DNA from: a virus
Reading direction: 5' to 3' (one strand)
Length of the DNA: 35,362 nucleotides
Virus record (IMG/VR): IMGVR_UViG_3300045283_000109
Span: 1-35,362 of that record
Shown: in pieces, positions 1 through 35,362 of the stretch
Layout: each line of letters begins with the position of its first letter
How positions within the stretch are numbered: position 1 is the stretch's first letter
Notes under the pieces: generated by a model
The model's database searches: none
The model's input: the letters and a program-made list of their open reading frames with translations, nothing else
Told to the model about the DNA's origin: nothing
Position numbers and translations under genes: made by a program

Positions 1-127
1 AGACCGAGGTTGCGTCCGTAGCGGTTTTCGTTTCGCCCAGGTCACCCGTGAACTTCACGCCCTGCTCACGAGTCACGTTCCACTCGTTGAACAGGAACGA
101 GTCGGAGTCGTCAAGGGTCAGGTCGAG
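1..127. repeat. Left copy of 127-bp terminal direct repeat
   Basis: These 127 bases are identical to positions 35236-35362. The repeat lies inside a tail gene that continues in frame from one contig end to the other. It is best read as the overlap left when a circular or circularly permuted genome is assembled. 127 is also a common maximum k-mer size of assemblers, which fits an artefact better than true packaged ends. Confidence 0.95.
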
Positions 128-1057
128 ATAGGGGAGTTCGGTGCCGCCCGCGTCCCCGAAGATGGCTTGGACAGTGTTGTAAGGAGAGCTGCTTCGGTTC
201 GCGGCATCGAGGAATGTCCACTCGCCGCTCGCGCCGATGAAGAGCATCGCGTCGACGTTGTCGGCGGCGACAGCCTTGCGAAGCTCGTCAATTGGTGCTT
301 GGCCGACGAAATACGATCCGGTCACAAGCCGCGAACCCGCATAGAGACTGCGAGGGGCGTGAACGGAGGCGGAGATGTCGAGGATGTCTCCGATCCGGTG
401 ACCGGGCAGTACCTGGGGGACACCCCCAGACGCGCCGGCGGTGTAGTGGGCTGCGATTCGGGTGGCTCCGATGAACCGGGTGTATGTCGCCAGGGCGGCG
501 AAGCTCATCTGCATGTTTGCGGCTGCATCACCGACGAACATGTCGCCGGCTGTGGCGCTGAGAGTGGAGATGCGAACCGGCGGCGACGTCCAGGCGATCG
601 AAACGTCCTGAACACCGTTGATGTAGAGGCGAACAAGATTGGCGGAGCTATCGACTACACCGGCGACGTGATACCACGTTCCCGGCTGAAGAACGGTCGA
701 GCTGGTGACCAGGATGGCGGTAGTGGCGGAGTTGCGGACGTAGAAACGGAGAGTGCCGGTCGTGTTGATCTCGAATCCCCATTGGCGACTGCCGACAGCG
801 ATCTCTGGGCCAGTCAGGAAGTTGCGTTTCGCCGACGCCGCCGCGGCCGCCCGGAACCAGAACTCAATCGTGAGGTCTGTGAAGCCACCGAAATCACCTG
901 GATCGTTGGCGTTGAGCATCCCCGTCGTCAGGATGCTTCCCGTGCCACCCGTGAAAAGCGTTACGTACTGCCACGGGTCAGGAGGATCGCCGACGATCGG
1001 CCCGTCGCCGGTGCCGGCGCCGATGGCCGCATTGCCTGTGACCGTGAGGTTGGCCAT
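1..1057 (-). CDS. LamG-like tail protein, N-terminal part (continues at 35235)
   Basis: A minor tail or receptor-binding protein. The ATG at 1057 directly follows the TAG of the upstream gene, in frame and without a gap. Residues about 50-200 form a LamG/concanavalin-type jelly roll, with the diagnostic stretch around residues 126-148 (GTWYHVAGVVD...LVRLYINGV). Such domains bind glycans or host surface polymers. The frame is open through base 1 and resumes at 35235 in the other copy of the terminal repeat, ending at 34916, so the whole protein is about 458 residues. The first strand of the LamG fold seems to sit at the end of the preceding gene (near VLFDQPNGYW), so the domain looks split by the amber codon. 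Confidence 0.85.
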   Translation of the reverse strand, partial: MANLTVTGNAAIGAGTGDGPIVGDPPDPWQYVTLFTGGTGSILTTGMLNANDPGDFGGFTDLTIEFWFRAAAAASAKRNFLTGPEIAVGSRQWGFEINTTGTLRFYVRNSATTAILVTSSTVLQPGTWYHVAGVVDSSANLVRLYINGVQDVSIAWTSPPVRISTLSATAGDMFVGDAAANMQMSFAALATYTRFIGATRIAAHYTAGASGGVPQVLPGHRIGDILDISASVHAPRSLYAGSRLVTGSYFVGQAPIDELRKAVAADNVDAMLFIGASGEWTFLDAANRSSSPYNTVQAIFGDAGGTELPYLDLTLDDSDSFLFNEWNVTREQGVKFTGDLGETKTATDATSV

Positions 1058-1717
1058 CTAGAAGGGTCGGGCGTGCGGCGGCCCTATCCCGATCCAGGGA
1101 TCACTCGTCGGAGGGCCAGGACTCGGAGCGACCGCAGGAGGCGAGTCCTGGATACTCGTCTGCTGAAGCGACCCAGGGTCGTCTTTCATTGCCCAGTAGC
1201 CGTTCGGCTGGTCGAAGAGAACAAGGTCGGCATACGTCGCGCGTGGCGGGTTGGTCGTTGGTAGAGCGTCGAGCGCCGCGATCTTGAACTCATCCACCAG
1301 TGTGACGACGCATTCGGCGTCCGACCAGCCGCCACCCGGCCACTGGTTCCCATAACTCTCCGCGTAACCCCTGAACAGGTCCTGCACCTCACCGCTGAAC
1401 TCCTCGAGCAGCCACCAGCGGTTCAGCGGCCTGATGGTCGCGTGGAGGACCGGGTCGAATTGGCGGTCGCGGTTGTCGAGCGTGACCGACGCGGTGCCGG
1501 CGTCGAACTGGCTCTGCTCGGAATCACGGCCACGTGACGTCGAGAACGCGCGCAGGTCACTGTTGTCGACCTCGATCCAGGTCGGCGTCGAATCGGAAAC
1601 ATCATCGGTCGAGTAACGGGCGCGCACGATCGGCGCGACACCTTGCCCGGTCAGCGTGCCCGTGCTCGTCACTTGCGACGTCGACGTTTTGAGGGCTGGG
1701 CCGGTGGTCGCGGCCAT
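1058..1717 (-). CDS. Minor tail protein (tail-tip type)
   Basis: 219 residues. The stretch from about residue 45 to 110 (IEVDNSDLRAF, SRGRDSEQSQFDAGTASVTLDNRDRQFDP) is the classic N-terminal signature of actinophage minor tail proteins downstream of the tape measure. The final 40 residues begin like a LamG domain (VLFDQPNGYWAMKDD) and then become proline-rich until TAG at 1058. The next gene starts in the same frame at the adjacent ATG. Read-through would give one fusion of tail-tip and LamG parts, the arrangement I would expect in a single related protein. Start ATG at 1717 directly abuts the TAG of the preceding gene. Confidence 0.8.
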   Translation of the reverse strand: MAATTGPALKTSTSQVTSTGTLTGQGVAPIVRARYSTDDVSDSTPTWIEVDNSDLRAFSTSRGRDSEQSQFDAGTASVTLDNRDRQFDPVLHATIRPLNRWWLLEEFSGEVQDLFRGYAESYGNQWPGGGWSDAECVVTLVDEFKIAALDALPTTNPPRATYADLVLFDQPNGYWAMKDDPGSLQQTSIQDSPPAVAPSPGPPTSDPWIGIGPPHARPF

Positions 1718-2263
1718 CTAGCCGACCCTGGACATCATGAACTCCGGCGAGAAGTTGCCGGTCGAGTTGATGTTCAGGGCACCACCCGTGGTCTGTGTCG
1801 CGTTCACCTCTACGAAATCGTTCACCGCCAACGAGTAAATGATCGCAACCTGTTGACGGAACGTGTTCGCATTCGGCGTAGCTGTGTCGACGGCGATGTT
1901 CGTGGCCGCGTTCAACCGGATAGTCAACGTGCGGTCACTCGCCGCCGAAGCCGCCCACTCCACGTTGCAGACGATCATGTAGATCCCCGCATAGAGAGCT
2001 GTCAAGCGGGAGTTGTTCGTGACCGTGTCATGCTGCGTCGAAGCAACACCGCCCGCCTGGTCGTACCGTTCGCTGTTGAAAGCGAGCACGAGCGTGACAC
2101 CGCTAGTAGTCGCCTGGGCAGCGTTGTGGAAGACGTGAACCGCCGGCGCCTGCGACACATCAAGGATCCCCTCCTCGAGCACACCCATCCGTGCAGCACT
2201 GACCGGGTTCGCACCGTTGTTGTCGATCCAAACTTGCTTGACATATGGGACGGTGATCGGCAC
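1718..2263 (-). CDS. Tail fibre-like protein with C1q/TNF-like jelly roll
   Basis: 181 residues. The start is GTG, directly after the tape-measure TAA (TAA-GTG, zero gap, in frame). Residues 8-35 look like a tail-fibre attachment segment (VWIDNNGANPVSAARMGVLEEG). Residues about 55-181 alternate hydrophobic and polar residues as in C1q-like jelly-roll head domains (SRLTALYAGIYMIVCNVEWAA, RLNAATNIAVD). The likely role is a trimeric surface-binding tail-tip component. The family call is by pattern only. Confidence 0.6.
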   Translation of the reverse strand: MPITVPYVKQVWIDNNGANPVSAARMGVLEEGILDVSQAPAVHVFHNAAQATTSGVTLVLAFNSERYDQAGGVASTQHDTVTNNSRLTALYAGIYMIVCNVEWAASAASDRTLTIRLNAATNIAVDTATPNANTFRQQVAIIYSLAVNDFVEVNATQTTGGALNINSTGNFSPEFMMSRVG

Positions 2264-4474
2264 TTATCCTCCGAACGCCGGCCGATTGTTTCGACTCTGG
2301 AACTGCTGCGCCGCGTTCCTCATCGCCGAGATCAGGTCTTGTCTGGAGCCAACGTAGTTGGGGAAATAGAAGTGGCTATCCCCGCCACCGCCCACACGTT
2401 CCGGCGCACCCGTCGTATTCAGGGCCAACGAGAGACCCTTCGGCAGCCAGCCACCCCGGTCATACCAGCCGGCGCTCAACTCGTGCGCCTCAGCGGCGAC
2501 GGGGCTTCCGTAACGGCCCTTGATGTAGTTGAGCCCCCACAGGATCTGCGCGACGGGCGAGCTCCCACCCTTCTCCTGCGCCGCATACGGCATCTTCGTC
2601 GGCGGCAGCGCCTGCGGAATCCCGTAGGCGCCGCTCGACTTGTTCTTGGCGTACTGACTCCAACCTGACTCCTGATTCCAGAGAGCGTTGAGGGCCGGGA
2701 ACTGGCCCGCACTCCAGCCGAACCGGGCGAACTGAGAGAGCGCGAACTGCTTGTTCGAGGCGGCGTCAGCATTCACATGCTGGGCCGGGGCCGTATGGCC
2801 GCCCCTGAACGGGTTCAGGTGCGACAGCGCACCCTCGGCCATGTGGACGACGGCGTGCTCGAGGACGCCCGCCATCGACCCGACACCGTTGATGAATCCC
2901 TGGATCGACTGCACCCCGATCTCATGGAACACCGAGGATGGCGACGAGATTCCGAGCGCGCCTTTGACCCAGTCGATCACCTTTCCGAACAGGCCGGTGA
3001 TCGCGCCCTTGACGATCTTGTATCCGGCCGTGAAGGCGTCGGCGAGGTCCCCTGGCAACTGTGTGAAGATGCGGACGAGTGTGTCGCGGTGCTGGATAAT
3101 CTCGGCGACGGCGAAAGCGATCGGCCCGAGAAGAATCCCCGCGAGCAGCGGCCAGTGGTTCTTGATCCAAGTCCAGACGACTATGAGTTTGTCGCGGAAG
3201 ACGTACATGGCAATCCCCGCGGCCACGACCGCCGAGATCGCAAGGATGTAAGGGTTCGTCTCAGTGGCAATATTGAGCAGGATCTGGGCCGCTCGCGCCG
3301 CCATCAACGCGCCCGCGAGAAGGCCGAGGCCGACCACGAGAAGCTTCGCCTGAGTCGTGTTCTTCGAGAGATAGGTCGTGAACTTCGCAAGCTCATCCGC
3401 GACCCTCGTCACCCAAGGCAATACAGCCGTGCCGAGCGTAACCCCAACCGACTCCATCGACGTCTTCATCTGCTCAAACTGGAAAGCCGTGGTCTGAGTC
3501 GTGCTCTGCCAAGCATTCCCGAACGAGCCTGCCCCATCCTGCACCTCCCTGAGTTTCGTATGAAGACGGTCGGTCTGGTCAAGTAGGACTTTGATACCTG
3601 TGGCCTGTTTGCCACCGAACGCCACTGACAGATCCGAGTTGATCTCATAGAGCGGTTTATGCGATTTGGCGATGCTGGCGTTCAAGTAGTCGATCGCGCC
3701 GGTAAGTCCCTGAGTGGACAGCTTCTGTTGAAGCGTGTTCGCACTAACACCCAGATCAATAAGCGCACCGACACCAGCAGCGGACTGGTGGCCCAACACC
3801 CGGATCGTCGAGGTGAGCAGAGTGCCTGCTTTGGCGCCGCGGATGTTGTTGTCACCGAGAACTGCGAGTGCTGCGCTGACCTGGTCGAGCGATACATGGG
3901 CCACCGTCGCCGACGCCGCAAGTCCTGTTCCCATCGCATCAGCGAGATCCTGCATTCGCATATCGCCAGCGCCGACAGTCGCGTTCAGCTCTCCCATCGC
4001 GCCCTTCAGATTCTTGGCGCCCTTGATCCCAGACACCATCACGGCACCGAGAGCGTTCGTTACATCTTCGAGATTTGCCTGGCCGACCTTCGCGCCTTCC
4101 GCTGCGATCTTGAGGGCGTCCATCGCCTGCGCGCCACGCAACCCCTGCGATGAGAGGTGATAGAGCCCCTTCGACAGCTCCTCCGGCGCTGTCGCTGTCG
4201 GACCAGCCAACGCGAGCACACTCTTCGACAGTCCCTCGATCGACGATTGCGCCACACCAGCCTGCGTGTGGATCAACTCCATCGACGATTGGAAGCTCAT
4301 CGCCGACTTGACCGACTTCTCCAATCCGATAGCGAGACCACCAGCGAGCGCGAGGCCGGCGACACCGGCGGCCTTGCCCACCTTGCCCATCCGCGTCTCG
4401 GACTCAGCCATCGACTTCTCGAACTGAGCCGTGTTCGCGGAAAGGATCGCCTCGAGACGTGCAACGACCGTCAT
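2264..4474 (-). CDS. Tape measure protein with lytic transglycosylase domain
   Basis: 736 residues, the longest gene in the window, as expected for the protein that sets tail length. Residues about 70-270 match the phage minor-tail/tape-measure core (SSQGLRGAQAMDALKIAAEGAKV; LDQVSAALAVLGDNNI). Hydrophobic segments lie near 377-400, 408-426 and 440-460. From about 574 to 680 there is a soluble lytic transglycosylase domain (ALNALWNQESGWSQYAKN, SSGAYGIPQ) with probable catalytic Glu602. It would open peptidoglycan during DNA entry. The ATG at 4474 abuts the TAG that ends the frameshifted tail chaperone. Confidence 0.93.
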   Translation of the reverse strand: MTVVARLEAILSANTAQFEKSMAESETRMGKVGKAAGVAGLALAGGLAIGLEKSVKSAMSFQSSMELIHTQAGVAQSSIEGLSKSVLALAGPTATAPEELSKGLYHLSSQGLRGAQAMDALKIAAEGAKVGQANLEDVTNALGAVMVSGIKGAKNLKGAMGELNATVGAGDMRMQDLADAMGTGLAASATVAHVSLDQVSAALAVLGDNNIRGAKAGTLLTSTIRVLGHQSAAGVGALIDLGVSANTLQQKLSTQGLTGAIDYLNASIAKSHKPLYEINSDLSVAFGGKQATGIKVLLDQTDRLHTKLREVQDGAGSFGNAWQSTTQTTAFQFEQMKTSMESVGVTLGTAVLPWVTRVADELAKFTTYLSKNTTQAKLLVVGLGLLAGALMAARAAQILLNIATETNPYILAISAVVAAGIAMYVFRDKLIVVWTWIKNHWPLLAGILLGPIAFAVAEIIQHRDTLVRIFTQLPGDLADAFTAGYKIVKGAITGLFGKVIDWVKGALGISSPSSVFHEIGVQSIQGFINGVGSMAGVLEHAVVHMAEGALSHLNPFRGGHTAPAQHVNADAASNKQFALSQFARFGWSAGQFPALNALWNQESGWSQYAKNKSSGAYGIPQALPPTKMPYAAQEKGGSSPVAQILWGLNYIKGRYGSPVAAEAHELSAGWYDRGGWLPKGLSLALNTTGAPERVGGGGDSHFYFPNYVGSRQDLISAMRNAAQQFQSRNNRPAFGG

Positions 4475-5001
4475 CTAGTTCCTCCGCGCCTCACGCGCAC
4501 GCTGAGCGGCAGCTTCCGCCTCCTGATACATCGACGCCGCCCGTAGCCAAAACAAGGGCGTCTCCTCTACGTCGCAGACAGGGATTCCGAGGGTGCTGGC
4601 GAGACCGAAGTAGCTGCCCCATTCTGGGGCGTCGGCGGCGAAGCTGTGGAGTCCGTGGACGGACCCGGTGACGGCTCGCGTGAGTCTTCCCCCTCAGCCC
4701 TCGAAGGCAACGAAACGGTCGCTTCCATCATCGCCATCAAGTGCGAAATCGGGAACAGCGCAAGCGTGTCGACACTGATCTCCGCCGGCACCTCAGCGAT
4801 CGTCAGGTTCCAGCCGGTCAGGATCTCCGCCATCGCCTTCGCGATCGCGTTCACATCCTGCTCCTCCAACAGGCGCTGTTGTTCACCGAACCAGCGCGGC
4901 GTCACCTTCTTCGCGTCAAACGAAAACTCCAACGTCTCGCCGTCGAAGTCGACACTCGTCGAGAGAATCTTCGGAGCAAGGACCCTGTCAAGCTCTGGCA
5001 T
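4475..5001 (-). CDS. Tail assembly chaperone, -1 frameshift fusion (G-T type)
   Basis: The heptamer G GGG GAA at 4693-4687 is in the correct phase (GAG GGG GAA in the zero frame). From here the -1 frame is open to TAG at 4475. It encodes a chaperone-like second domain (APEWGSYFGLAST, ETPLFWLRAASMYQEAEA) rich in acidic and aromatic residues. Lambda G/GT and nearly all siphovirus chaperones use a -1 slip at this place. The predicted fusion has 175 residues. GGGGGAA is not the best-known slippery heptamer: the P-site GGG re-pairs perfectly, the A-site less well. The exact site is therefore inference; the two overlapping frames are seen directly. Confidence 0.72.
4567..5001 (-). CDS. Tail assembly chaperone (G-type, unshifted product)
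   Basis: 144 residues, placed between tail tube and tape measure where siphoviruses encode chaperones that bind the tape measure. ATG at 5001 is preceded by AGGAGG eight bases upstream. Residues 1-105 form the folded domain (APKILSTSVDFDGETLEFSF, KKVTPRWFGEQQRLLEEQD). The end is a Ser/Pro/Thr-rich tail. An in-frame longer start exists at 5028 but lacks this ribosome-binding site. A -1 slip in the tail segment gives a longer product, annotated separately. Confidence 0.85.
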   Translation of the reverse strand: MPELDRVLAPKILSTSVDFDGETLEFSFDAKKVTPRWFGEQQRLLEEQDVNAIAKAMAEILTGWNLTIAEVPAEISVDTLALFPISHLMAMMEATVSLPSRAEGEDSREPSPGPSTDSTASPPTPQNGAATSVSPAPSESLSAT

Positions 5002-5140
5002 CGATGTCCTCCTGCGAAAGCGTGACATGACCGTCCGGTGCGATCACAGGCTTCTGCTCCATCACAACCTTGACCTTGTGCTCCGGCCAACCCGTGTCCG
5101 GGGTTGACTTGACCTTCGCTTCCTTCTTCTCGTCAGACAT
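4988..5140 (-). CDS. Small hydrophilic protein before tail chaperone
   Basis: 50 residues, Lys/Glu-rich (MSDEKKEAKVKSTPDTGWPE start). GGGAG lies seven bases before the ATG, and the stop overlaps the chaperone start by 14 bases, so the two are probably coupled. I recognise no family. Its position between homing endonuclease and chaperone suggests a tail accessory protein. Confidence 0.65.
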   Translation of the reverse strand: MSDEKKEAKVKSTPDTGWPEHKVKVVMEQKPVIAPDGHVTLSQEDIDARA

Positions 5141-5203
5141 GTATGTCTCCCGTGTGGAAGTAGACGATCCGCCGCCGCGTGTTCACACCTCGAGCTCGCC
5201 AGA

Positions 5204-5698
5204 TCATGCTGCGGCCTTTCTTCGTTCATGCTGGACCTTCTGGCTAAGCCGGTTGCACTCGCGGCACCGGCGCCACTTCCCGTTGATCAGTAGCGTGTTC
5301 TTAGGCGTGAACTCATGGCCATGCGGACAGTGGGTCTTGCTGACCCGTCGCACCGGCTGCTGCTGGTATTCGTGCAGGACCTCAAGCGCACGATCGCGGC
5401 GACGTTCACAGAGGTAGGGCATGAACATCTCCAGAAGCTTCACGAAGCTTTCGTGCTTGGTTGACTGCCAAACCCAGGCGTCCTTGTGGTGCGGCTCCTG
5501 CTTTTTACGTTCATGGACATTCCCGAATCCGACGATCGCCATGAATCGAAACAACACGTCCCGGTCAGTTGAAATCAGGCCCACGATGATGTTCTTGCGA
5601 ACCAAGCCATCTTTACGTGGCTTGGCCTTTACCATCGACATATAGCCTTCGCCCTCAAAAAGACCAGCCGCCCATGCGATTTCAATTTCGTGTGCCAT
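5204..5698 (-). CDS. Free-standing LAGLIDADG-type homing endonuclease
   Basis: 164 residues. Residues 8-18 (AWAAGLFEGEGYM) are a LAGLIDADG helix with the conserved acidic residue, and a second half follows around HKDAWVWQSTKHESFVKLLE. The C-terminus (THCPHGHEFTPKNT, RRCRECNR) is a zinc-binding or HNH-like finger often appended to such enzymes. It sits just after the tail tube gene and before the chaperone cluster, separating genes that are normally adjacent. That fits a selfish endonuclease gene inserted at a conserved tail locus. ATG at 5698 is three bases after the tube-gene stop. Confidence 0.82.
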   Translation of the reverse strand: MAHEIEIAWAAGLFEGEGYMSMVKAKPRKDGLVRKNIIVGLISTDRDVLFRFMAIVGFGNVHERKKQEPHHKDAWVWQSTKHESFVKLLEMFMPYLCERRRDRALEVLHEYQQQPVRRVSKTHCPHGHEFTPKNTLLINGKWRRCRECNRLSQKVQHERRKAAA

Positions 5699-5701
5699 TA
5701 C

Positions 5702-6703
5702 CTAGAGAGCTGCGGTCTTGTTCTGGTAAAGAATGCGCAAATAAGTTCCCGAAAGCCAAGCGGGATCATACATTGCATCGAATGTGTATGTCACAGCTTT
5801 AATTCCATCATTATCCGTTGGCCCTGCGATGCCGGTGATCTTGGCGGCCATGTCGATCTGGAACGAGTAGAACGCTGTCGCGGCTCCAGCGAGTACCGTC
5901 GAGACGGCCTCGAGCCGGATGTATTGGATGGTGCCGGCGCGGGCGGTGACGAGCGGCCCCATCCCCTGCGTGTCGGCTTCGACCGTCAGTTCCATCTGGC
6001 AGGTCGGCAGCGTCTCGACGTGGGAGACGTAGCTGGTGTTCGCCGAGTTGATCGGCCAGACGGCGTTGCGTGCGTTGTTGTACCGCCAGACCGCGTTGAA
6101 ATCGCGAGTGAGTTTCGTCGTGCCGATCGCGCCTGATGTTGCGTTGAGATAGACGTTCAGGTGGGTCGGCAGGATCGGCTGATCCTCGATCGCGGTCGGA
6201 GCGCCGGTCAGCGAGATGCCGTCCTGGATGGACTGGCCGAGCGCCGTCCCGCCCGTGACTTTCACCCCGTCCGTGCGGTTGAACGTCAGCTCGAGGTCGG
6301 TAAAGAGGAGATAGGACGCCTTCTGCGCCCTGGTCGCCGACCCCGTCTCGACCGTGTAAGTCTTGATGGTGTCTTCGGAGCGGCCGGTCGGGATGAACGT
6401 CCACAGCTTCGCGCTCGTGTCGACCGTGGTCGGGGTGACGTTCGAGAGCAGGCCGCAGAACGGGTAGATGAGCTCCGAGTAGCTGCCGACGTCGGAGCTG
6501 ACAGCCCACGACGTGTAGTCCATGCCGGGTGCGACACCCGATGAGGCCTTCTGGCCGATCGGCGTCATCGTGTTGAAGTTGCCCGCCCAGAAGGTTGGCG
6601 CGAGGCTCAGGTAGTTCAGGAGTTTCGTCGCCGCGACACCCGTGCCTGGGGTCACTTCTGGGCCGATCTGGATTCCGTTGAAGAGACTTGAGACTTCGGG
6701 CAT
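5702..6703 (-). CDS. Major tail (tube) protein
   Basis: 333 residues, located directly upstream of the chaperone/tape-measure block, where the tail tube gene belongs. The pattern of an N-terminal beta-rich core (FNGIQIGPEVTPGTGVAATK) and strands such as YLLFTDLELTFNRTDGVKVTG and FYSFQIDMAAKITG matches siphovirus tube proteins. AGAGGAG precedes the ATG at 6703 by seven bases. One CCGAAGAACA linker copy lies 27-39 bases upstream. The two opposite-strand moron genes separate it from the tail-completion gene. Confidence 0.8.
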   Translation of the reverse strand: MPEVSSLFNGIQIGPEVTPGTGVAATKLLNYLSLAPTFWAGNFNTMTPIGQKASSGVAPGMDYTSWAVSSDVGSYSELIYPFCGLLSNVTPTTVDTSAKLWTFIPTGRSEDTIKTYTVETGSATRAQKASYLLFTDLELTFNRTDGVKVTGGTALGQSIQDGISLTGAPTAIEDQPILPTHLNVYLNATSGAIGTTKLTRDFNAVWRYNNARNAVWPINSANTSYVSHVETLPTCQMELTVEADTQGMGPLVTARAGTIQYIRLEAVSTVLAGAATAFYSFQIDMAAKITGIAGPTDNDGIKAVTYTFDAMYDPAWLSGTYLRILYQNKTAAL

Positions 6704-6729
6704 TCGCGCGCTCCTCTGCTTGCTTGGAG

Positions 6730-6742
6730 TGTTCTTCGGCTA
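6730..6742 (-). repeat. TAGCCGAAGAACA junction linker, copy 1
   Basis: One of five identical 13-mers at gene junctions. This one lies upstream of the tail tube gene and beside the moron. It is the only copy not following the stop of a convincing gene, so it may mark an ancestral junction opened by the moron insertion. Confidence 0.7.
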
Positions 6743-6772
6743 GAGCGATTCGCGACTACCCGGATTCGGTGT

Positions 6773-6778
6773 CATACT
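6773..6778 (+). promoter_or_regulatory. Candidate -10 of moron promoter (leaderless start)
   Basis: CATACT ends seven bases before the ATG at 6786 of the ribbon-helix-helix gene, so the transcript could start at or next to the start codon. No ribosome-binding site is present. No convincing -35 is visible. Moron genes usually have their own promoter, and the opposite orientation demands one. Confidence 0.4.
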
Positions 6779-6785
6779 GGTACCA

Positions 6786-6929
6786 ATGACGTCGAAAGTG
6801 ACCCGCACGGTCCGTTTCCCGCGTGAGCTCTACGTCCAGCTTCAGGCTTCGGCAGCGCAGAAGGGGCTCACCGTCAACGCCGAAATCGTTCAGCTATTAC
6901 GGGCGATCCTCGAATCGCCTCGCTGGTGA
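6786..6929 (+). CDS. Arc-like ribbon-helix-helix regulator
   Basis: 47 residues, on the opposite strand to all tail genes around it. A basic N-terminus precedes one beta strand (RTVRFPRELY), then two helices (LQASAAQKGLTVNAEIVQLLRAI). This is the Arc/MetJ ribbon-helix-helix fold, which binds operators as a dimer through the strand. Its TGA overlaps the GTG of the next gene (GTGA), so the pair is one transcription unit. The likely role is controlling this two-gene moron or a phage/host promoter in the lysogen. Confidence 0.82.
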   Translation: MTSKVTRTVRFPRELYVQLQASAAQKGLTVNAEIVQLLRAILESPRW

Positions 6930-7300
6930 AGACTGCGGCCGTCATCCTGCTCGCCGTCTCAGTGCTGATGCTCGCTGCCTGCGGCGGAGTGCACGGCTCG
7001 AGTTCGAGTAAGGCGAACGTGGTGTGCCGCCAGACGCATGAGAACACGAAGCTGTTTGCCGCGTTCGTTGAGAACCGGCCGTTCAGGAACATCCCCAATC
7101 CGACACTGGCGACGATTGTCACCCGTCGGCTCGGCGTGCCGGACGAGTCGATCACCACGCGCAGCGCGGGTGTCATCTGGTGGCGTTACGCGAATACCGC
7201 GTATCTCATTGCGGAAGCGATGCAGAGCACGCCAGCCCATGACCTTCTTCTTGCTAAGGCGTGCGACTGGAAGTTCACACGGAACCGGCTCGGCGGTTAG
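6926..7300 (+). CDS. Lipoprotein, moron cargo
   Basis: 124 residues. The GTG start overlaps the regulator stop. A signal peptide (VILLAVSVLMLAAC) ends in a lipobox with modified Cys19, so the mature protein would be anchored outside the membrane. The remainder (HENTKLFAAFVENRPFR, ITTRSAGVIWWRYANTAY) is not recognised. A surface lipoprotein expressed from a prophage moron often alters the lysogen surface or blocks superinfection; here that is inference. Its TAG overlaps the stop of the opposing tail gene. Confidence 0.78.
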   Translation: MKTAAVILLAVSVLMLAACGGVHGSSSSKANVVCRQTHENTKLFAAFVENRPFRNIPNPTLATIVTRRLGVPDESITTRSAGVIWWRYANTAYLIAEAMQSTPAHDLLLAKACDWKFTRNRLGG

Positions 7301-7737
7301 AGGGCGTGGGCGCGAATCCTGTACATGCCGCCCGCGTACAGGATCAGGCTTCCGTCAGCGACGGGCTGCTCATCGATGTAGCTTGATTCGCGGAAGCAGT
7401 CGACGCTGACCGTCGTCGAAGTTTCGGAGTGTTTATGCAACAAGACATCCAGCCGGTCCGCTATCTGTTGCACGGTCGTCCAGTCCTGCTGGCCTGAACC
7501 GACCCAATGAACGGCGCCGCGGACGAGGAAGAGTAGGTCGTCCCAAACGCGGTAGAGGCCGACAGTGTAGAGGTCGGAGGCGTCTTGGCGGTCGATCTTC
7601 ACGACGGGCAACGGTTGGGTTTTGGGGACGCTGTGGATCCAGACGCCGTTGACGAGGGCGCCGAGTGTGGCGTCCGCTGCGAGGTACGCCTGCAACCAGG
7701 TTTGGGTTGCGATCTCCTCGTTAAGGATCGTGCTCAT
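7297..7737 (-). CDS. Tail completion (terminator) protein-like
   Basis: 146 residues. The layout resembles DUF3168/gpU-like tail terminators: an N-terminal helix with AYLAADATLGALV, a central VKIDRQDASDLYTVG, and a C-terminal strand with LYAGGMYRIRA. It follows the HK97 gp10-like protein and precedes the tail tube gene, as in other HK97-type modules. ATG at 7737 overlaps the previous stop (ATGA). Its TAA overlaps the stop of the converging lipoprotein gene. Confidence 0.65.
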   Translation of the reverse strand: MSTILNEEIATQTWLQAYLAADATLGALVNGVWIHSVPKTQPLPVVKIDRQDASDLYTVGLYRVWDDLLFLVRGAVHWVGSGQQDWTTVQQIADRLDVLLHKHSETSTTVSVDCFRESSYIDEQPVADGSLILYAGGMYRIRAHAL

Positions 7738-7889
7738 GCTGAAACCTCACCCTCGATGCCGATCGTCTCGCGAGCCTGAGCGATCGCCTCCTCGCTTCCC
7801 TGTCCTGTGATGAGAGCGTTACGCAGGATGTTGCTCAGTTCGCGCAGATTGCGGATCCTCTCTAGAAGAAGCTGGTTTTCTGTGCTCAC
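7734..7889 (-). CDS. Small helical protein in neck module
   Basis: 51 residues, start GTG overlapping the upstream TGA (GTGA), stop overlapping the downstream ATG (ATGA). The sequence is predicted helical (MSTENQLLLERIRNLREL start). No family recognised. The overlaps on both sides support it as a real coupled gene. Confidence 0.62.
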   Translation of the reverse strand: MSTENQLLLERIRNLRELSNILRNALITGQGSEEAIAQARETIGIEGEVSA

Positions 7890-8302
7890 AGTGTCGCCTT
7901 CTTCCAGCGGCCGGCGCTCTTCCTGCGGATCTTCCCTTCGAGCTCAGTACCCATGCGGGCGACGAACACCTTGTTCGCCTTCCGGGCCGCCGGCCCCATG
8001 AACGGCATCGCCGGAATCGCGACCGTCCCGTACTCGAAGAAGCGAACCCACCAGGGGTCGTCACCCCACTTCTCAGAGTGCGCGGCCGCGAAGATGCGTG
8101 CCGACTGGAAGCCAAGTCTTTCCTTGCCGACACCGATCGAGAGGTTGTAGCCGCGGGTGGCTGCAAAGTCGTCGACCTTCGACTGCGCCGTCGTCTGGGC
8201 GGTCTCCATCCACAGTTCGCGGGCTTCTTGGACGGCCTCATAGGCGGCTTCTTTGACCGGCTTGAACTGGTAGCGGATCTCCATTTTGGCTGCCTTAGCC
8301 AT
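7886..8302 (-). CDS. HK97 gp10-like head closure/tail component
   Basis: 138 residues. The C-terminal half carries the family signature: FFEYGTVAIPAMPFMGPAAR followed by a helical end. HK97 gp10-like proteins join the head connector to the tail. ATG overlaps the upstream TGA by one base (TGATG). Confidence 0.8.
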   Translation of the reverse strand: MAKAAKMEIRYQFKPVKEAAYEAVQEARELWMETAQTTAQSKVDDFAATRGYNLSIGVGKERLGFQSARIFAAAHSEKWGDDPWWVRFFEYGTVAIPAMPFMGPAARKANKVFVARMGTELEGKIRRKSAGRWKKATL

Positions 8303-8526
8303 CAGCCACCGGGTGCCGCCAGACCGCAGACTTTCCGTGCGTGGCCTTTCGCCTTGACATGATGCTTTTTGAGTTTGCGGTGATGGACTTTGCTCTTGTG
8401 CGATGCCGCGGCGGGCTTAGCGACGGAGACGGCACCGCCGCCTTTCTTCAGCGGCTTCGCAACATGGGCGGCACGAGGCGCGTGTGGCGCTTTCGCGGAG
8501 CGGAGGACGCGGCAGGCTTTAGCCAT
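8302..8526 (-). CDS. Very basic histone-like protein
   Basis: 74 residues with long runs of Lys, Arg, His and Ala (KPAAASHKSKVHHRKLKKHH), resembling histone H1 tails or mycobacterial HU tails. No globular domain is evident. In the head-connector cluster it could bind packaged DNA or the capsid interior. Two Cys, near the ends, are unusual for such a tail. The start ATG overlaps the upstream TAA by eight bases. Confidence 0.6.
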   Translation of the reverse strand: MAKACRVLRSAKAPHAPRAAHVAKPLKKGGGAVSVAKPAAASHKSKVHHRKLKKHHVKAKGHARKVCGLAAPGG

Positions 8527-8725
8527 CGCGGAACGTTGCCCAGCCGTCCGGGTAGAGGCGCCGCATCGCGCGCACCGAGAGCAGATCCTGTAGACGGTGG
8601 ATGGCGGCGTAGAACTCGTCGGCCTCCTGGGGATGCTGCCGCTCGAGCCCTTCGAATGCGTCGACGGCGTCGCAGAGGGGATCCATCACAGCGCCTTCTT
8701 CTTCGGTGAGGCCGTCATGTCTCAA
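8519..8725 (-). CDS. Small acidic head-region protein, TTG start
   Basis: 68 residues. The start TTG forms a TTGA overlap with the connector stop, the same coupling style as ATGA/GTGA elsewhere. Acidic and helical (HPQEADEFYAAIHRLQDLL). No family recognised. A nearby ATG at 8718 is in another frame. Confidence 0.58.
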   Translation of the reverse strand: MRHDGLTEEEGAVMDPLCDAVDAFEGLERQHPQEADEFYAAIHRLQDLLSVRAMRRLYPDGWATFRDG

Positions 8726-9678
8726 CCGATCATCTCGTCCCGGTAGGAGAGCGCGACGTCCATCGCGGCACCCGGTAACGAATCGTCCTTCGCGGCACCA
8801 GACACCGCCGCCGATGCCGCTAGATCCTCCTTGTAGTTCTCGACGTCTCTGTCCATCGTCGAGACGACAGCGTCGAGGACGGCCTGTCGGACGTTTCCCG
8901 GCACGGACGGGAATCCCCAGTTGCCGGTCACCTCGACCACGTACGGATAGTACGACGACCAGAAGCGGGTCACGTTTTGCGTGAAGCGGAGCGTCGTGAT
9001 CGGGTCCCAGGTACGACGCACACGGGGCAGCGAGATCACGTCTGAGAGGGCTGGCGTCTGGATCAGGTTGCCGAGCTCGTCGAGGATCCTGACTTGGGTG
9101 AAGCTGGTCAGGTCACCCACCCGGAGTTCGCGCGCCCAGATTGTCTGCTCGTCGATGTCGAAGGTGCGGACGAGCGGGTTCGTGCCGAACACCTTGAACT
9201 CGCGCTCGGCTTCCTCTGCGAACCGGGCAGACATGTCGTTGATGACCCTGACGAGGCTGAGGTCGTCGGAGGTGTCGATGTTCAGTTGGCGCAACCAGGC
9301 TTTCGTTTCGGAGAGGCCGACGAGCGCATACGTTGCGACGCCGGCGTCCAGGCTGAACTCGTCCGGGTCGACAATCGCCTGCTGCTGCTCTGTCGCCGCC
9401 GCCGCACCGGTTCCTTCGAACTTGACGAACCAGTAGCCGGACGCGCTGAGTGTGATGCCGGGGTTGAGTTTGAAGATCCCGGTCGCGGTCTTCGCTACCG
9501 GAGTCGATGCGCCGGTCAGCGTGGAGACGAGCACGTTGTTCAGCAGGACCGATTCGACACCGGCCGCGTCTTGTTGGCGGACGGTCAGGTTGGTCGGGTC
9601 GGTGTTGACCCCGCCGACGGTGAACGTCGCCTGGGGTACCCAGATATCGCCTACGTCGTAATGGGTGATCTTCGCCAC
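8722..9678 (-). CDS. Head-tail connector fused to N-terminal beta domain
   Basis: 318 residues. Residues about 1-105 form a beta-sandwich-like phage domain (VGDIWVPQATFTVGG, GYWFVKFEGTGAAAATEQQ) that in many actinophages is a separate gene. Residues about 115-318 resemble gp6-like connectors (LSETKAWLRQLNIDTSDD, SARFAEEAEREF). Connector proteins form the ring under the portal. The gene therefore looks like a fusion. The GTG start at 9678 follows a CCGAAGAACA linker. Confidence 0.72.
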   Translation of the reverse strand: MAKITHYDVGDIWVPQATFTVGGVNTDPTNLTVRQQDAAGVESVLLNNVLVSTLTGASTPVAKTATGIFKLNPGITLSASGYWFVKFEGTGAAAATEQQQAIVDPDEFSLDAGVATYALVGLSETKAWLRQLNIDTSDDLSLVRVINDMSARFAEEAEREFKVFGTNPLVRTFDIDEQTIWARELRVGDLTSFTQVRILDELGNLIQTPALSDVISLPRVRRTWDPITTLRFTQNVTRFWSSYYPYVVEVTGNWGFPSVPGNVRQAVLDAVVSTMDRDVENYKEDLAASAAVSGAAKDDSLPGAAMDVALSYRDEMIG

Positions 9679-9684
9679 TGGTCT

Positions 9685-9697
9685 TGTTCTTCGGCTA
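9685..9697 (-). repeat. TAGCCGAAGAACA junction linker, copy 2
   Basis: Begins with the TAG of the repeat-fibre gene and continues through CCGAAGAACA to the GTG start at 9678. With copy 3 it shares 18 consecutive bases, from TAG to just before the start codon. Confidence 0.85.
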
Positions 9698-10732
9698 GGG
9701 AGTCAGGTCGCTGATCACGACGGAGACTCCTGCGCTGTCCACTGTGCTCACCTGAGCCCCGCTGGTGTCCGTGGTAGTCACCGTCGCCCCGGCGGCGTCC
9801 TGGGCGCTTACAGCGGCTGCGAACAGGTCCGTGAGGCTGATCCCTTGGTTGACTAGGTCGGCCAGCACCAGTCGGGCGGCGAATGGTCCGATTATCGCCC
9901 CGCTACCGATGGCGATGAGGTTGGCCGTGGCCGAGACGGTCGCGGTCAGAGTCTTGGCGATCCGTTTCGCGATGCTCGAGGTCACGGCAACCGTCGCGGT
10001 CAGTGGTTTGCCCGTCTGGCGAACCATCGATGCGGTCACGACGACACTGGTCGTCGTCAACGTCTTGAGGAACACGCGGATCGCGGTGAGCGAGGCCGTG
10101 ACTGCCACATTGGTGGCGCGCATCGCCTTGTTGGTCTGACGTACCAGGGAGGCGGTCGCTGCGACTGTGGTGGCCGTCAGTGGCTTCCCAGTCTGTCGTA
10201 CAAGGGATGCCGTCACCACAACCGTCGTCGCGGTGAGCGTTTTGAGGAACACGCGGATCGCTGAGAGGGTCGCGGTGACGACGACGGTCGTGGCGGTCAT
10301 CAGTTTGCCCACCTGGCGGGTGAGGTTCGCGGTAACGACGACCGTGGTTGCCGTTATGGGCTTGTTCACCTGTTTGATGAGCGTCGCCGTGACCGCCACG
10401 GCCGTCGCGGTAAGGGCTTTCAGGATCACCTTCATCGCGAGCAGCGACGCCGTCACCACAACGGTGGTCGCCGTCATCAGTTTGTTGACCTGGCGGACGA
10501 GCGAAGCAGTCACTACGACGGCCGTCGCCGCCCGGACCCAATTCACCTGACGGACGAGAGTCGAGCTCAGAACAACGGAGGTCGCGGTCGTCAGCTTGTT
10601 CGTCTGCCTCACCAGCGACGCGGTTACCGCGACCACGTCCGCTGTCAGTGCTTGTAGGTTCAAGATCGCAGCCGACGACCCGGAGTGCGTCTGCTGAATA
10701 TTCGGGCCTGGGCCTGGAAGAAACAGCGGCAT
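9695..10732 (-). CDS. Repeat-rich fibre-like virion protein
   Basis: 345 residues. Residues about 29-282 are 13 tandem units of 18-21 residues built on the core TATTVVVTASLVRQ-(T/V)-x-K. Units 4, 7 and 10 are longer (21 residues) and replace VRQTGK by (S/T)AIRVFLK, so units are grouped in threes (21+19+19). Unit 13 starts another such group. The pattern suggests a beta-solenoid or repetitive fibre. The C-terminal 60 residues are not repetitive (SLTDLFAAAVSAQDAAGATV). It sits between connector and decoration-like genes. ATG directly abuts the previous TAG. Confidence 0.75.
   Translation of the reverse strand: MPLFLPGPGPNIQQTHSGSSAAILNLQALTADVVAVTASLVRQTNKLTTATSVVLSSTLVRQVNWVRAATAVVVTASLVRQVNKLMTATTVVVTASLLAMKVILKALTATAVAVTATLIKQVNKPITATTVVVTANLTRQVGKLMTATTVVVTATLSAIRVFLKTLTATTVVVTASLVRQTGKPLTATTVAATASLVRQTNKAMRATNVAVTASLTAIRVFLKTLTTTSVVVTASMVRQTGKPLTATVAVTSSIAKRIAKTLTATVSATANLIAIGSGAIIGPFAARLVLADLVNQGISLTDLFAAAVSAQDAAGATVTTTDTSGAQVSTVDSAGVSVVISDLTP
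9886..10648 (-). repeat. Tandem protein repeats with three-unit superperiod
   Basis: Coding repeat array inside the fibre-like gene: 13 units of mostly 57 nt, with three 63-nt units at every third position (period 177 nt). DNA copies have diverged more than the protein pattern, so the array is old or under protein selection. Confidence 0.75.
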
Positions 10733-11290
10733 CTAGTTCATCGCATAGAAGACGCACCACTGAGTCGTCCACGACCCGGCGACGCTCAGCGTCTTGCAGA
10801 TGTTCAATGTCTGGTTGACTGAGTGGTCGAAGACGGCCGACGTGCCGCCGAACGTCAGATCGAGGCCGCTGTTCGCTGTCGCCGCGACGCCGCCGGACTG
10901 GAAGACGCCGGTTCCTTTGATCGTCGCGTTGGTGCCGCCCGGATCACCCGTCGTCAACACCGTCAGGACGAACCGCATCCACCACGGCCCGGACAGCGAC
11001 GACACTGGGACCGTCTGGGCGACTGATGCGCCGAGGTTGGTGCCGGTCGTGCCGTTTGTCGTGCTGATGAACGGGCTGATCGTCAACGCCCCCGTCGCAC
11101 CGGTCGTGATCAGACCGCCAGCCTCGGCGACGTACACCTTTCCAGGCCGGGGATCGTAGGCGGGGATCACGAAATAGCGGAGCGAGTTCGAAACGATGTT
11201 CACGATCGTCGTCGTGACGTTCGCTGCGAGCGGGTCGGTGATCGCCGGCTCAGTGAGCAGGCCACCGTCTTGCAGGTATTGCCTGGCCAC
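10733..11290 (-). CDS. Putative virion/tail surface protein
   Basis: 185 residues. GTG start at 11290 has a strong AAGGAGG about nine bases upstream. Beta-rich (RYFVIPAYDPRPGKVYVAEA, TLSVAGSWTTQWCVFYAMN), with no transmembrane segment. It lies in a block of beta-rich proteins between capsid and connector genes, so a decoration or fibre component is likely. No named family recognised. It ends TAG-ATG with the next gene. Confidence 0.6.
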   Translation of the reverse strand: MARQYLQDGGLLTEPAITDPLAANVTTTIVNIVSNSLRYFVIPAYDPRPGKVYVAEAGGLITTGATGALTISPFISTTNGTTGTNLGASVAQTVPVSSLSGPWWMRFVLTVLTTGDPGGTNATIKGTGVFQSGGVAATANSGLDLTFGGTSAVFDHSVNQTLNICKTLSVAGSWTTQWCVFYAMN

Positions 11291-11292
11291 GG

Positions 11293-11904
11293 TTACATCC
11301 TCCTTGTGGAAACGAACGGGATTGCTGCGAATGAAGAGTGTGCGCCGGCCGCCACCAGGTCTCCGCCCGACCAGTTATCAAGCGACGCCGACGTCTCGGT
11401 GGACGAGAAGCAAATGCCGACTTTCCCTGACGCGATCTTCGACCCTGATGCCGAATCGTCGAAGGTCGTGACGGTTGCGGCATTGCGCTTGATGGTGATG
11501 ATGAATCCGGTGACCTCGACGCGCCAGGTGTCGCCGTCCGTCCATGCTTGCGTGACGGTCTTCAGGCTCGCGAATGTCCCGGTGTTGAAGCGGTCGATGG
11601 CGACATTGTTCGTTGCGGCATGGTCGACGACGATGCGGTAGTGCGTCGGGGAAGCCGCACCGTCGGTTCGCAGCAGCAGCCCGACTCCCTGGTCGGACCC
11701 GTTCGTGCCGCTGACGGTCAGATCCGCTTGCGAGAACTGGTCGTTGGCGGGCGTGATCGCGTTGTAGACCGCATCGGCGTCAACCGCACCACTCGCCGCA
11801 ACGCAAATGTTTCCGGCGAGGTTCCACGTGTTGATGAAGCACGTCCAGTTACCGGCTAGCGGAGTCTCGTTCGCCCGGTTGAAGTTGTCAGAGGCGGTCG
11901 GCAT
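11293..11904 (-). CDS. Jelly-roll (LamG/CBM-like) virion protein
   Basis: 203 residues. The N-terminus DNFNRANETPLAGNW is typical of LamG-like or carbohydrate-binding jelly rolls found in phage and secreted proteins, and the rest keeps the strand pattern (GVGLLLRTDGAASPTHYRIV, WRVEVTGFIITIKRN, GKVGICFSST). It probably binds a surface glycan or decorates the capsid. ATG at 11904 abuts the upstream TAG. Confidence 0.68.
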   Translation of the reverse strand: MPTASDNFNRANETPLAGNWTCFINTWNLAGNICVAASGAVDADAVYNAITPANDQFSQADLTVSGTNGSDQGVGLLLRTDGAASPTHYRIVVDHAATNNVAIDRFNTGTFASLKTVTQAWTDGDTWRVEVTGFIITIKRNAATVTTFDDSASGSKIASGKVGICFSSTETSASLDNWSGGDLVAAGAHSSFAAIPFVSTRRM

Positions 11905-12309
11905 CTAGGCAAAGACGGCCTTCCACGTGAACTGGATCGAGTCGCCGATCGACAGTGCGATCCCGGCGAAGTCGCCTTTCGCGAACAGGTTTCCGCCCGA
12001 GGCCGCGTCGAACAGTCCGGAGACGGTCACGGTGCCTGCGCCCGTTGCGGTGCGGGTGCCGACCACCTGGAAGGTGTCGTTGGTGACGGTGGTCGTTACG
12101 CGGGTAACGACACCAACCGTGTGATCAGTGCCCGCCGACGTCGACAGATCAACCAGCTTCTCCACCGTGGTCGGGCCGAGCGTCGTATCCGTGACGAGCG
12201 CCGTCGTCTGGGTGCCAGTCCCCCAACCGATATCGAGGGGGATCGTGCCGGCACTGTTCAGCCGGTTCGTGATGATGTCGCGGCCTGCGTTGACGACGAC
12301 GGTTGCCAT
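11905..12309 (-). CDS. Small beta-rich virion protein
   Basis: 134 residues, Thr/Val/Gly-rich beta pattern (IGWGTGTQTTALVTDTTLG, LSIGDSIQFTWKAVFA). It resembles head-decoration or capsid-fibre proteins of actinophages without a precise match. ATG abuts the upstream TAG; its own TAG abuts the next ATG. Confidence 0.58.
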   Translation of the reverse strand: MATVVVNAGRDIITNRLNSAGTIPLDIGWGTGTQTTALVTDTTLGPTTVEKLVDLSTSAGTDHTVGVVTRVTTTVTNDTFQVVGTRTATGAGTVTVSGLFDAASGGNLFAKGDFAGIALSIGDSIQFTWKAVFA

Positions 12310-12543
12310 CTACTTCGCCTCCACCTGCAAGTCGGCGAGCCGAGTTCCGAGTTGTGCCGCCTCTTCGGCAAGGTTCAGGGCGTCCATCAGCGGCCCAGAA
12401 GTCTCCTCTTCCGCGACCGCGAGTTCCGAGGCCTTCGCACGGATCGCAAGTAACCGCGCCTTGATGCGCTTCTGCTCCGCCCCCATCTCTTTCTGATTCA
12501 GCTCGTCTAGCTTCGCCAGAAGAGCCGCCCGATCATCAGCCAT
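12310..12543 (-). CDS. Small coiled-coil protein
   Basis: 77 residues, almost wholly helical with heptad pattern (LLAKLDELNQKEMGAEQKRI, LAEEAAQLGTRLADLQVEA). No family recognised. It overlaps the upstream gene by eight bases and ends TAG-ATG. Confidence 0.6.
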   Translation of the reverse strand: MADDRAALLAKLDELNQKEMGAEQKRIKARLLAIRAKASELAVAEEETSGPLMDALNLAEEAAQLGTRLADLQVEAK

Positions 12544-12739
12544 CGCTCCTCCGTTTCCAGAAGCCGAGAACCTTGCGCTCGGCGGGTTGTTTGATGCCGC
12601 GCATCTGCGCCTCTTCGCCCGTCAGACAGTCGGGGCAGTCAGCGTCGTATGCGTCGTGTGCTGCGCAAGAGACCGCGCGCAAGACGACCGCCTCGAGCGT
12701 CACATCCTTCACTCCGACGACGGCGAGCTGTTCAGTCAC
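12536..12739 (-). CDS. Small protein with CPDC motif
   Basis: 67 residues from GTG at 12739, overlapping the upstream stop by eight bases. Contains SCAAHDAYDADCPDCLTGEE, a possible metal site. Small Cys-containing proteins of this type occur downstream of capsid genes in actinophages. Function unknown. Confidence 0.55.
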   Translation of the reverse strand: MTEQLAVVGVKDVTLEAVVLRAVSCAAHDAYDADCPDCLTGEEAQMRGIKQPAERKVLGFWKRRSDG

Positions 12740-12986
12740 GCTGTTCCCCCGGCGCAGAGGTGGCTTGCTCGAGCGCAGGCTCGACCTTGCGCTTCGGCCC
12801 GAACTTGACGTAGTCCTCGGGCTCGGCGGGATCAAAGAAGTTCTCCCGCCCCTTCAAAACCTTCTTGCCCTCCGGTGAGTTCGGGTCGAGCAGATCACCC
12901 TTCTGAACGTTGATCGGCGCTCCATCGAGCATGAAGCCGAAGCCCTGGTTGGCGATGTAGATGTCCGGCTTCTTAGTCGGCGGCAT
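12732..12986 (-). CDS. Small head-region protein
   Basis: 84 residues. ATG at 12986 is preceded by AGGAGA at normal distance. Contains IYIANQGFGFMLDGAPINVQ and KGRENFFDPAEPEDYVKF, typical of small actinophage head proteins with unknown role. An upstream in-frame extension to 13115 overlaps another gene and lacks a ribosome-binding site. Confidence 0.6.
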   Translation of the reverse strand: MPPTKKPDIYIANQGFGFMLDGAPINVQKGDLLDPNSPEGKKVLKGRENFFDPAEPEDYVKFGPKRKVEPALEQATSAPGEQRD

Positions 12987-12993
12987 GACTCTC

Positions 12994-13293
12994 CTATCCC
13001 TGTGTCCTCGTGGCGGTCCCGCCGGAGGTGTAGACGTTGGTGAAGGTCGACCCTTTGAGGTCGAAATGGTTGGCGTCGATAAACGCGACACGCCAGTTGA
13101 CGGCGTTCGCCTCAACCGTCCCGCCTACACCTGTGATCGTCACGCGGTCTTCGTCGCGGAAGGTGTGAGCTGTGGCGGTGATCTGAATCAGCCCGCCGTG
13201 TGTGGCCGCCCCAGTGATCGCCTTGGACAGCGCCTTGTTCCGCTTCTGCTGCTGCTGCCCAGGAGGATACGGGCCGTAGGAGTAGGCGCTCAT
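12994..13293 (-). CDS. Virion protein with FCCH-like beta domain
   Basis: 99 residues. Residues about 35-95 (HTFRDEDRVTITGVGGT, WRVAFIDANHFDLKGSTF) match the beta-barrel domain that also occurs in ubiquitin-activating enzyme E1 (FCCH) and in many phage virion proteins. No ubiquitin function is implied. ATG overlaps the previous TGA (ATGA). Confidence 0.62.
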   Translation of the reverse strand: MSAYSYGPYPPGQQQQKRNKALSKAITGAATHGGLIQITATAHTFRDEDRVTITGVGGTVEANAVNWRVAFIDANHFDLKGSTFTNVYTSGGTATRTQG

Positions 13294-13445
13294 TCGCGTT
13301 CCTGCGTCTGCTGCTGCTGGTCCGTGTAGCCGGTCACCGGACGGTGCATCGAGTTCCCCATTGAGGCGTTCCCCGGCGTCTTCGGCTGGACGCCTTTGCC
13401 GGTGGGCGCGTTCTTCGGATGGACTGCGGGCGGCTGCTGCGCCAT
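13290..13445 (-). CDS. Small Gln/Pro-rich protein
   Basis: 51 residues (MAQQPPAVHPKNAPTGKG start, Gln-rich end). ATG overlaps the previous TGA by one base (TGATG); its own stop overlaps the next ATG. Probably disordered. No function assigned. Confidence 0.5.
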   Translation of the reverse strand: MAQQPPAVHPKNAPTGKGVQPKTPGNASMGNSMHRPVTGYTDQQQQTQERE

Positions 13446-13627
13446 CAGCCCTTCTGCACCTTCTTCGTCGACCCGTCGACCGGGGAAGGAGACGAAGTCA
13501 TGCCGCCGCCGCCCTGACTCATGCCAGGACCGGGGATCGGCAGTCTGGCCGGTGGAACGTGAACCGGCACCGTCTCCGGCATCCGTGGCGCTTCCGGGCT
13601 CTTGATCGTCTTCTGAATCGGTGCCAT
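13445..13627 (-). CDS. Small Pro/Gly-rich protein after capsid gene
   Basis: 60 residues (MAPIQKTIKSPEAPRMPE start). GAGAGGAG precedes the ATG at 13627. Low complexity; first gene after the capsid hairpin. No function assigned. Confidence 0.5.
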   Translation of the reverse strand: MAPIQKTIKSPEAPRMPETVPVHVPPARLPIPGPGMSQGGGGMTSSPSPVDGSTKKVQKG

Positions 13628-13643
13628 CGGTTCTCCTCTCGGG

Positions 13644-13684
13644 GGAAGAGAGGGGGGCAGGGAGGCCACCCCCCTCTCTCTTCC
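13644..13684 (-). terminator. Strong hairpin downstream of major capsid gene
   Basis: An almost perfect inverted repeat: GGAAGAGAGAGGGGGGT on the minus strand pairs with a matching C/T-rich arm about 10 bases later. It lies between the capsid stop (13691) and the next ribosome-binding site. No U-tract follows, so partial termination, mRNA 3'-end protection or expression tuning are all possible. Confidence 0.6.
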
Positions 13685-13690
13685 TTCGGT

Positions 13691-15181
13691 CTAGGTGGTA
13701 CCCGTCATCGCCACGAAGGCGTTGGCGTAGAGCACCTTCGACGTGTTCCTCCACCAGGCGTAGAGCCCCTGCTGGCCGGTCGGCAGGTTCCCCTGCGACG
13801 CACCGAACAGGAAGGGGATGCTCTGGATGTTCATCCCGATCCGGTCGAGGATCAGGAAGTAGTTGAAGTCACCGATCACCATCACCTTGGTCGCGTTCAC
13901 GACGGTCGCCTGCATCGCCGACGCCTCCCAGGCGGGACGCCCGATCAGCGTCGCCCCGGTGTTGCCGGGAGTCGGAGACTGCGAGACGAGACCCTGCGAG
14001 ATGTAGAGCCACAACGCTGCACCGCCGGCCGTGTCGATCGCACGGATGACGTTGTAGATGCCGCGGTTCGCGACGATCGAGCTGCGCGCCCTGAACCGTG
14101 GCGGCAGCGCGTTCTCCATCCCGTACACGTTGGCGGCCGTCACCGTCAGACCCGTCGAAGCGGCGAACGTCGTCGTCGCTCCTACCGTGAACCCCTGCGG
14201 GTTGACGGTCGTGCCAACGCCGGTCACGAACGCTGCACCCTCTTCGTCGTCCTTCGCGTCCTGCAACAGGTTCGCGAACTCCGTCTCGAGGTTGACCCAG
14301 TCCTCCGCCACCTCGACCGAAAACGGCACGAAACAGTGCGCCTTGGTCACGGTCGCGGTCGGCTGGACGAGCGTCTGTGCGTTGTCGGTTGCCGCCCCGG
14401 CCTCGAGGACGCGGGCTGCGGTGATCGCCGGCGACGTGACACCGTTCCAGGTGTTCGACCCGGTGATCGACACGACCCTGCTGATCGCGCGGGCCGGGTT
14501 CACCACCGAGTTCGACGTTGGGATGATCGTCGGGTCGAGGGTCACCGGGACGGGGAATCCGCCGGTGCCGCTCAACGCGAGGGCACGCTGCTCCTCGCTG
14601 GTCAGCGGGTTGTTGCAGACCGCCTTACCGAACGCCCGCCGGTAGAGCGGGTTGCCGAACTCGAGGAGGTAACGGGCGGTCTGGCCGGGGACGACCTCGT
14701 GGGTCGTCTCGATCAGCCGCTCGATGTGCGTCTGCACGTCCTCGCGGGTCGGCATCCCCTTCTTGCGGGAGTCGATGTTCGGATGGGGGAAGTGCGCCTT
14801 CTCCGCGAACCGCATGACACGGTCACGAAGTTCCGTGCGCTGCCCCAGCGGCGAATCGGACGTCGCCCTGACGGTGGTCAGGTCGAAGATGTCGTCGCCG
14901 CGCGCCGTTCCTGCCCGCTGGATCTGGAACGTCGCACCGTCACCGGACTCGGTTGAGCCGTTGCCGTTCGACGCCGTCGACGTGATCTCCTCGTTGCGGA
15001 CCTCCAACTCCTTCTTGAGCGGCAGAAGAACCTCGTCGCGCTCCTCGAGAAGCTTGTTCCACTCCTCGCGCGCCTCTTCCGGGAACGCCTGCCCCTCGTA
15101 CTCCTTGTCGAGCTCTCCGCGTCGAGTGTTGATCTCTCCCACCCGCTCATCGATCTGGTCGATGGTCATTTGAGCCGCCAT
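13691..15181 (-). CDS. Major capsid protein, HK97 fold
   Basis: 496 residues. Residues 1-75 are a charged coiled coil (IDQIDERVGEINTRRGELD, EVLLPLKKELEVRNEEI), the scaffold-like delta domain normally removed by the prohead protease. Residues about 190-496 form the HK97 core (FSVEVAEDWVNLETEFANLL, GTTVNPQGFTVG, WEASAMQATVVN, MVIGDFNYFLILDRIGMNI). A perfect AAGGAGGT precedes the ATG, the strongest ribosome-binding site in the window, as expected for the most abundant protein. The start overlaps the protease gene by 16 bases. Confidence 0.94.
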   Translation of the reverse strand: MAAQMTIDQIDERVGEINTRRGELDKEYEGQAFPEEAREEWNKLLEERDEVLLPLKKELEVRNEEITSTASNGNGSTESGDGATFQIQRAGTARGDDIFDLTTVRATSDSPLGQRTELRDRVMRFAEKAHFPHPNIDSRKKGMPTREDVQTHIERLIETTHEVVPGQTARYLLEFGNPLYRRAFGKAVCNNPLTSEEQRALALSGTGGFPVPVTLDPTIIPTSNSVVNPARAISRVVSITGSNTWNGVTSPAITAARVLEAGAATDNAQTLVQPTATVTKAHCFVPFSVEVAEDWVNLETEFANLLQDAKDDEEGAAFVTGVGTTVNPQGFTVGATTTFAASTGLTVTAANVYGMENALPPRFRARSSIVANRGIYNVIRAIDTAGGAALWLYISQGLVSQSPTPGNTGATLIGRPAWEASAMQATVVNATKVMVIGDFNYFLILDRIGMNIQSIPFLFGASQGNLPTGQQGLYAWWRNTSKVLYANAFVAMTGTT

Positions 15182-16095
15182 CGTGGTTCCACCTCCTTCG
15201 TGCCTGTGTAGAGAGGGACGGCTACTTCCGCGCGGCGTCCGCGGATCGGGTGGGATGTCCCGGCGCGATCTCTTGGAGGTGTGCGTACCGGCTCGAAGCC
15301 GGCGTCGATCAAAGCCTCGGTCGCCCTCTGTTTGGCCGATGCCTCTTCGTCCTCCGGAGGTTCGTCCTCCGAAATCTCATAAGCCTGAAGCTCATGGAGC
15401 GTCTGAATGACCGCCTCCATCCGCGGCACATTCGCCTGGTCCCCAGGTTCGTCCTGTTCCTCGATGTAGCCGGCAGCTAGCACGATCATCTGCGCCAGAC
15501 AGTCGAGGTCTTCCGTGTCGATCCGTTCGGCCAGCATCCGGTCGGTCACCGAACGGATCCCCGCCGTCGCGCCCGCATAGGCCGGGAAGGTGACGGGGCC
15601 GAATTCGACCATCCGCACCTCCTTGACCGTCCGCTCTGGCAACCCTTGCGGGTTGTGGTCGGAGCGTTCGGCTTTGCGATCCCAGTTCTGCCGCAAGACC
15701 TCGAAACGGAAGGAAGACCCGTACAGGCCCGCCTCGAGACCCGGCAAGAGGTCGCGGTTGTAGGTCGTGTCGAGCAGCGGCACCTCGTAGTCGATGCTGC
15801 GCTCGCTCGCCTGCAACGACTCGATTGACCCGAGCGGCTTGTCACCGATCTGCGGGTCGGAGCCATGCTGGAAAAGGACGCGCATCTTGTCGCGGTTTTC
15901 GCTGATCGTCTTGTCGAACGAACCCGGAGCCAACTGCTCCATGAAATGACCCTCGGAACGCGAGTCGATCTCCGTCCACTCGTTCAAGACCGCCAAGGAG
16001 CCGGTCAGCGTCGGCATCCCCTCGTCCTCTGATCGAAGCTCATAGCCGTGAGGCAGCGCACGAAACTCGGGCTTCGCCTTTCCGTTCTCGCTCAT
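15166..16095 (-). CDS. HK97-family prohead protease
   Basis: 309 residues, peptidase U35/S78 type. The N-terminal half has the family layout: GSLAVLNEWTEID, then LFQHGSDPQIGDKPLGSI with the catalytic His, then YGSSFRFEVLRQNW with the likely catalytic Ser. The acidic tail (EDEPPEDEEASAK) is longer than in compact homologues. It cleaves the capsid delta domain after assembly. ATG at 16095 follows a CCGAAGAACA linker after the portal stop. Confidence 0.92.
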   Translation of the reverse strand: MSENGKAKPEFRALPHGYELRSEDEGMPTLTGSLAVLNEWTEIDSRSEGHFMEQLAPGSFDKTISENRDKMRVLFQHGSDPQIGDKPLGSIESLQASERSIDYEVPLLDTTYNRDLLPGLEAGLYGSSFRFEVLRQNWDRKAERSDHNPQGLPERTVKEVRMVEFGPVTFPAYAGATAGIRSVTDRMLAERIDTEDLDCLAQMIVLAAGYIEEQDEPGDQANVPRMEAVIQTLHELQAYEISEDEPPEDEEASAKQRATEALIDAGFEPVRTPPRDRAGTSHPIRGRRAEVAVPLYTGTKEVEPRWRLK

Positions 16096-16100
16096 GGTCT

Positions 16101-16113
16101 TGTTCTTCGGCTA
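16101..16113 (-). repeat. TAGCCGAAGAACA junction linker, copy 3
   Basis: Starts with the portal TAG and runs through CCGAAGAACAAGACC to the protease ATG. Nearly the same as copy 2 up to the start codon. Confidence 0.85.
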
Positions 16114-17517
16114 CGGATTTGCGGAGTCGCCGTTCGAACTCACAGGCGCCGGTTCGGCCGGTGCCACAGCGCCGCCGACAAGTGAACCCTTGCCCTCCCC
16201 GACCGCACCGATCGGCGTCAACTGCACCGACAGCATCCCCGTATGCGAAAGCTCGCTCCACTCCGGGTTGACGGTCGCCACGACCGCGTCCGGCTCGAAG
16301 CCGGCGGTGATCAGCGAATGGATCGTCGCCGCCCGGATCTGGTCGATCTCCGCCTCATCCCGCGCGTTCTCGTGCAGGGCCGGGATGTCGCGGTCGTCGT
16401 ACCAGAGATCAGCGTTGGCTGGGACGTCGATGATCGTCGCCAACGAACCGGCGACGTTCCGCCACAGCGGCCGCATGGTCAGGTCAACGAACCGCCGCAT
16501 CGCCAACTGGTAGTTCGAGTACGTCGCCGACGCCAACCCTTCGGAGAAGCCTGCGATGACGGGGGGCACTTCGGCGGCAGCGGCGATCCGTGTCTCGCCA
16601 GCGCCTTGTGTGACCTTGAACTCGAGCTGTTGGAAGTTCGCGCCGACTACAGTCGCGTCCGCGCCGGAGGTGAGGAACAGCGTCTTGTAGGCGTTGTCGA
16701 TCCCCTCATGCTTCGCCTTGAACGTCGCGATCAGAGACTTGAACGCCTCCTCGCGGACACCCTCGGGAACTTTCACGACCATGTTCGGGGTGGCCGCGTT
16801 GTTGAAGAACCGTTCCTTATGGGTGGTCGCGGCCCCGTCCGCCATCACTTCCTGAATCACCGGGGTCAACCACGAGAACCCCGCGTAGATGCCCTCTGGG
16901 TCCGGGTTCGGGGCGAAGTGCGCCACCTCGTCAGGAGCGAAGACGATCGGATCCTGGCCGGAGCTCCGTCCGTTGGGCCAGTAGGCGTACCCGAGTTTGT
17001 CAAGTTTCCGTAGCGGGTTGCTCTCGTTCAGGGCGAGCACGATGTCGACCCAGTCCGGCCTGAGGATCTGCAACCGGTCGCCGCGGTTGATCACGAAACT
17101 GTTGCCGGCCAGGTCCGCCTGCTGGATCATTCGGGCGAGCAGATCGCCGGTCGTGCCGCCAGGCCAGGGAACTTCGAGCGGCCCGAGCGCGGGCGTCCCG
17201 AACAACTTGCCCCGGCGGCCGCCGGACATTTGGGTGAACTGGAACCTGGCCTCCGAGAACAGCCGCATCCTGACCGCCATGCAGGTGTAGATCGGCCCGT
17301 TGTTCTTGTAGACGCCGCGGATGTAACCGGCGAAGCTCGGATCGACCGACTCGGGCTTGTTCGGCGGCATCGTCTGCGACGGGACGAGTTGGGCGCTGAC
17401 ACCGCCGTACAGGAACTGGGTCTGGTTCAGGTACTCGCTCACCGACATGGTCGGGAAGGCGCGCTCATGGAGGTCGTCGACGTACTCCGGCCCGCGACGC
17501 CACGGCAGCAGATTCAT
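16111..17517 (-). CDS. HK97-family portal protein
   Basis: 468 residues. Typical family features: PIYTCMAVRMRLFSEARFQF near the N-terminus, WPGGTTGDLLARMIQQADLAG, DEVAHFAPNPDPEGIYAG, and the C-terminal ATYSNYQLAMRRFVDLTMRP. It forms the dodecameric DNA channel at one capsid vertex. ATG overlaps the stop of the small HTH gene (ATGA). Confidence 0.93.
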   Translation of the reverse strand: MNLLPWRRGPEYVDDLHERAFPTMSVSEYLNQTQFLYGGVSAQLVPSQTMPPNKPESVDPSFAGYIRGVYKNNGPIYTCMAVRMRLFSEARFQFTQMSGGRRGKLFGTPALGPLEVPWPGGTTGDLLARMIQQADLAGNSFVINRGDRLQILRPDWVDIVLALNESNPLRKLDKLGYAYWPNGRSSGQDPIVFAPDEVAHFAPNPDPEGIYAGFSWLTPVIQEVMADGAATTHKERFFNNAATPNMVVKVPEGVREEAFKSLIATFKAKHEGIDNAYKTLFLTSGADATVVGANFQQLEFKVTQGAGETRIAAAAEVPPVIAGFSEGLASATYSNYQLAMRRFVDLTMRPLWRNVAGSLATIIDVPANADLWYDDRDIPALHENARDEAEIDQIRAATIHSLITAGFEPDAVVATVNPEWSELSHTGMLSVQLTPIGAVGEGKGSLVGGAVAPAEPAPVSSNGDSANP

Positions 17518-17717
17518 GCGGCCACCGCCGTGTCGACCTGTGATCGCATCTTGTCGCGTGCTCGAATCAACGTCCTGGAAACCGCCGCCGTCGACACTCC
17601 ATACTCCGGCGCCAACGCGCTAGTCCCACGCTCCAGTAGCACCGTGTCGAGCAGGACGTCCGTCTGCAATGGCGTCAACCGGGCGGCGACCACCATGATC
17701 AGCAGCTTCTCGCTCAT
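17514..17717 (-). CDS. Small helix-turn-helix (sigma region 4-like) protein
   Basis: 67 residues. Residues about 14-60 (LTPLQTDVLLDTVLLERG, ALAPEYGVSTAAVSRTLI) form a sigma-70 region-4/LuxR-like helix-turn-helix. It is coupled to terminase and portal by ATGA on both sides. It may regulate late genes, or serve as a small DNA-binding packaging partner, since no conventional small terminase is seen. The role is inference. Confidence 0.68.
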   Translation of the reverse strand: MSEKLLIMVVAARLTPLQTDVLLDTVLLERGTSALAPEYGVSTAAVSRTLIRARDKMRSQVDTAVAA

Positions 17718-19147
17718 GCCAGCGCCGCCAACGGGACGTTCGCGAACGCCAACTCAGACGCAGCCTCGGTGTGCACCATCGCGGCAGCCGTCAGAGCGTC
17801 GATCACCCTCACGTCCTGCTTATGGCGACTCTCCCTCGAGCGGTGCGGCCGGTCAAAACGAAGATCCCCATAGGTCGCAGGACGAGCGATCGCGTTCAGG
17901 GCGTGACGAGTCAGGTTCTCATCGCGAGTGTGCTTCAACCACCCTTGACGCAGAGCCTCCATGAACGTCTTGTAGTCGGCGCAGTGGAAGGCGTTCGACT
18001 GGCTGTGGTCTGAAACCTCACAGCCAAGTTCGTCCTCGATCCAGGCGGCGATGTCCATCCCATTCGAGGTATCCATGACCACCCGCTTGATCGGCGTCCG
18101 CGTATTCAGCTCAAGGATCGCCCGCTTGATCTCGTCGGGGTGCGTCGAGTTGCCGTTCCGGGGAGGGACGATCACACGGCCCTTGCCGAGCAGCCGATAG
18201 TCGTCGCTCCTGATCCAGAGAGGCTGGATCGCCGTCGTGTCGTTCTTCCAACCCAGGTCGATTCCGACCTCAACCTCGGTCCCCGCGGGGATGTCGCGCT
18301 CCACCTCAGCCTCGAACCATTCCGCCTCGGTGATCGCCGCCATGTCGGAACGAGTTGGCAGGTTGCAGGTCAGCCGGCGCCAGTGCTGGAGGTTCCAGTC
18401 GGGTGACTCCCGCTCGTCACGGAGCGTCGCCACCGTGACACTAGAGAGCGGGTTTGCTCGGGCGACAAGTCCAAGGTCGTCCGAATCTCCATCTTCGGGG
18501 ACGCTCCAGTCGTGAAGTACGAAGGCGTCACCGACGGCCCTGGTGAAGACCTCTTCACGTTCCACCTCCTGTGCCATCTGACGCATCCGGTCCCTCTGCT
18601 GCTCGAACTCGCCACCCGGCTCACCCGCAGTAGAGATGACGATGATCTGCGCGTTCCGTTTCTTCAACTTGCCGCGCCAAGTCCGGTAAAGCTCCAATGA
18701 TTTGTGCCGGTGCAGCTCGTCGATGATGCAGTCGGTAGGGATGATCCCGTCGCCCGTGTTCGCGTCGGCGGCCATCACCTGAATCCGCGAATGCATCGAC
18801 GGGCAAAGGATGCGACGATAACCCTCGAGACAGCGGAACTTGCTCTCAAGCTCAGAACGGACAACGAAGCCGGCAGCCTGCCCATAGATCAATCCGGCCT
18901 GGTCGCGTGAAGCAGCAGCGACAGGGATGTGACCGAACTCCGTGAACTCAAGCTTGTAAAGCGCCAGACCAGCGACAAGTGTCGTCTTGCCGTTGCCCTG
19001 CGGAATCACCAGCCAACAAGCAGGCTTGCCGGTGAAAACGTCCTCGACGAACTGCTCCTGGAACGGCTCGAGCTCCCACGGATCTCCACTGTCCAGGACG
19101 AGGCCGGCGGCCCAGCTTCTGAAATGATCGAGCGTGAAAGGCTTCAT
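17714..19147 (-). CDS. terL: Terminase large subunit
   Basis: 477 residues from ATG at 19147, which overlaps the HNH stop (ATGA). Walker A is PQGNGKT at 49-55, Walker B IIDELH at 141-146, with the coupling motif near ISTAGEP at 171-177. The nuclease domain shows GIDLGWKNDTT near 295-305 (Asp297), VVMDTSNG and a late Asp in DVRVIDALTAA. It packages DNA and cuts it. A longer start at 19318 would run into the HNH gene and is not needed. Confidence 0.95.
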   Translation of the reverse strand: MKPFTLDHFRSWAAGLVLDSGDPWELEPFQEQFVEDVFTGKPACWLVIPQGNGKTTLVAGLALYKLEFTEFGHIPVAAASRDQAGLIYGQAAGFVVRSELESKFRCLEGYRRILCPSMHSRIQVMAADANTGDGIIPTDCIIDELHRHKSLELYRTWRGKLKKRNAQIIVISTAGEPGGEFEQQRDRMRQMAQEVEREEVFTRAVGDAFVLHDWSVPEDGDSDDLGLVARANPLSSVTVATLRDERESPDWNLQHWRRLTCNLPTRSDMAAITEAEWFEAEVERDIPAGTEVEVGIDLGWKNDTTAIQPLWIRSDDYRLLGKGRVIVPPRNGNSTHPDEIKRAILELNTRTPIKRVVMDTSNGMDIAAWIEDELGCEVSDHSQSNAFHCADYKTFMEALRQGWLKHTRDENLTRHALNAIARPATYGDLRFDRPHRSRESRHKQDVRVIDALTAAAMVHTEAASELAFANVPLAALA

Positions 19148-19785
19148 CCGACCAGGCGGAGTTGGGCGGCACCGCTTGTTCCTCGTTTTGAATTGCAGAG
19201 CTTGTGAGCGAGCGCGACGTTCTCCCAGGTATGTGAACCACCAGCACTGAGGGGAACGAGATGATCCATGCTCCAGGTCTTGCGAGACACGTCGCGTCGG
19301 CAGACGTGACATCTCCACCCATCACGCTTTGCAAGAGTCGTAAGACCGATCTGATCCCGCGTCTCTTCGGAACGGATGCGCTTGCTGCGATTCTGCTTGT
19401 CGCGACGCCGCGCCGATCGTTTCCAGCAGGCCCAGGAACAGAATTTGACCTCGGTCCTGTAGTCGCCAACGAACTCCTCGCCACATTCGGCGCACGGTCC
19501 GGCAACCCAGACCCGCGAACGATCCCGCTTGGCTTTATGGCCCCTAGCCGTCTGTTCATGCCAGCTTCTGGTCGCACATGCTTTGGAGCAATACTTGGCA
19601 CCCCGGCGACTAACGAACACCTCCTTGCACCATCCACAGTCGGTGTAGGAGATTTTGCAGGTTGGCCAAACCATGCGCGTCCTCTTACGCCGAATGACTT
19701 GACCGCAGACCCTGCCGCAAGTTCGCTGCTTGGAATACGTCGGCCGGTAACTCTTGGCGCAGACTTCGCAAACCCGAGGTCTCAT
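19144..19785 (-). CDS. HNH endonuclease with multiple zinc fingers
   Basis: 213 residues. The N-terminal half has serial Cys pairs (CEVCAKSY, CGWCKEVF, CSKACATR, CAECGEEF, CSWACW). The C-terminus is an HNH domain (CHVCRRDVSRKTWSMDHLVP, NVALAHKLCNSKRG). Located next to terminase, where HNH enzymes often assist cos cleavage, although homing is also possible. Start ATG at 19785 makes an ATGA overlap; the ATG at 19794 is an alternative. Confidence 0.85.
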   Translation of the reverse strand: MRPRVCEVCAKSYRPTYSKQRTCGRVCGQVIRRKRTRMVWPTCKISYTDCGWCKEVFVSRRGAKYCSKACATRSWHEQTARGHKAKRDRSRVWVAGPCAECGEEFVGDYRTEVKFCSWACWKRSARRRDKQNRSKRIRSEETRDQIGLTTLAKRDGWRCHVCRRDVSRKTWSMDHLVPLSAGGSHTWENVALAHKLCNSKRGTSGAAQLRLVG

Positions 19786-20156
19786 CCGACCCATACCTCG
19801 CGGTCGTGGTGTTTCTCCCGAATGGCTGGCGATGGGTCTTTGGAGAGACCTCCTTCACGACGATCCCACCCCCGGTGGTGTGTCTTGTCTCGTTTGCTGG
19901 AGTTGCAACTGCGGCAGAGAACTTGGAGGTTGTGTGTTGCGTTGGTGCCGCCTTTGTTGAGTGGAATGATGTGGTCGAGTGTGAGGTCGTTGGTACTACC
20001 GCAGTGGGCGCAGTGTGGTGAGCGTGCGATCAGGTTGGCGCTGCGCTTGGCCCATCTGGAGTCGTAGCCTCGAGCGGTGCTGCTGCCTCGTCTTCGGTTG
20101 GCGTTAGGGCAGCGGCCTTGATGATGGGTGTTGCAGTGCAGGCAGAAGCGAACCAT
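19782..20156 (-). CDS. HNH endonuclease next to terminase
   Basis: 124 residues. N-terminus FCLHCNTHHQGRCPN, then RGYDSRWAKRSANLIARSP and a compact HNH core (CAHCGSTNDLTLDHIIPLNK, VLCRSCNSSKR). This short form is the one commonly found directly upstream of terminase and involved in packaging. ATG at 20156 follows a CCGAAGAACA linker. Two HNH genes in series here are unusual; one may be a homing gene. Confidence 0.85.
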   Translation of the reverse strand: MVRFCLHCNTHHQGRCPNANRRRGSSTARGYDSRWAKRSANLIARSPHCAHCGSTNDLTLDHIIPLNKGGTNATHNLQVLCRSCNSSKRDKTHHRGWDRREGGLSKDPSPAIREKHHDREVWVG

Positions 20157-20161
20157 GTGGT

Positions 20162-20174
20162 TGTTCTTCGGCTA
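20162..20174 (-). repeat. TAGCCGAAGAACA junction linker, copy 4
   Basis: Starts with the TAG of the sigma-like gene's C-terminal frame and leads to the ATG of the HNH gene. The conserved linker argues that this stop, and so this frame, is the real gene end. Confidence 0.8.
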
Positions 20175-20697
20175 GCGCTCGGTGAGTTCGCTACGCAGTT
20201 GGTCTTGCCTGAGGCGGATCGTGCGCAGCGGGAGATTGAGGATGACTGCGATCTCGCGTTCGCTGAAGCCCAAGTAGATCCTGAAGCTGATCTCCTGCAA
20301 CGTCCAGAGGCCCAGTGTTGTCAGGGTGTTCGGGTCGATCGTCGAGGGTGGTGAAGGTGGGTGGTGTCCGTTCGTGGATCCGGTCTTTGAAGACCCAGCG
20401 TGTTCGGTAGTTGCTGCGTTTCCAGTCGACGATGAAGTGGTTGAGGCGGGCGCCGGCTGTGTGGCTGAAGGTTCCGAGGGCCGGGTTGTAGTTGCCGTTT
20501 TGGCTGAGTTCCCAGATGTAGGTGATGCAGTCGGCGATGAGGTCTTCGCGGTCGAGGTAGCCGAATTCGGTGAGGCCGCTGTGTTGGACGGCGTGTTCGG
20601 CGAAGGCTTCGACGTCGCGGATGTCGTGGAGGGTGAGTTTGTGTTGGAGCAGGATGCTTTGAAGGTAGTGCGACGGGTGGACGGTCTTGTCGTCAGG
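20172..20697 (-). CDS. Sigma-70-like factor, split between two frames
   Basis: The N-terminal part reads in one frame (codons from 20694 downward) and looks like sigma region 2: FGYLDREDLIADCITYIWEL and LGTFSHTAGARLNHFIVDWK. The C-terminal part, with a sigma region 4 helix-turn-helix (LQEISFRIYLGFSEREIAVI, LPLRTIRLRQDQL), lies in the frame one base further on, ending at TAG 20172. The change must occur around 20375-20320. The N-terminal frame has no ATG/GTG/TTG start near the previous gene; a CTGA overlap at 20693-20696 points to the other frame. The gene may be damaged, carry indels, or use recoding. If intact it would be a late-gene regulator. Confidence 0.6.
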
Positions 20698-21091
20698 CTG
20701 ACTTCTCCCGTGCGGTGTGAAGTCGGAAGGGGTTGAGCTCGGCGGCTTTTGCGGCAAGGTTGGGCTCTGCGAAGTGCCGTACCTCGAGCCAGTGTTGCGC
20801 TTGCCGGCTGTCGGGATAGTGGACGAGGTGATGACAGGGCGCGCAGAGCAGGCAGAGGTCTTCTCGGTGTTCGTATCCGAGACGTGCGTAGGTGCTGTGG
20901 TGAACCTGGAACTTGATCCAGTCTCCGTCTTCGGCGGCGGATAGTCCGCATAGCTGGCAGATGTCATCGGTTGTTTCGCGGAAGACTCGGCGGACGTGCA
21001 TCCAGTGCTGTGATTGGAGATAGGCGGGTGTTGATAGGGAGCGGAGGTACCAGACGGGTTCGGGTGGAAGCGGAGGTTTAGGTTTCGTCAT
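20693..21091 (-). CDS. HNH endonuclease (replication module)
   Basis: 132 residues. The core DICQLCGLSAAEDGDW, FQVHHSTYARLGYEHRED, CLLCAPCHHLVHY gives the paired Cys and the histidines of a McrA-type HNH nuclease. It overlaps the ATPase gene by 14 bases and is third of three HNH enzymes in the window. It may act in recombination or resolution, or be a homing gene. Confidence 0.82.
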   Translation of the reverse strand: MTKPKPPLPPEPVWYLRSLSTPAYLQSQHWMHVRRVFRETTDDICQLCGLSAAEDGDWIKFQVHHSTYARLGYEHREDLCLLCAPCHHLVHYPDSRQAQHWLEVRHFAEPNLAAKAAELNPFRLHTAREKSA

Positions 21092-22310
21092 CGGGTCTCA
21101 TTTCGTCGGCCCAGGTTGGATCGAATGGGGCTGCGAGTTCCTCGAACCACTGGCTTGGTTTTTGATGGTCTGTCATCGTGTGGTCGGTGGTGTGCGTACC
21201 TCCGGTACGCGAACCACCTGAACCACTACTACTCTTGTTGTTCATCGAACCACTGCCGAACAACTCCCGAACCACTGAACTGGTGGTGTCTGATTCGGGG
21301 TTATCCACAGGCTCGTTTTCGCGGTACGGCCGGACTGACTCGAGCAGTTTCGAGCGGTTCGGGCCTGGCGTCTCGGTGATGAATCCTTCGCGTAGGAGTG
21401 CGTCGATCGCCTTGAGGATGTAGTCCTTGGTGCCGCCGAGTGCTTCGTAGACGCGGTTGCGGCTTGGCGGTTCGACGCGGTTTTCGAGGTCGATCGAGAC
21501 CTTCTCCATTAGGCGTGTGGGGCGGAAGTAGCCTGCGTTGGATGTGGTGGCCTGGGGTTCCGTGAACGCCCAGCTGATCCGGTGTGTGGCAGGGTCCGAG
21601 TCGAGCTCCAGGTCGGCAAGGTGACCGCGTTTGAGGCAACCACCGCGATCCTTGTGCGTGGTGATCTTGTAACGGCCGGATGTGCCGCGGCTGATCGGCT
21701 GGATCGTGTCGAAGCCCAGATGAACGTCTGAGGATCCAAGTTTGCGTTCGCTGCCGATGACGAATTTGCCGCGTCCTTCGATGTTCTTGGTGACGTGGTC
21801 GATGACGATGGTCGCGATGCCGGCGAGCCAGAACGCACCTACATAGAGACGGCTGAATTTCTCGACGTCGCTGCGTTTGTTGTCGTCGTAGCCTTCGACC
21901 TGGTATGCGCCGGCGGCGGCATCGATGACGACTAGGTCAGGTCCGAACTCGACTAGGCCGGCTAGGCGTGCTGGTGTGGCCGGTTCGTCGGGCTCGAGAT
22001 AACCGATCTGGCTGAGCGTGTGATCGTCAGCCCCAAGTTCTTGGAGTCGCTTTTTCGCGTCGCGTGCGCCCATTTCGAAGTCGATCAGGACAGCGCGTGC
22101 GTGTTGGGCAACAACAATCAGGACTGCATAGGCGGCGAGTGTTTTCGCTGATTCGGGTGGTCCGCTGAAGACGTGGCGTTTGCCGGGGTAGAGGAGGCCG
22201 GTGTTGCCGAGTGTGGGTTCGATTGGTGGTTTGTCTGGGAGCGTGTTGAGGTTGATCGGTTGCCATGAGTCGACGTGGTCGAGCTGCTCGAGCGGGAACA
22301 GGTCGGTCAT
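21078..22310 (-). CDS. RepA-like replication ATPase (AAA_25 type)
   Basis: 410 residues from ATG at 22310 (ATGA overlap). RecA-fold ATPase: Walker A GPPESAKT at 50-57, ARAVLIDFEMG at 72-81, Walker B GPDLVVIDAAA near 124-134, and a sensor-like VIDHVTKN. The family comprises RepA-like hexameric helicases and related replicative ATPases. After it comes a winged-helix-like part (ENRVEPPSRNRVYEAL, IDALLREGFITETPG), then a Ser/Gly/Thr-rich linker. The DNA coding for the linker and tail holds iteron-like repeats. It is the only obvious replication initiator or helicase in the window. Confidence 0.82.
   Translation of the reverse strand: MTDLFPLEQLDHVDSWQPINLNTLPDKPPIEPTLGNTGLLYPGKRHVFSGPPESAKTLAAYAVLIVVAQHARAVLIDFEMGARDAKKRLQELGADDHTLSQIGYLEPDEPATPARLAGLVEFGPDLVVIDAAAGAYQVEGYDDNKRSDVEKFSRLYVGAFWLAGIATIVIDHVTKNIEGRGKFVIGSERKLGSSDVHLGFDTIQPISRGTSGRYKITTHKDRGGCLKRGHLADLELDSDPATHRISWAFTEPQATTSNAGYFRPTRLMEKVSIDLENRVEPPSRNRVYEALGGTKDYILKAIDALLREGFITETPGPNRSKLLESVRPYRENEPVDNPESDTTSSVVRELFGSGSMNNKSSSGSGGSRTGGTHTTDHTMTDHQKPSQWFEELAAPFDPTWADEMRPDDET
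21144..21276. repeat. Iteron-like GAACCACT cluster, candidate origin
   Basis: GAACCACT occurs exactly at 21144-21151, 21220-21227, 21247-21254 and 21269-21276, and as GAACCACC at 21211-21218. On the coding strand (AGTGGTTC) the exact copies occupy all three codon phases. The repetition is therefore not explained by repeated amino acids alone. Lambda's origin also lies inside its replication-initiator gene. Confidence 0.55.
21194..21210. repeat. Perfect inverted repeat beside iterons
   Basis: GCGTACC-TCC-GGTACGC, seven-base arms with a three-base centre, located between iteron copies. It could be a protein-binding site or a small hairpin in an origin. Confidence 0.6.
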
Positions 22311-22543
22311 CGCCACCAAACCACCAAGCGATGACGCGGACAGCAACCCTTCTTCGTGACCGGATCACACTGGATTGACGGGTCGCGCCATTCGTGGCCG
22401 CCGAACATCTCGCCGCAGACCGGACATGGCAGCCAGAAGAACCCGATTGCGTGAGCGAATGCCTTGTGACACCAGCGCGGCAGTAGTGATATGCGGCCTG
22501 GATCCGTCAGTAGCACCGGGCGCCATTCGTTGACATCGATCAT
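22307..22543 (-). CDS. Small zinc-finger phage protein
   Basis: 78 residues. CHKAFAHAIGFFWLPCPVCG, GGHEW and CCPRHRLVVWWR are typical of a small phage family with a probable metal site. ATGA overlaps on both sides tie it to the ATPase and the preceding helical gene. Function unknown. Confidence 0.65.
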   Translation of the reverse strand: MIDVNEWRPVLLTDPGRISLLPRWCHKAFAHAIGFFWLPCPVCGEMFGGHEWRDPSIQCDPVTKKGCCPRHRLVVWWR

Positions 22544-22773
22544 GCGGCGTCAAGGAGGTCGATGGCGTGGAAGTCCAACCGGACGAGCTCGCGTTGTTTC
22601 GCCTGTTCGACTTCGTTTGCGTGTAGCCGGTCTGGGTCGACTGGTTCACCTTGGAGAAGTGCGACACAAGTGTCGAGGTCCCGTGCGAGTCGCATGGCGA
22701 CGAGGATCCGGTCAGGGTGTGGGTAGTGGGCTCGGCGCCGGGCGTCGTCCCAGTCGTCTAGGAGGTGGTTCAT
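22540..22773 (-). CDS. Small helical protein
   Basis: 77 residues from ATG at 22773 (ATGA overlap with the nuclease stop). Helical and charged (MNHLLDDWDDARRRAHYPHP start; RLARDLDTCVALLQGEPVD). No family recognised. A longer start inside the nuclease gene is not supported. Confidence 0.58.
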   Translation of the reverse strand: MNHLLDDWDDARRRAHYPHPDRILVAMRLARDLDTCVALLQGEPVDPDRLHANEVEQAKQRELVRLDFHAIDLLDAA

Positions 22774-23072
22774 GCAGGCCATTCGCTCGAGTCGACCCAG
22801 TGGAGTTTTCCTCTGGGTGGCCACCAGGCGAGCTGTGCGAGGGCGCCAGCGCGTGTGGCGACTGCTTTGAGGTCGGCGCGTTTGGCTGGTGGGAAGCCGT
22901 GGTAGGGGCCGCGATGGGTGGCTTTGACTTCGATGAATCGGCTGAAGTGTCCGTCTTTCAGTGCGATGAGGTCGCAGAAGCCGAGGCTGCCTGCTGCGCG
23001 GATGACGACCCAGTCGTCGTCTTCGAGGGTGTCGCGGACTTGGCGTTCGCGGTGGATGCCGCGGTTGGTCAT
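22770..23072 (-). CDS. PDDEXK nuclease, Holliday-resolvase-like
   Basis: 100 residues. RGIHRERQVRDTLEDDDWVV, AAGSLGFCDLIALKDG and FIEVKATHRGPYHG give the E, D and ExK residues of a PDDEXK fold as in Hjc-type resolvases. KADLK- and WWPPRGKLHW-like ends fit the phage version. It would resolve replication or recombination intermediates before packaging. ATGA overlap at both ends. Confidence 0.82.
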   Translation of the reverse strand: MTNRGIHRERQVRDTLEDDDWVVIRAAGSLGFCDLIALKDGHFSRFIEVKATHRGPYHGFPPAKRADLKAVATRAGALAQLAWWPPRGKLHWVDSSEWPA

Positions 23073-23236
23073 CCGCGGCCGCTGCCTTTGCAGTAGGTGC
23101 AGACGCCGAACCGGGTTAGGCCGGTGCCGTGACAGTTCGGACAGACAGGCTTAGTGCGGTACGGGTAGTCGGGGCAACTCGTCTCGTGGCCGAGCACGCC
23201 GGGGTTGCGACAGGTGCAAGCGGCAGAATCGCTCAC
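23069..23236 (-). CDS. DnaJ-type zinc-finger mini-protein
   Basis: 55 residues. The C-terminus has two CxxCxGxG repeats (CPNCHGTGLTRFGVCTYCKG), as in the DnaJ cysteine-rich region, plus Cys-rich N-terminal residues. GTG start (GTGA overlap). The N-terminus MSDSAA carries the motif shared by the array of small genes. Likely a stand-alone zinc protein, not a chaperone. Confidence 0.7.
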   Translation of the reverse strand: MSDSAACTCRNPGVLGHETSCPDYPYRTKPVCPNCHGTGLTRFGVCTYCKGSGRG

Positions 23237-23502
23237 TCGTCCTCCCCTCTCACGTCGGTCACGAGCACGTTCTTGACGCGCTCGGATGCTTTCTGGCGGA
23301 TGACGCCCGCAAGCTGCTCGCCGTAGCGTTCAGCATCGGCGTGCGTAGGGGCATCGACCACGACCATGAGTTCGACCACGAACTCGGTAGTAGCGGCAGA
23401 CTCGCCGGGGCGCGGTCGCTTCTCGCACGGGCCGGGATCATTCGCGGACAGGCCACAGAACACGCAGCGGCCCATCGACTCCATCGTGGACGCATGAGGC
23501 AT
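23233..23502 (-). CDS. Small array protein with Cys motif
   Basis: 89 residues if started at ATG 23502. Contains GRCVFCGLSANDPGPCEKR, a likely metal site, then PGESAATTEFVVELMVVV carrying the shared SAA motif and a strand-helix domain (DAPTHADAERYGEQLAGVIR). Start is uncertain: GTG at 23523 overlaps the upstream stop, and ATGs at 23484 and 23475 are alternatives. Confidence 0.62.
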   Translation of the reverse strand: MPHASTMESMGRCVFCGLSANDPGPCEKRPRPGESAATTEFVVELMVVVDAPTHADAERYGEQLAGVIRQKASERVKNVLVTDVRGEDE

Positions 23503-23516
23503 CGCTATAGGCCCGC

Positions 23517-23651
23517 TTACCACGGCTCCTTCGTCAGCCCGAGCCTGTACGCGAGCCTCCAGACCCGGTAGTTCTGGATCGTGTAGCGCCGCCACCACGG
23601 ACGACGCCGGTACGCGGCAGACTTGTCGTGCTTGCCCCAACTAGAGCCCAT
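23517..23651 (-). CDS. Small basic array protein
   Basis: 44 residues (MGSSWGKHDKSAAYRRRPWW start; Arg/Tyr/Trp-rich). ATG directly follows the upstream TAG (TAG-ATG). KSAA matches the shared N-terminal motif. No function known; too short for length-based gene finding, but supported by motif and junction. Confidence 0.6.
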   Translation of the reverse strand: MGSSWGKHDKSAAYRRRPWWRRYTIQNYRVWRLAYRLGLTKEPW

Positions 23652-23834
23652 CTAGCTCGCCTCCTTCGGCCACGCGGCGACACGGCCGCACGTCTGACAC
23701 TCGGCCTCGTAACCGCCGAACAGCACCTTCGGGTCGCACGGCCAGTTACCGTGTTCATCAGGACCATTCGTACAATCGGTCTTGTCGAACGCCTCGACGC
23801 GCGCAATAGCGGCAGAGCGGTCGTTAGCGGCCAT
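23652..23834 (-). CDS. Small array protein with Cys residues
   Basis: 60 residues. N-terminus MAANDRSAAIARVEAFDKTD has the full DRSAA motif. Then CTNGPDEHGNWPCDP and CQTCGRVAAW suggest a small zinc site. It overlaps the upstream gene by 11 bases. Confidence 0.65.
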   Translation of the reverse strand: MAANDRSAAIARVEAFDKTDCTNGPDEHGNWPCDPKVLFGGYEAECQTCGRVAAWPKEAS

Positions 23835-24042
23835 AGGTGCCTTCCCGGTGCTTCGCGTCGATCTCGGCGACGTGCTCGTGGAACGTGTCGAGCGTGTCGG
23901 AGTCGAGGAACGAGACGGCGACCATCATCCGTACGCGGAAATAGTCAATCTCCACTCTCGCGTCGGCAAGCTCACGTTCGAGCTTGTCGAGGGGATGCTC
24001 GCCCACCGGAGTCATCGCGGCAGAACGATCAGGCGGGTTCAT
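23824..24042 (-). CDS. Small helical array protein
   Basis: 72 residues. MNPPDRSAAMTPVGEHPLDK start with the DRSAA motif, followed by one long helix (LERELADARVEIDYFRVRMM). Overlaps the upstream gene by 14 bases. Function unknown. Confidence 0.65.
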   Translation of the reverse strand: MNPPDRSAAMTPVGEHPLDKLERELADARVEIDYFRVRMMVAVSFLDSDTLDTFHEHVAEIDAKHREGTYGR

Positions 24043-24289
24043 ACGTCTCCTCGAAGATGTCGGGCTTCACCGGGTAGAACTCGCCCTGGACGCCCTTGAC
24101 GATCCAGTCGCCGAGGCGACACTCATGATCGCCTTCGAGCGTGGCGATGCGAAGCGATCCGCTCTGGCCCGGAGGCCCGAAGGTCGGAAGCTGCGTGCCG
24201 ACAAGCGACTCGACCGCAGCCATGTCGCCCGTCCACTGGACAGCCTCGATCACGACCGGCTTCTTGCGGAACCTCTGCGCGGCAGTCAT
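24029..24289 (-). CDS. Conserved phage protein (RKKPVVIEAVQW family)
   Basis: 86 residues. RKKPVVIEAVQWTGDM and GDWIVKGVQGEFYPVKPDIF define a small protein widespread in phages of many hosts, with no established function. The N-terminus MTAAQRF carries the short form of the shared motif. ATGA overlap with the upstream stop. Confidence 0.75.
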   Translation of the reverse strand: MTAAQRFRKKPVVIEAVQWTGDMAAVESLVGTQLPTFGPPGQSGSLRIATLEGDHECRLGDWIVKGVQGEFYPVKPDIFEETYEPA

Positions 24290-24492
24290 GTTGTCGCCTC
24301 GTTGAGATCGCGTACGGTTAGCTCGCCCTTCGGCGCTCCGTAGGTGCTGACGTACCAGGCTTTCGCGTTCTCGGCCTCTTGCTTCGTCGCGTAGCTCGTG
24401 ACGAGCTTGTCACCGACGTAGAGCGCCCACGGCCAACCGGGATTATCAGCGAGCCACGCAGGAGTCTGCGCGGCAGAGCGGTCAGCGGCCAT
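24286..24492 (-). CDS. Small array protein
   Basis: 68 residues, MAADRSAAQTPAWL start with the full DRSAA motif. The body (WALYVGDKLVTSYATKQEAE) is a compact strand-helix pattern. Function unknown. 11-base overlap upstream, ATGA overlap downstream. Confidence 0.65.
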   Translation of the reverse strand: MAADRSAAQTPAWLADNPGWPWALYVGDKLVTSYATKQEAENAKAWYVSTYGAPKGELTVRDLNEATT

Positions 24493-24676
24493 GCCGGTCA
24501 GCCTCCACTAACGCCTCATGCCGCGTCTTGCACACGGCGCGAAGCTGTAGCTCTCCCTTGCCGTTCACGACCATTGCAAGCCACTGGGCGCGGCCCTTGT
24601 CGGGCTGGTATCGCTCGATCACGACGCTGCCCACCGGCAGATCGACTGTCGCGGCAGGCTGATCGTGGCCGGTCAC
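24482..24676 (-). CDS. Small array protein
   Basis: 64 residues. MTGHDQPAATVDLPVG start is a variant of the shared motif (DQPAA). The body (VVIERYQPDKGRAQWLAMVV) is beta-rich. GTGA overlap upstream. Function unknown. Confidence 0.62.
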   Translation of the reverse strand: MTGHDQPAATVDLPVGSVVIERYQPDKGRAQWLAMVVNGKGELQLRAVCKTRHEALVEADRHGR

Positions 24677-24924
24677 GCTGGCCTCGCATTCAGTTCGGCT
24701 AGATCGAAGCGGGACAGGTCACGCCGGAATCCGAGCGAGTCGGCTACCTCGCGCCGGAACGCGACGACGGCACCGGCTGAGTAACCGGGCGGTCGCGGGA
24801 ATCGCTCCTGCCTCACGGCCTCGGCCACGGCGTCGGTGTTGTCGTCCTCCTGCCAGAACGCCGCGATGATGAGGTACGGCCCCTGCGATGCCGTATGAGC
24901 GGCAGACCGATCCTGACCGCTCAC
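24673..24924 (-). CDS. Small array protein
   Basis: 83 residues. MSGQDRSAAHTASQGPYLII start with DRSAA. Helix-rich body (DNTDAVAEAVRQERFPRPPG). GTG start, GTGA overlaps on both sides. Function unknown. Confidence 0.65.
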   Translation of the reverse strand: MSGQDRSAAHTASQGPYLIIAAFWQEDDNTDAVAEAVRQERFPRPPGYSAGAVVAFRREVADSLGFRRDLSRFDLAELNARPA

Positions 24925-25268
24925 GACGGCCTCGCTGTCAGGTCAACATGCTCGCTCGACGTGGGAACACGCAGCGGCTCAGCACCGACCTCGCGGACGT
25001 TGCGGGCCATCCACTCCACGAACTCCCTCGCCTTCGGCTCGTCCATGCTCACGGCGTCAATCACGACCTCGCGCCCGAGGAGCAGGTTGAGCGCGTTCCG
25101 TAGCCGCCAGCGCCAGCCGCCAGCGCCAGGGAGCTTGTAGACCTCGATGAACCACTCGGCAGGATCGTTCTTGAAGGGCGCGTAGAAGCTCACGCCGAGG
25201 ATCGAGCAGCCGCACTCGCAGCGATACTCGCGCGGCTCCTGGCGCGGCGGCGCAGTAGCGGCAGTCAT
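24921..25268 (-). CDS. Array protein with CxCGC motif
   Basis: 115 residues from ATG at 25268 (ATGA overlap). MTAATAPPRQEPREYRCECG start shows the short shared motif and a CECGC metal-like cluster. The centre (FIEVYKLPGAGGWRWRLRNA) and end (MDEPKAREFVEWMARNVREV) suggest an alpha/beta fold. Function unknown. Confidence 0.65.
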   Translation of the reverse strand: MTAATAPPRQEPREYRCECGCSILGVSFYAPFKNDPAEWFIEVYKLPGAGGWRWRLRNALNLLLGREVVIDAVSMDEPKAREFVEWMARNVREVGAEPLRVPTSSEHVDLTARPS

Positions 25269-25432
25269 GTCGCCCCCGTGGTCAGTAGGTGACGCCACAG
25301 TTCGACGCCCATGCAGCCGACGTACCGGCCCTCGTCATCCCATACCGTCACCATGCCCTCGCGGCCGAGCAGTTCGGCCGGCGTGGAGCGGTACTCGGGG
25401 TAAGCCGATTCGAGCGTCTGAGCGGCAGTCAC
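25265..25432 (-). CDS. Small array protein
   Basis: 55 residues from GTG at 25432 (GTGA overlap). MTAAQTLESAYPEYRSTPAE start with the short motif. Body VTVWDDEGRYVGCMGVELWR. Function unknown. Confidence 0.6.
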   Translation of the reverse strand: MTAAQTLESAYPEYRSTPAELLGREGMVTVWDDEGRYVGCMGVELWRHLLTTGAT

Positions 25433-25620
25433 GTTCCAACCTCCGGCCACGGGTCTGAGAACGCGGGCGTCAGTTCCTCAGCCGTGCTCGCACCGCACTT
25501 GATGCAGTCTTCGGGGAAGCCGCCCTCGTAAGCAACGTGCGCTCCGCAGGACGGGCAGACGAAGCTCCCCGCGAAAGGATCGTGCGCGGCAGAGCGTGCT
25601 TCGCGGTCAATCGAACTCAT
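25429..25620 (-). CDS. Small zinc-ribbon array protein
   Basis: 63 residues. MSSIDREARSAAHDPFAGSF start carries the motif, then CPSCGAHVAYEGGFPEDCIK with CGAS forms a zinc ribbon (CxxC pairs 15 residues apart). It is the upstream-most member of the motif array. Overlaps the preceding small gene by 14 bases. Confidence 0.68.
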   Translation of the reverse strand: MSSIDREARSAAHDPFAGSFVCPSCGAHVAYEGGFPEDCIKCGASTAEELTPAFSDPWPEVGT

Positions 25621-25726
25621 CGGCTGCCTCCCCCTTGAAGATCCAGCGAAGCGCAGCCCGGAAGCCGCCGTAGCGGTAGTCCTTCGGGCACTCGCGCAGC
25701 CGCCAGAGGAACGAGTAGGGCTTCAC
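25607..25726 (-). CDS. Small basic protein
   Basis: 39 residues from GTG at 25726 (GTGA overlap with the upstream stop). MKPYSFLWRLRECPKDYRYG start; one amphipathic segment (FRAALRWIFKGEA). No motif copy. Supported mainly by the coupled junctions on both sides. Confidence 0.52.
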   Translation of the reverse strand: MKPYSFLWRLRECPKDYRYGGFRAALRWIFKGEAADEFD

Positions 25727-26238
25727 TCGCCCCACCCCACGCCGGGGACGTAGACGAACCTCGCCGGGTCAACCGGGATCAGCAACTCGCCCGTCTCGAA
25801 GCCGAGATGTCCGTCAGCGCGAGCCGGGTGAGGATCCCAAGCGATCTCGGCGTCGTGCATGACGACCATGTGGCTGATGTGCGATCCGTCGGCCCGCGTG
25901 CGTCGAGAGGTGACGCCCGCAAGCCAGAGGCCGGTCGTGTAGCCGGAGAGCTTCGCCGAGTCGTCGTCGCTGACGCTGAACCAGGCATTACCGATGCGCC
26001 ATCCCTTCGAGGCGAGCCAGTTGGTCATCTCGATCCACCAGCGGTCACCCATGCTGGCGAAGTGGGGCACGTCGTCGTAGCCGAGACCGAGCAGCGTGGC
26101 GAGACAGCACTTCAGGCAGTCGCCTCGCTCGCCTGTCTCGGCATCGAAGAACAAGCGCTGCTCGACGCAGCGACCCGGCGCGAGCGTTGTCGCGGCACCA
26201 CCATCGGGACGACCGGATCCAGGCGTGAAAGAACTCAC
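25723..26238 (-). CDS. Papain/C39-like cysteine protease-fold protein
   Basis: 171 residues. ERGDCLKCCLATLLGLGYDD followed by VPHF, then SHISHMVVMHDAEIAWDPHP gives a Cys41-His123-Asp135 arrangement typical of C39/papain-like folds. Small phage and bacterial proteins with GDC...ATLLG...VPHF and HDPHP are common and uncharacterised. Coupled by GTGA to the methyltransferase. It could be a peptidase or an inactive relative. Confidence 0.62.
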   Translation of the reverse strand: MSSFTPGSGRPDGGAATTLAPGRCVEQRLFFDAETGERGDCLKCCLATLLGLGYDDVPHFASMGDRWWIEMTNWLASKGWRIGNAWFSVSDDDSAKLSGYTTGLWLAGVTSRRTRADGSHISHMVVMHDAEIAWDPHPARADGHLGFETGELLIPVDPARFVYVPGVGWGE

Positions 26239-26801
26239 GACACCTCCTCGAGCAGTGATGGGAAATCGGCTTTGGCGAGCGCTCTGCGGTCGGCGCGCTT
26301 CTCAGCGGACCGCGACCGAGCGATCAGCAATCCGGGCTGCGCCTGCCACTTCTTCCACGCCCTGCCGACGTTCCCGGATCCGGGGAAGAGGTCGTCGAGC
26401 TCGTCGTCCTCAACGGCGCCGAGCCATTCGAACAGCCACATGCAGAACGCCTCGGGCTTCTGGCCGATGACGTAGCTGTCGGGCTTCTCGCGCCACTGGT
26501 ACGAGTCGGGCTCGACCTGGATCCAGTCGCGGACGCCTTCTGGCTTGCGTGCCGGGCAAACGATGACGGGTTCCCATGAGACGGTGACGGTGTGCTTCAC
26601 CCAGGCGAGGACACGTGCGTTCTCGGGGCAGAGCGGCAGGATGTCGCGCAACGCTTCCGCGCTCGTCGACAGCACCCAGCCGCTGTAGCCGTTGAGCCTG
26701 TGGATCAGGTCGAAGTGGTCGACCTCTCCGGCGTAGTCGGGATGGTCCGCGTAGAGGTGTGCGCGGCCGGGATACGGCGGGTCGGCATACGCCAGCCTCA
26801 T
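26235..26801 (-). CDS. Solitary DNA adenine methyltransferase (beta order)
   Basis: 188 residues. Motif IV DPPY at 7-10 precedes motif I FPGSG at 139-143, the beta-class order. GWVLSTSAEALRDI and VKHTVTVSWEPVIVC fit phage N6-adenine (or N4-cytosine) methyltransferases. No restriction enzyme is nearby, so protection from host restriction is the likely role. It starts after a 122-bp non-coding gap. Confidence 0.8.
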   Translation of the reverse strand: MRLAYADPPYPGRAHLYADHPDYAGEVDHFDLIHRLNGYSGWVLSTSAEALRDILPLCPENARVLAWVKHTVTVSWEPVIVCPARKPEGVRDWIQVEPDSYQWREKPDSYVIGQKPEAFCMWLFEWLGAVEDDELDDLFPGSGNVGRAWKKWQAQPGLLIARSRSAEKRADRRALAKADFPSLLEEVS

Positions 26802-26923
26802 GGGCGGTGACTTTCAGGTTTTACGCCACACTGGCACCCTGACGCCTTTCGTGCCCGCAGACCAGCCGAAACGGCTTGATTAAGCGGTTGAGAGTGGGGC
26901 TTTTGCGATCGCTTGAACATGCT
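26802..26923. other. Non-coding gap after integrase, candidate attP/promoter region
   Basis: The largest gap without a convincing gene in the early operon. It contains the perfect hairpin AGCCG-AAA-CGGCT (26864-26876), the palindrome GCGATCGC, and on the minus strand a TAAAAC hexamer at 26823-26818 that could be a -10 for the methyltransferase. Position next to the integrase makes it the best attP candidate. No tRNA-like core is visible. Confidence 0.4.
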
Positions 26924-27847
26924 CTAGACGCGATCCCCGACCAGGCCTCGAACACGCTCGCCGAGCTCGTCCATATTCGGGTGCGAGTAGACATCCGCCG
27001 TCGTTTGAATCGATTCATGGCCGAGCATCCACTTCAAGTCTTCGAGGTCGACGCCGCATTCGCGCATCCTGCCGACGAATGAATGGCGCGCCATGTGCGG
27101 GTTGCGGTATTTCACGTCGGCCGCTTCGACCTGCTCTTTCCACCACCGCTCGAAGGTTGTGTTGGAGATCGGTGTGTCGCGCGTCAGAACGCTGCGTCCG
27201 CCGGGCCGCTTCGGCCAGATGTGATCAGTCGGGTTGAGTCCTTCGAGCGTGATGAGGTCGGTGCAGGCGATGGCGAGCCGGTCGACCATCGGAACCCGCC
27301 GGTCTCTGCCGCTCTTGGCGCCTTCGACGACGATCACCTGGCGTCTGGGAAGGTCAAGCCGCTTGGCCGTCAGCAGCCGCGCCTCGGTCCTTCGTAGGCC
27401 GGCCCAGAAGAGGAGGCTCATCAGTTCCCCGTGCGGCGTTGGGAGTGCACAGAGAGCGTCCGTCTCAGCCTTGGTGAAGATGTCGTAGTCGCGTTTGGGC
27501 CGGTAGACGATCGCTGGTAGAAGGTCGACGGGGTTGTTGGGGATTCGCCGGGTGCGGTAGCCCCATGTGAACCAGTTGTTCCAGGCGGCCTTGACGATGT
27601 GGCGCGACTTCGGCGGGTACGTCTTGAGGACGTGGGCGAGGTCACCGTCGGTGAAGTCGCTGAACTCATGGCGTGGGAAGGAGCGCAGGAGTGCTGCGAC
27701 GTACCTTTCGTACGCGTCGAGTGTGCGGGACGCCTTGTTTCCGAGCGCGAGCCAGGCGAGCCAGTCGGCCAGTTCCCGCGCGGCGCGCGCCTCGCGGTGG
27801 CGTAGGTCTTTCAGTGGATCGCAGCCTACGCTGGCAAGCGCGCTCAT
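26924..27847 (-). CDS. int: Tyrosine integrase
   Basis: 307 residues. Residues 24-100 form a SAM-like core-binding domain. The catalytic set is visible: Arg152 in AGLRRTEAR, Lys178 in EGAKSGRDRR, His251 and Arg254 in HMARHSF, His277 in LGHESIQ and Tyr287 in ADVYSH. It integrates and excises the prophage. ATG overlaps the upstream stop (ATGA), so it is co-transcribed with early genes, without an obvious promoter of its own. No excisionase is recognised with certainty. Confidence 0.95.
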   Translation of the reverse strand: MSALASVGCDPLKDLRHREARAARELADWLAWLALGNKASRTLDAYERYVAALLRSFPRHEFSDFTDGDLAHVLKTYPPKSRHIVKAAWNNWFTWGYRTRRIPNNPVDLLPAIVYRPKRDYDIFTKAETDALCALPTPHGELMSLLFWAGLRRTEARLLTAKRLDLPRRQVIVVEGAKSGRDRRVPMVDRLAIACTDLITLEGLNPTDHIWPKRPGGRSVLTRDTPISNTTFERWWKEQVEAADVKYRNPHMARHSFVGRMRECGVDLEDLKWMLGHESIQTTADVYSHPNMDELGERVRGLVGDRV

Positions 27848-28215
27848 GCGACTTCCTCACCACGACGCAGTCGGCCACGCAGAATCGTCGCCAACCGCTC
27901 AGCCTCCTCCCGCTCCGCCCGCGCCCGATTAGCTTCGGCCGCGTCAAGTGAAGCCTGCGCAGCCTCTCCTGGTGTCATGTCCGACTTTTTCCGCCAGCCA
28001 CCACGCCGCCGCCGGACCCGCCTGACGGTCGCCTCCGGATGCCGGGTCTCCCGATGCCGGCGGGCGCGTTCACGGCCCACCCCGGCCGGACCCGTATAGG
28101 TCCAGCGGCAGAAGAGACAGGATTCGACTACGGGTTGTGCGTCCCGGTCGGCTTCTGCTTCGGCACGTAGTTCTGCCATTGGTTTGCCGAGCCACCCTGA
28201 CTTGTGATCGGTCAT
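27844..28215 (-). CDS. C2H2-like zinc-finger protein with basic/helical tail
   Basis: 123 residues. ESCLFCRWTYTGPAGVGRER followed by RRHRETRH gives a C2H2-like finger (residues about 31-60). A strongly basic stretch (VRRVRRRRGGWRKK) and a long charged helix follow. DNA or RNA binding is plausible. Directly upstream of integrase and coupled to it, so an excisionase or directionality role is possible but unproven. Confidence 0.62.
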   Translation of the reverse strand: MTDHKSGWLGKPMAELRAEAEADRDAQPVVESCLFCRWTYTGPAGVGRERARRHRETRHPEATVRRVRRRRGGWRKKSDMTPGEAAQASLDAAEANRARAEREEAERLATILRGRLRRGEEVA

Positions 28216-28478
28216 ACCGGGTCCGCCTGATTGCGCATGCGGTATGCGTGCTCCACGTCGTATAACTCTTTGAAGTCGCGGGCCGGGATCCCCATGATGT
28301 GCAAGTTGTCGAGCATGGCCTCTTGGTCTTTGCCCATGACAGCGACGACCGCGCGATGAGCCTGCTGTGCGCTCTCTTCCGCTTTTACGGCGCGCTCAAT
28401 GGCAAGATCGCGCTCGAGTTCTGCGCGAGCCACGCGCACGGCCATCTCGGCGATGAAGCTGGTGCGCTTCTCGCTCAC
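28212..28478 (-). CDS. Coiled-coil early protein
   Basis: 88 residues from GTG at 28478, preceded by GAGGG at proper distance. Helical heptads (AEMAVRVARAELERDLAIER), then MGIPARDFKELYDVEHAYRM. No family recognised. A longer start that overlaps the transglycosylase gene is rejected. Confidence 0.6.
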   Translation of the reverse strand: MSEKRTSFIAEMAVRVARAELERDLAIERAVKAEESAQQAHRAVVAVMGKDQEAMLDNLHIMGIPARDFKELYDVEHAYRMRNQADPV

Positions 28479-28494
28479 CAGACCCTCGACGGGC

Positions 28495-28836
28495 CTACGA
28501 GAGGCCACACGCGCTGCTCGAGCCCCACTCGCGCCAACTGCCGCCGTCGCGAGTCCAGACGCGATGCGCCCGGTACGTCTGCTCCGCCGGCGAAGCAAGA
28601 TCCGGCCGGGTAACGCCGCCGACCGACCGCCATGTCGACCATAGAAACTGATAGGCGCCGTAATAGGAATTGCCGGTATTGCTCGTCCATGCGCCTTCGT
28701 GGTGGCGGATGCAGGACGCCTCTCGGATCCACCATCGCGGATACGGCCGGTGGTGCCAACGCCAGTACGCCGGGTGGGCTGCTGCCGGTGCGACGTGGAG
28801 CGATAGACAGATGACGATCGTCGTGATCCACCTCAG
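28495..28836 (-). CDS. Secreted Rpf/transglycosylase-like protein, CTG start
   Basis: 113 residues. No ATG, GTG or TTG start exists in this frame, but CTG at 28836 overlaps the upstream TGA (CTGA), as its neighbours do with ATGA and GTGA, and AAGGAAAGG lies just upstream. An N-terminal signal peptide follows (ITTIVICLSLHVAPAAA). Residues 39-75 match the Rpf-like transglycosylase core: EASCIRHHEGAW with probable catalytic Glu47, then NTGNSYYGAYQFLWSTW; the end has SPAEQTYRAHRVWTRDGG. It would cleave peptidoglycan outside the cell. It is an early gene, not part of the lysis cassette. Confidence 0.78.
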   Translation of the reverse strand: MRWITTIVICLSLHVAPAAAHPAYWRWHHRPYPRWWIREASCIRHHEGAWTSNTGNSYYGAYQFLWSTWRSVGGVTRPDLASPAEQTYRAHRVWTRDGGSWREWGSSSACGLS

Positions 28837-29060
28837 GATCTCGCCTTTCCTTCCCTCGCTTGCGCGTCCTCGCCGGGATGGCGGAGTTCAAGAGCGGCTG
28901 CCTTCTCGCGGTGCTTCCGCGCCAACCGGCGATGCGTCTCGGCGCTCCAATAGTGGCGACGGCGCTCGCGCACATCGGCGGACATTTGGTGGATCGCTGC
29001 CTGGTCGAGATGCCAGTCGACGGAGCCGCGTTGAGTCGTGAACGTCCAATAGTCAGTCAT
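28833..29060 (-). CDS. Small helical basic protein
   Basis: 75 residues (MTDYWTFTTQRGSVDWHLDQ start), with a basic helical middle (RRLARKHREKAAALELRH). ATGA overlap upstream and CTGA overlap downstream. No family recognised. Confidence 0.58.
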   Translation of the reverse strand: MTDYWTFTTQRGSVDWHLDQAAIHQMSADVRERRRHYWSAETHRRLARKHREKAAALELRHPGEDAQAREGKARS

Positions 29061-29248
29061 GCGGACTCCGACAGGTCGTCGTCATCAGCCCACAAGCGGT
29101 CCAGCTCGGCTTCACGGGAGACGTCAGGCGCGATCAATGGCCACACCACAGCCGTCACAGCACCCGCCAGGATCAGCCGCCAATCGTGCAACCACAACCC
29201 GGCGCCGAGCAGCCAGAGGGCCAATCCGATGAGGACTGCGGCGCTCAC
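29057..29248 (-). CDS. Small membrane protein, two hydrophobic segments
   Basis: 63 residues from GTG at 29248 (GTGA). Hydrophobic stretches at about 4-20 (AVLIGLALWLLGAGLWL) and 25-44, then an acidic tail (LWADDDDLSES). It could act as a superinfection-exclusion or membrane-modifying protein; no family recognised. Confidence 0.6.
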   Translation of the reverse strand: MSAAVLIGLALWLLGAGLWLHDWRLILAGAVTAVVWPLIAPDVSREAELDRLWADDDDLSESA

Positions 29249-29406
29249 CAGGGCTTCCTCGCATCCCTGAGGGCACGCCGCGCGACCGGTGGAGTGAAGT
29301 CGAGGTCGGCGACGTGGCGCTCGAGGCGGCGCATGATCAGCCACCCGTACAGGAGGCCGGCGGTTACGCCCAGGGTGAGGCCGATGAGGAACCAGGAGAC
29401 GTTCAC
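29245..29406 (-). CDS. Small single-pass membrane protein
   Basis: 53 residues from GTG at 29406 (GTGA). One hydrophobic helix (VSWFLIGLTLGVTAGLLYGW) followed by a basic cytoplasmic part (MRRLERHVADLDF). Coupled to the next membrane gene, so the two may work together. Confidence 0.6.
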   Translation of the reverse strand: MNVSWFLIGLTLGVTAGLLYGWLIMRRLERHVADLDFTPPVARRALRDARKPW

Positions 29407-29609
29407 GGTCTCAGCGCTTTCTCCATACGTTCCACAGCGCAAGCAGCGCAGAAGCGATGCGAACTAGTCCTAAGCGCCTTTTGTCCGCTGCCGCGTTCAC
29501 GGATCGACACAACAAGGCCGACCTCAATCTGCTCGCCGCAGGAACACTTACCGTCGCCATACGGCCTTGACGTCGAAGCGGCCCGTAGCTTGTCTAGGGC
29601 TTCGCTCAT
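29403..29609 (-). CDS. Small Cys-rich zinc-site protein
   Basis: 68 residues. GKCSCGEQIEVGLVV and SHRFCAACAVERMEKAL give a CxC...CxxC metal site. ATGA overlap with the RecT-like gene. Function unknown. Confidence 0.62.
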   Translation of the reverse strand: MSEALDKLRAASTSRPYGDGKCSCGEQIEVGLVVSIRERGSGQKALRTSSHRFCAACAVERMEKALRP

Positions 29610-30541
29610 GCCGCCTCAAGCTTCGTCAGCCGATCGATTAGCCCGGACGCTTCGCCCTTCGACAGACTGTCGCGGAGCGGTCCCCAGTGGAGCTCGCCGT
29701 CATCGGCCGTGTTCTTCGCGCCTTCGATCCAGAGGTCGGGATCGGTGTCGCGCATCCGGGCCACAGCGAGGTACAAATGCTCCGTGTGCAGCCGGTCGGC
29801 GGCCCGCAGCTTTGAGACGACCACGTCGAGCTTCTTCTTCTGGCTTGGGCTGGCAGCAGTCGCCATGTCGGCCGTCTCGGGCTCGAATAAGTCCTCGAAC
29901 GACTCGCCAGGCAGGTCGGTCTTCTGGCTCGACCGCTTGATCTGTGGCTCGGCGGAGGACTGCTGATCGCCAGTGGGGAGCGCAGCAGAGACGGACATGG
30001 ACCCTTCGGTCGACTCCTTCGGTTCCCCCGCCGAGACTTCTTCGAGTTCCTCGGGCGTGTACGTCGCGCCTGCGAAACAGTCGGCGAACAACATGCGGCA
30101 CAACTGCGACGCGGCGCGCGCCCACAACATCGCCTCCGGGTACTTCACCCAATTCTGTTTCTTGACGAGGCCAGCACGCGCTGCCATCTCGAGCGTCCAC
30201 GTCGACTTCATCGTGTCGCCGTTGTCGGCGCGCGTCCCCGTCACGGTCGCGCTGCCCTCGGTGACCTCTCCCACTATCGAATGGCCGGCACGCCTGACGA
30301 GCTGAACCATCAGTTCTGCCGAGAACGTCGCCTTTCCGTCGATGATGTGGATCGCCTTCAACGCGGCCATGTCACCGATCCCGAGCTCGCGGCCGGTCGC
30401 GACACAGGCGAGGATGGCGGGCAGGTTGCCGCGCAACCCCGGCGGAACGAACTCGGTGCCGGCGATGAACTTCAGTTGTTCGTTGGTGAGGACTGCCGGT
30501 TGGCGCGCCTCATCCCGAACGACAATCTCTGTGCTGGTCAC
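29606..30541 (-). CDS. RecT-like single-strand annealing protein
   Basis: 311 residues. The RecT-type core is seen in RELGIGDMAALKAIHIIDGK, TFSAELMVQLVRRAGHSIVG, and the hallmark YPEAMLWARAASQLCRMLFA with TYTPEELEE (residues about 50-170). The C-terminal third is less conserved and helical. It anneals homologous single strands in phage recombination. No partner exonuclease is identified; the PDDEXK protein at 22770 is too small for a RecE. GTG start with GTGA overlap. Confidence 0.83.
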   Translation of the reverse strand: MTSTEIVVRDEARQPAVLTNEQLKFIAGTEFVPPGLRGNLPAILACVATGRELGIGDMAALKAIHIIDGKATFSAELMVQLVRRAGHSIVGEVTEGSATVTGTRADNGDTMKSTWTLEMAARAGLVKKQNWVKYPEAMLWARAASQLCRMLFADCFAGATYTPEELEEVSAGEPKESTEGSMSVSAALPTGDQQSSAEPQIKRSSQKTDLPGESFEDLFEPETADMATAASPSQKKKLDVVVSKLRAADRLHTEHLYLAVARMRDTDPDLWIEGAKNTADDGELHWGPLRDSLSKGEASGLIDRLTKLEAA

Positions 30542-30702
30542 GCGTACCTCTTAGCCCACGCGATGTAGGCCTTCACGAACGCGGCAGCCAACTCCGGCGA
30601 CATCGATCTGGTCGGCTCGTCCTCCCCGCCCCACGCTGGGGGTCTCTGCGGCTTCGTCATGGATTTGCGCGGGATTGAGGAGGACGAGCCCACCAGACTC
30701 AC
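30538..30702 (-). CDS. Small early protein
   Basis: 54 residues from GTG at 30702, overlapping the previous TGA (GTGA) and itself overlapping the RecT-like start (GTGA). Ends with a helix (SPELAAAFVKAYIAWAKRYA). A start at ATG 30660 (40 residues) is the alternative. Function unknown. Confidence 0.52.
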   Translation of the reverse strand: MSLVGSSSSIPRKSMTKPQRPPAWGGEDEPTRSMSPELAAAFVKAYIAWAKRYA

Positions 30703-30869
30703 GACCGGGAACTCGGGAGAGGACAGATCGGTGGGTGGTGATGCCACCGCTTCACGCACTGGGTCCCGTGAACCAGGGGCCGTTTGTGCAGGTGAAGGGT
30801 GATGACGTGCCGGTGGTGGTGATGGTGTTGGAGGACGTGGAGCAGGTGGGTGATCGTGTGGAGGATCAC
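30699..30869 (-). CDS. Histidine-rich mini-protein
   Basis: 56 residues, 15 of them His, including a run of five (LLHVLQHHHHHRHVITLHLH). The only support is the reading frame, opened by a GTG that overlaps the previous TGA and closed by a TGA that overlaps the next GTG. The plus strand is also open here (30675-30929), so the call is tentative. If real it may bind metal ions. Confidence 0.38.
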   Translation of the reverse strand: MILHTITHLLHVLQHHHHHRHVITLHLHKRPLVHGTQCVKRWHHHPPICPLPSSRS

Positions 30870-30955
30870 GCGACTGGCTCCTTGACGAGCGTCGCGCCGA
30901 GGCGTGCCATGAGATCGCCGAGCATCTGAAACTCGTCCACGCTCAACGGACCCAT
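30866..30955 (-). CDS. Very small early protein
   Basis: 29 residues (MGPLSVDEFQMLGDLMARLG start), predicted helical. ATG starts one base after the Cro-like gene's TGA and its TGA overlaps the next GTG. Supported by junction logic only. Confidence 0.42.
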   Translation of the reverse strand: MGPLSVDEFQMLGDLMARLGATLVKEPVA

Positions 30956-30956
30956 G

Positions 30957-31253
30957 TCAGGCTGCCTGCTCTTCGTCGACTGGAAAGGGAGACGGATCAA
31001 TCTCCGGGTCGATGAACCAGCGGAGATCGCGGTCGGTCGCGGCGGCGATCCGCTCGAGAGTCCCGAGGCGCGGCCGATGCTTCCCCTGCTCGAGCCGGAT
31101 CAGGTTCGCGCGGTACATGCCGCATGCCTCGCCGAGACTGTCGTGTGACCAGCCGCGCGTCTTCCGCGCCCGCTTGACGCGGGCGGCGATCAAGGGGAGG
31201 GGCGCGTCGCGGAGGAGCCGCTCGAGCTCTTCGTTGTAGGTGGCGTCGAGCAA
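30957..31253 (-). CDS. XRE-family regulator, Cro-like early gene
   Basis: 98 residues, helix-turn-helix at about residues 24-80 (VKRARKTRGWSHDSLGEACG, NLIRLEQGKHRPRLGTLERI). First gene of the leftward operon. The start is TTG at 31253, only about ten bases from the proposed -10, with no ribosome-binding site, so translation may be leaderless or nearly so. It probably binds the same operator region to shift towards early transcription. Confidence 0.75.
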   Translation of the reverse strand: MLDATYNEELERLLRDAPLPLIAARVKRARKTRGWSHDSLGEACGMYRANLIRLEQGKHRPRLGTLERIAAATDRDLRWFIDPEIDPSPFPVDEEQAA

Positions 31254-31262
31254 GGTAGCGGA

Positions 31263-31292
31263 GTTGTACCACGTAGCTTGCTACGTTGTCAA
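31263..31292 (-). promoter_or_regulatory. Leftward early promoter with operator in spacer
   Basis: Minus-strand TTGACA (31292-31287), 18-bp spacer, TACAAC (31268-31263). The spacer contains the perfect palindrome ACGTAGC-TT-GCTACGT (31271-31286), so a bound repressor would block RNA polymerase directly. This is the standard layout of a phage early promoter under repressor control. Confidence 0.72.
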
Positions 31293-31326
31293 CCCTTGCC
31301 ACTTACGCGGACGCCTGCCTACGGCT

Positions 31327-31340
31327 TTGCTACGTAGTCA
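31327..31340 (+). promoter_or_regulatory. Second operator at repressor start codon
   Basis: TTGCTACGTAGTCA repeats TTGCTACGTTGTCA at 31278-31291 with one change, 49 bp apart. It overlaps the ATG at 31340, so binding would repress the repressor gene itself. A weak rightward -35 (TTGCCA, 31296-31301) lies between the two; the -10 (TACGGC, 31320-31325) is poor. Confidence 0.62.
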
Positions 31341-31696
31341 TGGCGTACATAGGTGCTCGGCTCGAGGCGGCTCGGCGGGCGCGCAAACTTACTCAGATTG
31401 AGTTGGCCGAGAGGACCGAGATTGCGCGCACCGACATCAGCGGCATCGAGAACAACAGAATCTCGGTAGGCGCTGAGCGGCTCGGCCGCCTCGCCGGCGC
31501 GCTCGAGGTCAGCGTTCTTGAGCTACAACCGGACACTGAGCCGGACGCGCCGGGTCTGACGCTTCTAGACCGCCAGGAAGAGCTCGAAGAAAACGTGCGG
31601 GAGTTGACGCGGCAAGTTGAGCGTCTAGTTCGTCAAGTAGGCGTGCTAGAACGTCGAGCTCGTCCCGCAGCGAAAGACAAGGCTGTGAGCCGTTGA
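31340..31696 (+). CDS. Lysogeny repressor, XRE domain with coiled-coil tail
   Basis: 118 residues from ATG at 31340. Residues about 5-62 are a Cro/C1 helix-turn-helix (LEAARRARKLTQIELAERTE, IENNRISVGAERLGRLAGAL). Residues about 74-110 form a leucine-zipper-like coil (LLDRQEELEENVRELTRQVE). There is no S24/LexA autopeptidase domain, so induction would not use RecA-stimulated self-cleavage. It is one of only three rightward genes, transcribed divergently from the Cro-like gene. An in-frame extension to GTG 31286 would cover the operator and is unlikely. Confidence 0.78.
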   Translation: MAYIGARLEAARRARKLTQIELAERTEIARTDISGIENNRISVGAERLGRLAGALEVSVLELQPDTEPDAPGLTLLDRQEELEENVRELTRQVERLVRQVGVLERRARPAAKDKAVSR

Positions 31697-31730
31697 GCAG
31701 CACCCCAACGGAGGCTAACCCAGGATGGGT
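31690..31730. terminator. Hairpins between converging genes
   Basis: Two short inverted repeats in the gap between the repressor stop and the opposing beta-helix gene: CCGTTG...CAACGG (31690-31711) and ACCCA-GGA-TGGGT (31718-31730). No T-tract follows either. They may form a weak bidirectional terminator. Confidence 0.4.
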
Positions 31731-31756
31731 GACTCGTCCATCATCCGAACGGGCTA

Positions 31757-32953
31757 TCAAGGTGCCGGCTGGACGTCTTGGTAGACGATGCCGCGCGTCT
31801 TGTTCCAGACGCCACCCGTCACCTGCGGGTTCTGGTTCGTGTTCGACGCGCGCCCGAACTCGACGGTGACACCGGAGGCGTTGACGATCGAGTAGACGCA
31901 CGCACCCTGGAGGTTCTGACATTCGATGTATTTGATGTCGAGGGTCGCGGTGGGTGTTTTGCTGCCCCAGAACTGGATTCCGTTGCCGCCCGTCATCACA
32001 TGCGAGACCATCGTCTCGTTGACGCACTTCAGGTAGATCGTGTCGCTCGTTGCAGAGCCACTGTCGTTGCCGTACTCGACGCAGGCCCCCACAGGAATGT
32101 CGTGCGCGTAGAAGGCGAATCGGTTGTTCGTGAAGGCGGCAGAGGACGGCCCGTCCCACAGGTTCGCAGCGTGCAGGCCCGTCCCCTTCTCAGAGTGTGG
32201 GTCGTAGGCGGTGTGGAGTCCGACATTGCTGATCTCTCCCTGGAGGTCGTCGTGGCCGGTCGGGTTCGTCCCCGACGCGATCACCTGGAGGCCGGTGTCG
32301 CCGCACGTGTCGAGCTTGAAGCTGTACCAGAGGACGTGCTGCGTCCCGAAGATCCGCAGGCACATGCCACCGGATGCTCCTGTCGTGATCGAGCCGCCGA
32401 AGATGTTCAGGTTGGCGGCGTTGTTCAGCTCGACGGCTTCGGTGTCGCTCGAGCCCGTGTAGGCGATCGTGACGCCGGTCAGGTCGATCTCAGCCGTAGC
32501 CGACGGGCGGTTCGTGATCACAAGCGGCGTGCTCGAGGCTGACGAGACGGTGAACGGTGAGGTCGCCTGGACGAGATCGCCAGCCTGGAGGTTCGCCAGG
32601 GCTGTCTTCAACGCGGCGGCGGTTGTGACGTTGATGGTCCGGGTCGGGGTGAACGCCGGCCGCGTCTGTGAGTAGGCGATCGCCTGGTCGTAGGAGCTCG
32701 GAGGCGGGGTGGCCGTCGTTGTTGGTGCGGTAGTCGTTGTTGGCGCCGTCGTAGAGGTGGTGCCCGTAGTGGCACCCGGCACGCACGCGACAACTGACAC
32801 CACCACTCCGTTAGTGAGCGTCTGAGCGGGCGACGTGTCGCACACGCTCGGAGGATCGGACGCGGACGCTGTGAGCGACGAGGCTGCATAGCCGCCACCG
32901 CCGAAACCGAGTACGGCGAGCAAACCGGCTGCGATCGCGAGAGCCTTTCTCAC
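31757..32953 (-). CDS. Exported right-handed beta-helix protein
   Basis: 398 residues, GTG start. Sec signal peptide (LAIAAGLLAVLGFGGGGYA), then a Thr-rich linker (about 62-85) and from about 105 onward a parallel beta-helix of pectate-lyase type (VELNNAANLNIFGGSITTGA, VLWYSFKLDTCGDTGLQVIA, NNRFAFYAHDIPVGACVEYG). Repeated Cys could form disulfides outside the cell. A signal peptide is not expected on a virion tail spike, so this may be a prophage-expressed secreted glycan-binding or glycan-cleaving protein. Last gene before the repressor. Confidence 0.75.
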   Translation of the reverse strand: MRKALAIAAGLLAVLGFGGGGYAASSLTASASDPPSVCDTSPAQTLTNGVVVSVVACVPGATTGTTSTTAPTTTTAPTTTATPPPSSYDQAIAYSQTRPAFTPTRTINVTTAAALKTALANLQAGDLVQATSPFTVSSASSTPLVITNRPSATAEIDLTGVTIAYTGSSDTEAVELNNAANLNIFGGSITTGASGGMCLRIFGTQHVLWYSFKLDTCGDTGLQVIASGTNPTGHDDLQGEISNVGLHTAYDPHSEKGTGLHAANLWDGPSSAAFTNNRFAFYAHDIPVGACVEYGNDSGSATSDTIYLKCVNETMVSHVMTGGNGIQFWGSKTPTATLDIKYIECQNLQGACVYSIVNASGVTVEFGRASNTNQNPQVTGGVWNKTRGIVYQDVQPAP

Positions 32954-32957
32954 GGTG

Positions 32958-33077
32958 CTACTTCTTGGCGCCGTCGCGTTCGTTGAGTTCGTTGAGGATG
33001 GTGTAGACCCTGCCGTAGTTCTGCAAGAGCAGCTCGTTCAGAGCTTCGCGGATCTTGGTGTGCGTCTCGTGGCTCAT
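32958..33077 (-). CDS. Very small helical protein near holin
   Basis: 39 residues (MSHETHTKIREALNELLLQN start). GGAGG precedes the ATG at 33077. Helical, no membrane segment. Between holin and beta-helix gene; role unknown. Confidence 0.58.
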   Translation of the reverse strand: MSHETHTKIREALNELLLQNYGRVYTILNELNERDGAKK

Positions 33078-33090
33078 CAGTGTCCTCCTC

Positions 33091-33288
33091 TCATTCGGAC
33101 GGCTCCGACGCCAGGAACTTGTTCGCAGCGACAGCGACGTACTTGCCGGCCGAGAGTGCGCCCGCGATCGCGGCAGCCTTCAGCTGCGTGGGATCTGACA
33201 GGTTCGTCGTCGTGGCTAGCGCCAGGAATGTGAAGGCGAATGTCGCGCCTACCCGCTCCGTGAAATCGATCAGCTTGTGCTTGTTCAT
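33091..33288 (-). CDS. Holin, r1t-like
   Basis: 65 residues. IDFTERVGATFAFTFLALAT matches the N-terminus of r1t-type holins; one or two membrane helices (about 10-28 and 37-55). AGGAG precedes the ATG. It would form membrane lesions releasing or activating the amidase. Confidence 0.78.
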   Translation of the reverse strand: MNKHKLIDFTERVGATFAFTFLALATTTNLSDPTQLKAAAIAGALSAGKYVAVAANKFLASEPSE

Positions 33289-33296
33289 CGCGTCTC

Positions 33297-33893
33297 CTAG
33301 CGAGTCAATGTGACGGCGAGGCTGACGAATCCGATCATCAGGAACAGCACGGAGATGCCGATGCTCACGAGTCCGAGAGAACCAGTTCGATCCTCACGAA
33401 CGACGATGCGCTCTTCTTTCGCACCGACCTTCTGCTGGGCGACACTCTCCGCCTTGCGGTCGACGTCGACGATCCGTTCCTTCAGCTCATCGATGCGCGC
33501 AAGCAGTGACGCCTGCGTGTTCGAGAACGTCGTCGCCAACTGCTCCAACTGTTTGTTCGTCGCCGCCTCCGACTTCGCAATCGACCGCTCCGACGCCGAC
33601 GTCTGCTCCCGCACCGCCTCCTTCTGCGCGGTCAGGGCTGCGTCGACTGCGTCCTTCGTGTCTTTCTTCTGCTCGACCCGTTGCCGCTCGACCAACTCGA
33701 ACTGCTGCTCCACCTTGTAGAACTGCTGGTCGATCACTTCACGGGTGCCTCTGATCGACTGTTCAATCAGCTCTTGAAGCGCCGAAACCTCTCGGTAGAG
33801 CGCTTGAGTCGTGAGGACCGTGGGATCTGGAACAGGTCGGCGGTCATCTCCAACCATGCCTTGGAAGGGACGTGCTTCGTCTTCAACTGGCAT
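33297..33893 (-). CDS. Coiled-coil membrane protein in lysis cassette
   Basis: 198 residues. A long helical coil (LTTQALYREVSALQELIEQS, DAVDAALTAQKEAVREQ) ends in one membrane helix (LGLVSIGISVLFLMIGFVSL). Proteins of this design stand beside endolysin and holin in many actinophages and are thought to act in lysis or its timing. It could be a second holin or spanin-like factor. Confidence 0.7.
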   Translation of the reverse strand: MPVEDEARPFQGMVGDDRRPVPDPTVLTTQALYREVSALQELIEQSIRGTREVIDQQFYKVEQQFELVERQRVEQKKDTKDAVDAALTAQKEAVREQTSASERSIAKSEAATNKQLEQLATTFSNTQASLLARIDELKERIVDVDRKAESVAQQKVGAKEERIVVREDRTGSLGLVSIGISVLFLMIGFVSLAVTLTR

Positions 33894-33935
33894 GACCGCC
33901 GCCTACCCGAAAAGGGTTCCGATCATCTGGTTCTC

Positions 33936-34526
33936 TCACGCCCGACCCCACATGTGCCTGAAGCCACCACGGTGGAACTCGCTCTTCACCAACTGGCCGA
34001 ACGCAGCCCACAGATGCAGGTCCGTGGTCGGGCAGGACGTATGCCCGCCGCCGAGGGAACCTAGGTCGCCGTGACGGCAGAACCCGGAGCCGTGGACGAT
34101 ACCGCTCGAGGTGAGCGCATGCGCCGGCAGGTGATAGTGGTGCAACAGGTAGGCGACGAGGTGGGCGAGCTGGTGGAACCCGGCCGGGTCATGGCCCAAC
34201 CAGATCGCGTCCGCCGACTCCACCTCTACAGAGTCGGGGTTGTAGTACGCCTCCGCCCATGCTTTCTGATGCCACGGCACCATCTGGGTCGCCTCTCCCG
34301 GCACCGCAGAACCGGGATAAACGATGTGCGCCGACACCTGCGACGCGGGCTTCTTGAAGTAGTCAATCACGCCCTTGTAGGACCGGGCTTCGGCGTGCTC
34401 ATCGGTGAACCGGACACCCCAACGGTGGACGACAACCAACCGGATCGGGGTGCCACCGCGGCTACCGCAGTTATGGGTTGGCTCCCACTTCAACTGCGGG
34501 AGCTGGTGCGGCAGAACTTCACTCAC
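33936..34526 (-). CDS. Endolysin: N-acetylmuramoyl-L-alanine amidase
   Basis: 196 residues from GTG at 34526, preceded by GGAG at six bases. PGRP/Amidase_2 fold: IRLVVVHRWGVRF with zinc ligand His34, HIVYPGSAVPGEATQMVPWH, and SGFCRHGDLGSLGGGHTSCP providing the other ligands (His152 or His162, Cys165), as in T7 lysozyme. It lacks a separate cell-wall-binding domain. It cleaves the stem-peptide bond of peptidoglycan at lysis. Confidence 0.88.
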   Translation of the reverse strand: MSEVLPHQLPQLKWEPTHNCGSRGGTPIRLVVVHRWGVRFTDEHAEARSYKGVIDYFKKPASQVSAHIVYPGSAVPGEATQMVPWHQKAWAEAYYNPDSVEVESADAIWLGHDPAGFHQLAHLVAYLLHHYHLPAHALTSSGIVHGSGFCRHGDLGSLGGGHTSCPTTDLHLWAAFGQLVKSEFHRGGFRHMWGRA

Positions 34527-34695
34527 GGCGCGCTCCAGGCACGGCAGGCCCATATCCCTCAACCAGGCCTGCGAGCACCCATGCGGCGAGACCGAAACAG
34601 ACCAGGTCAAGCTCGCCCTGGCTGAACAGGGTGCCGTTGAAGCCGCCGATCAGGAAGAGAATCAGCGCGAGAACGCGCAGCAACAGAGAGATCAT
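34519..34695 (-). CDS. Small membrane protein, possible holin
   Basis: 58 residues from ATG at 34695 with AAAAGGAGG upstream. Two hydrophobic segments (LLLRVLALILFLIGGFNGTL; LVCFGLAAWVLAGLVEG). Coupled to the amidase (overlap of eight bases), so a lysis role (second holin or antiholin) is plausible. Confidence 0.62.
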   Translation of the reverse strand: MISLLLRVLALILFLIGGFNGTLFSQGELDLVCFGLAAWVLAGLVEGYGPAVPGARRE

Positions 34696-34898
34696 CGTGC
34701 CTCCTTTTTCAGTACCTTCAACTCGCGCTGTAACCGAGCCCATGCCCACGTCTCGGCCTCTTCGTACCGCAACGGATGCACCGACCGGCACGCCTCGAGA
34801 TAGTCAGCCCAGGCGATCGCTTCAATCTCGCCACACGCCGCCAACACCCTGTCCGTCACGGTGCTCATCTGGCACCATCGCCCTTCAGTCCGAAGCAT
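34692..34898 (-). CDS. Small protein between tail and lysis genes
   Basis: 68 residues from ATG 34898, after the linker. Helical (VLAACGEIEAIAWADYLEAC, LRYEEAETWAWARLQRELKV). ATG 34868 gives a shorter alternative. Its stop overlaps the next ATG (ATGA). Function unknown. Confidence 0.6.
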   Translation of the reverse strand: MLRTEGRWCQMSTVTDRVLAACGEIEAIAWADYLEACRSVHPLRYEEAETWAWARLQRELKVLKKEAR

Positions 34899-34905
34899 TG
34901 CCTCT

Positions 34906-34918
34906 TGTTCTTCGGCTA
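34906..34918 (-). repeat. TAGCCGAAGAACA junction linker, copy 5
   Basis: Begins with the TAG of the LamG tail gene and runs to the ATG at 34898 of the following small gene. Fifth identical copy in the late region. Confidence 0.8.
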
Positions 34919-35362
34919 GACCGGCGAGACGCCGAACCGAACAGACCAGGATCCCCCATCATTCGCACCCGTGATCTCGATCTTCTGAATCCAGAGGTCT
35001 TCCTGAATCCGTGCACCACCCCCCGGCGGGGTGCGCAGGACACGAATCTTGTCGCCGAGCTCGCGCCTGAACACCTCCTGCGCCGTGTTCGCGTCAAGAG
35101 TGTTGAGGGTGATGCTTGTGATCCGCGTCATCGGATCCTTGTATTTGGCGAGCATCGCCGTCGCGATCGCCGTGGAGTCCGTGTCGGTAGTGACCGGCAC
35201 ATCCGAAAGCGTCGCAGGCCGGCTGAAGTAACGCGAGACCGAGGTTGCGTCCGTAGCGGTTTTCGTTTCGCCCAGGTCACCCGTGAACTTCACGCCCTGC
35301 TCACGAGTCACGTTCCACTCGTTGAACAGGAACGAGTCGGAGTCGTCAAGGGTCAGGTCGAG
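34916..35362 (-). CDS. LamG-like tail protein, C-terminal part
   Basis: This is the 3' portion of the gene that starts at 1057, joined across the circular closure. Before the stop the protein leaves the LamG fold and becomes a C-terminal domain of about 200 residues that resembles a tail-tip baseplate-like segment (LDDSDSFLFNEWNVTRE and onward); I cannot name this domain. It ends with TAG at 34916-34918, followed by the CCGAAGAACA linker and the ATG of the next gene. Confidence 0.85.
   Translation of the reverse strand, partial: LDLTLDDSDSFLFNEWNVTREQGVKFTGDLGETKTATDATSVSRYFSRPATLSDVPVTTDTDSTAIATAMLAKYKDPMTRITSITLNTLDANTAQEVFRRELGDKIRVLRTPPGGGARIQEDLWIQKIEITGANDGGSWSVRFGVSPV
35236..35362. 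repeat. Right copy of 127-bp terminal direct repeat
   Basis: Exact copy of positions 1-127. Trimming one copy gives a circular unit of 35,235 bp in which the LamG tail gene is intact. Confidence 0.95.

Follow-up and report, generated by a model that had tools for sequence, protein, structure and literature searches.

A viral family of Rpf-type transglycosylase genes that mostly appear to begin at non-canonical start codons

Background

Can a reading frame that offers no ATG, GTG or TTG encode a conserved, exported enzyme, and if so, from which codon would it be read and why would a virus keep so poor a start? This question is raised by the viral record IMGVR_UViG_3300045283_000109, which was analysed over its whole length of 35,362 nucleotides (the window), and in which a secreted transglycosylase resembling the resuscitation-promoting factors (Rpf) had been predicted in such a frame. 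The Rpf catalytic domain, PF06737, is typical of actinobacteria. Stand-alone phage-borne Rpfs are already known as annotated genes, namely gene 102 of prophi79-1, gene 174 of GiJojo and gene 107 of Shagrat. Phages also use a comparable motif within the virion, as the tape measure protein of mycobacteriophage TM4 carries an Rpf-like peptidoglycan hydrolase motif, which the title of the paper connects with the ability to infect cells in stationary phase (PMC1796659).

Few genes keep a near-cognate start through evolution, infC and Streptomyces sigR being examples. IF3 represses initiation at the GTC of sigR and at the start of infC, which is ATT or, in Streptomyces, ATC, and changing the sigR start to a canonical codon upsets the system (PMC5472188). 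In the literature searched, we found no description of a phage family with conserved near-cognate starts, and found none of phage-encoded Rpf in soil viruses.

Results

The gene and its product

Translation of the minus strand from 28836 to 28495 gives a protein that begins LRWITTIVICLSLHVAPAAAHPAYW, includes NTGNSYYGAYQF and Glu47, and ends CGLS before a TAG. The original prediction of a frame lacking ATG, GTG and TTG is borne out over the entire stop-to-stop stretch, 28495-28887, which contains none of the three. The plus-strand reading of 28495-28836 is interrupted by stops and encodes no such protein, and codon scores prefer the Rpf frame to a rival minus-strand open reading frame over the same stretch (28475-28975). 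The features of the gene are as follows.

28495-28836, minus strand: gene for the Rpf-type transglycosylase, 113 residues plus TAG when read from CTG, identified by its translation, PF06737, purifying selection and an AlphaFold2 model like RpfB
28777-28836, minus strand: predicted Sec signal peptide LRWITTIVICLSLHVAPAAA, cleaved at about A-x-A, identified by hydropathy, motif and in-frame conservation in relatives
28525-28698, minus strand: Pfam-matched part of the transglycosylase domain, residues 47-104, with the Glu47 codon at 28698-28696

The match to PF06737 (Transglycosylas, the Rpf catalytic domain) has E=9.2e-13 and scores 49.1 bits, the cut-off being 27, and a profile built from the relatives described below matches RpfE, RpfC and RpfB of Mycobacterium tuberculosis. 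The AlphaFold2 model, with pLDDT 94-97 across the Rpf domain, compares closely with RpfB 5e27 (Z 12.9, 1.8 Å over 83 residues) and with 3eo5 (Z 12.8, 1.4 Å). Ten residues are invariant in 30 aligned rows: W36, C42, E47, W50, Q63, F64, T68, W101, W104 and C110. A PF06737 score above the gathering cut-off, the catalytic Glu with the Cys pair, and the Rpf fold, by which membership in the Rpf domain family is judged, are thus all present. Signal peptides were assessed solely by hydropathy and cleavage motif, and by these measures the window protein and most of its relatives have a hydrophobic N-terminus and an A-x-A motif. The domain match and the model point to a small Rpf-type muralytic enzyme of lytic-transglycosylase/lysozyme fold that is putatively exported.

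Relatives and selection

Searches with the single protein as query returned 16 relatives and searches with alignments returned further ones, giving 31 further distinct members in separate viral contigs, or 32 with the window (the others are numbered below with the prefix L). The Rpf frame is intact in all 32 contigs. Members typically have a start codon, an R or K within two codons, a hydrophobic stretch and the Rpf core, and most carry a C-terminal DGGSWREWxTxxxCGLR motif. Comparison of the domain part of the window gene with that of L020 gives Ka 0.19 and Ks 2.3, and L027 against L028 gives Ka 0.015 and Ks 0.52; in the signal-peptide part Ka is below Ks in several pairs, L027 and L028 being too alike there to tell. 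The Rpf frame is under strong purifying selection. The stretch 5' of the start in L035 and L037 is conserved in a different frame, that of the upstream gene, so that coding in the Rpf frame begins at the proposed start. With the PF06737 match, the conserved catalytic residues, the relatives and Ka/Ks far below 1, the hidden Rpf-type gene that had been predicted stands, and on these comparisons 28495-28836 is a genuine gene.

Some members depart from this plan. An extra basic segment of 50-80 residues lies between signal peptide and Rpf domain in L022 (5740-6255), L063 (3710-4243) and L039 (5785-6282), and is REHRQVKSLHRYVGTIRFF-like in L022 and L063. In L023, which shares its contig with L007, an HNH-like frame lies out of frame between a signal-peptide-like start and the Rpf domain (5509-6243), an arrangement that would fit insertion of an endonuclease gene into the transglycosylase gene or overprinting of one upon it.

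By these alignments and contig sources, the genes constitute a distinct Rpf-type family that has so far been found only in IMG/VR viral contigs. A genome scan returned two remote Chloroflexota proteins that share SWREW, and their genomes gave no PF06737 match; no plasmid match was found for the L034 homolog. A search for relatives through the two neighbouring genes of the window (28833-29060 and 28212-28478) found none, and the window terminase, consulted as a clue to the host, matched only distant phages.

Start codons across the family

The start codon of each member was assigned manually, guided by the alignment and the Shine-Dalgarno stretch. At the aligned position, 12 members have ATC, 11 CTG (the window included), six TTG, two ATG (L032 and L042) and one GTG (L079). 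CTG or ATC therefore occurs in 23 of the 32 members and in 22 of the 31 other than the window, a stronger non-canonical trend than had been expected. The original prediction had also proposed looking for related phages with ATG or GTG in the equivalent place; the three members just named have them and confirm the position of the start. The ATG of L032 aligns exactly with the ATC of its near relatives L035 and L037, which fixes that position.

No canonical codon is present from -40 to +12 codons around the start in 12 of the 32 members. Under a comparable criterion the same is true of one gene among 282 others called in those loci (Fisher p ~2e-12), these controls having been called by a simple codon-usage script and not by a standard gene caller. 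Generally relaxed start rules in these phages were rejected as an explanation, a canonical start being available in 281 of the 282 other genes. Where a Shine-Dalgarno match of at least 5 was required and the codon left free, CTG or ATC was found in 13 of the 15 family members examined; the same test applied to 110 other genes gave seven with CTG or ATC and one with ATT, all eight with a canonical alternative in range. The remaining 11 of the 23 CTG/ATC members do have a canonical codon within this interval (such as the GTG at +2 in L036 and L058 or the ATG at +3 in L034), which makes their true start less certain. In L020, L038 and L057 the canonical alternative would truncate the signal peptide within its hydrophobic core. 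A start other than ATG, GTG or TTG that is conserved in relatives, one of the properties by which genes of the infC and sigR type are recognized, is found here (23 of 32, with 12 lacking a canonical alternative in range).

A tree of the 32 proteins requires no fewer than 14 changes of start codon. ATC and CTG have been exchanged between L027 and L028, which are 94% identical, and between the window and L020, with ATG avoided; a TTG/GTG subclade and the two ATG members show that the family can do without a poor start. A Shine-Dalgarno stretch lies at initiation distance in most members, and the family's initiation regions show slightly less structure than do their counterparts in the control genes. 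This last result led us to reject an RNA structure hiding the start, and since the regions are not occluded the limit appears to reside in the codon itself. ATG is one mutation away from ATC, CTG, TTG and GTG and yet is rare, which suggests selection against a strong start.

The start used in the window

Two adjacent codons are candidates for initiation in the window.

28834-28836, minus strand: candidate start CTG, overlapping the upstream TGA (28835-28833) as CTGA
28837-28839, minus strand: alternative start ATC, one codon 5' of the CTG, supported by retention of ATC in L064 and L066 and by Shine-Dalgarno spacing
28844-28852, minus strand: Shine-Dalgarno stretch AAGGAAAGG, with a similar stretch in most relatives

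The region reads AAGGAAAGGCGAG ATC CTG AGG TGG, and its equivalents are ATC CTA AGT TGG in L064 and ATC CTA GGT TGG in L066, where the upstream genes end in TAA and TAG in place of the window's TGA. As CTA falls outside the near-cognates of AUG, L064 and L066 presumably start at ATC, and the window may do likewise; its spacing of 8 nt between AAGGA and ATC equals the spacing from AAGGA to the start in L021, L026, L027, L028 and L036. Of the claim that CTG is the only sensible start, the non-canonical nature of the start survives and the exclusiveness does not, the adjacent ATC being a candidate as well. By sequence comparison the start is CTG 28836 or ATC 28839, and as both are non-canonical the conclusion of a non-canonical start is independent of which one is used.

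Genomic context

The gene belongs to a coupled string on the minus strand that runs from a RecT-like gene to an integrase gene.

29606-30541, minus strand: RecT-like annealing protein gene, head of the string (phrog_561, E=3.7e-30)
29245-29406, minus strand: small gene of the coupled operon whose product has a hydrophobic stretch and resembles a membrane protein
29057-29248, minus strand: small gene of the coupled operon whose product has hydrophobic stretches and resembles a membrane protein
28833-29060, minus strand: upstream gene, 75 residues, without a match to a known family; its TGA and the transglycosylase start overlap
28212-28478, minus strand: gene 3' of the transglycosylase gene, GTG start, no assigned function
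26924-27847, minus strand: tyrosine integrase gene, end of the string (PF00589, E=9e-23)
33936-34610, minus strand: endolysin candidate, Amidase_2 (PF01510, E=7.5e-12; phrog_12609)

The NTGA coupling that had been described along this operon is real: sequence and open reading frame coordinates give seven overlap junctions (ATGA 29609, GTGA 29406, GTGA 29248, ATGA 29060, CTGA 28836, ATGA 28215 and ATGA 27847), and a short gap separates the transglycosylase gene from the GTG of the next gene at 28478. The membrane-protein-like pair at 29057-29406 lies a short way upstream of the transglycosylase gene in this string, and a holin-like or regulatory role is conceivable for it.

In 17 of the 32 loci a gene of the window integrase's family is found at most seven genes away from the transglycosylase gene, and in L036 and L038 such an integrase gene immediately precedes it, the integrase TGA and the transglycosylase CTG overlapping. 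RecT-like proteins and DNA methyltransferases are further neighbours of family members. Judged by this gene order, the location is a temperate-phage position tied to lysogeny or early functions. The window's tape measure protein carries an SLT-type domain, and with this and its own Amidase_2 endolysin the phage is unlikely to use the Rpf-type protein as its main lysis enzyme or virion muralysin. Considered as a phage endolysin or member of the lysis cassette, the Rpf-type gene did not qualify, on the grounds of the separate Amidase_2 gene and of its location in the RecT-to-integrase string.

Several other genes of the window are worth recording. A secreted-looking protein of 398 residues with a Thr-rich linker (31757-32953, minus strand) lies between the endolysin and a repressor-like gene and matched neither Pfam nor PHROG. 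A 188-residue protein starting MRLAYADPPYPG (26235-26801, minus strand) resembles MT-A70-type adenine methyltransferases, and no Pfam or PHROG model matched it. Two genes at opposite ends of the record (1058-1717 and 34916-35362, both minus strand) match different portions of phrog_5313, as if a circularly permuted genome had been cut within its tail genes.

Discussion

The window protein shares with RpfB, RpfC and RpfE of M. tuberculosis (PF06737) the fold, the catalytic Glu, the conserved Cys pair and a secreted architecture, the last as predicted here. It differs in that the Cys of the phage family stands five residues before the Glu, whereas in the Rpfs it adjoins the Glu, in the C-terminal DGGSWREWxTxxxCGLR motif that most members carry, in being phage-borne with a non-canonical start, and, for the window protein, in having no accessory domain. 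Such a gene has a precedent in prophi79-1 gene 102, from a Mycobacterium abscessus prophage, a small, secreted, stand-alone Rpf in a temperate phage; however, it lies between terminase and portal genes, is RpfC-like and has 47% identity over the core only. Gene 174 of the Streptomyces phage GiJojo and gene 107 of the Rhodococcus phage Shagrat likewise combine a signal-like N-terminus with an Rpf domain, but are longer, with an added C-terminal region and another C-terminal motif. All three of these genes have signal-like N-termini and, unlike most of the present family, ATG starts. The TM4 motif belongs to the virion and not to a free secreted protein (PMC1796659), and in its place the window's tape measure protein has the SLT-type domain. 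A conserved non-canonical start combined with a strong ribosome-binding site is shared with infC and sigR (PMC5472188), which differ in being host genes for which IF3 repression has been shown, while the phage family swaps ATC, CTG and TTG.

We consider it probable that the family represents a phage-borne, exported Rpf-type muralytic enzyme whose dose is kept low by near-cognate initiation. Ribosomes would finish the overlapping upstream gene or load at the strong Shine-Dalgarno stretch and would initiate with fMet at a near-cognate CUG or AUC. As AUG, and for the most part GUG, has been avoided at the start across the family, the poor codon may act as a built-in throttle, yielding a small dose of wall-cleaving enzyme in proportion to the operon. 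Overproduction of the enzyme could damage the lysogen or the infected cell, and the family-wide poor starts suggest that these phages deliberately produce little of it. Its role would lie in lysogeny or early infection rather than in lysis, perhaps as local wall remodelling or a resuscitation-like effect.

The same codons might instead serve as a switch, which we regard as possible but doubtful. Host IF3 would repress the AUC or CUG start and slow growth or stress would relieve it, so that the secreted enzyme would be metered by the state of the host's IF3 and ribosomes and made only in certain host states, for a dormant or stressed host. The start codons of most members do belong to the set that IF3 disfavours, and the fold is that of a resuscitation-promoting factor; Streptomyces sigR and infC are under such control, yet the same study failed to show that oxidative stress raises the synthesis of SigR from its GTC start (PMC5472188), and the TTG members do not fit a logic of IF3 only. 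That selection is simply relaxed, the gene being rarely expressed, little product being needed and poor starts tolerated with no selection against AUG, is unlikely: five codon types do occur at the start, but drift should often reach ATG, which only two of the 32 have, and the Shine-Dalgarno stretch is retained. An accessory role in lysis, in which an exported lytic transglycosylase aids the endolysin and the poor start delays its build-up, seems still less likely to us. The muralytic fold and the two small membrane-protein-like genes a short way upstream in the operon would suit it, but the separate endolysin gene lies about 5 kb away, and the stretch between RecT and integrase, with an integrase nearby in over half of the loci, is a lysogeny or early position.

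Two readings would do without initiation at the proposed codon. Production as a fusion with the upstream gene by ribosomal frameshifting, for which many loci offer an upstream stop that overlaps the start in the +1 frame, is highly improbable, since the upstream genes vary from locus to locus, no nearby +1-frame stop exists in L022, L027, L028, L030 and L031, a slippery heptamer occurs in one of the 32 members and that a TTG member, and the Shine-Dalgarno stretch sits at initiation distance, with ATG at the same place in L032 and L042. A non-functional remnant whose start has decayed and which is not made could be imagined from the window frame, with its lack of a canonical start, but is strongly disfavoured and the least credible reading of all, given intact frames throughout the family, Ka/Ks far below 1 and invariant catalytic residues.

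Conclusions

Metered initiation of an exported Rpf-type enzyme remains our preferred reading of this mostly non-canonically started family. As the original prediction foresaw, gene callers restricted to ATG, GTG and TTG would overlook the transglycosylase gene of the window, with its non-canonical start overlapping the preceding gene, and such pipelines would truncate relatives, with loss of the signal peptide; the phage Rpf repertoire is therefore probably undercounted. One protein with ATC, CTG, TTG, GTG or ATG starts is a clean natural experiment, and these natural variants offer a test of whether start quality is selected to restrict a dangerous enzyme. According to a 2025 meeting report, host Rpfs matter to two mycobacteriophages, which infect less well where the strain is Rpf-deficient (PMC12908700). 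Should the growth of the host or infection by phages depend on Rpf dose, phages that carry a metered Rpf would become directly testable.
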